Shown one piece after another: positions 1-30,977 of a stretch of DNA of 30,977 nt; within the stretch, counting starts at the first letter, position 1; every line of letters begins with the position of its first letter. The position numbers and the translations under genes were made by a program. Source of the stretch: a virus; the IMG/VR virus record IMGVR_UViG_3300047560_000802, positions 1-30,977 of that record; one strand, given 5' to 3'. The notes under the pieces were generated by a model, which was not told where the DNA came from, did no database searches, and was given only the letters and a program-made list of their open reading frames with translations.

Positions 1-110
1 TAAGAAATCCCAATCAAGACAACGAATAATGTGCCTACAATTGGGTTTTTTGCGAAATCCTTGAACGAAATTGGGAGAGGATTTACTCCGATTTTTTTGC
101 TTGTTGCCAT
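1..110 (-). CDS. Membrane protein, C-terminal part beyond window edge
   Basis: Seen: an ATG at 110 opens a frame of 36 complete codons that is still open at base 1. It starts MATSKKIGVNPLPISFKDF and is followed by a hydrophobic stretch (NPIVGTLFVVLIGIS), probably one membrane-spanning segment. Its ATG overlaps the TGA of the upstream gene (TGATG), so it is probably translationally coupled. Family not recognised with certainty; its place after the fibre and before the lysis genes (if the ends join) suggests a late membrane protein. The true length cannot be read here. Confidence 0.6.
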   Translation of the reverse strand, partial: MATSKKIGVNPLPISFKDFAKNPIVGTLFVVLIGIS

Positions 111-619
111 CAATATATCTTTTTAAAGTAGCCAACATTTATCTGTTTGTCATAAGATAACATAAACATCCCCTTTTTAGTGCTATAAATAGCCCCTAAA
201 CCGATTTTGTCCTTGCCTCCGATAACACCTAAATAAAGGTTGTTTCTACTCTCAAAGATATAATTATTTTTAATGATGGTTTTCTCGTGTAATAATGCCT
301 CAAATCCTCTTGATAGGATCTTATTTTGGGCAATTGTGTCGTTGATGATAAAACGGCTTGAGTCCTTGAAAATAGTGTCTGAATAAGCCTTTATTTGAGA
401 ATAATCCTTAACGATGAATTGAGTGTCGTGGATCTCATCAACTAAATATGTAGTGTCTAAAACTTTATAAGGGATATCTTTCCCTTTTTTATACACTTTT
501 AGCGTGTCGTAATTGTAAATTGTGTCAATCTCTGTTCGAGTCTCAATACTGGATATAGGGCGGCTGAAAATCAACCACCCCATAATCACAAGTAAAACTG
601 CTATGAACAGATTTTTCAT
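110..619 (-). CDS. Membrane-anchored protein, possibly spanin-like
   Basis: A 169-residue protein. Residues about 3-20 (NLFIAVLLVIMGWLIF) form one N-terminal membrane anchor or uncleaved signal; the rest is polar and rich in Asp, Thr, Lys and Tyr, with alternating hydrophobic residues near the C-terminus (NLYLGVIGG, GAIYSTKKGMFMLSYD) that suggest beta strands. It sits between the fibre and the lysis-type genes, and its ATG overlaps the TAA of the 51-residue gene (TAATG). An anchored periplasmic protein next to lysis genes fits an inner-membrane spanin, but the predicted beta content is unusual for one, so this is only a possibility. No family recognised. Confidence 0.7.
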   Translation of the reverse strand: MKNLFIAVLLVIMGWLIFSRPISSIETRTEIDTIYNYDTLKVYKKGKDIPYKVLDTTYLVDEIHDTQFIVKDYSQIKAYSDTIFKDSSRFIINDTIAQNKILSRGFEALLHEKTIIKNNYIFESRNNLYLGVIGGKDKIGLGAIYSTKKGMFMLSYDKQINVGYFKKIY

Positions 620-774
620 TATCCCTCAACTGGTTGCTCTTGCACTGGTTGTGCTTGTTGTTGGGATTGAATTGCTTTGGTTAAAATAGCCAATACTGGT
701 TGTGCAACTTTAAAAGGTGCATCAAGCAAAATTGCCTCAATTTGTTGTAAGTCTTGTTGTGTTAATGTGATCAT
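619..774 (-). CDS. Small Gln-rich protein, 51 residues
   Basis: ATG at 774, stop TAA at 619-621 sharing one base with the next ATG. The product begins MITLTQQDLQQIEAILLDAP and ends in a Gln/Pro-rich tail (QSQQQAQPVQEQPVEG). The first 35 residues look amphipathic and helical. A TAAATTTG box lies 16 bases upstream and the start is preceded by TAAAACGT, a context shared with two early genes. The spacing and overlap make it a likely real gene. Function unknown. Confidence 0.65.
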   Translation of the reverse strand: MITLTQQDLQQIEAILLDAPFKVAQPVLAILTKAIQSQQQAQPVQEQPVEG

Positions 775-789
775 ACGTTTTATTTTTTA

Positions 790-797
790 CAAATTTA
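790..797 (-). promoter_or_regulatory. TAAATTTG, Bacteroidetes-type -7 box
   Basis: Reads TAAATTTG on the minus strand, a perfect match to TAnnTTTG, in the 48-base gap between the fibre stop and the 51-residue gene. The 14-base string TAAATTTGTAAAAA is identical to the one before the connector gene at 16709. No clear -33 element is seen. Confidence 0.45.
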
Positions 798-822
798 TGA
801 TTTATTCTCTAATGCTGATACT

Positions 823-3800
823 TTAGCCACAGTGAATTGTTGCTGCTATTAAATAACTGCCATCTTCGTAAGTTTCTATTTTTTGAGTAGATACCACTTT
901 AGCTATTGTAGATGAACGCATAATATCATCTAATTGAACTTTTGCAGTTCCATCTCCATTGCTTTGTAATAAATCTCCCATTGAAACTACTTCATTTGAA
1001 TTAACTCTAATATATCCAGCACCTAAAGCTGCTACATACATATCGTTAAAATCATCTGTATTATCCCATCCTAAAAATACTCCGTATACATTTTTAGATT
1101 CTAATGTATCGCTAATTTTAACTTTAGCAAGTCTGTCATTTGTTTCACCATCCCATTCGCACAATTCGTCAATAGCTTCTAAAATTGTACCTCTTAATAT
1201 TTCTGGTGTAGAATTATCTTTTAATTGCGACCAGTGGCTACCCAAAAAAGAGTTATAAGAAACAACATCACCAGACCTTGATATTGAGCCTATTGTATTA
1301 TTTCCATTATCAAAAAAACCTACTAAGCCTTGTGAAGTATCTTCAGCCTTTGCACCTAACGGATAAGGTTGATTCATATTTGCAGATGCAAATAAATAAG
1401 CATTAGGGCCAGAATCAGTCGTATGTACCATTACTTTACCCCCACTTGTAATGCGCATTCTTTCGGTATCATTAGATACAAATGTTACATCGTGATTAGA
1501 TTGAGAACCAAATGTTACTCTACTTAAATTTCCTTCAGCATAAACTAATCCTCTTACTGAAGATGTTGAATTTGTTAAATATAAAATTGCACTACCAGTT
1601 GATGTTGCACCAGCTATATGTAAACTTGTATAACCGCTATAAGTTACCGGACTACTTGTACCAATTCCTACATTACCAGAGTTGTTAATTCTCATTTTCT
1701 CTGTTGCAGTTGCATCATAGTTTGCAGTACCAAAAATTAAATCTGAAGCAACAGTAATACCACTTGAAACTCCATTAGAAACAATAGAACGAACAAATGA
1801 AACAACTCTTGCACCAGCAGAAGAAGTATCATCTAAATATTGGTCTAAATAACCAATTTGGTCGCCACTATTCCAGTTCTTTTGTGATGAGTTTCTAATT
1901 GTAATTGTAGGAGATGTAGATGAAACATCTAATGTAGATATTGGACTTGTTGTTCCTATACCTACATTGCCACCGCTTGTCCAGTTTATAACTGGTGTCA
2001 TTGATGTACCAGCAGAAGGAGTATATCCTAATCCATATATATCACCATTAGAAGCGCCAGTTGCAGACACAACCCCAATAACTCCATAATTATAGTTTGC
2101 ACTATTTTGAACAAAGAAATTATTTGTAGTACCTGCAATATCAGTCCAAGACCTTACACCTATTTTAGAAGTTGTATAAGTATCTATTATAAAGTTACCA
2201 GTCGCGCCTCCAACACGCAAACTACTTGAGAATGTAGCTGCACCAGTAAAAGATAATTTTGGATTTGTCTTTTGGTTATCAAAATAGAAAGTATTATTAG
2301 TATTATCATAATAAATACCTGCTACTTGTGTACCATTATTTGCAAAGTAAAGCGAAGTGTACTGCTGACCACCATTATCTATTTTAAGAGTATTATTGTT
2401 ACCACCTATAAATGTAGCCGTTGTACCAGTCAATGCACCAGTTAATGTACCACCAGTTAATGGCAGATAGTTTGCTAATGATGCAGTACTTGCCTTATTA
2501 TTGAAAGTAGTCCAGTCTGCACTTGATAAGTAACCAGCTTGTGATCCACTTGCTTGTTGAATTGAAAATACACCAGTAGTGTTGTTATAAAGCAACGGAC
2601 TGGTTGCACTTAAAGATGTTAAGTTAATACCACCTAAACCAGCTAAAGTGTAAGTTGGTACATTCAAAGCACCAGTTGTGCTATTGTAAGTCGATGCTCC
2701 GTTATTGCCAGTAGTCGTTAAACTAATTGCACCACGAGCACGAGCATCTGTATAGTATAAATTTGTCCCCTCTGAAATGTTGCTTGTTGTACCAGCTACA
2801 TTTTTCCAAAGAGATGCAGTGCCATCATATTGTAAGATTTGACCACCAGTTGGACTTGTGATCAATACATCTGAACTCTCGCTCAACTCTTGTGTGTTTT
2901 GGATATTTACCTCAATAACACCTTGAGTTGGATGTGCTCTTACTACCACACCGATATAAACAATATGATCTGGACTTGTTGGCTTAGTTGATGTGTATGC
3001 ACCAGCAGTGGTTGGGCTCAAATAAAGAGTTGTACCATCTGTAAATCCGTTGGTATTTAGATCCCCTAAGCTACCAGCAACAGTTACATAACCATTGTTC
3101 ATATTAGTAATGTCCGCTCTTACCAAACCATAAGTTTGTGCAGAGTTTGCCTCACTATTTGCTTGTGCTTTTGTAACAGTTGGCAAATTTCCTTGACCTC
3201 CATTGATATAAACAACAGTACCTTTTGTTAAAGTTGCACCAGTTGAGTTGTAAACCTCAGTTACTAAATTACCAGCAGCATCAATTGATGTTGGAAATGT
3301 AACCAATGATCCATCTCCAGCCACATATTGTGCACCAGTACCAGCAAAACCAATGTTAATGTTTCCGCTTGTAGTTACTGGACTGCCAGTGATTGTTAAT
3401 GCAGCAGATGACTCAGTGATGCCAACACTTGTAACAGTGCCAGTGTATTGATCATTGCTTGTTATTGTAAAATTTGGATATGTTCCGCTTATTGATGTTG
3501 TTCCAGCACCAGTTAAAGAAACAGTCTGATCTGGAGCACTATTTGTAATTACACCAGTTGATGAACTATAAGAAATGCCAGTACCAGCACTTAATGCTGC
3601 TCTTGCTCTTGTATCGGTATAATAAAGGTTTGTTCCCTCGCTTATGTTTGATGTAGTTAAAGAAACTGCACCAGTAAATCCGTTTACAGAAACAACTGCA
3701 TCTGTGTTATCCACTTGTTGCCACGCAGTTCCATCAAAAATAGCCCAGTCGCCCACATTCCAATCAGTAATACCATCAAGGTTTGTTGTACCAGCTACGT

Positions 3801-5316
3801 TTACAATGTAATACCATCCAGTAGTACCAACCCCACTTGCTAAAGCTGGAGTATTAGTTGATGCATTCCAAGTTCCCTTGTATATTGATCCACCAATCAA
3901 TCCATTGATTTGGTTTTGAACTTTACCAAATGCAGTTAAGATTGAGTCAGTTGCTTGGATTGTTCCACCAGTGATGTTTACACCAGTTAATACTTTACCA
4001 GTTACGGCACTATTTACTAAAGATGGATTTGCATAAGTGCCACTTAATTCGCCACCAGCAGTAATGCCATCAATTGTTGTTAAATATGTTGAGTTATCAT
4101 AAGAGATAGTTGTGCCATTGATCTTTACAAAACCAGTTCCACTTAATGCATTTTGTTTGTCGTTAAATGTTGCCCAGTCAGTAGATGACAAATATCCATT
4201 TACAGAACTTGTTGCAGCTGGTATTGATACAGTTCCACTTGTATTTACTAAAGGGGAACTAAATGTCAATGCAGCTTGTTTTGCGTTAAATGCCGCCCAA
4301 TCAGTGCTACTTAAATAACCATTTGTTGTTGCATTTGCTTGACTGATCGATACGTTTCCACTTGTTACAGAAATTGGGCTTGTGCCAGTGATGGCAGCTT
4401 GAGCCCTTGCAGTTGTGAAATATAAGTTTGTGCCCTCAGCTAAATCAGTTGTTGTTTTAGCAGCAAAAGCAGAATTGAATCTTGCTTGAGTATAGTAAAG
4501 ATTAGTGCCCTCAGCAACATCGGTTGTTGTTAAAGTTACAGTGCCACCCAAAGCAGTCAAGTAACCATTGATGGTAATTGAATCGTGCAAAAGGCTTGTA
4601 TTTGGGATGTCATCTAAAGCAATGATCCCAGTTGTATTTTGATAAACAACACCAGAGTTTGAGTCGCCACTAATAGCGTATCTCGCTCGTTGATCGGTAA
4701 AATATAAGTTTGTATTTTCTGGTACTAATAGAGTTGTGTAATCGCCACTTTGAGCCACAACTGCACCAGTTCTACCAAATACCGATGTAACTGGGGCGGT
4801 ATCATAATCACTCCAGGTAGCAGTTATTGTGCCACCTCCTTGCTCATTTAAAGTTAAAGTTTTAGTCGTTGTACCAGTTACGGCAGCAGATGTCAAGCTG
4901 CGAGAATAAGCAGTATCCCAAGTTGATTGAGATGCCGTTGTTGGTATTGAATACCCACTTGCCATCCCTAATGCTAAAGTTCCAGCAGTAGTGATTGGAT
5001 TGCCACTGATCGTTAAACCAGTTGGCACAGACATATTTACAGAGGTAACAGTACCAGTGTAAGTTTCAGTGCTATTAACCCAGCCAGTGCCATTGTAGAT
5101 CAATGATTGACCAGTTAATGGATTTGAGATTGTTACATCTCCCAATTGAGTCAAATCATAGTCTCCATCTTCCGCCACTACATTTCCAACCCTACCAAAT
5201 ACAGAATATACTGAACTCGGCAAAGGATAGCCACCAGTAGGCGACTCAATCACAATAACCTCTTGGGTTACGTTAATATCAATCTGATCTTGTTGTATTG
5301 TTATTTCTGTACTCAT
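823..5316 (-). CDS. Large tail fibre, receptor-binding candidate
   Basis: A 1497-residue protein if started at ATG 5316 (MSTEITIQQDQIDINVTQE); that ATG overlaps the TAA of the upstream gene (TAATG), so I prefer it to the in-frame ATG at 5358. The N-terminal half is built from recurring modules: VFGRxGxVVAxxGDY at least twice, EGTNLYYTxARxxxA five times, GYLSSTDWxxFNxK three times. The C-terminal half has repeated NVGIGTxSP and TERMRI motifs, common in trimeric phage fibres that often end in a chaperone domain. The last ~120 residues (VYGVFLGWD, GAGYIRVN, GDLLQSNGDGTA, SSTIAKV) resemble C-terminal G2-type/fibre endings, possibly an assembly or self-cleaving domain; this is from memory. Role: likely adhesion to the host surface, assembled at the tail tip. 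Confidence 0.85.
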   Translation of the reverse strand: MSTEITIQQDQIDINVTQEVIVIESPTGGYPLPSSVYSVFGRVGNVVAEDGDYDLTQLGDVTISNPLTGQSLIYNGTGWVNSTETYTGTVTSVNMSVPTGLTISGNPITTAGTLALGMASGYSIPTTASQSTWDTAYSRSLTSAAVTGTTTKTLTLNEQGGGTITATWSDYDTAPVTSVFGRTGAVVAQSGDYTTLLVPENTNLYFTDQRARYAISGDSNSGVVYQNTTGIIALDDIPNTSLLHDSITINGYLTALGGTVTLTTTDVAEGTNLYYTQARFNSAFAAKTTTDLAEGTNLYFTTARAQAAITGTSPISVTSGNVSISQANATTNGYLSSTDWAAFNAKQAALTFSSPLVNTSGTVSIPAATSSVNGYLSSTDWATFNDKQNALSGTGFVKINGTTISYDNSTYLTTIDGITAGGELSGTYANPSLVNSAVTGKVLTGVNITGGTIQATDSILTAFGKVQNQINGLIGGSIYKGTWNASTNTPALASGVGTTGWYYIVNVAGTTNLDGITDWNVGDWAIFDGTAWQQVDNTDAVVSVNGFTGAVSLTTSNISEGTNLYYTDTRARAALSAGTGISYSSSTGVITNSAPDQTVSLTGAGTTSISGTYPNFTITSNDQYTGTVTSVGITESSAALTITGSPVTTSGNINIGFAGTGAQYVAGDGSLVTFPTSIDAAGNLVTEVYNSTGATLTKGTVVYINGGQGNLPTVTKAQANSEANSAQTYGLVRADITNMNNGYVTVAGSLGDLNTNGFTDGTTLYLSPTTAGAYTSTKPTSPDHIVYIGVVVRAHPTQGVIEVNIQNTQELSESSDVLITSPTGGQILQYDGTASLWKNVAGTTSNISEGTNLYYTDARARGAISLTTTGNNGASTYNSTTGALNVPTYTLAGLGGINLTSLSATSPLLYNNTTGVFSIQQASGSQAGYLSSADWTTFNNKASTASLANYLPLTGGTLTGALTGTTATFIGGNNNTLKIDNGGQQYTSLYFANNGTQVAGIYYDNTNNTFYFDNQKTNPKLSFTGAATFSSSLRVGGATGNFIIDTYTTSKIGVRSWTDIAGTTNNFFVQNSANYNYGVIGVVSATGASNGDIYGLGYTPSAGTSMTPVINWTSGGNVGIGTTSPISTLDVSSTSPTITIRNSSQKNWNSGDQIGYLDQYLDDTSSAGARVVSFVRSIVSNGVSSGITVASDLIFGTANYDATATEKMRINNSGNVGIGTSSPVTYSGYTSLHIAGATSTGSAILYLTNSTSSVRGLVYAEGNLSRVTFGSQSNHDVTFVSNDTERMRITSGGKVMVHTTDSGPNAYLFASANMNQPYPLGAKAEDTSQGLVGFFDNGNNTIGSISRSGDVVSYNSFLGSHWSQLKDNSTPEILRGTILEAIDELCEWDGETNDRLAKVKISDTLESKNVYGVFLGWDNTDDFNDMYVAALGAGYIRVNSNEVVSMGDLLQSNGDGTAKVQLDDIMRSSTIAKVVSTQKIETYEDGSYLIAATIHCG
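2730..4720 (-). repeat. Repeated fibre module EGTNLYYTxAR
   Basis: Five diverged copies of a ~20-residue protein module are encoded near 2730-2776, 3598-3645, 4396-4440, 4470-4514 and 4675-4720. The core is (S/A)EGTNLY(Y/F)TxxRAxxA. GYLSSTDW modules lie between them (near 2512-2534, 4171-4199, 4296-4321). At DNA level the copies share blocks such as AGTTTGTGCCCTC with substitutions, so they are old duplications under protein-level selection. Confidence 0.75.
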
Positions 5317-5681
5317 TAGATTTGTGTTATGTCTTGATAAACTACGAAATTGCCCCAAATATAAGTTTTAGTAAAATTGCCAGGAAATACAATTGTCATA
5401 TCATAAACATAACTACCAGCATCAATTGTGATGGGATAATCAACTGATATGAGGTTATTGTCTGGACCACCTAAAGTGATACCATTCCCATCGCTATCTA
5501 ATGTAGCAGAGACAGTTGTTGAATTTATACTTGGGCGAATTTGGATCTCGCAATAAGCATCCACTATGTCGATGGGAACTGTATTTGCAAATAAAGCAAA
5601 TGTCTGTGCCCAGTTGTCATCTTTCCAAATTTGAATGTTGTAGTTTGCTGGTCTTAAATCAGCACTATTGTTACAAGCCAT
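5316..5681 (-). CDS. Baseplate/tail-tip protein, BppU-N-like
   Basis: A 121-residue protein starting MACNNSADLRPANYNIQIWKD at ATG 5681. The in-frame ATG at 5726 would overlap the upstream gene by 23 bases and add 15 unrelated residues, so I reject it. The pattern, an N-terminal loading strand, a WxDDxWxQTF segment, then IDIVDAYCEIQIRP and a long run of beta strands ending in YIWGNFVVYQDITQI, resembles the beta-sandwich at the N-terminus of upper baseplate proteins (BppU type), which anchor receptor-binding proteins. It is coupled by TAATG to the large fibre gene, which fits a role as fibre adaptor. Family assignment is by eye. Confidence 0.6.
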   Translation of the reverse strand: MACNNSADLRPANYNIQIWKDDNWAQTFALFANTVPIDIVDAYCEIQIRPSINSTTVSATLDSDGNGITLGGPDNNLISVDYPITIDAGSYVYDMTIVFPGNFTKTYIWGNFVVYQDITQI

Positions 5682-5703
5682 AATCTTGGGTATTTTCCCA
5701 AAA

Positions 5704-6576
5704 TTACTCAATTTTAAACAATTCAATAAAATTTGAATGTTCCCCCCAATAAGGATGAGTCTTGTATGTTATTAGTCGATTGTAAATTGAATTATGACTT
5801 GTAAAATGTACTCCGTGATTAATGTGGATGGCTTCATTTTCACAATTCCATTGAATCCTTTTTAACTTGTCTGTTTCAATATTTCCACTGTTTGTTAAAA
5901 GTGCATTTGGTAAGATCCTCATACAATGATCAATTGCATCATCAAGAGTCATTGTCATTTGATGAAATGGCTCATCATTTTGAGTCCTTTTTTGCCAACC
6001 ATCTTTATTGATCCCACCATAATTCATATTTGTCAAAACTTGCCCACTTTCAAAATCTGGGTAATCAAAATAATTCTCTGGATAAAGCACATCGTGCTCT
6101 AAGAAACTCACATAATCATATTTCCCCATTTGTTTGCCTAAAAACAAACATTGCATTATTTGCAACAATTGGTTTAAATGGCTTTGAGATCGATACCAAC
6201 TTGGGATGTTATAAAACGGATTTAAGGGCATATTTTCCCAAAGGCAAGTGATTATGTCAGCTTTGCCATTTGAGGCGATTTTTACGCTTTCTAATGACTT
6301 ATAAATGGAATCCCAAATGTCCTTGTTGTTGTTATTGGAGTAAAATATCCCCAATTTACGATTTTGGCTCTTAGGTAATGTAACTAATTCTCCCTCTTTG
6401 TAATTGTCTGTATGTATGATCCCATCGTGTTCCCAGTCAATTGATAAGGTTTTTAATTGCCCAACTTTAGGATCTCCGATGATGTCATTGTTGGCTCTTA
6501 CAACTAATTTGTCGTTGATGACTTGTAATTTATGGGTGCAGTCAACTCCACCATAAAATCCAGATATTACACGCAT
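5704..6576 (-). CDS. Glycosyltransferase-like protein B
   Basis: A 290-residue protein. After an N-terminal region of unclear fold come RKLGIFYSNNNN, then helices (DIWDSIYKSLESVKIAS), WYRSQSHLNQLLQIMQCLFLGKQM and the key stretch YDYVSFLEHDVLYPENYF, about residues 150-170. A buried strand followed by E-H-D with a hydrophobic residue next is the metal-binding DxD-type site of GT-A fold glycosyltransferases. Later HINHGVHFTSHN may supply acceptor- or metal-site histidines. Its start overlaps the end of glycosyltransferase A by 10 bases. No signal peptide, so cytoplasmic. Possible substrate: the poly-Thr tail protein two genes upstream, or the fibre downstream. Could instead modify host glycans. 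Donor sugar unknown. Confidence 0.6.
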   Translation of the reverse strand: MRVISGFYGGVDCTHKLQVINDKLVVRANNDIIGDPKVGQLKTLSIDWEHDGIIHTDNYKEGELVTLPKSQNRKLGIFYSNNNNKDIWDSIYKSLESVKIASNGKADIITCLWENMPLNPFYNIPSWYRSQSHLNQLLQIMQCLFLGKQMGKYDYVSFLEHDVLYPENYFDYPDFESGQVLTNMNYGGINKDGWQKRTQNDEPFHQMTMTLDDAIDHCMRILPNALLTNSGNIETDKLKRIQWNCENEAIHINHGVHFTSHNSIYNRLITYKTHPYWGEHSNFIELFKIE

Positions 6577-7526
6577 AGTACACTTGTTTTAGCAGTCTCT
6601 TGTATTAGTTCAAAATATTTGGTTGCAGCAAATTCTGGCTTTAAGTCCAACTCAACCCCATAAGGTAATTTATTGTTAAATTCTGCCTTATAAAATATGC
6701 CACTAATAGAATCAACTGCTCCAGCGTTATGATAAATATAAAATTTATCCCAATCCTTTTCACTGCTGGTAGCCCAAGCAAAATCCAAGTCTTTATGACA
6801 AATCGTTTTGTGTCCTCGTTTCCATCCATTCCATAGGACCGCCCACATATCAGCACACCAAATTTGTAAAGGATGATAAGGTTGTCTTGAATAACCTGGC
6901 GGCATTGTGTGCCTATCCAGTTCAACTTTCTCGTTGTTTAAATCTGTTATTTCCTTGTATAATCTTTCTGAATCCCTTTCCACATCCGCCCAGAACTCTG
7001 AATCAATACTTTTCATAATGTATTGAGCACCAATTGAGTTATATTCGTTATCCTTGATGATTTGTTTGTCTATGCCCACAATTTCACACATCTTGTCCAG
7101 GACATCTTCTCCTTTGCTTATTATGTATTCATAACTTATATAAAATCTTGTATCTGATCCATACCATTTGTCATCAAATGTAAACTTGTACCAATCCAAT
7201 GGCTTAGTAAACACAATATCACAATCGTGATAAAAAATAGCTTCATCTTTTAACTCTGGGAAATTAGTAAAGTGCTGCTTTAAAATATTAGGTCTAATTG
7301 ATGAAACATAATGTTTTGATTCTCTTTGATCAAAGTAAAAGAAAAACCTGGCAGCATAATGATTTGCAAGTCTGGACCATTCAATTGGTACATTGTCCTC
7401 AATGTAACATACAATATCAATGTTGTTAGGATTAATGCCAATTTTTATAAAATTTTGCAACATTACCTCTACTTGCCAGGCATAGTAAAGTGTTGCTGGT
7501 TGAGCACAAATAAATCTAATCTTCAT
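6567..7526 (-). CDS. Glycosyltransferase-like protein A
   Basis: A 319-residue protein. The N-terminus (MKIRFICAQPATLYYAWQVEVMLQN) is a strand followed by a Y-x-W-Q helix, and residues about 103-114 (AIFYHDCDIVFTKPLDW) hold a clear D-x-D in GT-A position. The rest has many Trp/Tyr/His residues (WYGSDTRFYIS, GAQYIMK, WCADMWAVLW, YHNAGA), as in acceptor-binding regions. The YxWQ start plus DxD recalls peptidyl-serine/hydroxyproline glycosyltransferases of plants and algae; that resemblance is from memory and weak. It starts 10 bases after the poly-Thr tail gene, in the same transcript, suggesting that tail protein as substrate. Cytoplasmic by lack of a signal. Confidence 0.65.
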   Translation of the reverse strand: MKIRFICAQPATLYYAWQVEVMLQNFIKIGINPNNIDIVCYIEDNVPIEWSRLANHYAARFFFYFDQRESKHYVSSIRPNILKQHFTNFPELKDEAIFYHDCDIVFTKPLDWYKFTFDDKWYGSDTRFYISYEYIISKGEDVLDKMCEIVGIDKQIIKDNEYNSIGAQYIMKSIDSEFWADVERDSERLYKEITDLNNEKVELDRHTMPPGYSRQPYHPLQIWCADMWAVLWNGWKRGHKTICHKDLDFAWATSSEKDWDKFYIYHNAGAVDSISGIFYKAEFNNKLPYGVELDLKPEFAATKYFELIQETAKTSVLCV

Positions 7527-7535
7527 ACTTTAAAT

Positions 7536-9821
7536 TTATATTACGTTTCCACAAGTTCCATAAACAACGTATGCGTGTGTAGCAGATACAGTTGTTGTGC
7601 TCGAAGATACACTTTTTGGCAATGTTCCAGAACTTGTTACAACATTATTTATCAAGGCAGAATTATCAAATGTTCTAATTTGTCCTCTTTGACTTATAGT
7701 ATCTCTTGCAGTTTGAGTTATTGTACAATAAAAAGTATCTCCTGGTGCAATACTCATTGCAACAGATGCCCCATCAAAATCAAGGGTATAAAATAAAGAT
7801 CCATTTTTATATACATTCATATAACCATCATTATTGGCATCAAAATTCAAATAGAATTGAGCATCTGGAGTAACTGGCAAAGTAGTAGTTGTTGTTGTAG
7901 TCGTAGTAGTCGTAGCACAAGCTGGAGTAATACCTTTAGCCAAAACGTTGGTTGGGTTGTTTTTATCCCTCACTGCAACATAATGAGCAGTATCATCTTG
8001 ATTAAAGAAAGTCCTTGATCCACTCGTTTCATCCGTAAACGCACCAGCATAAGCAGCCGATGGAGATGCATAAGTTTGAGTACTTACTTGATAAGTTCCA
8101 GAGCCACCAGTAAATGAATTTACAGTTATTGATGACGTTCCACCTCCACAAGTATAGGAAATGTTAAAATTCACGGCAGCTAAAGTAGTTGTGGTCGTTG
8201 TCGTTGTTGTAGTAGCTGGACAACCACTTAAACCAGTTGCCGTAATTGATAAAGCAGCCCCACCAGGATCAGTTGTTAATACTTGATCAATACGGAATGT
8301 TTGACCAGTTGAGGTAACTCGATCATTTAAAGCAAATGTACCAGCTAAATAGTCTTTTGAATAAGTTATTGCAGCAGTGGCACAATTGTATAACTTATAC
8401 CAATTTGGTGGTATTGTTGTTGTAGTAGTGGTTGTTGGTGCAGCCGTTGTAGTTGTCGTAGTGGTAGGGCAATTTGTATCGTTTGAACTCACACCAGAAT
8501 CGTTGATTTGAATAGCAACTCCACCATAAGAAAACCACTGATCCGCACCTGGATATAAAACCAATGGCACATCTGGAGCAGTAGAACTACCAGTATAATA
8601 AGTCTCTCCACTACCCCACGTATTTGAGTATGCCCAAAGATAAATTGACTTTGCAGCGGCACAAGCTGCACTTGATCCGTTTCTACCAGTGTTAGTATAA
8701 AACTTAAATCCAGGCAATGACAAAGTGGTTGTTGTAGTGGTAGTAGTACAATCTGGAGTAATTGACTTAACTCTTACATTGCTTGTATTGTTTTTATCTC
8801 TTACACCAACAAAAGCCTCAGCAGTAGCAGACCAGCCATAAAAAGTCCTTGTACCAGCAGTTTCATCTGTAAAAGTTCCAGCATAAGCAGCAGATGCACT
8901 TGCATAAACTTGACTTGAAACTTGATAATCGCCAGATCCATTTGTAAAATTGTCAACTGTAATATTTGACAAACCAGCACTACAAGTATAGCTGATATCA
9001 AAGTTTACTAAAGGTGCAGCAGTTGTTGTTGTTGTAGTTGTAGTAGTTGCTGGACATCCAGTATCTCCAGTAGCAGTAATACTTAAAGCCAATCCACTTG
9101 GATCAGTGTAAAGTACTTGAGTAATTTTAAAAGTTTGAGATAAAGCAGTAACTCGATCATCAACTGCAAAATCTCCGTTTAAATAATCTTTTGAATACTC
9201 AATAGCAGCAGTAGCACAGTTATAAAGTTTATACCAAACTTTAGCCTTTGTTGTTGTTGTGGTTGTAGTCGTGGTAGTTGTTGTAGTAGATGTCGTTGTG
9301 GTTGTAGTCGTAGTAGTACTGGTTGTAGTAGTAGTCGATGTTGTGGTCGATGTAGTACTTGTTGAGGTACTTGTGGTACTTGTAGTAGTAGTTGGAGTTT
9401 TCTCTGTGTAATATTTACCAGTACCAGTTAAATTCACACTGTATGTTCCAATTTCATTATAGTTCCCACTAATAGAAAACCCACTGATAAAACAATATCC
9501 ACTTATGTATCTAAATCCATCAACTCCATTGTCAATTTGGAATCTTGTTAAAAATAAAGTTCTATTTTTTTGTGCATAAGCAATCTCATCATAAGAGAAT
9601 CCATCCAGTGTAACAATGCCCTCACAACTCATTGCCCAAGTAGAAAGATTATCCTTAGGTAAATTAAACCAGGCATTTGTTGATGATGCTATCTCAACCA
9701 ATTCGGTTTGTGTGCTAAAAGTACAGTTTGTAGAACACGCAAAAGCAGTCTCTGTTGCTGGGATTGTACTGGTATCAACCTTGTACAAAATTACATTACT
9801 GCCATTTACTTTAACTGCCAT
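7536..9821 (-). CDS. Modular tail protein with poly-Thr linkers
   Basis: A 761-residue protein. Residues 1-141 are a tail-tube-like domain paralogous to the gene just upstream (shared FACSTNCTF, WFN, C(D/E)GIVTL, IGTYSV/ISTYSV). A 51-residue Thr/Ser linker follows (about 142-192). Then come globular domains in the order A-B-C-A'-B'-D, each separated by 8-18 Thr: A (WYKLYNCATAA, ~196-258), B (SYTCSAG...DKNN, ~272-359), C (~370-452), A' (~474-536), B' (~549-637), D (~650-761). Most domains contain paired Cys. It is probably a displayed tail or tail-tip decoration protein, anchored by its tube-like domain and with the domains strung out as flexible beads. Poly-Thr is a potential O-glycosylation platform; two glycosyltransferase-like genes follow directly. 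Confidence 0.75.
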   Translation of the reverse strand: MAVKVNGSNVILYKVDTSTIPATETAFACSTNCTFSTQTELVEIASSTNAWFNLPKDNLSTWAMSCEGIVTLDGFSYDEIAYAQKNRTLFLTRFQIDNGVDGFRYISGYCFISGFSISGNYNEIGTYSVNLTGTGKYYTEKTPTTTTSTTSTSTSTTSTTTSTTTTTSTTTTTTTTTSTTTTTTTTTTTTTKAKVWYKLYNCATAAIEYSKDYLNGDFAVDDRVTALSQTFKITQVLYTDPSGLALSITATGDTGCPATTTTTTTTTAAPLVNFDISYTCSAGLSNITVDNFTNGSGDYQVSSQVYASASAAYAGTFTDETAGTRTFYGWSATAEAFVGVRDKNNTSNVRVKSITPDCTTTTTTTTLSLPGFKFYTNTGRNGSSAACAAAKSIYLWAYSNTWGSGETYYTGSSTAPDVPLVLYPGADQWFSYGGVAIQINDSGVSSNDTNCPTTTTTTTAAPTTTTTTTIPPNWYKLYNCATAAITYSKDYLAGTFALNDRVTSTGQTFRIDQVLTTDPGGAALSITATGLSGCPATTTTTTTTTTLAAVNFNISYTCGGGTSSITVNSFTGGSGTYQVSTQTYASPSAAYAGAFTDETSGSRTFFNQDDTAHYVAVRDKNNPTNVLAKGITPACATTTTTTTTTTTLPVTPDAQFYLNFDANNDGYMNVYKNGSLFYTLDFDGASVAMSIAPGDTFYCTITQTARDTISQRGQIRTFDNSALINNVVTSSGTLPKSVSSSTTTVSATHAYVVYGTCGNVI
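7915..9240 (-). repeat. Duplicated A-B domain pair in tail protein
   Basis: Domain pair A-B (A near 9047-9236, B near 8745-9008) recurs as A'-B' (near 8213-8402 and 7911-8176). A and A' share WYKLYNCATAAI, YSKDYL, DRVT, QTF and ALSITATG; B and B' share ISYTC, GSGxYQVS, YASxSAAYAG, FTDET and VRDKNN. DNA identity is high but clearly below 100%, so the duplication is not recent. Confidence 0.8.
9246..9398 (-). repeat. Longest Thr/Ser linker-coding tract
   Basis: About 51 codons, nearly all Thr with scattered Ser. All four Thr codons (ACA, ACT, ACC, ACG) are mixed irregularly, so this is not a pure trinucleotide repeat. Shorter tracts lie near 9009-9047, 8718-8744, 8409-8462, 8177-8210 and 7877-7910. 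Confidence 0.85.
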
Positions 9822-9825
9822 AGGT

Positions 9826-9833
9826 CAAAGTTA
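9826..9833 (-). promoter_or_regulatory. TAACTTTG box before the poly-Thr gene
   Basis: Reads TAACTTTG on the minus strand, squeezed between the upstream stop (TAG at 9834-9836) and the ATG at 9821. Used as a -7 box it would give a nearly leaderless mRNA. The same octamer recurs before other genes. Confidence 0.3.
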
Positions 9834-10244
9834 CTAAGATATTGTGTAAGCCCCAACCCCTTGCAAAGCAACAGAATAAGTTGAAATGTCCTTATAAGGT
9901 GCGTTTAATGTAATAGATGTAATTATTGCAGTTCCACTGAGGACTACAAACCCACTTGATCCGTTGTCAATACTAAACTTTATATTAATTGTGGATCTGG
10001 ATAATTGAGTATTTAACATATCAGCATAAGAGTACCCAGTCAAAGTAACAATACCATCACAAGTTACATTCCAAGTTGCAACATCAATTTTGTATTCATT
10101 AAACCAGGCAGATGATTGACTTGTTACATCTTTTTGACTCACTTGAACATTAAAGGTGCAATTAGTTGAACACGCAAAAGCCGTGTTTGTTGCTCCAACA
10201 GTTTTATAAAGGATAATATTTTTGCCTTGAACTTTATCTGCCAT
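9834..10244 (-). CDS. Tail-tube-like protein, second copy
   Basis: A 136-residue protein (MADKVQGKNIILYK...) made of beta strands: FACSTNCTFNV, SSAWFNEYKIDVATWNVTCDGIVTLTGYSYAD, KFSIDNGSSG, ISTYSVALQGVGAYTIS. The layout, including the W-x-V-x-C-D-G-I-V core, fits the TP901-1-type tail tube fold, and it aligns by eye along its whole length with residues 1-141 of the next gene. It lies after the tape measure and tip genes rather than in the usual tube position (14379-14831), so it is more likely a tip or decoration ring than the main tube. Two bases separate it from the gene upstream. Confidence 0.6.
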   Translation of the reverse strand: MADKVQGKNIILYKTVGATNTAFACSTNCTFNVQVSQKDVTSQSSAWFNEYKIDVATWNVTCDGIVTLTGYSYADMLNTQLSRSTINIKFSIDNGSSGFVVLSGTAIITSITLNAPYKDISTYSVALQGVGAYTIS

Positions 10245-10245
10245 T

Positions 10246-12177
10246 TTATAAGTTATTATTCGTTATTACATTAGTTGAGTTAGTGCAAGTTATATCTGTA
10301 TTTGATATCTGCAATAAAGTAGCTTTAGTACTATCCAGAACATAATCAATTGTTGAATTTCCCAACATATAAGAATTACTTGAAATGTTTATTTGACTTG
10401 GATCTGTGTCAGTAGCTTTTAGCATTTTAGTTGCATTCATAATTCCATTAGCAGTATCAAAACTTGTTAATGAACAATCCAAATTGATAATATTTTTAGC
10501 AAATATGTTCATATATTGTTGCATCAAAAGCCCAACAATGCTGGTATAAGAAACCGCTCTGCCTTGTTGATACCAACCAGATGTTACAATTCCATTGCTT
10601 AAAAGGAATGCTCCTTTTTCAGTTGCATAACTACCTCCACTAACTGCATATCCATAAGGGATCTCTATTTCTTTAACATATTGTTTATTCGATGTTAAAT
10701 AAGATAAATATTCAACATAATCAGTAACTGGAGTAATAGTCATTTTTAGATTGCTCACAGTAATATTTGTTCCAGATCCAGTCTCCATACTAATCTTAAA
10801 AAATACTTGACCAGCTATTGGGGCTAAAGCAGTTGTAAAACTATATGAATTTACTCCACCAGTTTTAGCACCCTCATTGTTATATTGTGGAACATCAAAA
10901 GAACTAATTGTACCATTTATCCAGGTAGTACCATCCCAGTAATAAGTTGATGATGTTCCAACAATTGAAACGTAAATAGTTCCTCTTTTGCCACTAAAAT
11001 CTTGCCCTTGATAAATCCAACTAAAAGTCATTAATTCGCCAGATCCCACATAAGGACCAGATGCTGGTTGTCCAGCAGCAGCTAATTTAACCTCTAATGA
11101 TGCCTGGTTTCCAATTCCTTTGTATAATGTAATCCTTGCAGAGTCCTCATCAATATTGCTCACATACGTTACACTACCACTACCAGTGTAAGATGCAGTC
11201 CAATTCTCTGGACTAATTGATGATCCACTTTGTAATGGTCTTAAATTACCATTTGATAAGTAATTATAAGCCGTTTCTGCTTGTTTTGTAAATGCAATTT
11301 GATTAAAACCTTTAAGCAATAACTTAAACTGACTATTATCAATAAAAAATACATTACTTGTATTTCCAGTGTAACCTTGAATCAAACTAAATCTATTAAA
11401 TTGACCAGCAGTTACCACTGTGCCAGTATAAGTATATTCTGTATAATAAACATTTTCGTTTGCAAATTCATTAACTGCAACAATCCACCATTTGCCTTGA
11501 GCCATAAATATTCTACACCCAAAAGATTTAACCAGATTGGTAATTACATCCAAACAATTTATATAAGTATAATCTTGATTTTGAAAAGTCCTATAAGGCA
11601 AATATGTTTGTGAAAATGGCTCATATTGTGCTCCAGTTGTACGATTACTCATAGTTGATGCATAATATGAACAAGCCGTAACAATATTAGGATTTGTTGG
11701 TAAATTAAGCGTATTTAAAGCCGTATAAAAATAAAAAAGCACACTATTATTTGTGTTTGTATTAACTGTATTTGGTATTGGTAAAGGAATATCTTTGAGC
11801 ATTCCTAAAGCATCAACACAGTTAAAAAAAACTTGCTTTCTACCAGTTGAAAAAGATAATTGAACGTTGTCTGATAATACAAATCCAGTCCACTCCAAAT
11901 CAGCATTCAAATACAATTTAGCAAAATATTTTCGGTCATCCAATGTTACAAAATTTGGCATATTAGTCAAATCATCCGTTACATCCATTGTAACATTTAA
12001 TTGACTTGCAAATATTGGCTCAAATGGATCATCCGATTTTGGTAAATATTGTAATGATAAATTTACTCCTGGATATTCATATACAGTTCCAGAATAGCCA
12101 TCCTCTTGTAGATATAAATATGCGGTTTTGCTTGTTTTAGTAGCAAATGTCAACTTGTATTTGTTTCCGTATGCCAT
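10246..12177 (-). CDS. Tail-tip / baseplate hub candidate
   Basis: A 643-residue protein directly after the tape measure, coupled by TAATG. The N-terminal part (MAYGNKYKLTFATKTSKTAY, VTMDVTDDLTNMPNFVTLDD, YLNADLEWTGFVL, FNCVDALGMLKDIPL) is the conserved start of tail proteins found in this position in Bacteroidota phages. A middle region (NCLDVITNLVKSFGCRIFMAQGKWWIVAVNEF) recalls hub proteins of the gp27/Dit-Tal type, and a jelly-roll-like segment follows (SYTGSGSVTY to TVSNLKMTI, about residues 325-465). Role inferred from position: closes the tube and carries side fibres. No peptidase motif seen. Confidence 0.6.
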   Translation of the reverse strand: MAYGNKYKLTFATKTSKTAYLYLQEDGYSGTVYEYPGVNLSLQYLPKSDDPFEPIFASQLNVTMDVTDDLTNMPNFVTLDDRKYFAKLYLNADLEWTGFVLSDNVQLSFSTGRKQVFFNCVDALGMLKDIPLPIPNTVNTNTNNSVLFYFYTALNTLNLPTNPNIVTACSYYASTMSNRTTGAQYEPFSQTYLPYRTFQNQDYTYINCLDVITNLVKSFGCRIFMAQGKWWIVAVNEFANENVYYTEYTYTGTVVTAGQFNRFSLIQGYTGNTSNVFFIDNSQFKLLLKGFNQIAFTKQAETAYNYLSNGNLRPLQSGSSISPENWTASYTGSGSVTYVSNIDEDSARITLYKGIGNQASLEVKLAAAGQPASGPYVGSGELMTFSWIYQGQDFSGKRGTIYVSIVGTSSTYYWDGTTWINGTISSFDVPQYNNEGAKTGGVNSYSFTTALAPIAGQVFFKISMETGSGTNITVSNLKMTITPVTDYVEYLSYLTSNKQYVKEIEIPYGYAVSGGSYATEKGAFLLSNGIVTSGWYQQGRAVSYTSIVGLLMQQYMNIFAKNIINLDCSLTSFDTANGIMNATKMLKATDTDPSQINISSNSYMLGNSTIDYVLDSTKATLLQISNTDITCTNSTNVITNNNL

Positions 12178-13703
12178 TATCTTCTATAACTTAAATTTGT
12201 GTTTGCTCTTTGAGTTGCCAATACTAAATCAGATCCCCTTAATAAAAACTCTCCCAAAACTCCACCAAATCCTCCACCAAATCCAACTGCACCAGCAGCA
12301 GCCTCGCCAAAAGCACTTGTACCTCCAGTTATTGCACCTAAAATTGCTTTGAATAAAAGGGCTTGAGTTACCATTGAAACTAACTGAATAACAATCTGTT
12401 TAAATGAAGCCTCCAAAGCCTTGCCAACATCCTCCCCCATAATCATTGCACTAAATACGCTCTCAAATGCTGGTGCTAAATTACCTACAATATCTTTTGT
12501 TAAATTTAAGTTATTATTGAATTTTTCTTGTTCTGCATTTTGAGCCTTAGTCAAGTCATACATATCTTGTTGAGCCCAAGCCATTCCCTCTGTTGTTGCT
12601 TTCTTTTTTAATACAGAAGCCTCTTGTTTATTAAATAAAGATTCTCTTTCAATTGCTAACTCTTGATGCTTGGGATGTGGTAAAGAATTATATTCCCTAA
12701 CCATCATTTTGATTTCTCTTTCAAGTTCCTGCATAGCCGAATTATCAATTTTTTGTGCCTTAGTAGGTCTACCAAAATTGACAATAGTTTCAACCATTTG
12801 AGCATTTTTCTGCTCTGCTTTTTTAATTAATACATCTTGTGCAGCAAAAATCTTATCATATTTCTTATTTACTGTTGCAATTTGTTGTTCAACAGTAATT
12901 TCAGAAACTTGTCCACCTGGTCCAGCAGCAGTATAAATTGATCCTTTTATATTTGATAACTCTGTTTTTTGCTTTGCCTCATCTTGTTTTCTTTGATCAT
13001 ATAAAGCAGTCAATTTTTGTTGATTATTCTCTTGACTCTTTATAGCAAACTGCTGCATTGCAGCTTGATTGATTATAGTATTTAGATATTCTTTATTACT
13101 TGTAACCTCTAAATTTTTTATTTGCTCACTATCTCTATAAAGTATTTTTAATTCAGCCAATGCATTTTTTCTTTTATCCATTGTCTGTTTATCATCTCCA
13201 ATGATCCCAGCTAAAACTCTACCAGTTGATAAATTTGCTTGAGCAGATCCAGCAATTTTAAATAATTCTTTATTTATTTCTGATAATGACTTTTTAAGAT
13301 CATCAATTTCAGATGTTGCTCCTTTAAAAAAATTAGCTATGTCCTTACCAAATGTTACAAGTAAAGATGTAACAACACCAACGGCAAGACCTATACCAGC
13401 TGGACCAGTTAATCCAGCAATCATTCCTTGAATTGCTCCAGTTGTAGATCCAGTTGTTTCTTTTAATCTTTGAAATGACTCAACTAAAGGATTGATGTTA
13501 TTTGCAATACCTAAAATACCATAAGGAGCATCTTGAGCAACTCTTGAAAAGTTACTTAAAACTTGTGTTGTTTGAGCCGTTTGAGATGCCATTTCCCCCA
13601 ACTTAGTCTTAACACCTTGCATTTTATTTGCAAACTGTTGTATGTCGTTGATCGCCTCTTGGGTATCGGCAGTGATAACCAGTTTTAAAGTTTCTTGTGC
13701 CAT
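12177..13703 (-). CDS. Tape measure protein
   Basis: A 508-residue protein. It begins MAQETLKLVITADTQEAIND, typical of tape measure N-termini, then long coiled-coil helices (QQFANKMQGVKTKLGEMA), a hydrophobic segment at about residues 85-120 (MIAGLTGPAGIGLAVGVVTSLLVTF), a charged Lys/Gln-rich helical middle, and a second hydrophobic Gly/Ala-rich end (LVSMVTQALLFKAILGAITGG, FGGGFGGVLGEFLL). It follows the two tail chaperone frames, the canonical siphovirus order. By the usual ~0.15 nm per residue rule the tail would be short, roughly 75 nm (estimate). It sets tail length and is ejected at infection. Confidence 0.85.
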   Translation of the reverse strand: MAQETLKLVITADTQEAINDIQQFANKMQGVKTKLGEMASQTAQTTQVLSNFSRVAQDAPYGILGIANNINPLVESFQRLKETTGSTTGAIQGMIAGLTGPAGIGLAVGVVTSLLVTFGKDIANFFKGATSEIDDLKKSLSEINKELFKIAGSAQANLSTGRVLAGIIGDDKQTMDKRKNALAELKILYRDSEQIKNLEVTSNKEYLNTIINQAAMQQFAIKSQENNQQKLTALYDQRKQDEAKQKTELSNIKGSIYTAAGPGGQVSEITVEQQIATVNKKYDKIFAAQDVLIKKAEQKNAQMVETIVNFGRPTKAQKIDNSAMQELEREIKMMVREYNSLPHPKHQELAIERESLFNKQEASVLKKKATTEGMAWAQQDMYDLTKAQNAEQEKFNNNLNLTKDIVGNLAPAFESVFSAMIMGEDVGKALEASFKQIVIQLVSMVTQALLFKAILGAITGGTSAFGEAAAGAVGFGGGFGGVLGEFLLRGSDLVLATQRANTNLSYRR

Positions 13704-13707
13704 TTTT

Positions 13708-14031
13708 TTATTTTACTCCGTACATTTTCAATGTTTCAGCTAATTGCTCATCGGTCAATTTTGGGGATTCCTCATCAACCGAATCTGTTGGTAATGGCAT
13801 AAACGATTTAAGTGATTTTGGATTTTGATCTGTTGTATTTGCTCGATAAAGCATATATGCAACCAATCTGGTCCTTTCCCATTCTTTTACTTGTCTATTG
13901 TCGTATGCTATTCGATACAATAAAAATTCTCGCCAAGTAAGTTGCCAAAACTCATCAATCGTTAAGCCAACCTCCAAAGCGAGAACTAATATTGAATCCC
14001 AACTATAAAAACCTAACTTTTTTTTTCCTCG
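13708..14031 (-). CDS. Tail chaperone T part, read by -1 frameshift
   Basis: The -1 frame is open from 14031 (just after a TAG at 14032-14034) to the stop at 13708. It has no ATG over its first ~60 codons, so it has no normal start; a TTG at 13977 is the only other option. The translated sequence joins smoothly from the A-run: KLGFYSWDSILVLALEVGLTI, then DEFWQLTWREFLLYRIAYD, the motif seen in the C-terminal part of G-T-type tail chaperones. With the slip at 14018-14026 the fusion runs from 14363 to 13708, about 218 residues. Known in lambda-like phages: G and GT are made at a fixed ratio and load tube subunits on the tape measure. Confidence 0.75.
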   Translation of the reverse strand, partial: RGKKKLGFYSWDSILVLALEVGLTIDEFWQLTWREFLLYRIAYDNRQVKEWERTRLVAYMLYRANTTDQNPKSLKSFMPLPTDSVDEESPKLTDEQLAETLKMYGVK

Positions 14032-14363
14032 CTAACCTCTTGTTTTAAGTCTGGAGTCATTGCCTTTTGCATATAGCCAATGAAAGCAACGATCTGAGTA
14101 TCTTTTGCAGATAATCCACCAGCTTCATCGATCCATTCACAAACCTCAAATTCTCCAAAGTCAATTGGTTGTTTTGTTGTTTTGCAGCCACATTCGGCAG
14201 CAGCTTGAACTATGCTTACAATTGTTCTAAGGTCAAACTCTCCAGATGATAATACATTGATCATCTCCATCAAGTTTTTGCCCTCTAATTCACAAAAGCG
14301 TTTCATCGCCCAAGTACCCCATTTTAGATCAAGGGTGCGATCCTTCAATACTAATTTAAACAT
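14013..14363 (-). CDS. Tail assembly chaperone G-like
   Basis: A 116-residue protein starting MFKLVLKDRTLDLKWGTWAMKR, then FCELEGKNLMEMINVL and a helical body ending in the charged tail SEEKKS. Length, position between major tail protein and tape measure, and the short strand followed by helices match the gpG group of tail assembly chaperones. Its last codons (GAG GAA AAA AAA AGT TAG) contain the slippery A-run used to reach the T frame. Confidence 0.75.
   Translation of the reverse strand: MFKLVLKDRTLDLKWGTWAMKRFCELEGKNLMEMINVLSSGEFDLRTIVSIVQAAAECGCKTTKQPIDFGEFEVCEWIDEAGGLSAKDTQIVAFIGYMQKAMTPDLKQEVSEEKKS
14018..14026 (-). other. Slippery A9 run, -1 frameshift site
   Basis: Nine A residues on the minus strand, with zero-frame codons GAA-AAA-AAA-AGT-TAG, giving an A-AAA-AAA heptamer directly before the G stop codon. 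The -1 frame is closed just upstream (TAG at 14032-14034) and open for 108 codons downstream, so slippage can only work inside this short window. Confidence 0.75.
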
Positions 14364-14378
14364 ATATGTTTGGTTTTA

Positions 14379-14831
14379 TTAAGATTGCTCTGTTTGTGCA
14401 ATTGGTGGTACACAAACCACAAATGTTGCAGAAAACTTAACATCATCTTTATCATCTGCATTTACATCAAAGTTGCTGATAAATACAGTACTTGTTGATT
14501 GACCACCATAATAAACATCTCCAGAAGTTGGAACTGCTTTACCCATTTTAATAGTAAAAGTTGTTCCAGCAGCGTGAGCCGTGTATAATTGTTGGTAACT
14601 ATCTTTTGATGGAGTTCCAGTCTCATCAATCGCAAATCCCTCACATTTGAAAGATTGGTTGTAAGCTGGACCAGGTTGGAACTGATCTCCACATTTAGAT
14701 GTTGCATCAATCGTGTTTAAAGTTGATGTAAATGAGTTTGAAGTCAAACAAGCTACTGGCTTAAAAGATGTGCCACCAGCTAAATCTGCGAAAAGTAGAT
14801 AGTCTCTCGCTGATACTTTAGTTTCTGCCAT
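14379..14831 (-). CDS. Major tail tube protein
   Basis: A 150-residue protein: MAETKVSARDYLLFADLAGG, then VACLTSNSFTSTLNTIDATSKCGD, FKCEGFAID, YQQLYTAHAAGTTFTIKMGKA, VFISNFDVNADDKDDVKFSATFVV. The strand-rich layout with xxFxxxLNTIDATSK near residue 40 and a final DDKDDVKFSATF fits the major tail proteins of TP901-1-like phages. It lies between the tail terminator and the chaperones, the expected place. It polymerises as hexamers to form the tube. Tube-like paralogues occur at 9834 and 7536. Confidence 0.8.
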   Translation of the reverse strand: MAETKVSARDYLLFADLAGGTSFKPVACLTSNSFTSTLNTIDATSKCGDQFQPGPAYNQSFKCEGFAIDETGTPSKDSYQQLYTAHAAGTTFTIKMGKAVPTSGDVYYGGQSTSTVFISNFDVNADDKDDVKFSATFVVCVPPIAQTEQS

Positions 14832-14843
14832 TTTATTTAATTT

Positions 14844-15251
14844 TTATATTTGAGTAATTGTTAAATTATAAGTTATTAAGGTCCTAAAAACGTTGTCTAA
14901 AGGATTTAAGCCATCTATGTTCCTAATGCCTTGAACAAACAAACTGGTTGATTGCCATCCAGCTGGTAATGTTATTTGGCTATCTGAGTTAATCTCTGCT
15001 AACACAAGATTGCTTATCTCCTCTGAGCGTTTATACCCAAAGTTAGCATTTTTTGTAACAATGTCAACTACGATAGTATTTGAGTTAGTATAACCAGTTT
15101 TCCCTTGCTCTTGTGTTGATGTTCTGCCATCCAAAATGATATACTCGCTACCAGCATTGTCTGGTGCAAATCCATCATAAACACTCAATCCAGTTGCACT
15201 TACTAAGTGAGTAAAAAACCATTTCTTTATTTCAATGTTAGGATTTAGCAT
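14844..15251 (-). CDS. Tail terminator/completion, DUF3168-like
   Basis: A 135-residue protein: MLNPNIEIKKWFFTHLVSATGLSVYDG, then EYIILDGRTSTQEQGKTGYTNSNTIVVDIVTK, a helix around KRSEEISNLVLAEIN, and a strand-rich end VFRTLITYNLTITQI. The order helix, (L)xVYDGFxP, YIILG-like strand, long hairpin, helix, strands matches the DUF3168/gpU-type tail terminator, which caps the tube at the head side. Its start lies inside the end of the upstream gene (14-base overlap). Confidence 0.7.
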   Translation of the reverse strand: MLNPNIEIKKWFFTHLVSATGLSVYDGFAPDNAGSEYIILDGRTSTQEQGKTGYTNSNTIVVDIVTKNANFGYKRSEEISNLVLAEINSDSQITLPAGWQSTSLFVQGIRNIDGLNPLDNVFRTLITYNLTITQI

Positions 15252-15843
15252 TTAATATCTTTTTTAATCTGTCAATCAATATTGGTTTTTCTGCCTCATA
15301 AGCTGGAATCATAAAAGGTTGTGGTCTTATCCCTTTTTTAAGTATTGAGAATGCAATTGCTTGTGCCATCCTCACATCTTGATCAAACTTTTGTGCTTTA
15401 GTACCAGTTCTACGCATTGTTTTCATAGGTATTTTTACACTATAAGTTGCATCGTTTGGTTTTATTCCTTTCCTCCTTACCCACTCAGCAATAGCCATCA
15501 AAAAGTCATAATAAGTTCCACCTGGTAAACCTTTGTATTGTAGTGCAAAACTTTCATATCCAGGAGGTACACTTACTTTACCACCAGTGCCAAATTCAAC
15601 ATAAGGTGCATAAGATGCATAAGAAACAACTCCGTGTGTTAATGGGGAATAAGATACTGCGTGAATGCTTTGTCTTAATGTTCCCAAATTAACTGGGGCT
15701 TCTCGTTTTGCCGCTTTCTCAATCCTCATTGTTGATGCACTAAGTTCTGCCACTGTATTCTTATAAACATCACTTTTTAAATCCTTTAATTTTCGATCAA
15801 AGGCATCAAGTCCAGTAAGGTTAAAAGAAAATCCTTTAGGCAT
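15238..15843 (-). CDS. HK97 gp10-like head-tail protein
   Basis: A 201-residue protein with the classic signature: GLDAFDRKLKDLKSDVYKN, ERIEKAAKREAPVNLGTLRQSIH-type helix-loop (seen as IEKAAKREAPVNLGTLRQSI), then VSYASYAPYVEFGTG and a C-terminal PQPFMIPAYEAEKP. The A-P-V-x-x-G-x-L-R-x-S-I and Y-A-x-x-V-E-F-G-T-G motifs define the HK97 gp10/minor tail completion family. It overlaps the upstream adaptor by 8 bases. Role: head-tail joining or tail completion. It is longer than many relatives because of an insert at about residues 105-165. Confidence 0.85.
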   Translation of the reverse strand: MPKGFSFNLTGLDAFDRKLKDLKSDVYKNTVAELSASTMRIEKAAKREAPVNLGTLRQSIHAVSYSPLTHGVVSYASYAPYVEFGTGGKVSVPPGYESFALQYKGLPGGTYYDFLMAIAEWVRRKGIKPNDATYSVKIPMKTMRRTGTKAQKFDQDVRMAQAIAFSILKKGIRPQPFMIPAYEAEKPILIDRLKKILNAKS

Positions 15844-16177
15844 ACATTATGATTTCCCAAAATCGATGAGCATTGTCCACATCCTTAATTGAATGGATTG
15901 TGTATCGTTGCCCCTCAACCTCAAGTTGGTAATTGTCAGTTATTGTTAAATCCCATCTGATAAATAGCTTAGCCATACGAGTAAAACTTAACTCACTCTC
16001 CAAAAGGGCTCTATTTTGCTCTTGTGGGCGATAATCTCCCCAGACAGTCTCTTGTAAGGCAAAAGTGGTTGTATAGCCTCCTTGCCCATCTGCAACCCTT
16101 GTAGGGGCATAAACATCAACCAATCTATTCATAGAGTTGGCATCAACGTAGTTGTCCTTGTGTAGTCCTATTCTCAT
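15836..16177 (-). CDS. Head-tail adaptor / head closure protein
   Basis: A 113-residue protein: NRLVDVYAPTRVADGQGGYTTTFALQETVWGDYRP, RALLESELSFTRMAKLFIRWD, then EVEGQRYTIHSIKDVDNAHRFWEIIMYA. The D-G-x-G-G-(Y/W)-x-x-x(W/F) hairpin, the W-x-x-(Y/V)-(R/K)-P turn and the final Y-x-I-x-x-I-K-D-V-D strand pair are the marks of the SPP1 gp16-like head closure family. It closes the portal channel and offers the docking face for the tail. Confidence 0.8.
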   Translation of the reverse strand: MRIGLHKDNYVDANSMNRLVDVYAPTRVADGQGGYTTTFALQETVWGDYRPQEQNRALLESELSFTRMAKLFIRWDLTITDNYQLEVEGQRYTIHSIKDVDNAHRFWEIIMYA

Positions 16178-16178
16178 T

Positions 16179-16709
16179 TTATAAAATTGGGCTTGTTCGA
16201 GTCCATCTTTGACACGCTCTCATTGTTTTTTCGCATATACCCATATCGTTCACATCCATTCCACGATTTTCGTAGTCGTAGTTGATCTGATCAAGCATTG
16301 CAACTTTTAGATCAGTTGGAACGCAATCAAAACCAGTCATATAAGACATTTTGATCACACCGTATAAAGGATATGTTACAGTAGGATATTGAGCACCAAT
16401 GATTCTGTAAGTTGTTGATGGGATCTGGTTATTTTGTTGATCCCACATTCCTAATATGTAAGATACTGGTCCAAATGGCAATTGGAAATTACCACCAGCA
16501 TTATTAAACCAGACATCCACTTGACAAGGAACTAATTTTAGATTTGTAACCTTTTCAACGATTTGTCTTGCCTGGATGATCAGATCAACAAATAAGTCAT
16601 CCTCAACATTATTACTTACACGGCAATATTGCTTTGCCTCTGCAACTGTGATACATTCCTCAGTTGGAGTGTTGTTTTGGATAACATAATCTATTTGATA
16701 ACTATACAT
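16179..16709 (-). CDS. Head-tail connector, gp6-like adaptor
   Basis: A 176-residue protein: ITVAEAKQYCRVSNNVEDDLFVDLIIQARQIVEKVTNLKL, a strand region with FGPVSYILGMWDQQN, then VIKMSYMTGFDCVPTDLKVAMLDQINYDYENRG. The V-x-E-A-K-x-(Y/H)-x-R-V-x-x-x-x-x-D-D-x-(F/L)-(V)-xx-L-I-x-x-A-R start and late G-(Y/F)-x-x-(V/L)-P-x-D-L-K-x-A helix define the HK97 gp6/SPP1 gp15-type connector family. It forms the ring under the portal. It is the first gene after the capsid terminator and has its own promoter-like box. Confidence 0.85.
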   Translation of the reverse strand: MYSYQIDYVIQNNTPTEECITVAEAKQYCRVSNNVEDDLFVDLIIQARQIVEKVTNLKLVPCQVDVWFNNAGGNFQLPFGPVSYILGMWDQQNNQIPSTTYRIIGAQYPTVTYPLYGVIKMSYMTGFDCVPTDLKVAMLDQINYDYENRGMDVNDMGICEKTMRACQRWTRTSPIL

Positions 16710-16723
16710 TTCTTATGTTTTTA

Positions 16724-16752
16724 CAAATTTACTCTTTTTTTATAATAACAAA
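16724..16752 (-). promoter_or_regulatory. Promoter for head-tail/tail genes
   Basis: On the minus strand TTTG (16749-16752), 17 bases, then TAAATTTG (16724-16731), a perfect -7 box, 14 bases before the ATG at 16709. It directly follows the capsid terminator, which makes a fresh start of transcription reasonable. The string TAAATTTGTAAAAA also occurs before the gene at 774. Confidence 0.6.
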
Positions 16753-16780
16753 AAAAGGGTGCAGCAATTAAGCCACACCC
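16750..16780 (-). terminator. Intrinsic terminator after major capsid gene
   Basis: On the minus strand GGGTGTGGC, loop TTAATT, GCTGCACCC, then seven T (16750-16756). A 9-pair stem with two G-U pairs. It lies 29 bases after the capsid stop. Confidence 0.85.
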
Positions 16781-16809
16781 TCTTTGGGGGATATTTACTA
16801 AATAATCAA

Positions 16810-17919
16810 TTATGACATTGTTGCGTAAATAGCTGAGTTAGCCAACATTAAGTTGATTTCTTCCATACACTCAATACGAGCAGTGATTAAGTTCTTTTGG
16901 AAGTTTGTACCATTCTCATAAGAGAACTCGATTGCTAAAGACTCAGTCTCAACTCTCTCGATGTAGTCGTTGTCAATTACTAAAGCCTTGTTGTCAGTTA
17001 CCCAAGATGCAGACACAACTGGAACACCCCAGATAGTGATGCCACCATTAGGATTAACCACAACAGATCCGTTCCCAGCATAGTAACCAGCAGTTACAGT
17101 AGCTTTCAATAATCTACCCATTTGTTGCTCACTTACTAATACATAAGATGCATTATAGTTAGCAGCTTTTTGGTTACCGATGTAGTCGATCAATTGTAAT
17201 AAATCGTTTGTTTCAGCAGTTGTAGTGCTACCAGTTGCAGCAGCAGAAACAACACCAAAGAACAAAGCATTCTCTTTCTTAAAGAAATCTCTTTGTAATA
17301 AACGAGGTAAAGTTTGAGAGATGAAAGGTAAAGACTTGCTCATTTGCTTAGAGAAAGTTGTAAAACCAGCGATGTAGTTTGTAACAACTTTAGTTTCAGT
17401 TAATGCGTAGTTGTTTTCTCCTTTATCGTTACCCTCTGTTTGGAAACCAATGTTGTTAGTTTCGCCAGTGTTTTCAGCGTAGAACACATACAAACCAGTT
17501 GTAGAACGAACTGTTGGCACTAAATCTCTAAAGTTTACCTTTTGAGATGGGAAAATAGCTTGATTAGGAGCGTATGTAGCCACTGGATCTCCAGTTAAAC
17601 TGTTGCTCAAAAGCATAGTCTTTACCTCTGGTAACTCGATACGGTAAGAGCCAGAAGATGATTTTAATGCCATCTCGAACTCGCCCATTTTACCATCTAA
17701 TTTCTCAAGGATCATTTGATCAATTGTCTTAGATTCTTTTTTGCTTTCAGCTTTCTTTTGAGATGCTAATACACCATCAATTTGCTTTTGCATTTCATCC
17801 TTAACTACATTGATTTCGCTCTTGAACTCAGACTTTGCTGATTCAATTTCGTTAGTGATATCACTCTTGATACCCTTAACATTTTCTGCCATTTGGCTGA
17901 TTTGGTTTTCTAATTCCAT
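16810..17919 (-). CDS. Major capsid protein, HK97 fold
   Basis: A 369-residue protein. Residues 1-~85 are coiled-coil and Lys/Glu-rich (ELENQISQMAENVKGIKSDI...ESKKESKTIDQM), the delta/scaffold domain that the neighbouring protease removes. The shell domain follows: NFRDLVPTVRSTTGLYVFYAENT (N-arm/E-loop region), FTTFSKQMSKSLPFISQTLPRLLQRDFFKKENALFFG (spine helix), IDYIGNQKA, YVLVSEQQMGRLLKATV, GGITIWGVPVVSASWVTDNKALVIDNDYIERVETESLAIEFSYENGTNFQKNLITARIECMEEINL (P-domain end). No separate scaffold gene is seen, as in HK97. Strong expression is likely: a dedicated terminator follows. Confidence 0.9.
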   Translation of the reverse strand: MELENQISQMAENVKGIKSDITNEIESAKSEFKSEINVVKDEMQKQIDGVLASQKKAESKKESKTIDQMILEKLDGKMGEFEMALKSSSGSYRIELPEVKTMLLSNSLTGDPVATYAPNQAIFPSQKVNFRDLVPTVRSTTGLYVFYAENTGETNNIGFQTEGNDKGENNYALTETKVVTNYIAGFTTFSKQMSKSLPFISQTLPRLLQRDFFKKENALFFGVVSAAATGSTTTAETNDLLQLIDYIGNQKAANYNASYVLVSEQQMGRLLKATVTAGYYAGNGSVVVNPNGGITIWGVPVVSASWVTDNKALVIDNDYIERVETESLAIEFSYENGTNFQKNLITARIECMEEINLMLANSAIYATMS

Positions 17920-17922
17920 TTC

Positions 17923-18678
17923 TTACTTTTTAAATAGGTTGTTAAAATTTTGGATTGCCTTTAATACTTGCTCATTATCTTCTTTCTTTTCATCAACTTT
18001 CGGCTCAATTGATTGCTCGGATTGAGTGATTTCATCAACGATTTGAATGGCTAATAATTCAGCTTGTATCTTTTTTATTTCGATCTCCATCAAAGCAAAT
18101 GTCTCATCGGTAAAACGACCAGATTTGAATGCTTTAGATAGTTTCTCTAATCTATCAACTAAGTTACTTTTTTTAACCTCGCCTTTTACATCTAAGGTTG
18201 GAGTCTCTGGATTTGCAGCCCATAATACTGCTGATCCCTCATATAATTTCAACTCAGTAATTGTTCTGATTCCTTTTTTGTCAACATTTGATTGTAATGT
18301 ACTGAAACCGATTGAGTGTTGGTTAATCAAACCAGCATCATACATCTTGATCATATTTTCTCCTTGTTCAGTGTCCACAATTGGAGTGATTGCAATAAGC
18401 ATATCGCCCTCAATGTATAACTGCTCTGGCTTCCCAATTACTGCCTCCATTTCTGTGCAGTGATCAACCAAAGACCAGACTAAGTTTTTGCCCATTGGAC
18501 CTCTTTCCTTAATCGTTTTTGTAAACGCTTCTGGAACGATGATGTCATTGTCTAAATCAATATTGCCACATCTTGCCCATACGGCTTTAACTCTACGTTG
18601 TGCAGTATCAACATCCAAAACATTGTAGTTTGTGTCTTGTTTGCTTACGATGATATCTTTAGATTGAAATGTTTTCAT
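17923..18678 (-). CDS. Prohead maturation protease, HK97-like (S78)
   Basis: A 251-residue protein. Catalytic signs: His in WSLVDHCTEMEAVIGKP (about residue 68), Ser in INQHSIGFS (about 140), and the acidic residue of KLYEGSAVLWAANPETP. N-terminal RRVKAVWARCGNIDLDNDIIVPEAF is the usual start of the fold. Residues ~170-251 are helical, charged and lack the fold; such tails can act as internal scaffold. It cleaves the delta domain of the capsid protein encoded three bases downstream. ATG at 18678 follows a TAACTTTG box. Confidence 0.9.
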   Translation of the reverse strand: MKTFQSKDIIVSKQDTNYNVLDVDTAQRRVKAVWARCGNIDLDNDIIVPEAFTKTIKERGPMGKNLVWSLVDHCTEMEAVIGKPEQLYIEGDMLIAITPIVDTEQGENMIKMYDAGLINQHSIGFSTLQSNVDKKGIRTITELKLYEGSAVLWAANPETPTLDVKGEVKKSNLVDRLEKLSKAFKSGRFTDETFALMEIEIKKIQAELLAIQIVDEITQSEQSIEPKVDEKKEDNEQVLKAIQNFNNLFKK

Positions 18679-18682
18679 AACT

Positions 18683-18690
18683 CAAAGTTA
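18683..18690 (-). promoter_or_regulatory. TAACTTTG box before protease gene
   Basis: Perfect TAnnTTTG match on the minus strand in the 24-base gap, only 4 bases before the ATG. It is downstream of an A-rich stretch. Could drive protease and capsid genes, giving a near-leaderless mRNA, or could be a coincidence. Confidence 0.35.
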
Positions 18691-18702
18691 ATATTTTTTT
18701 TA

Positions 18703-19581
18703 TTATAGGATTGCCTCAGCTATTAGTTGCGTGATTTCTCTGCCAACTGAATTTGATAACAAGTTAAAGATTAATCCAACATCGCCCATTGGGGGATTGT
18801 TAGTGTATGTCATCAACTTGCCTTTTGAGTCTCTTAATGCCTCATAACCCAAAGTACAACGGCAATTGCAAACATTACCAGCAGATGCGTGAACATCGCC
18901 TGGATGTAGCATCAACTCGTTAAATCCTTTTTTGGTTGGAACTTGGAAAAATCCATCCATTGATACTTGAATACCATCCATTGACAAATGATCAAACATA
19001 TCTCTGGGTATTCTCCTTGTTCTAAAGTCTTGAGCAGAAATCCACTCTTTAACGGTTACCAAATTGGTTGAAACTGCACCGACCATTGATCCAATGTTTG
19101 CAGCTTTTGCAGTCTCAGTCCTGGCAATAAGTTCGGCTCTGTAATTTGTAATCCCAGCGTATTGAAGTGCTTTGATGGTTTCATTCATTGGGATTCCATC
19201 TGCCAATGCTTTAGCCAAATAGTTTTGGATTTGTTTCTTTGTTGTATCTGTTATCTCAGTTGCTAAATTGTCCAGACCTTTACGATCCAGATATTGCAAA
19301 ATAGTGTAAGCCCAGATGTCGGTTTGTTCTGATTTAGCCTCTTGGGGCAATTCAGCCGATTTTACGGACCTTTTTATATCTTTTGAGGCAATGGCAGCCA
19401 TTTTAGTTCCTAAGGCAACGTGCAGTCTCTTAATGGTCTTTTTAAGCCCTTTATCAGATATGGCACTCATATCTTGGGTACGGCAATACGTATCAACCTG
19501 GTTTTGTAGTTCTTTTTTGAACTTAGGCGAATACTGCTTTATTGCATTCTCGTATAGTTTACGATAATCGTGCCAGATCAT
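18703..19581 (-). CDS. Minor head protein, MuF/SPP1 gp7-like
   Basis: A 292-residue protein. N-terminal helices (IWHDYRKLYENAIKQYSPKFKKELQ) resemble portal-associated minor head proteins. The C-terminal domain holds the MuF signature: ITNYRAELIARTETAKAANIGSM (R-x-E-L-I-A-R-T-E-x-x-x-A-x-N), EWISAQDFRTRRIPRDMFDHLSMDG, then LHPGDVHASAGNVCNCRCTL (H-P-G-D ... N-x-x-N-C-R-C). It is packaged in the head and may be ejected with DNA. It abuts the upstream gene directly (TAA then ATG). No toxin domain is appended, unlike some MuF proteins. Confidence 0.85.
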   Translation of the reverse strand: MIWHDYRKLYENAIKQYSPKFKKELQNQVDTYCRTQDMSAISDKGLKKTIKRLHVALGTKMAAIASKDIKRSVKSAELPQEAKSEQTDIWAYTILQYLDRKGLDNLATEITDTTKKQIQNYLAKALADGIPMNETIKALQYAGITNYRAELIARTETAKAANIGSMVGAVSTNLVTVKEWISAQDFRTRRIPRDMFDHLSMDGIQVSMDGFFQVPTKKGFNELMLHPGDVHASAGNVCNCRCTLGYEALRDSKGKLMTYTNNPPMGDVGLIFNLLSNSVGREITQLIAEAIL

Positions 19582-19983
19582 TTATGCATCAATTTTCTCT
19601 AATAACTTACCAGCTGCATTGAACACATCGGTTTGCTTTTGTTGTCCAGCCCTTTGGCGAATAGCAATCAAACCAGCACGATCAATTGTTTTAAAATCGC
19701 TGGTATAGATGTAATGCCAATGACCTTTGTCCTCATTACTTACATTGCTATCAATACCTAAAAACCACATACCATATTTAGCCATCCCATTCTCTTTGAT
19801 GTAGGCATTTTCCTCACTTGAAGTTGGTGGATTCCAGGAACTTGACTTGCTTACCTTGCCATTGGCAACTAATTCAGCAGCGTGTGCAACACCCATTTTG
19901 TTGATGCCAGTTGTAGCTTTAACCTCCTCCAAATGTTTTTTTAGATCAGCTAAAGATTTAAGTACAATTTCAATGTTTTTCAT
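19582..19983 (-). CDS. Small head-cluster protein, RAGQQ motif
   Basis: A 133-residue protein. Its second half carries a pattern I recognise from extensions of prohead proteases and portal-region proteins: SSSWNPPTSSEENAYIKENGMAKYGMWFLG, a hydrophilic WHYIYTSDFKTIDRAGLIAIRQRAGQQ segment (conserved core AIRQRAGQQ) and FNAAGKLLEKIDA. Here it stands as a separate gene between the Dps-like protein and the MuF protein. The biochemical role is unknown; likely a head assembly accessory. Starts with a TAATG overlap on the upstream gene. Confidence 0.6.
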   Translation of the reverse strand: MKNIEIVLKSLADLKKHLEEVKATTGINKMGVAHAAELVANGKVSKSSSWNPPTSSEENAYIKENGMAKYGMWFLGIDSNVSNEDKGHWHYIYTSDFKTIDRAGLIAIRQRAGQQKQTDVFNAAGKLLEKIDA

Positions 19984-20345
19984 TATTTCAAAGTTAAAAG
20001 GTAAAGCATTTTAGCAATCAATTGTGCGATCTCATCAATCTGGTTTTGCACCCAAGTCTCTTGATAAATAGTCTTTCTTTCAGTCTGGATGTATAAGTAC
20101 AATTCTTTGTAATATTTCATCAATTGATCATTGCTTTTGTAGTCTTGCAATGTTCCAACAGAATAACCTTTAGGGCGACCATAAATACCACTTACACTTT
20201 CAACTAAATCATCATACTTTTCAGCAATCTCATCTTGAAAAAAGTCCAATGCCTTATGTTCAGCATAGCTGGTTGTTTGATTATGCCATACTATTGTCTG
20301 CTCTTTAGCATCAAGTAAATGGCTTAGAAATTCTACAAATTGCAT
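19983..20345 (-). CDS. Dps/ferritin-like helical protein, DUF5856-type
   Basis: A 120-residue all-helical protein: FVEFLSHLLDAKEQTIVWHNQTTSYAEHKALDFFQDEIAEKYDDLVESVSGIYGRP, then two more helices (QLMKYYKELYLYIQTERKTI, NQIDEIAQLIAKMLYLLTL). The H-x-Q-T-x-S-Y-A-E-H-K-A-L-D-x-F-x-D-E pattern is that of Dps-like four-helix proteins and of the phage DUF5856 family, with His and acidic residues in ferroxidase-like places. Its location between portal and MuF genes is constant with a virion or head-related job, though DNA protection by a Dps-like activity is also possible. Family call from memory. Confidence 0.6.
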   Translation of the reverse strand: MQFVEFLSHLLDAKEQTIVWHNQTTSYAEHKALDFFQDEIAEKYDDLVESVSGIYGRPKGYSVGTLQDYKSNDQLMKYYKELYLYIQTERKTIYQETWVQNQIDEIAQLIAKMLYLLTLK

Positions 20346-20346
20346 A

Positions 20347-21732
20347 TTAAGGGTTTTGATCTGTTGGTAAATCTAAAGGTTGAAATTGATCTTGTGCTTG
20401 TAAGTTTGATGGTATGTAAAGTTTTTCCATTTCCTCTTGTGGGATGTAGTCTGGAGTCTTAACACCCATAATCTCCATTTTTTGTGCTGGAGCAATCCAC
20501 CAAGCCTTATCCAACCAAGCAACTTGCTCACTCTTGTTGGCTTCTAATTCCTGGTAAACCTTTATGTCATAACCAATATAAATGTTTTGACCACGATAAC
20601 CCCAGTCAGATTTTAACTTTCTGTTTAAATTCTCTGCAATACCATCCAATAAAGGAATAGCACAACGCAAAGTCAATGCTTTCTCTCCCTCTAATTGGTT
20701 ATTGTATGTTTTGTTATCAGCATCGTTTAACAATTGAGATGGCACTCCGTAAATGTTACAAAGTGATTTCATATCCCATTTCTCACTCTCAATGATGTTC
20801 AATTCAACTGGGCTCAATCCAATTTGTTTCCAATCTACTTTGTAGCCAGAAACTGCAATTGAGTTGTAGTTTGATGATCCACTCTTTTCGCCAACAGACT
20901 TTTTAAGTGCTTGTGCTTGTTGTGCTCCACTATTAGGATCAAACCTTGTATCATCAAAGAATAAAACTCCAGCTGGTCCACCATTCTCAAATGCACTCAC
21001 GGCAGCCGTTTTAGCTTCATTTGATCTGGTTAATGTACGAGCAGCAGCCATCAATGGCGATTGACCATAAAGTTGGTTACCAGTTACGTTCCAGGCTGGG
21101 TTAAAGTACTTGTCGTGCAATATTTCTTTGGGATCAAATGACCACAACTTACCGTAAAAAAGCTGATACCCAACACGGACTGGTGGGAACACCTCCACAT
21201 TGGCGATGATTGCCATATATTGAGATGGTAATGCGTACAACTCAAATGGTTTTGATTGGTTTGCTCCTCCCTCGATAAGTTTTGCATATATAAAAGAGTT
21301 TCCAGTGATTAATTTAAAAGCACACCATTGCTCAACTAAATCAGCAAAAGTGTCCTCCTCATTAGGATATTTTAAAAGTTCATTCAATCGAGCATCGCCA
21401 GTATAAATCTCAAATGCTTTGGTATGTAATTCCTTAACCTCTTGCCAGTTTGTGATCTTATCTGGTTGTTTCATTAACGCTTTATATCGAGCAGCAGCTT
21501 GTGTATCAACCTCCTTATAAACGTGGAACGGAGCAAGTTTTGCTTTGTCTGTGATCAGTTTGATAATCGCATAAACAATGTCATTTGATTGGTAACCATC
21601 ACGAACATAACCTTGTGCATTTGCACCTTGCCAGGTTACAATCCCTTTTTGGATTGCTATATTAGAGTTGGTTGGATATGTCGGTAAAAGAGTATTAACT
21701 TTCTTTTTGCCAAAGAAATCAAGTAAACCCAT
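20347..21732 (-). CDS. Portal protein, HK97-like
   Basis: A 461-residue protein. It begins MGLLDFFGKKKVNT, then VRDGYQSNDIVYAIIKLITDKAKLAPFHVYKE, LLKYPNEEDTFADLVEQWCAFKLITGNSFIYAKL, YALPSQYMAII, ILHDKYFNPAW, LYGQSPLMAAARTLTRSNEAKTAAVSAFENGGPAGVLFF, and IYGVPSQLLNDADNKTYNNQLEGEKA (the G-V-P-x-x-L-x-x-x-x-x-x-T-Y-x-N motif near residue 340). The order and length are standard for the HK97 portal family. It forms the dodecameric DNA gate at one capsid vertex. The C-terminus (FQPLDLPTDQNP) is disordered. Confidence 0.9.
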   Translation of the reverse strand: MGLLDFFGKKKVNTLLPTYPTNSNIAIQKGIVTWQGANAQGYVRDGYQSNDIVYAIIKLITDKAKLAPFHVYKEVDTQAAARYKALMKQPDKITNWQEVKELHTKAFEIYTGDARLNELLKYPNEEDTFADLVEQWCAFKLITGNSFIYAKLIEGGANQSKPFELYALPSQYMAIIANVEVFPPVRVGYQLFYGKLWSFDPKEILHDKYFNPAWNVTGNQLYGQSPLMAAARTLTRSNEAKTAAVSAFENGGPAGVLFFDDTRFDPNSGAQQAQALKKSVGEKSGSSNYNSIAVSGYKVDWKQIGLSPVELNIIESEKWDMKSLCNIYGVPSQLLNDADNKTYNNQLEGEKALTLRCAIPLLDGIAENLNRKLKSDWGYRGQNIYIGYDIKVYQELEANKSEQVAWLDKAWWIAPAQKMEIMGVKTPDYIPQEEMEKLYIPSNLQAQDQFQPLDLPTDQNP

Positions 21733-21749
21733 AGTATGTGTTATTTAGC

Positions 21750-21777
21750 CAAAGTTACAATTTTTACAATTACCAAA
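21750..21777 (-). promoter_or_regulatory. Candidate promoter before portal gene
   Basis: In the 37-base gap after the terminase: TTTG at 21774-21777 and TAACTTTG at 21750-21757 on the minus strand, 16 bases apart. The -7 box is perfect; the spacing is slightly short for the Bacteroidetes consensus. Confidence 0.45.
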
Positions 21778-23083
21778 CTGCAACGGAAAATTTAGGAGTG
21801 TACTCAAAATACATTCGCATTGCCATCGCATCGCTAAAGTCTGGGGATCTACCTATCAAAGCCTTGACCTTATCTTTTGGGATGATTCCCTTTTTAGCAT
21901 CATTGTCAACTGACTTTTGTTTCACTTGCTCCAACTCTTGTATGATCAGTTGCTTGATGTTGCCATCGGCTTCAACGTAAATTTTGCTATCATTTATCAT
22001 CTCAGCTAACTTAAAGTAGCATTGAGATTTTAGATTATCAAAGTTTTCCTTTTTTAAAGTGATTGGGTTTTCTAATGGGGAACTGTTATTGACAAAACCC
22101 TTGCACCCTTTCAAAATATCAACGCATCCCCCTCCGATGCCATCCTCATCAATGATGATATGACTCATTGGGATTTGATGGTTGGCTTGATGGCTTTTAA
22201 TGATCTCAGCCACCTCCACAACGCTTTTACCCTTGTATTGATGAAAACGAACACGAAACCCATACCAAATACCAATGACAGTGCTATCATTACCAAAACG
22301 AGCCACATCACAAGTAAGATAAGGTGTACCAGTAGGAACAAAAGTGTTTGTAAAACAATCCAGAATTTTGTCATATTCAATTAAAGTTGATGGATCATTG
22401 TCATATTCCCAGTTGCCATAAAGCAAACGCTCTTTGGATGCCGTATCTAAAGTTAATAAAGATTCCTTGTAATGCTTTGATATAAACGGATTGTCATCGA
22501 TCAGCGATGGGATAAATTTCTTTGTGTTGGGTAGCACTCCATCAATTTGTGGTTTGTAAAACTCTGAGTAAGTCCAGTTCTTAGCTGGGTTACAAGTGTA
22601 GAGTTGTTTGGGGATCAAACCATTTTCATCCAGCTTGTATCTTATCCTGGATCGTACAATATTCCTTGCCTTATCTGTTACCTGGTTTGCCTCATCAATG
22701 AAAGCATCTGTTATCTCAAGTGATCCAAGTTCATCAAAGTTAGGATCAGATGGATAAGCAAATAAATCCTTTAGCAAGATCACAGATCCATTAAAAAACT
22801 CTATTTGGTTGGATTGCCCATTGTATTTGTAGTGTTTGTTGCTTTCAAGCCCTTGCATCTTAGCTATCTGGAACAATGAAACAAGAGTTGTTTCTTTTAA
22901 TGTTTTAAGTACGGCACGACCTATCAAACCACGTGTGCCAGGATATCTTAAACGTTGTTTGAGTTGCCAGTAACAACCCAATGCAGTTTTGCCCCCACCA
23001 GCACCGCCACCAAATAGCAGTTCCAGTGTTGTGTTATCTTCAAGTAAGTCTAAAGCCTCCGTTTGTTTGATGGATAATTCCAT
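21770..23083 (-). CDS. Terminase large subunit
   Basis: A 437-residue protein. ATPase: Walker A LFGGGAGGGKTALG at residues ~23-36, Walker B ITDAFIDEANQ at ~122-132, coupling motif YTCNPA at ~163-168. Nuclease (RNase H-like): TCDVARFGNDSTVIG with the first Asp at ~257, IIIDEDGIGGG at ~305, and SPDFSDAMAMRM near the C-terminus. Together these give a complete packaging motor that cuts and pumps DNA into the prohead. Coupled by TAATG to the small subunit. Which packaging mode (cos or headful) cannot be read from the sequence alone. Confidence 0.93.
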   Translation of the reverse strand: MELSIKQTEALDLLEDNTTLELLFGGGAGGGKTALGCYWQLKQRLRYPGTRGLIGRAVLKTLKETTLVSLFQIAKMQGLESNKHYKYNGQSNQIEFFNGSVILLKDLFAYPSDPNFDELGSLEITDAFIDEANQVTDKARNIVRSRIRYKLDENGLIPKQLYTCNPAKNWTYSEFYKPQIDGVLPNTKKFIPSLIDDNPFISKHYKESLLTLDTASKERLLYGNWEYDNDPSTLIEYDKILDCFTNTFVPTGTPYLTCDVARFGNDSTVIGIWYGFRVRFHQYKGKSVVEVAEIIKSHQANHQIPMSHIIIDEDGIGGGCVDILKGCKGFVNNSSPLENPITLKKENFDNLKSQCYFKLAEMINDSKIYVEADGNIKQLIIQELEQVKQKSVDNDAKKGIIPKDKVKALIGRSPDFSDAMAMRMYFEYTPKFSVAVW

Positions 23084-23454
23084 TAGATTGATGGGTTATT
23101 GCCAACGTATGTCCTTTTTTCTTCCCAGTTTATATTGATTGATCCAGACAAATCGACCTCTTGTTTCTCAACATATCCTCTGGATTTAGCTTGAGTTTTC
23201 AGATAAAGTTTGATTGCCTCAAGTTTGATCCTATTATCATCACATTTCATCAAGTCAGCCAATCCATCCTCTGCTCCATCAATAATCTCCTCTTTGATAT
23301 CTTTCAATACCTCTGGATAATTTTGTGCTCTTTGATAAACCGCTTGTCTTGATATTGACACTCCAGTCATCTCAGATATGGCTTTTGCAGTCTTAGCATA
23401 AAGCCCACCATTTTCTCTTAGTACTTGTAAAAATTCTGTTTCTCCTAATAGCAT
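23083..23454 (-). CDS. Terminase small subunit-like, HTH protein
   Basis: A 123-residue protein from ATG 23454 (MLLGETEFLQVLRENGGLYAK). The TTG at 23475 would extend it through a promoter-like box and is not needed. Residues ~17-45 (GGLYAKTAKAISEMTGVSISRQAVYQRAQNYPEVL) form a helix-turn-helix, followed by KDIKEEIIDGAEDGLADLMKCDDNRIKLEAIKLYLKTQAKSRGY, the helical oligomerisation pattern of small terminases, where DGAEDxLxxxxxxxDxxAxxFYLKTxxKxRGY is common. It binds the packaging start site and recruits the large subunit. Confidence 0.75.
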   Translation of the reverse strand: MLLGETEFLQVLRENGGLYAKTAKAISEMTGVSISRQAVYQRAQNYPEVLKDIKEEIIDGAEDGLADLMKCDDNRIKLEAIKLYLKTQAKSRGYVEKQEVDLSGSININWEEKRTYVGNNPSI

Positions 23455-23472
23455 TTGGTTAATGTTTGTAAA

Positions 23473-23480
23473 CAAAGTTA
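23473..23480 (-). promoter_or_regulatory. TAACTTTG box before terminase genes
   Basis: Perfect TAnnTTTG match on the minus strand, 18 bases before the ATG at 23454; its TAA is also the stop codon of the upstream gene. Good position for a promoter of the packaging and head genes. Confidence 0.45.
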
Positions 23481-23828
23481 ATCCAATTTATTCTTAAAAT
23501 GCTCACAAAGGGCATCCATCTTCGCAATGTAGTACGATTGGAAATCTTTGTACCCATATGGTCGCTGCTGAAAATTAACGTATAAAATCGCCCTAAAACG
23601 CTGAGATGGGGATTTTATATTGTCAAAGTCTGTTTTAAGGTCTGCAATGATATCTGCCTCCTCCTGGTTGAAGTGTTCCTCTTTGATTGCAACGTAGCAA
23701 AGTTTTTGATTAAGGTTGAACAATTGAGCGGCTTCATTTGGAGTCATCTCTTGAGTTCCCAATGTTACCTTGATGGTTTTATCTTTCCTTGATGCAATCC
23801 CCTCCATTTGTGCTGCAAGTAATATCAT
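23478..23828 (-). CDS. Conserved phage-type protein, unknown role
   Basis: A 116-residue protein, MILLAAQMEGIASRKDKTIKVTLGTQEM, then TPNEAAQLFNLNQKLCYVAIKEEHFNQEEADIIADL and SPSQRFRAILYVNFQQRPYGYKDFQSYYIAKMDALCEHFKNKL. The strand IKVTLGTQEM followed by helices, and the motif SxxxRxRxxLYVxxQQ, look like a compact alpha/beta domain. Such a gene often sits between recombination and packaging genes in phages of this type, suggesting a DNA-processing role; I cannot name a family. Confidence 0.7.
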   Translation of the reverse strand: MILLAAQMEGIASRKDKTIKVTLGTQEMTPNEAAQLFNLNQKLCYVAIKEEHFNQEEADIIADLKTDFDNIKSPSQRFRAILYVNFQQRPYGYKDFQSYYIAKMDALCEHFKNKLD

Positions 23829-23840
23829 AGGTTATTTGTT

Positions 23841-24002
23841 TTATTGGTATTCTTTGCCATAAGTGATAAATAAAGTGTGCTGGTAAAAAGCAATTTGTAG
23901 GTATTTCCACTTGTTAAACATTGGAAATGTGCCTTTTCTTAAATAAAAACCTTTGTAATAAGGTATAAACTGTTTTTTATGGTTTGAATATTTTATTGTC
24001 AT
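23841..24002 (-). CDS. Small basic aromatic protein, 53 residues
   Basis: ATG at 24000-24002 overlaps the TGA of the NinG-like gene (ATGA); stop TAA at 23841-23843, 12 bases before the next ATG. Product MTIKYSNHKKQFIPYYKGFY... ends ITYGKEYQ. It is rich in Lys, Tyr and Phe. The fit between neighbours supports a real gene; function unknown. Confidence 0.6.
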   Translation of the reverse strand: MTIKYSNHKKQFIPYYKGFYLRKGTFPMFNKWKYLQIAFYQHTLFITYGKEYQ

Positions 24003-24370
24003 AGCTTATAATTGTTAATGATTTCTAAAAGTTCACTCCTGGTCCATTTTTTAACCTCTCGATGATTGGACTCCAGCCATTCCACCATATCAATCCCAAT
24101 CTTATTGATCAGATTCTTTCTGTAACCGATCAGATGAAACTGATCAAACCCATTGCAAGATTTGCACTCGCCATTGCAATTATATTCGTTAAATCTCAAA
24201 GCACTGGAGTTTTTTTGTGGAACATAGTGCCCACAATCCATAACCTCAACTGGTTTAACTTGACCACAAGAGATGCAAGTAAATAATCCGTTCTCGGAGT
24301 CTCTTTGCCTTATGTATGCATTGAATATCTTTTGAGCCTTAGCAGTTAGCTTGGGGATGGTAATTGTCAT
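23999..24370 (-). CDS. ninG: NinG/Rap-like recombination protein
   Basis: A 123-residue protein with a zinc-finger/HNH-like core: CISCGQVKPVEVMDCGHYVPQKNSSALRFNEYNCNGECKSCNGF. The C-x2-C, D-C-G-H-(Y/F), R-(F/Y)-x-x-x-N-x-x-(P/G)-x-C-x-x-C-N order is that of NinG (Rap) of lambdoid phages. The lambda protein acts on recombination (Holliday-type) intermediates and stimulates Red-mediated exchange, which fits the Bet/RecT annealase upstream. The N-terminus is basic (KLTAKAQKIFNAYIRQRDS). It is shorter than lambda NinG because the N-terminal region is reduced. Confidence 0.75.
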   Translation of the reverse strand: MTITIPKLTAKAQKIFNAYIRQRDSENGLFTCISCGQVKPVEVMDCGHYVPQKNSSALRFNEYNCNGECKSCNGFDQFHLIGYRKNLINKIGIDMVEWLESNHREVKKWTRSELLEIINNYKL

Positions 24371-24444
24371 TTCATCATACGTTTAATCTCAAAGATAATG
24401 TGAACTGTGCAAAAAAGCAATAATGCCAGTGGCAGACTAATCAT
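24367..24444 (-). CDS. 25-residue single-span membrane peptide
   Basis: ATG at 24442-24444 overlaps the end of the 52-residue gene (ATGATTAG, 8 bases) and its TGA overlaps the ATG of the NinG-like gene (ATGA). Product MISLPLALLLFCTVHIIFEI followed by KRMMK: one hydrophobic helix and a basic tail. The double coupling argues that it is translated; function unknown. Confidence 0.5.
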   Translation of the reverse strand: MISLPLALLLFCTVHIIFEIKRMMK

Positions 24445-24595
24445 CACAAACTTGATCAGAGATAGGCTGAATGATATTGTCTCTTTTAATAATTTGATCA
24501 ATCGCATCTTTTAGGAGTTGTTTTTCGTTTTCGCTTGTTTCAGCGTTGAATTTGATTTTGATTAAAATGTCTTGTGCTGGTATGTAAGTTTCCAT
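24437..24595 (-). CDS. Small acidic protein, 52 residues
   Basis: ATG at 24593-24595, TAG at 24437-24439. Product METYIPAQDILIKIKFNAET, then SENEKQLLKDAIDQIIKRDN and IIQPISDQVCDD. It has a beta strand followed by a helix. Its start lies 5 bases after the T-run of a terminator-like hairpin, so its transcription probably depends on read-through. Family not recognised. Confidence 0.55.
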   Translation of the reverse strand: METYIPAQDILIKIKFNAETSENEKQLLKDAIDQIIKRDNIIQPISDQVCDD

Positions 24596-24600
24596 AAGTT

Positions 24601-24660
24601 AAAAAAAGCCCCCTTGACATAACAAACACCACTTTGTTAAAAATTAAAGTTTTTGGGGCT
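24601..24660 (-). terminator. Terminator-like hairpin, minus strand
   Basis: On the minus strand AGCCCC (24655-24660) pairs with GGGGCT-type bases at 24607-24612, followed by a run of T (24601-24607). Between the arms a second hairpin forms: AACAAA-gtggtg-TTTGTT (24621-24638). The stop codon of the 212-residue gene lies inside it. Confidence 0.65.
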
Positions 24661-25282
24661 CGTTGTATTTTGATTTTAAATATTCTGACATTGCATTTCT
24701 GTTCGCCTCTTTGTCCACATCGGTTGATGATCTGTTGCTATCGCCCATAGCTTTAAACTGAGCGTTTTGCTCCTCTTTTACAGATTGATAGTCTTGAAAT
24801 CGCTTTTCACGATAAACCTCAAGCATCTCAAAAAAGGTAGGGATATCCATACGATCATAAACCTTTCCATACTTTGCTTTTACCAAACCATCCAAAAATA
24901 ACATAATATCTTGGATTGCCAACTGATCCTCATTAGCTGATTCAATAAGTTGGTAGCATAATTCAGTAATTTGATCTGGATTCATCCCAACTCTGAGATT
25001 GAAATTGTTTAAAGCCTTAGTGATCGATACACTCAAAACGGCTGCAATTTTATCATTGCCATAAGTTTTTACCAGTCCAGGCAATCTCTCTGCAACTGGC
25101 ACTAATTCCATAACCTTTATAGGCATAGCCTCTCCATTTTCTTTGTATCTGCACATTTCGTTAAATACTGCACCAGTACTACCAGCCATTACTGCGTTTA
25201 ACAAATGCTTTGTGTAACTGTTCACTGGTAACTTTTGGAGCGATCCTGGACTTGTTGTTTGTAATTGGTTGGATGATTTCAT
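24644..25282 (-). CDS. Replication-region protein, possible helicase loader
   Basis: A 212-residue mainly helical protein. Central LPGLVKTYGNDKIAAVLSVSITKALNNFNL, then MNPDQITELCYQLIESANEDQLAIQDIMLFLDGLVKAKYGKVYDRMDIPTFFEMLEVYREKRFQDYQ. The K-x-x-Y-G-K-(V/L)-Y-(D/G)-(R)-(M/I)-D pattern with R-x-x-R-F near the C-terminus occurs in Bacteroidota phage and plasmid replication regions (DUF6633-like, from memory). With the start at 25282 it overlaps the initiator gene by 104 bases; ATG at 25189 would cut the overlap to 11 bases, so the start is unsettled. It is a candidate DnaB loader partner of the initiator. Confidence 0.6.
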   Translation of the reverse strand: MKSSNQLQTTSPGSLQKLPVNSYTKHLLNAVMAGSTGAVFNEMCRYKENGEAMPIKVMELVPVAERLPGLVKTYGNDKIAAVLSVSITKALNNFNLRVGMNPDQITELCYQLIESANEDQLAIQDIMLFLDGLVKAKYGKVYDRMDIPTFFEMLEVYREKRFQDYQSVKEEQNAQFKAMGDSNRSSTDVDKEANRNAMSEYLKSKYNEPQKL

Positions 25283-25865
25283 CGTTAAAAGATTTTTGAT
25301 TTAGGTAAGTTGTTGGATGTTTTCTAAATTGTTTATCTGGAGTTGACTCAGCGTATAAAGGTGCGTGATAAATTGCTTGTTTCTTTTCATTATCAGTTAA
25401 AGTTTTCCAAACTTTCTCAGCCTTGTCTTTTGATTTCTTATAATCGTACAGATCCCAAAATTGTTCAAATTGCTCATCCAGGATTTTAATTTCAGTTTTA
25501 GCTTTAGTTCTATTTATAGTTATATTTTCATTTTCAGTTTCAGTTTCCATATGCTCAGCATATGCTTTGCTTATGCTTTTAGTAGATTTTGCATTATTTC
25601 TACGGCTTTCACTGAATTTTTGCCTCCTTTCAGTCTCAATAAACATCCTTTCATTATAAAATAATTCGCCATCCCTTTTAAATTTATCCCAGATTTCAAA
25701 ATCATATGCTTTGCATATGCTTAGCATATCCTTTTCGGTAAGTTTACCTTTTTGATGTTGGAGGCATAATAAACGAATGTACTTGCCAACTTGCTCATTG
25801 GTCATTGTAAAAGTGCCACTCAGAAAATCTGAGGTGTAAAAAAGCACTGCTGGATCTTTTGACAT
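25179..25865 (-). CDS. Replication initiator, lambda O / DnaD type
   Basis: A 228-residue protein from ATG 25865 (MSKDPAVLFYTSDFLSGTFT). The frame runs on to 25970 but that part is leader with hairpin and promoter. Residues 1-~80 are a winged-helix replisome-organiser domain (MTNEQVGKYIRLLCLQHQKGKLTEKDMLS); ~95-125 is a low-complexity linker (YAEHMETETENENITINRTK); ~130-195 (FEQFWDLYDYKKSKDKAEKVWK, KHPTTYLNQKSF) is the F-W-x-x-Y-x-x-K-x-x-K-x-x-A-x-x-x-W domain of helicase-loading phage proteins. The gene holds two iteron clusters, as lambda O does, so the protein probably binds its own gene to start replication. Confidence 0.75.
   Translation of the reverse strand: MSKDPAVLFYTSDFLSGTFTMTNEQVGKYIRLLCLQHQKGKLTEKDMLSICKAYDFEIWDKFKRDGELFYNERMFIETERRQKFSESRRNNAKSTKSISKAYAEHMETETENENITINRTKAKTEIKILDEQFEQFWDLYDYKKSKDKAEKVWKTLTDNEKKQAIYHAPLYAESTPDKQFRKHPTTYLNQKSFNDEIIQPITNNKSRIAPKVTSEQLHKAFVKRSNGW
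25548..25580. repeat. Iteron cluster 1, three 11-bp units
   Basis: Plus strand: CATATGCTCAG (25548), CATATGCTTTG (25559), CTTATGCTTTT (25570), joined without gaps. Units 1 and 2 differ at two positions; unit 3 is more diverged. ATATGCTCAGCATAT is also a dyad. Confidence 0.8.
25703..25735. repeat. Iteron cluster 2, three 11-bp units
   Basis: Plus strand: CATATGCTTTG (25703), CATATGCTTAG (25714), CATATCCTTTT (25725), joined without gaps. The first unit is identical to unit 2 of cluster 1. The third unit is again the most diverged and ends in TTTT in both clusters. Confidence 0.8.
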
Positions 25866-25923
25866 AAAAAAAAAGTGGCTCTCGGCATTCCCCCCAGTAG
25901 GATTAGGGGTGCAGCTTTGAGCC
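25866..25923 (-). promoter_or_regulatory. Leader hairpin with T9 before initiator ATG
   Basis: On the minus strand GGCTC (25919-25923) pairs with GAGCC (25877-25881); inside, GCA-CCCC (25906-25912) pairs with GGGG...TGC (25885-25895). After the stem come AC and nine T (25866-25874), and the ATG follows at 25865. Shape of an intrinsic terminator placed exactly before a start codon: an attenuator or translational control element is likely. Confidence 0.6.
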
Positions 25924-25959
25924 AATAAGTTTGATTGAGGATATCCTACATCCTTTGTA

Positions 25960-25967
25960 CAAATATA
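25960..25967 (-). promoter_or_regulatory. TATATTTG promoter box for initiator gene
   Basis: Perfect TAnnTTTG on the minus strand, with TTG of GTTGC about 18 bases upstream as a possible -33 element. It lies at the start of the 105-base leader between the winged-helix gene (stop 25971) and the initiator. Confidence 0.55.
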
Positions 25968-25970
25968 CAA

Positions 25971-26339
25971 TTAATTGATCATTTGCAACATTTTTTCTAA
26001 TCCATCTGCACTATTTCTGATCGCATCTGCTCTCTCATTTAAAGATAAAATTTGCTTTCTAAGTTCTTCTTTATCATAGGATAAGTAATACCCATTTGAA
26101 GTACTTATTAAAGGCAAAATCCCTTTTGCTCTGATAAAGTTGCAAATCTTTCTTAATCGTGGCTCACTAAATGTTTTGATCCCAAATTTTTCTTTTTGGC
26201 TATTAATTGCTTTTACAATATCAGCACCAGTAATAGGATTGCTTTTAGTTTTAGTCTTGAAACCAGCAATCAAAATTGGTACTAATTTTTTTTCCTCATC
26301 GGTTAATTCGTGAGTGTATTGTTCAAAATTTGTTATCAT
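25971..26339 (-). CDS. Winged-helix-like DNA-binding protein
   Basis: A 122-residue protein from ATG 26339 (MITNFEQYTHELTDEEKKLV). The ATG at 26399 would overlap the SSB-like gene by 47 bases, so I reject it. PITGADIVKAINSQKEKFGIKTFSEPRLRKICNFIRAKGILPLISTSNGYYLSYD is a clear helix-turn-helix with wing: the S-E-x-R-(V/L)-R-K-I-x-N-x-(I)-R helix and I-P-L-x-x-x-x-x-G-Y-Y. A coiled C-terminus follows (LNERADAIRNSADGLEKML). This domain is common next to replication genes in Bacteroidota phages. It may regulate or assist initiation. Confidence 0.65.
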   Translation of the reverse strand: MITNFEQYTHELTDEEKKLVPILIAGFKTKTKSNPITGADIVKAINSQKEKFGIKTFSEPRLRKICNFIRAKGILPLISTSNGYYLSYDKEELRKQILSLNERADAIRNSADGLEKMLQMIN

Positions 26340-26352
26340 AGTTAATTTTTTG

Positions 26353-26643
26353 TTAAAATGGCAAATCATCCTCACTCTCTTGAGCGTTTTGGATGTCATT
26401 CACATTTGTAGTTTTAAACTCATTCTTTGCCTCTGGACTCCAGACATACTCTTTGCCGTTGCCGCAATATTCTTTTTTTGCTTTCTCTGCTCTTTCGGTT
26501 GCAGTTTGTCCGTTATAAACTGTGTGAGTGTTATCGTACTTGTCAACCTCTTTGCGTTTCTCAACTACAATTGTTGCATAATGGTTGCCATTCTTGTGCT
26601 TAGTGAACTTGATGTCCTCTTTTTTGATGTTTAATACTATCAT
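26353..26643 (-). CDS. SSB-tailed ssDNA-binding-type protein
   Basis: A 96-residue protein. The C-terminus ends ESEDDLPF, the acidic tip with hydrophobic end that bacterial SSB proteins use (DDDIPF) to recruit partners. The N-terminal part (MIVLNIKKEDI, GNHYATIVVEKRKEVDKYDNTHTVYNGQT) is strand-rich and basic but too short for a full OB fold as in host SSB. So: binds ssDNA or competes for SSB partners; located among annealase and initiator genes as expected. Its ATG overlaps the TGA upstream. Confidence 0.6.
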   Translation of the reverse strand: MIVLNIKKEDIKFTKHKNGNHYATIVVEKRKEVDKYDNTHTVYNGQTATERAEKAKKEYCGNGKEYVWSPEAKNEFKTTNVNDIQNAQESEDDLPF

Positions 26644-26852
26644 TTTAATTTATTTATTTTAAAAAAACCATTCCAAAATTTATTATTCCATAATTCAATG
26701 TTAATGGTTAAAAAACAAAACGCAAAAACAAACTCATCTGGATAATAATCCCCATTTATTTGTTTATACCCTTTTGCTATGTATAAATGTAAACTTGGAG
26801 TTATGGCTATATTTCGTTTTGTAAAAAATATTTTGATTCCAAACTTTCCCAT
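26640..26852 (-). CDS. Small aromatic protein, unknown, 70 residues
   Basis: MGKFGIKIFFTKRNIAITPSL, then LYIAKGYKQINGDYYPDEFVFAFCFLTINIELWNNKFW. The sequence alternates hydrophobic residues and is rich in Phe, Tyr and Trp, suggesting a small beta domain. ATGA overlap with the SSB-tailed gene and one base from the gene upstream support it as a gene. I do not recognise a family. Confidence 0.6.
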   Translation of the reverse strand: MGKFGIKIFFTKRNIAITPSLHLYIAKGYKQINGDYYPDEFVFAFCFLTINIELWNNKFWNGFFKINKLK

Positions 26853-26853
26853 A

Positions 26854-27273
26854 TTATTTATTTAAGGTTATGGAATAAGTTTGTTTGTAGGTCTTCAATG
26901 GGATTTGACCTCTCTCGAATTTCTTGCCGTTGTCCTCGATTTCCTTTTGCTCTGCTTTAAGTACATCAATTTGGGCTTGTAATTCAGCCCATCTCTCGGA
27001 ATATGCACCATAATCATAAGTTTGAGAGTCCTTTAACTTTAGATCAGCCCCCAAATGATTATATGCACCTTTTGGGCATTTATTAAGAAACTCAATGATG
27101 TGCTCCTCTGCTTTAGATCGTAATGTTTTAGCAAATACCTCAATGGCTGCTATTTTAACGGCAACATCCTCTGGTCTTGACAAACCCTCAGATAGTTCGT
27201 TTGCAACATTATCGCAATATTTTTCAATGTCGGCTTTAGTTGGTGCGACTGACCAGATCAATAAATCGTTCAT
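26854..27273 (-). CDS. Coiled-coil protein of recombination cluster
   Basis: A 139-residue protein, mostly helical: ADIEKYCDNVANELSEG, KIAAIEVFAKTLRSKAEEHIIEFLNK, then a loop (GAYNHLGADLKLKDSQTYDYGAYSERW) and a coiled coil (AELQAQIDVLKAEQKEIED). The place next to the annealase could suggest a nuclease inhibitor (Gam) or a Gp157-like role, but no diagnostic motif is seen. Linked by ATGA overlap to the upstream gene. Confidence 0.65.
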   Translation of the reverse strand: MNDLLIWSVAPTKADIEKYCDNVANELSEGLSRPEDVAVKIAAIEVFAKTLRSKAEEHIIEFLNKCPKGAYNHLGADLKLKDSQTYDYGAYSERWAELQAQIDVLKAEQKEIEDNGKKFERGQIPLKTYKQTYSITLNK

Positions 27274-27458
27274 TGTTTTACTTTTATAGCTTTAAATAAT
27301 TGTTGGATAAGTTCATCTCCTTGTTTTTCCATCTCGTAAAGGTCTTTGGCTAATTCCAGACAAGCCTCCATTGTTTTAACTACATCTTGATTTGGGGCTC
27401 TTTTAGAGTCCTTGATTGTTTGATCAAGTTTTAAAATAAACATCTCTATTGCTTTCAT
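27270..27458 (-). CDS. Small helical protein, unknown, 62 residues
   Basis: MKAIEMFILKLDQTIKDSKR followed by QDVVKTMEACLELAKDLYEMEKQGDELIQQLFKAIKVK: two amphipathic helices. ATGA overlaps at both ends link it tightly to the annealase gene and the coiled-coil protein, which suggests cotranslation and perhaps an accessory role in recombination. No family recognised. Confidence 0.6.
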   Translation of the reverse strand: MKAIEMFILKLDQTIKDSKRAPNQDVVKTMEACLELAKDLYEMEKQGDELIQQLFKAIKVKQ

Positions 27459-28165
27459 AAAGTCTCTTTTTTAGAAGTGAACAATTGTAATGTTGTTTCA
27501 TTATCCAGGTGCATATTGAGTTTATATAAATCCCTCAACTCCTGGACTGATAAGCACAGATCAATCGCCATTTCTAAATCTTCAACTGTTGGATGTGCCT
27601 TAATGTAAAATGGTTTTTCAGACACCTCCTCTGGCATCTCATCTCCAGTGTAAAGTCCACTCAAATCTTGTGGAAACGCTTTTCTCAGTGCAATTGATTC
27701 GCATACTTTAGCCAACATAATTCTGGGCTTTGATCCCCATAAACCAATTGGGTTGCCGTTTTTATCTGTTTGCACATATTCATCCCAGTAAGCAATACCA
27801 ACTGCTGCCTCGTATCGAATATCCCCTTTAAATCTAAAAACTGAGATTTTGCAAGACATTAATTGTCCATCTGAGTTGTAAGTAAACACTGGCTCAGATT
27901 GTCCAGCATAAGTTCCAGACCTTTCAGCTATAACCCTAAATCCATCAATTGATGTTTGGATGGTCATCTTTTTGCCGTATGATCCGTTGGGTAATTTGGT
28001 ATTTCTGTGGATGCAGTAAATCTGCCTTGACAACGCATCCAAGCCAGTTCTCTGGGCTTGATAAAGAAATAACTTTAGTTCATCCATTGTTGCCTCTGGG
28101 GCAATCTGAGTTTTAATTAACTCAATCTGGTCCTTTGTATAAACCAGTGTTTTTTGTAATTCCAT
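27455..28165 (-). CDS. bet: Bet/RecT-type single-strand annealing protein
   Basis: A 236-residue protein. Signature blocks: ELKLFLYQAQRTGLDALSRQIYCIHR (residues ~28-53), GKKMTIQTSIDGFRVIAERSG (~64-84), YAAxVGIAYWDEY region (seen as RYEAAVGIAYWDEYV), and PRIMLAKVCESIALRKAFPQDLSGLYTGDEM (~145-176). These match the lambda Redbeta/RecT superfamily, Bet branch. It anneals complementary single strands for recombination and concatemer formation. No partner exonuclease (RecE/YqaJ/Exo) is encoded in the window. Start context TAAAACAAAACGTATG and a TATATTTG box upstream. Confidence 0.88.
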   Translation of the reverse strand: MELQKTLVYTKDQIELIKTQIAPEATMDELKLFLYQAQRTGLDALSRQIYCIHRNTKLPNGSYGKKMTIQTSIDGFRVIAERSGTYAGQSEPVFTYNSDGQLMSCKISVFRFKGDIRYEAAVGIAYWDEYVQTDKNGNPIGLWGSKPRIMLAKVCESIALRKAFPQDLSGLYTGDEMPEEVSEKPFYIKAHPTVEDLEMAIDLCLSVQELRDLYKLNMHLDNETTLQLFTSKKETL

Positions 28166-28188
28166 ACGTTTTGTTTTACTTGTGATTT

Positions 28189-28196
28189 CAAATATA
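28189..28196 (-). promoter_or_regulatory. TATATTTG promoter box for annealase operon
   Basis: Perfect TAnnTTTG on the minus strand in the 54-base gap, 23 bases before the ATG at 28165. No good -33 element; a DnaA box lies where one would expect upstream control. Confidence 0.5.
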
Positions 28197-28205
28197 CATC
28201 TTTTA

Positions 28206-28214
28206 TGTGAATAA
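28206..28214 (-). promoter_or_regulatory. Perfect DnaA box TTATTCACA
   Basis: Minus strand TTATTCACA matches TTATNCACA. It lies 5 bases after the DnaA-domain gene and 9 bases upstream of the TATATTTG box. About one chance match is expected in a window this size, so the position is the argument. Confidence 0.45.
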
Positions 28215-28219
28215 CCTAA

Positions 28220-28615
28220 TTAAATTAATAAATTTATGTTAAAAAGGTCATTTCTTACTGATTCATCATAGGGATGATCTGCTTGTTCCTCAACATTTCT
28301 AATAGCGTGTATGATGCTTGTATGATGTCGCTTGAACAATTTGCCAATCTTTAATAGGCTCAATTTTGTTTTTTGCCTTACCAAATACATAGCAATATGT
28401 CGTGCTACAACTGCATTTGGACCTCTGTATTTGCCCACAATTTTACCATAAGAAAACTGGTAATAGTGAGCCACCACCTGGATAATGCTTTCAGCTTGGA
28501 TCAGCAATTCCTCCTCCGTGTATGGCTTCGATCTGATCACGCTGGGAACGGACCAGTAATTCAAGTTCTTTGATACGTTTTTTGAGTTCCTTAACTCTTT
28601 CTCTAAGTGTTTCAT
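28220..28615 (-). CDS. Stand-alone DnaA domain IV-like protein
   Basis: A 131-residue protein. Residues ~38-118 show the DnaA C-terminal DNA-binding pattern: VVAHYYQFSYGKIVGKYRGPNAVVARHIAMYLVRQKTKLSLLKIGKLFKRHHTSIIHAIRNVEE. The basic R-x-x-x-x-(V/I)-x-A-R-x-I-A-M-Y-L loop-helix and the H-(H/D)-T-(S/T)-(I/V)-x-H-A recognition motif are both present. There is no AAA+ ATPase part. It should bind DnaA boxes without ATP control; it could steer host DnaA, act as a repressor, or mark the phage origin. Start at ATG 28615. Confidence 0.8.
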   Translation of the reverse strand: MKHLEKELRNSKNVSKNLNYWSVPSVIRSKPYTEEELLIQAESIIQVVAHYYQFSYGKIVGKYRGPNAVVARHIAMYLVRQKTKLSLLKIGKLFKRHHTSIIHAIRNVEEQADHPYDESVRNDLFNINLLI

Positions 28616-28654
28616 TTTCTAATTGTATTAAGTAGGTTTCTTTAGATGGGTAAT

Positions 28655-28939
28655 TCAAAATATTAGATTTACTGGTAAGATAAAATCATCGGTCAATTGA
28701 TATAGTTCCACTATCAAAAAATGGTATGATCTAAGGATTCGCTTTTGGATTGCATTAATCCTGGCAATCTTGATCAAAATATCATTTTCGCTTGTGTAAT
28801 TGTTTGATCCATCGGCTCTGTGATGGTACAAATCAACCTCATATACTGCTTTCCTATTTTGAGCGTTTTTTAGCATTTCCAGTAGCGTTGCCGCCCTTTT
28901 GTGCAAGATTAGTTGTCTTTCTTGATGAGTTAGTTTCAT
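28655..28939 (-). CDS. Helical early protein, unknown, 94 residues
   Basis: MKLTHQERQLILHKRAATLL, then EMLKNAQNRKAVYEVDLYHHRADGSNNY and ILIKIARINAIQKRILRSYHFLIVELYQL. Mostly helical and basic. It overlaps the ribbon-helix-helix gene by 86 bases, more than usual; a start at ATG 28876 would reduce this to 23, but the ATG at 28939 has the TAAAACAA upstream context shared with other early genes. Function unknown. Confidence 0.55.
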   Translation of the reverse strand: MKLTHQERQLILHKRAATLLEMLKNAQNRKAVYEVDLYHHRADGSNNYTSENDILIKIARINAIQKRILRSYHFLIVELYQLTDDFILPVNLIF

Positions 28940-29057
28940 AGCGTTGTTTTAAGATTTCATAAGCCAAACGGCTCGGAGTTGAGTAAAGTTTGTTTGCCTC
29001 TTTTACGATGTGATTTTTGGTTTCATCATCAATTCTTATGGTCATTGTTCCTTTCAT
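28854..29057 (-). CDS. Ribbon-helix-helix DNA-binding protein
   Basis: A 67-residue protein: MTIRIDDETKNHIVKEANKLYSTPSRLAYEILKQRYE is a standard ribbon-helix-helix (strand TIRID, helix KNHIVKEANKL, S-x-P-S-R-L-x-Y-x-I-L-K helix). The tail (NLAQKGGNATGNAKKRSK) is basic and disordered. A start at the second ATG (29045), preceded by AAAGGA, is also possible. Likely an early transcription regulator that may act on the repeat-rich region 29365-29520. Confidence 0.7.
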   Translation of the reverse strand: MKGTMTIRIDDETKNHIVKEANKLYSTPSRLAYEILKQRYETNSSRKTTNLAQKGGNATGNAKKRSK

Positions 29058-29060
29058 ATC

Positions 29061-29156
29061 TTATAAATTTTCTACTAATGCAGTTAGCAATAATGCTACC
29101 AGTACAATGATAAATCCATACACTGGCTTGATTGAGTCTTTTTGATACTTGTTCAT
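29061..29156 (-). CDS. 31-residue single-span membrane peptide
   Basis: ATG at 29154-29156, TAA at 29061-29063. Product MNKYQKDSIKPVYGFIIVLV ending ALLLTALVENL: polar N-terminus, then one hydrophobic helix. It begins one base after the upstream stop and ends three bases before the next ATG, filling an otherwise empty gap exactly. Function unknown; an early membrane peptide might alter the host envelope. Confidence 0.55.
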   Translation of the reverse strand: MNKYQKDSIKPVYGFIIVLVALLLTALVENL

Positions 29157-29157
29157 T

Positions 29158-29364
29158 TTACTTAGAGTTTAATAAAAGTGATTCAATACGGCTTGTTAAT
29201 GTCTCAAGAGCCTTTAATTCGTTGCCATCGTATTCAAATAATAGGTTTGAATAGATGTTAAGGATCATTTTTTGGGTGGTTGTGAGATTGTCAAAATCCC
29301 AGCCAGTTTTGAGGCAATAAGTCATTTTCATAGCCTCTTTCATTTGAGCGATCAATTCTTTCAT
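29158..29364 (-). CDS. First early protein, unknown, 68 residues
   Basis: MKELIAQMKEAMKMTYCLKT, then GWDFDNLTTTQKMILNIYSNLLFEYDGNELKALETLTSRIESLL. All-helical, slightly acidic, no motif recognised. As the first gene after the repeat-rich control region it should be among the earliest expressed, so a host-takeover role is possible. Start context TAAAACAAAACGTATG is identical over 16 bases to that of the annealase gene. Confidence 0.6.
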   Translation of the reverse strand: MKELIAQMKEAMKMTYCLKTGWDFDNLTTTQKMILNIYSNLLFEYDGNELKALETLTSRIESLLLNSK

Positions 29365-29520
29365 ACGTTTTGTTTTAGTTTAAAGTATGTCGGTTGTTCC
29401 ATTGGCGATACCGACCTAAACGCATTGTGAGATCAAAATTAATGGAATTATCGTACACAAAGTACACAATTAATCTTAATGCATTTTTTTAACAATAATT
29501 TAACAATTTTAACAAATAGC
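29365..29520. promoter_or_regulatory. Repeat-rich non-coding early control region
   Basis: Between the lysis terminator and the first early gene. Contents: an inverted repeat GTCGGT (29389-29394) / ACCGAC (29410-29415); tandem GTACACAA at 29453-29460 and 29462-29469; three TTTAACAA units at 29488, 29499 and 29508. No ORF of note and no perfect TAnnTTTG box; TACTTTAA near 29380 is a weak candidate. Probably operators and the early promoter; a packaging site is another option. Confidence 0.5.
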
Positions 29521-29553
29521 AAAAAAAGCCCCCCAAGTAGAAACTCAGAGGGG
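29521..29553 (-). terminator. Intrinsic terminator after lysis genes
   Basis: On the minus strand CCCCTC-(T)-GAGT, loop TTCT, ACTT-GGGGGG, C, then seven T (29521-29527). A 10-pair stem with one bulge, 27 bases after the lysozyme-like stop codon. It separates late from early transcription. Confidence 0.85.
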
Positions 29554-29579
29554 AACGTTGGTTTAAACGTATGAAGTCC

Positions 29580-30179
29580 TTAAATGGATTGTAGTATTAA
29601 GTCAGCCTCAGCCTCTCTCCTCCTTACCAGATCATCCAAACCTCTGGTTTCATTCAATCTTTTTGATCTTTCAACGGCATCTGCAATGCCCTCATAGTCC
29701 TGGTTGGAAATTAGATGCACCAATTCCCTCATTTCAGCCCTATTTTCGCCTTCTAATTTGATCCCCCTACACATTACCATTGAAACGATTGCCCCTCTTG
29801 TATCAGCGTTTAAATCGCCAATATTTGGGTAAATATGTTTTGCCATCAAATAATATCTGGGAATTGTCTTTTTGAGCAGCACATCGTATGCATTAAGATA
29901 TGGGATTGTAATCTTGTTAATGTCGCCAACCAGCATTTGTTTTGCTGGTATTCCCTTTAATCCTAACACCCTAAATAAAGCTGGGAAATAGTTTGGATTT
30001 ATGTTCCCACTCCAATCAGATATTAGTTGTTTTTGATACGAATAAGCCAAATTGTAACCGATCCCTATCTTGATCCCTCCAAAGCCTGGAAATGATGGTC
30101 TGTGCAATAATCTCTCATAGTAGCTTTTGCCACCAACCTCAAATTGTATTATCAGATCAATGGATTTCTTTGAGATCAT
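29580..30179 (-). CDS. Lysozyme-like endolysin
   Basis: A 199-residue protein. The N-terminus (IIQFEVGGKSYYERLLHRPSFPGFGGIKIGIGYNL) resembles the muramidase catalytic region of the GH24/pesticin-like group: Glu14 as acid, then G-G-x-x-I-G-x-G-Y-(D/N)-L. Here Asn replaces the more common Asp in GYDL, and no clear T4-type E-D-T triad is seen. DLNADTRGAIVSMVMCRG matches the later helix with D-x-x-x-A-L-V-S-(F/M)-V-x-N-R-G. No signal peptide, so it needs a holin. ATGA overlap with the M15 peptidase gene. Confidence 0.7.
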   Translation of the reverse strand: MISKKSIDLIIQFEVGGKSYYERLLHRPSFPGFGGIKIGIGYNLAYSYQKQLISDWSGNINPNYFPALFRVLGLKGIPAKQMLVGDINKITIPYLNAYDVLLKKTIPRYYLMAKHIYPNIGDLNADTRGAIVSMVMCRGIKLEGENRAEMRELVHLISNQDYEGIADAVERSKRLNETRGLDDLVRRREAEADLILQSI

Positions 30180-30643
30180 TTGTACGGCTCATAAGTTGTT
30201 TTCCCAGCTACTTTTTTAGCTTTTAATATTTGTTTTCTTTGTTTGCCAGTTGACTCATAAGAAACGTGCACCCAGTCTGGATTTGCATCTGTACCAAATT
30301 CCCAGATTAACTGATCAAACTCTAAATTGTCCTTAATGTAATCAAAGATCATTTTATTGGTTACTCCGTTTGGAGTGCCATCCATATCGATATCAATCGC
30401 TTCGCCAGAACAATGTTGTGAGGTACTGCTCCCCTTAACCAGAGCATTCAATTCAGCGGATCTGTAAGCAGAACTGATATGAATTGGGCATCTGAAATTG
30501 TTTCTTACTGGCTCAAACACTTTCTCAGCTAACAATTTAAAGTTCTCTATGTGCAATGAAGTTGGCATATTTGAAATGCCATTTCTCTTTGCTGAGTCGC
30601 TTCTAATAATTTCTGATAGGTCTAAATGTTCACTAATTTTCAT
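30176..30643 (-). CDS. M15-family peptidase, endolysin-type
   Basis: A 155-residue protein. Zinc-peptidase signature: HISSAYRSAELNALVKGSSTSQHCSGEAIDIDM (S-x-Y-R-S, then S-Q-H-x-x-G-x-A-x-D-(I/L)-D with His and Asp as zinc ligands) and PDWVHVSY with the third ligand His. Start LDLSEIIRSDSAKRNGISNMP is typical of the M15A group. It cleaves peptide bonds in the cell-wall peptide stem. With the lysozyme-like neighbour it makes a two-enzyme lysis set. Starts three bases after the 28-residue membrane peptide. Confidence 0.88.
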   Translation of the reverse strand: MKISEHLDLSEIIRSDSAKRNGISNMPTSLHIENFKLLAEKVFEPVRNNFRCPIHISSAYRSAELNALVKGSSTSQHCSGEAIDIDMDGTPNGVTNKMIFDYIKDNLEFDQLIWEFGTDANPDWVHVSYESTGKQRKQILKAKKVAGKTTYEPYK

Positions 30644-30645
30644 AT

Positions 30646-30732
30646 TTACATCATTTTAACAAAAAAATATGTTAAAGATACAACCCAAACGATTGCACCG
30701 ATCAATAAAGCTATTTTTTCATTTTTAGGCAT
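30646..30732 (-). CDS. 28-residue single-span membrane peptide
   Basis: ATG at 30730-30732, TAA at 30646-30648. Product MPKNEKIALLIGAIVWVVSL followed by TYFFVKMM: charged start, one hydrophobic helix. Its first 8 bases overlap the holin-like gene (ATGCCTAA) and it ends two bases before the M15 ATG, so it is embedded in the lysis operon. May tune the holin or help membrane disruption; unproven. Confidence 0.55.
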   Translation of the reverse strand: MPKNEKIALLIGAIVWVVSLTYFFVKMM

Positions 30733-30970
30733 CTAAATTCTTATTTCCTTTTACGTTTTCATAAGTTGATTTGAAAAATGCAGCAAACACTATTGCCACA
30801 AATGAGTGGTAGATTGTATCACTCACAACCAAATCTTTTTGAAATAACCCAGTGCCTATGTCAGAAATAGCAAACACACACATCATAAGAAATGCACCTA
30901 CACCTATTGCAATGGCAGCGTTTAACGGACTTTTGTCGCTAAATAAATGCCAAATAAAATTTTTTATCAT
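30725..30970 (-). CDS. Holin-like membrane protein
   Basis: An 81-residue protein with two hydrophobic segments: AAIAIGVGAFLMMCVFAISDIG (residues ~18-39) and TIYHSFVAIVFAAFFKSTYE (~53-71), and a basic end (NVKGNKNLDA). Size, two spans, charged C-terminus and place before two cell-wall enzymes fit a class II-type holin. The ATG at 30970 is 8 bases from the window edge, so an upstream extension cannot be ruled out. Confidence 0.65.
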   Translation of the reverse strand: MIKNFIWHLFSDKSPLNAAIAIGVGAFLMMCVFAISDIGTGLFQKDLVVSDTIYHSFVAIVFAAFFKSTYENVKGNKNLDA

Positions 30971-30977
30971 ATTAATG

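Follow-up and report, generated by a model that had tools for sequence, protein, structure and literature searches.

Poly-threonine linkers of a phage tail protein as predicted acceptors of a proposed phage O-glycosylation cassette

In the viral DNA analysed here (IMG/VR record IMGVR_UViG_3300047560_000802; the whole stretch of 30,977 nt is referred to as the window), a gene for a tail protein with poly-Thr linkers is followed by two genes for glycosyltransferase-like enzymes, GT1 and GT2. We propose, with a probability of about 0.78, that these genes form a cassette with which the phage O-glycosylates its own virion, in which GT1 primes and GT2 or other glycosyltransferases (GTs) extend. GT1 would be a cytosolic GT-A enzyme, probably dependent on a nucleotide sugar, that puts the first sugar on Thr residues of the poly-Thr tracts. 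The tracts would act as portable acceptor tags, placed in linkers in the present tail protein and, in other phages, at the C-terminal end of major tail proteins and of capsid proteins as tails, and GT2, or in related phages a set of GT32 and GT2-family enzymes, would extend or cap the first sugar, the outcome being a phage-specific glycan built on a common primer. The catalysis is predicted, and the identity of the sugar and the benefit to the phage are a matter of conjecture.

The predicted acceptor is a protein of 761 amino acids (7536..9821, minus strand), recognised from its translation and from matches to Phage_tail_2 (PF06199, E=4.7e-10) and to the major tail protein family phrog_1407 (4.4e-12). 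Its N-terminal tail-tube domain (residues 10-137, 9411..9794, minus strand; coordinates of the PF06199 match checked) is followed by six beads of three kinds, in part duplicated, with Thr/Ser linkers between them. All on the minus strand, these are the Thr/Ser linker 1 of 51 amino acids (residues 142-192, 9246..9398) and the Thr linkers 2 (258-268, 9018..9050), 3 (358-368, 8718..8750), 4 (452-470, 8412..8468, made of the two tracts 452-460 and 462-470), 5 (536-547, 8181..8216) and 6 (636-648, 7878..7916). The six linkers described in the sequence-only reading are borne out, and they hold seven Thr/Ser tracts, whose 116 residues comprise 93 Thr, 9 Ser and others. When strict runs are defined as 10-mers with at least nine Thr/Ser and at least seven Thr, the protein has five, whereas 1000 shuffled sequences of its composition have 0.063 on average; the 14 other window genes checked have none. 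Because the tracts use a mixture of all four Thr codons, similar to that elsewhere, they are not a DNA microsatellite. A paralogous tail-tube protein without linkers (Phage_tail_2, E=2.9e-9; phrog_1407, 3.6e-18) is encoded directly upstream of the poly-Thr gene (9834..10244, minus strand).

All three ORFs of the cluster can be read without interruption on the minus strand, at the coordinates first given. The GT1 gene starts 10 nt past the stop of the poly-Thr gene and is overlapped by the GT2 gene over 10 nt (6567-6576), which confirms the gene order proposed earlier and, as regards the single transcript proposed with it, is consistent with one. GT1 (319 amino acids, 6567..7526, minus strand) belongs to phrog_4417 (E=1.3e-64; the match aligns residues 4-311 with positions 2-291 of a profile of 293), a family of unassigned function that some records name 'prophage pi2 protein 34'. 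The structural model of GT1 (pLDDT 95.3) has 117 PDB matches in Foldseek at E<=0.001, and those listed are GTs, from families GT24, GT8 and GT6 (UGGT, LgtC, blood-group GTA/GTB and glycogenin). The model is therefore that of a GT-A glycosyltransferase, of the retaining type found in GT24, GT8 and GT6; GT1 appears to have the fold and the DxD position in common with these families, but at an identity of about 7-12% this is kinship of fold only. Its DxD motif, D101-C102-D103 (7218..7226, minus strand), is invariant in 41 of 41 relatives and is placed between strands 96-100 and 104-106 of the model, which is the GT-A position at the end of the nucleotide-binding sheet. A sequence search of PDB with GT1 gave no match, 34 GT1 members and P0002 gave no significant match to Pfam or NCBIfam, and by these profiles GT1 falls into none of the named CAZy families GT8, GT24 and GT6. 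Its predicted role as the poly-Thr-priming enzyme draws on the profile, the model, Foldseek, gene position and gain and loss.

GT2 (290 amino acids, 5704..6576, minus strand), predicted from its model, Foldseek and gene position to be an extending or capping enzyme, consists of an N-terminal beta domain (residues 1-72, 6361..6576, minus strand), which has a weak likeness to DnaJ-like_C11_C (PF11875), and a GT-A-like domain. The model (pLDDT 91.3) has 44 PDB matches in Foldseek at E<=0.001, nearly all of them GTs, including SpsA, BoGT6a, TarP and the PBCV-1 capsid GT, so GT2 also models as a GT-A glycosyltransferase. The best TM-scores in Foldseek are modest, at 0.34-0.48 by query length. It carries EHD (residues 160-162, 6091..6099, minus strand; invariant in 25 sequences) where GT-A enzymes have DxD. 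No curated family matched GT2; weak Pfam matches (Pua-like) lay under the cut-off, and the one PDB sequence match, a short lectin (E=0.00037 over 25 residues), was judged to be chance. The predicted folds agree with the earlier suggestion that both enzymes are glycosyltransferase-like, and both motifs named with it are present, although they had been placed at about 105 in GT1 and about 157 in GT2.

The link between GT1 and poly-Thr as its substrate is well supported by sequence comparison, owing to gene position, independent recurrence and gain and loss along with the tags. The gene just upstream of GT1 encodes poly-Thr in 18 of 24 non-redundant viral loci, against 7 of 211 other positions (p=1.4e-16), and the upstream poly-Thr proteins fall into eight unrelated N-terminal groups. 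They often share bead domains, and single linkage joins 16 of the 18. Cassette transfer therefore happens, which favours the view that poly-Thr tracts are unmodified low-complexity spacers whose link with GT1 reflects the shared descent of mobile tail cassettes. However, in phages with GT1 the tags are also found on capsids, on tail proteins of unrelated kinds and in the linker of a protease, and they are absent from 89%-identical tail proteins where GT1 is absent, so that we regard such an explanation as very improbable. Even less weight can be given to the glycosylation of phage DNA, in hypermodified bases, by GT1. The acceptor here is a predicted one, and DNA modification is the role of several phage GTs as cited in PMC12619734, but this would leave the poly-Thr association and the late structural position unexplained, and an unsystematic look at the window ORFs noticed no base-modification genes.

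GT1 is present on 11 of 50 poly-Thr contigs and was not seen on the other 39, many of which are fragments; the idea that every poly-Thr phage carries GT1 was consequently rejected, and poly-Thr by itself is not enough to predict the presence of GT1. Some of the GT1-less contigs have other GT-like genes nearby (L202, L165 and L236, read by eye). Among control contigs with the same DNA pattern and no coded strict run, GT1 occurs in 1 of 24, and in that contig (L203) PTTTTTTT repeats, which are under the strict threshold, lie just upstream of GT1. A group of GT1 loci without poly-Thr neighbours (L029-L059 and L091-L100) was considered as an exception and rejected at record level: poly-Thr runs are found elsewhere in 19 of the 24 records examined, and the runless records are mostly short fragments, with TVTPTVTP repeats in L072.

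Isolated phages provide a second line of evidence. All 16 isolates with GT1, whose hosts are mostly Gram-positive, carry Thr-rich tags, be it on the capsid, on the tail or on a neighbouring protein; in phages 521B and LP65 the Thr repeats are interrupted rather than pure runs. GT1 is present in Lactococcus laboratory phages of the CHPC836, P1046 or bIL285 type. Of phages that lack GT1 but have homologous major tail proteins, 11 were compared, and none had poly-Thr in the tail-gene segment read. Genome-wide, ACN x6 runs occur in 14 of 16 phages with GT1 against 1 of 11 without (p=7.7e-5), although the isolates are phylogenetically non-independent and p rises to 0.04-0.05 when the families of tail proteins are taken singly. 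The tail protein body of Staphylococcus phage SA2, which has GT1, is about 89% identical to those of SEP9, 6ec and S-CoN_Ph2, which lack it, and the Thr tag is present in SA2 alone, where a protease linker is poly-Thr too. About 390 phages have tail proteins of the SA2 type. Considering that the GT1 family accompanies the Thr strings across unrelated phages and is absent in tagless close relatives, these strings are probably sugar tags.

The same observations bear on a role of the GTs in modifying wall polysaccharide, lipopolysaccharide or capsule on the surface of the host (leading, for instance, to superinfection block or serotype change), with poly-Thr as flexible spacers that lie nearby by chance. 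On the one hand, activities of this sort are familiar from other phage GTs, glycan synthesis often involves enzymes of the GT2 type and GT32, and poly-Thr genes without GT1 exist. On the other hand, GT1 is free of membrane segments, lies directly behind poly-Thr genes at the frequency given above, and comes and goes together with the tags among near-isogenic phages. As none of this is predicted by a surface role, we consider that role quite unlikely.

The survey of joint gain and loss called for earlier thus upholds GT1 and the tags as a pair in isolates, and not the constant company of all three genes. GT2 was not found in 24 of 80 GT1 loci in the DNA examined around each, and loci L004 and L006, whose GT1 proteins are 90% identical, have GT2 in one case and GT32 and GT2-family enzymes in the other. 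Because GT2 is absent or replaced in this way and GT1-less poly-Thr contigs exist, the three genes are not inseparable, and the self-contained unit first envisaged is borne out in part; the enzyme-substrate link is well supported for GT1, and GT2 is on sequence grounds an exchangeable partner. It could be argued that there are two independent systems, with GT1 acting on poly-Thr and a separate target for GT2 and the remaining downstream GTs, and the loci without GT2 and several GT1-positive isolates with no GT annotated beside GT1 would agree with this. Yet GT2 is found 1-3 genes downstream of GT1 in 42 of 43 loci, in very different genome settings, and other GTs replace it in the same place, which makes two systems unlikely.

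The general protein O-glycosylation system of Bacteroidota had been named earlier as making a phage version plausible. That system is marked by the acceptor motif D[ST][AILVMT] and by transfer in the periplasm. The motif occurs only twice in the tail protein (610 and 707), neither time within a tract; no transmembrane stretch was found in GT1 or GT2, so that both look cytosolic; and the GT1 family also occurs in phages of Firmicutes. Host general O-glycosylation is therefore not needed for the priming and extension proposed here.

Constant priming beside the acceptor, followed by variable extension, has a counterpart in the serine-rich-repeat adhesins, where GtfA/GtfB prime a low-complexity Ser/Thr acceptor encoded beside them and variable extending GTs follow. 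Those are bacterial secreted adhesins with GT-B primers and dedicated secretion, whereas here virion proteins and a GT-A enzyme would be involved. The chlorovirus PBCV-1 capsid glycosyltransferase (PDB 2p73/2p6w), a structural match of GT2, is likewise a virus-encoded GT-A enzyme acting on a virion protein, but its sequence identity to GT2 is about 10% and its host belongs to a different domain; we know of no poly-Thr acceptor for it. Phage-encoded GTs also serve mycobacteriophage virions of the Che8 type, in which the capsid and tail tube subunits are reported to carry glycans at their C-termini (Freeman et al. 2023, as cited in PMC12619734, PMC11256854 and PMC13313380). Che8 gp6 and gp11 differ in having no poly-Thr C-terminus, gp108-110 gave no significant match to the GT1 and GT2 HMMs, and phrog_4417 was not found in Che8. 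Phage virion glycosylation is thus known from mycobacteriophages, with unrelated enzymes, and no description of the poly-Thr/GT1 system was found; the search for poly-Thr or Thr-rich phage glycosylation, with bioRxiv and most subscription journals outside its range, gave nothing relevant.

More broadly, it seems reasonably probable that tailed phages generally use poly-Thr as a portable tag for glycosylation, which phrog_4417 enzymes read in phages that infect Bacteroidota, Firmicutes and, in one case at least, an actinobacterium. The tag would be fused to whichever virion protein is destined for a glycan, in some cases apparently to only part of its copies via translational recoding, and swappable downstream GTs would write the phage-specific glycan. 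An unnamed family with members in 74 sequenced phage records and in viral contigs by the hundred would thereby gain a predicted function, glycosylated virion proteins could be told from others by a rule read off the sequence, and the Thr runs of phage tail and capsid proteins, a common oddity, would become a testable modification system. More than one origin of virion glycosylation is also suggested, together with a range far wider than the mycobacteriophage cases, and a GT specific for a peptide tag would be useful for in vitro protein labelling. The distal tail protein (10246-12177), used as a scan anchor, yielded six loci, too few for a presence/absence comparison. Some bacterial GT1 relatives are fused to an extra domain and have no clear poly-Thr neighbour, and related cassettes contain further proteins to which the N-terminal beta domain of the GT2 type is fused.

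The window is a linear IMG/VR record of 30,977 bases whose structural genes lie on the minus strand, and relatives in Bacteroidota MAGs together with a Chryseobacterium phage lead us to infer a host within the Bacteroidota. The poly-Thr protein (7536-9821, minus strand) begins with a tail-tube domain (Phage_tail_2, 9411-9794, E=4.7e-10), downstream of which six partly duplicated beads, of three kinds in all, are joined by six linkers comprising seven Thr/Ser tracts. The Thr/Ser linkers claimed in the sequence-only reading are borne out: five strict poly-Thr runs (10-mers with at least nine T/S and at least seven T) are observed against 0.063 expected from the protein's own composition, and none was detected in 14 other genes of the window. 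The tracts use a mix of Thr codons like that of other genes, so it is the amino acid and not a DNA repeat that is retained. Three tail-tube-like domains (phrog_1407; 14379-14831, 9834-10244 and 9411-9794) occur in this one phage; one precedes the tape measure gene and two come after it, the last of which bears the poly-Thr beads. The middle one is a paralogous protein that lacks linkers and is encoded just upstream of the poly-Thr gene. On the other side, the poly-Thr stop is separated by 10 nt from the start of GT1 (6567-7526, minus strand), which overlaps GT2 (5704-6576, minus strand) by 10 nt.

GT1 matches phrog_4417 over its full length (E=1.3e-64), a group annotated as function unknown, and has no family in Pfam or NCBIfam. 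The proposal of two glycosyltransferase-like enzymes agrees with structure prediction, in which the AlphaFold2 model of GT1 (pLDDT 95.3, 34 sequences) matches the GT-A enzymes UGGT (GT24), LgtC and glycogenin (GT8) and blood-group GTA/GTB (GT6), and that of GT2 (pLDDT 91.3, 25 sequences) has GT-A matches including SpsA, BoGT6a, TarP and the PBCV-1 capsid glycosyltransferase; these matches come from predicted models and their TM-scores are modest. GT24, GT8 and GT6 are retaining families, and GT1 is therefore, from its fold, probably a retaining enzyme. Asp101 and Asp103 of GT1 are invariant in 41/41 relatives, Gram-positive phage members included, and GT2 carries an invariant EHD where the GT-A DxD sits. 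No transmembrane stretch was found in either enzyme. In phiFL2A (L109:5001-5910) a frameshift splits GT1 over two frames and the annotation covers the 3' end only (gp49); this copy may be inactive, or the split a sequencing error. In Pedobacter, Sphingobacterium and Dysgonomonas genomes (L118-L122) the GT1 domain is fused to about 200 additional residues and a clear poly-Thr neighbour is mostly absent; this branch of the family is possibly cellular or carried by an element.

Across very different genome settings, GT2 follows GT1 at a distance of one to three genes in 42 of 43 loci. 
Locus L006 shares 90% identity in GT1 and 92% in the poly-Thr protein N-terminus with L004, and in GT2's stead it encodes a Gly_transf_sug enzyme (PF04488, GT32-type) and a Glycos_transf_2 enzyme; in a further locus, L072, three more Pfam-recognised glycosyltransferases stand behind GT1. 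Because GT1 is constant and the members behind it vary, we infer that GT1 would prime the predicted poly-Thr acceptor, and that GT2 and the other downstream glycosyltransferases would then extend the first sugar. The N-terminal beta domain of GT2 weakly resembles PF11875 (2/25 members, best E=0.0026) and is perhaps an acceptor- or virion-binding module. In two other poly-Thr cassettes the same domain is fused to Glycos_transf_2 (L104:8874-9680) and to an unassigned protein (L079:8934-9923).

Relatives of GT1 were collected from 370 IMG/VR stretches (80 kept) and 74 phage records. When GT1 loci are dereplicated at 80% identity, 24 remain, and in 18 of them the gene immediately upstream of GT1 contains a strict run, compared with 7/211 across the remaining positions between -6 and +6 (p=1.4e-16). 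These 18 proteins form eight groups by N-terminal sequence, with bead domains common to many, and GT1 records without a poly-Thr neighbour usually have runs elsewhere (19/24 records examined). In the reverse direction, 50 viral contigs encoding a poly-Thr protein, many of them fragments, were picked by DNA pattern alone; GT1 is present in 11, and in 1/24 control contigs with the same pattern and no coded strict run, that one having poly-Thr just upstream of GT1. GT1 is therefore a far better predictor of poly-Thr than poly-Thr is of GT1. The expected joint gain and loss of poly-Thr proteins and both enzymes is supported from the side of GT1, but not from that of the poly-Thr proteins, nor for GT2, which is swapped in L006. 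Some poly-Thr proteins may be served by enzymes other than GT1. By eye, a poly-Thr gene is followed in L202, L165 and L236 by a protein resembling other glycosyltransferases; in L202 (5124-6653), where no GT1 was seen on the contig DNA, it reads like a family-2 enzyme.

Sixteen isolated phages with GT1 were read: Enterococcus phages phiFL2A, 4995_1, TJE4 and vipetofem; Staphylococcus SA2; Lactococcus CHPC836, P1046 and bIL285; Lacticaseibacillus/Lactobacillus R3.3, iLp84, Iacchus, 521B and LP65; Arcanobacterium TPWB06; Chryseobacterium MA9V-3; and one more. All 16 have Thr-rich tags, which mostly extend the C-terminus of the major tail protein, of the major capsid protein or of both. The phiFL2A tail protein ends in GTTTTTSTTTTTTSSTTTTTTTQASSK, the CHPC836 capsid and tail proteins in PTTTTTTQATTTTTSHA and STTTTTTTHA, and in 521B and LP65 the repeats are interrupted (TTVAPTTVKP; TTTETQTQTQ). 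No poly-Thr tag was found in the tail-gene segment of 11 phages with homologous major tail proteins and no phrog_4417 genome-wide. Scored genome-wide, ACN x6 runs occur in 14/16 records with GT1 and in 1/11 without it (p=7.7e-5), the one being an ACT repeat close to where the Bassarid genome ends; the isolates share ancestry, and the test within single tail-protein families is weak (p 0.04-0.05). The sharpest case for the link is SA2, which shares about 89% identity in the body of its tail protein with SEP9, 6ec and S-CoN_Ph2. These three lack GT1 and their tail protein ends in GSENTNSTPSGRLVDD or nearly so, whereas that of SA2 ends in DDSTTTTTTTTP; the protease linker is likewise poly-Thr in SA2 and Ser/Asp/Gln-rich in SEP9.

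Mycobacteriophages are reported to use phage glycosyltransferases to decorate the C-terminal ends of their capsid and tail tube subunits with glycans (Freeman et al. 2023, cited by PMC12619734 and PMC11256854). Judged from sequence, the predicted GT1 system would work in a like manner, yet it belongs to that type neither by enzyme nor by acceptor, because neither the capsid nor the tail protein of Che8 ends in poly-Thr and its three annotated glycosyltransferases match neither GT1 nor GT2. No published description of the GT1/poly-Thr system was found in the literature searched, which excluded bioRxiv and most subscription journals.

In SA2 (L113:4667-4930) and TPWB06 (L114:4720-4926) the major tail protein ends in TTTP at CCC-TAA, and a poly-Thr reading frame goes on in the +1 frame. 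The tail proteins of SPP1 and PSA undergo +1 frameshifting in the same P-stop context, and a fraction of SA2 and TPWB06 tail subunits may carry a long poly-Thr tail. In vipetofem (L260:3692-3880) and TJE4 (L115:4800-4960) the interval from the capsid stop to GT1 contains a poly-Thr stretch that is open in the -1 frame, after an A-rich possible slip site, which suggests that the capsids may be extended by recoding; the vipetofem annotation places a minus-strand gene here. The capsid stop of bIL285 is followed by a short in-frame poly-Thr stretch (L257:3447-3480).
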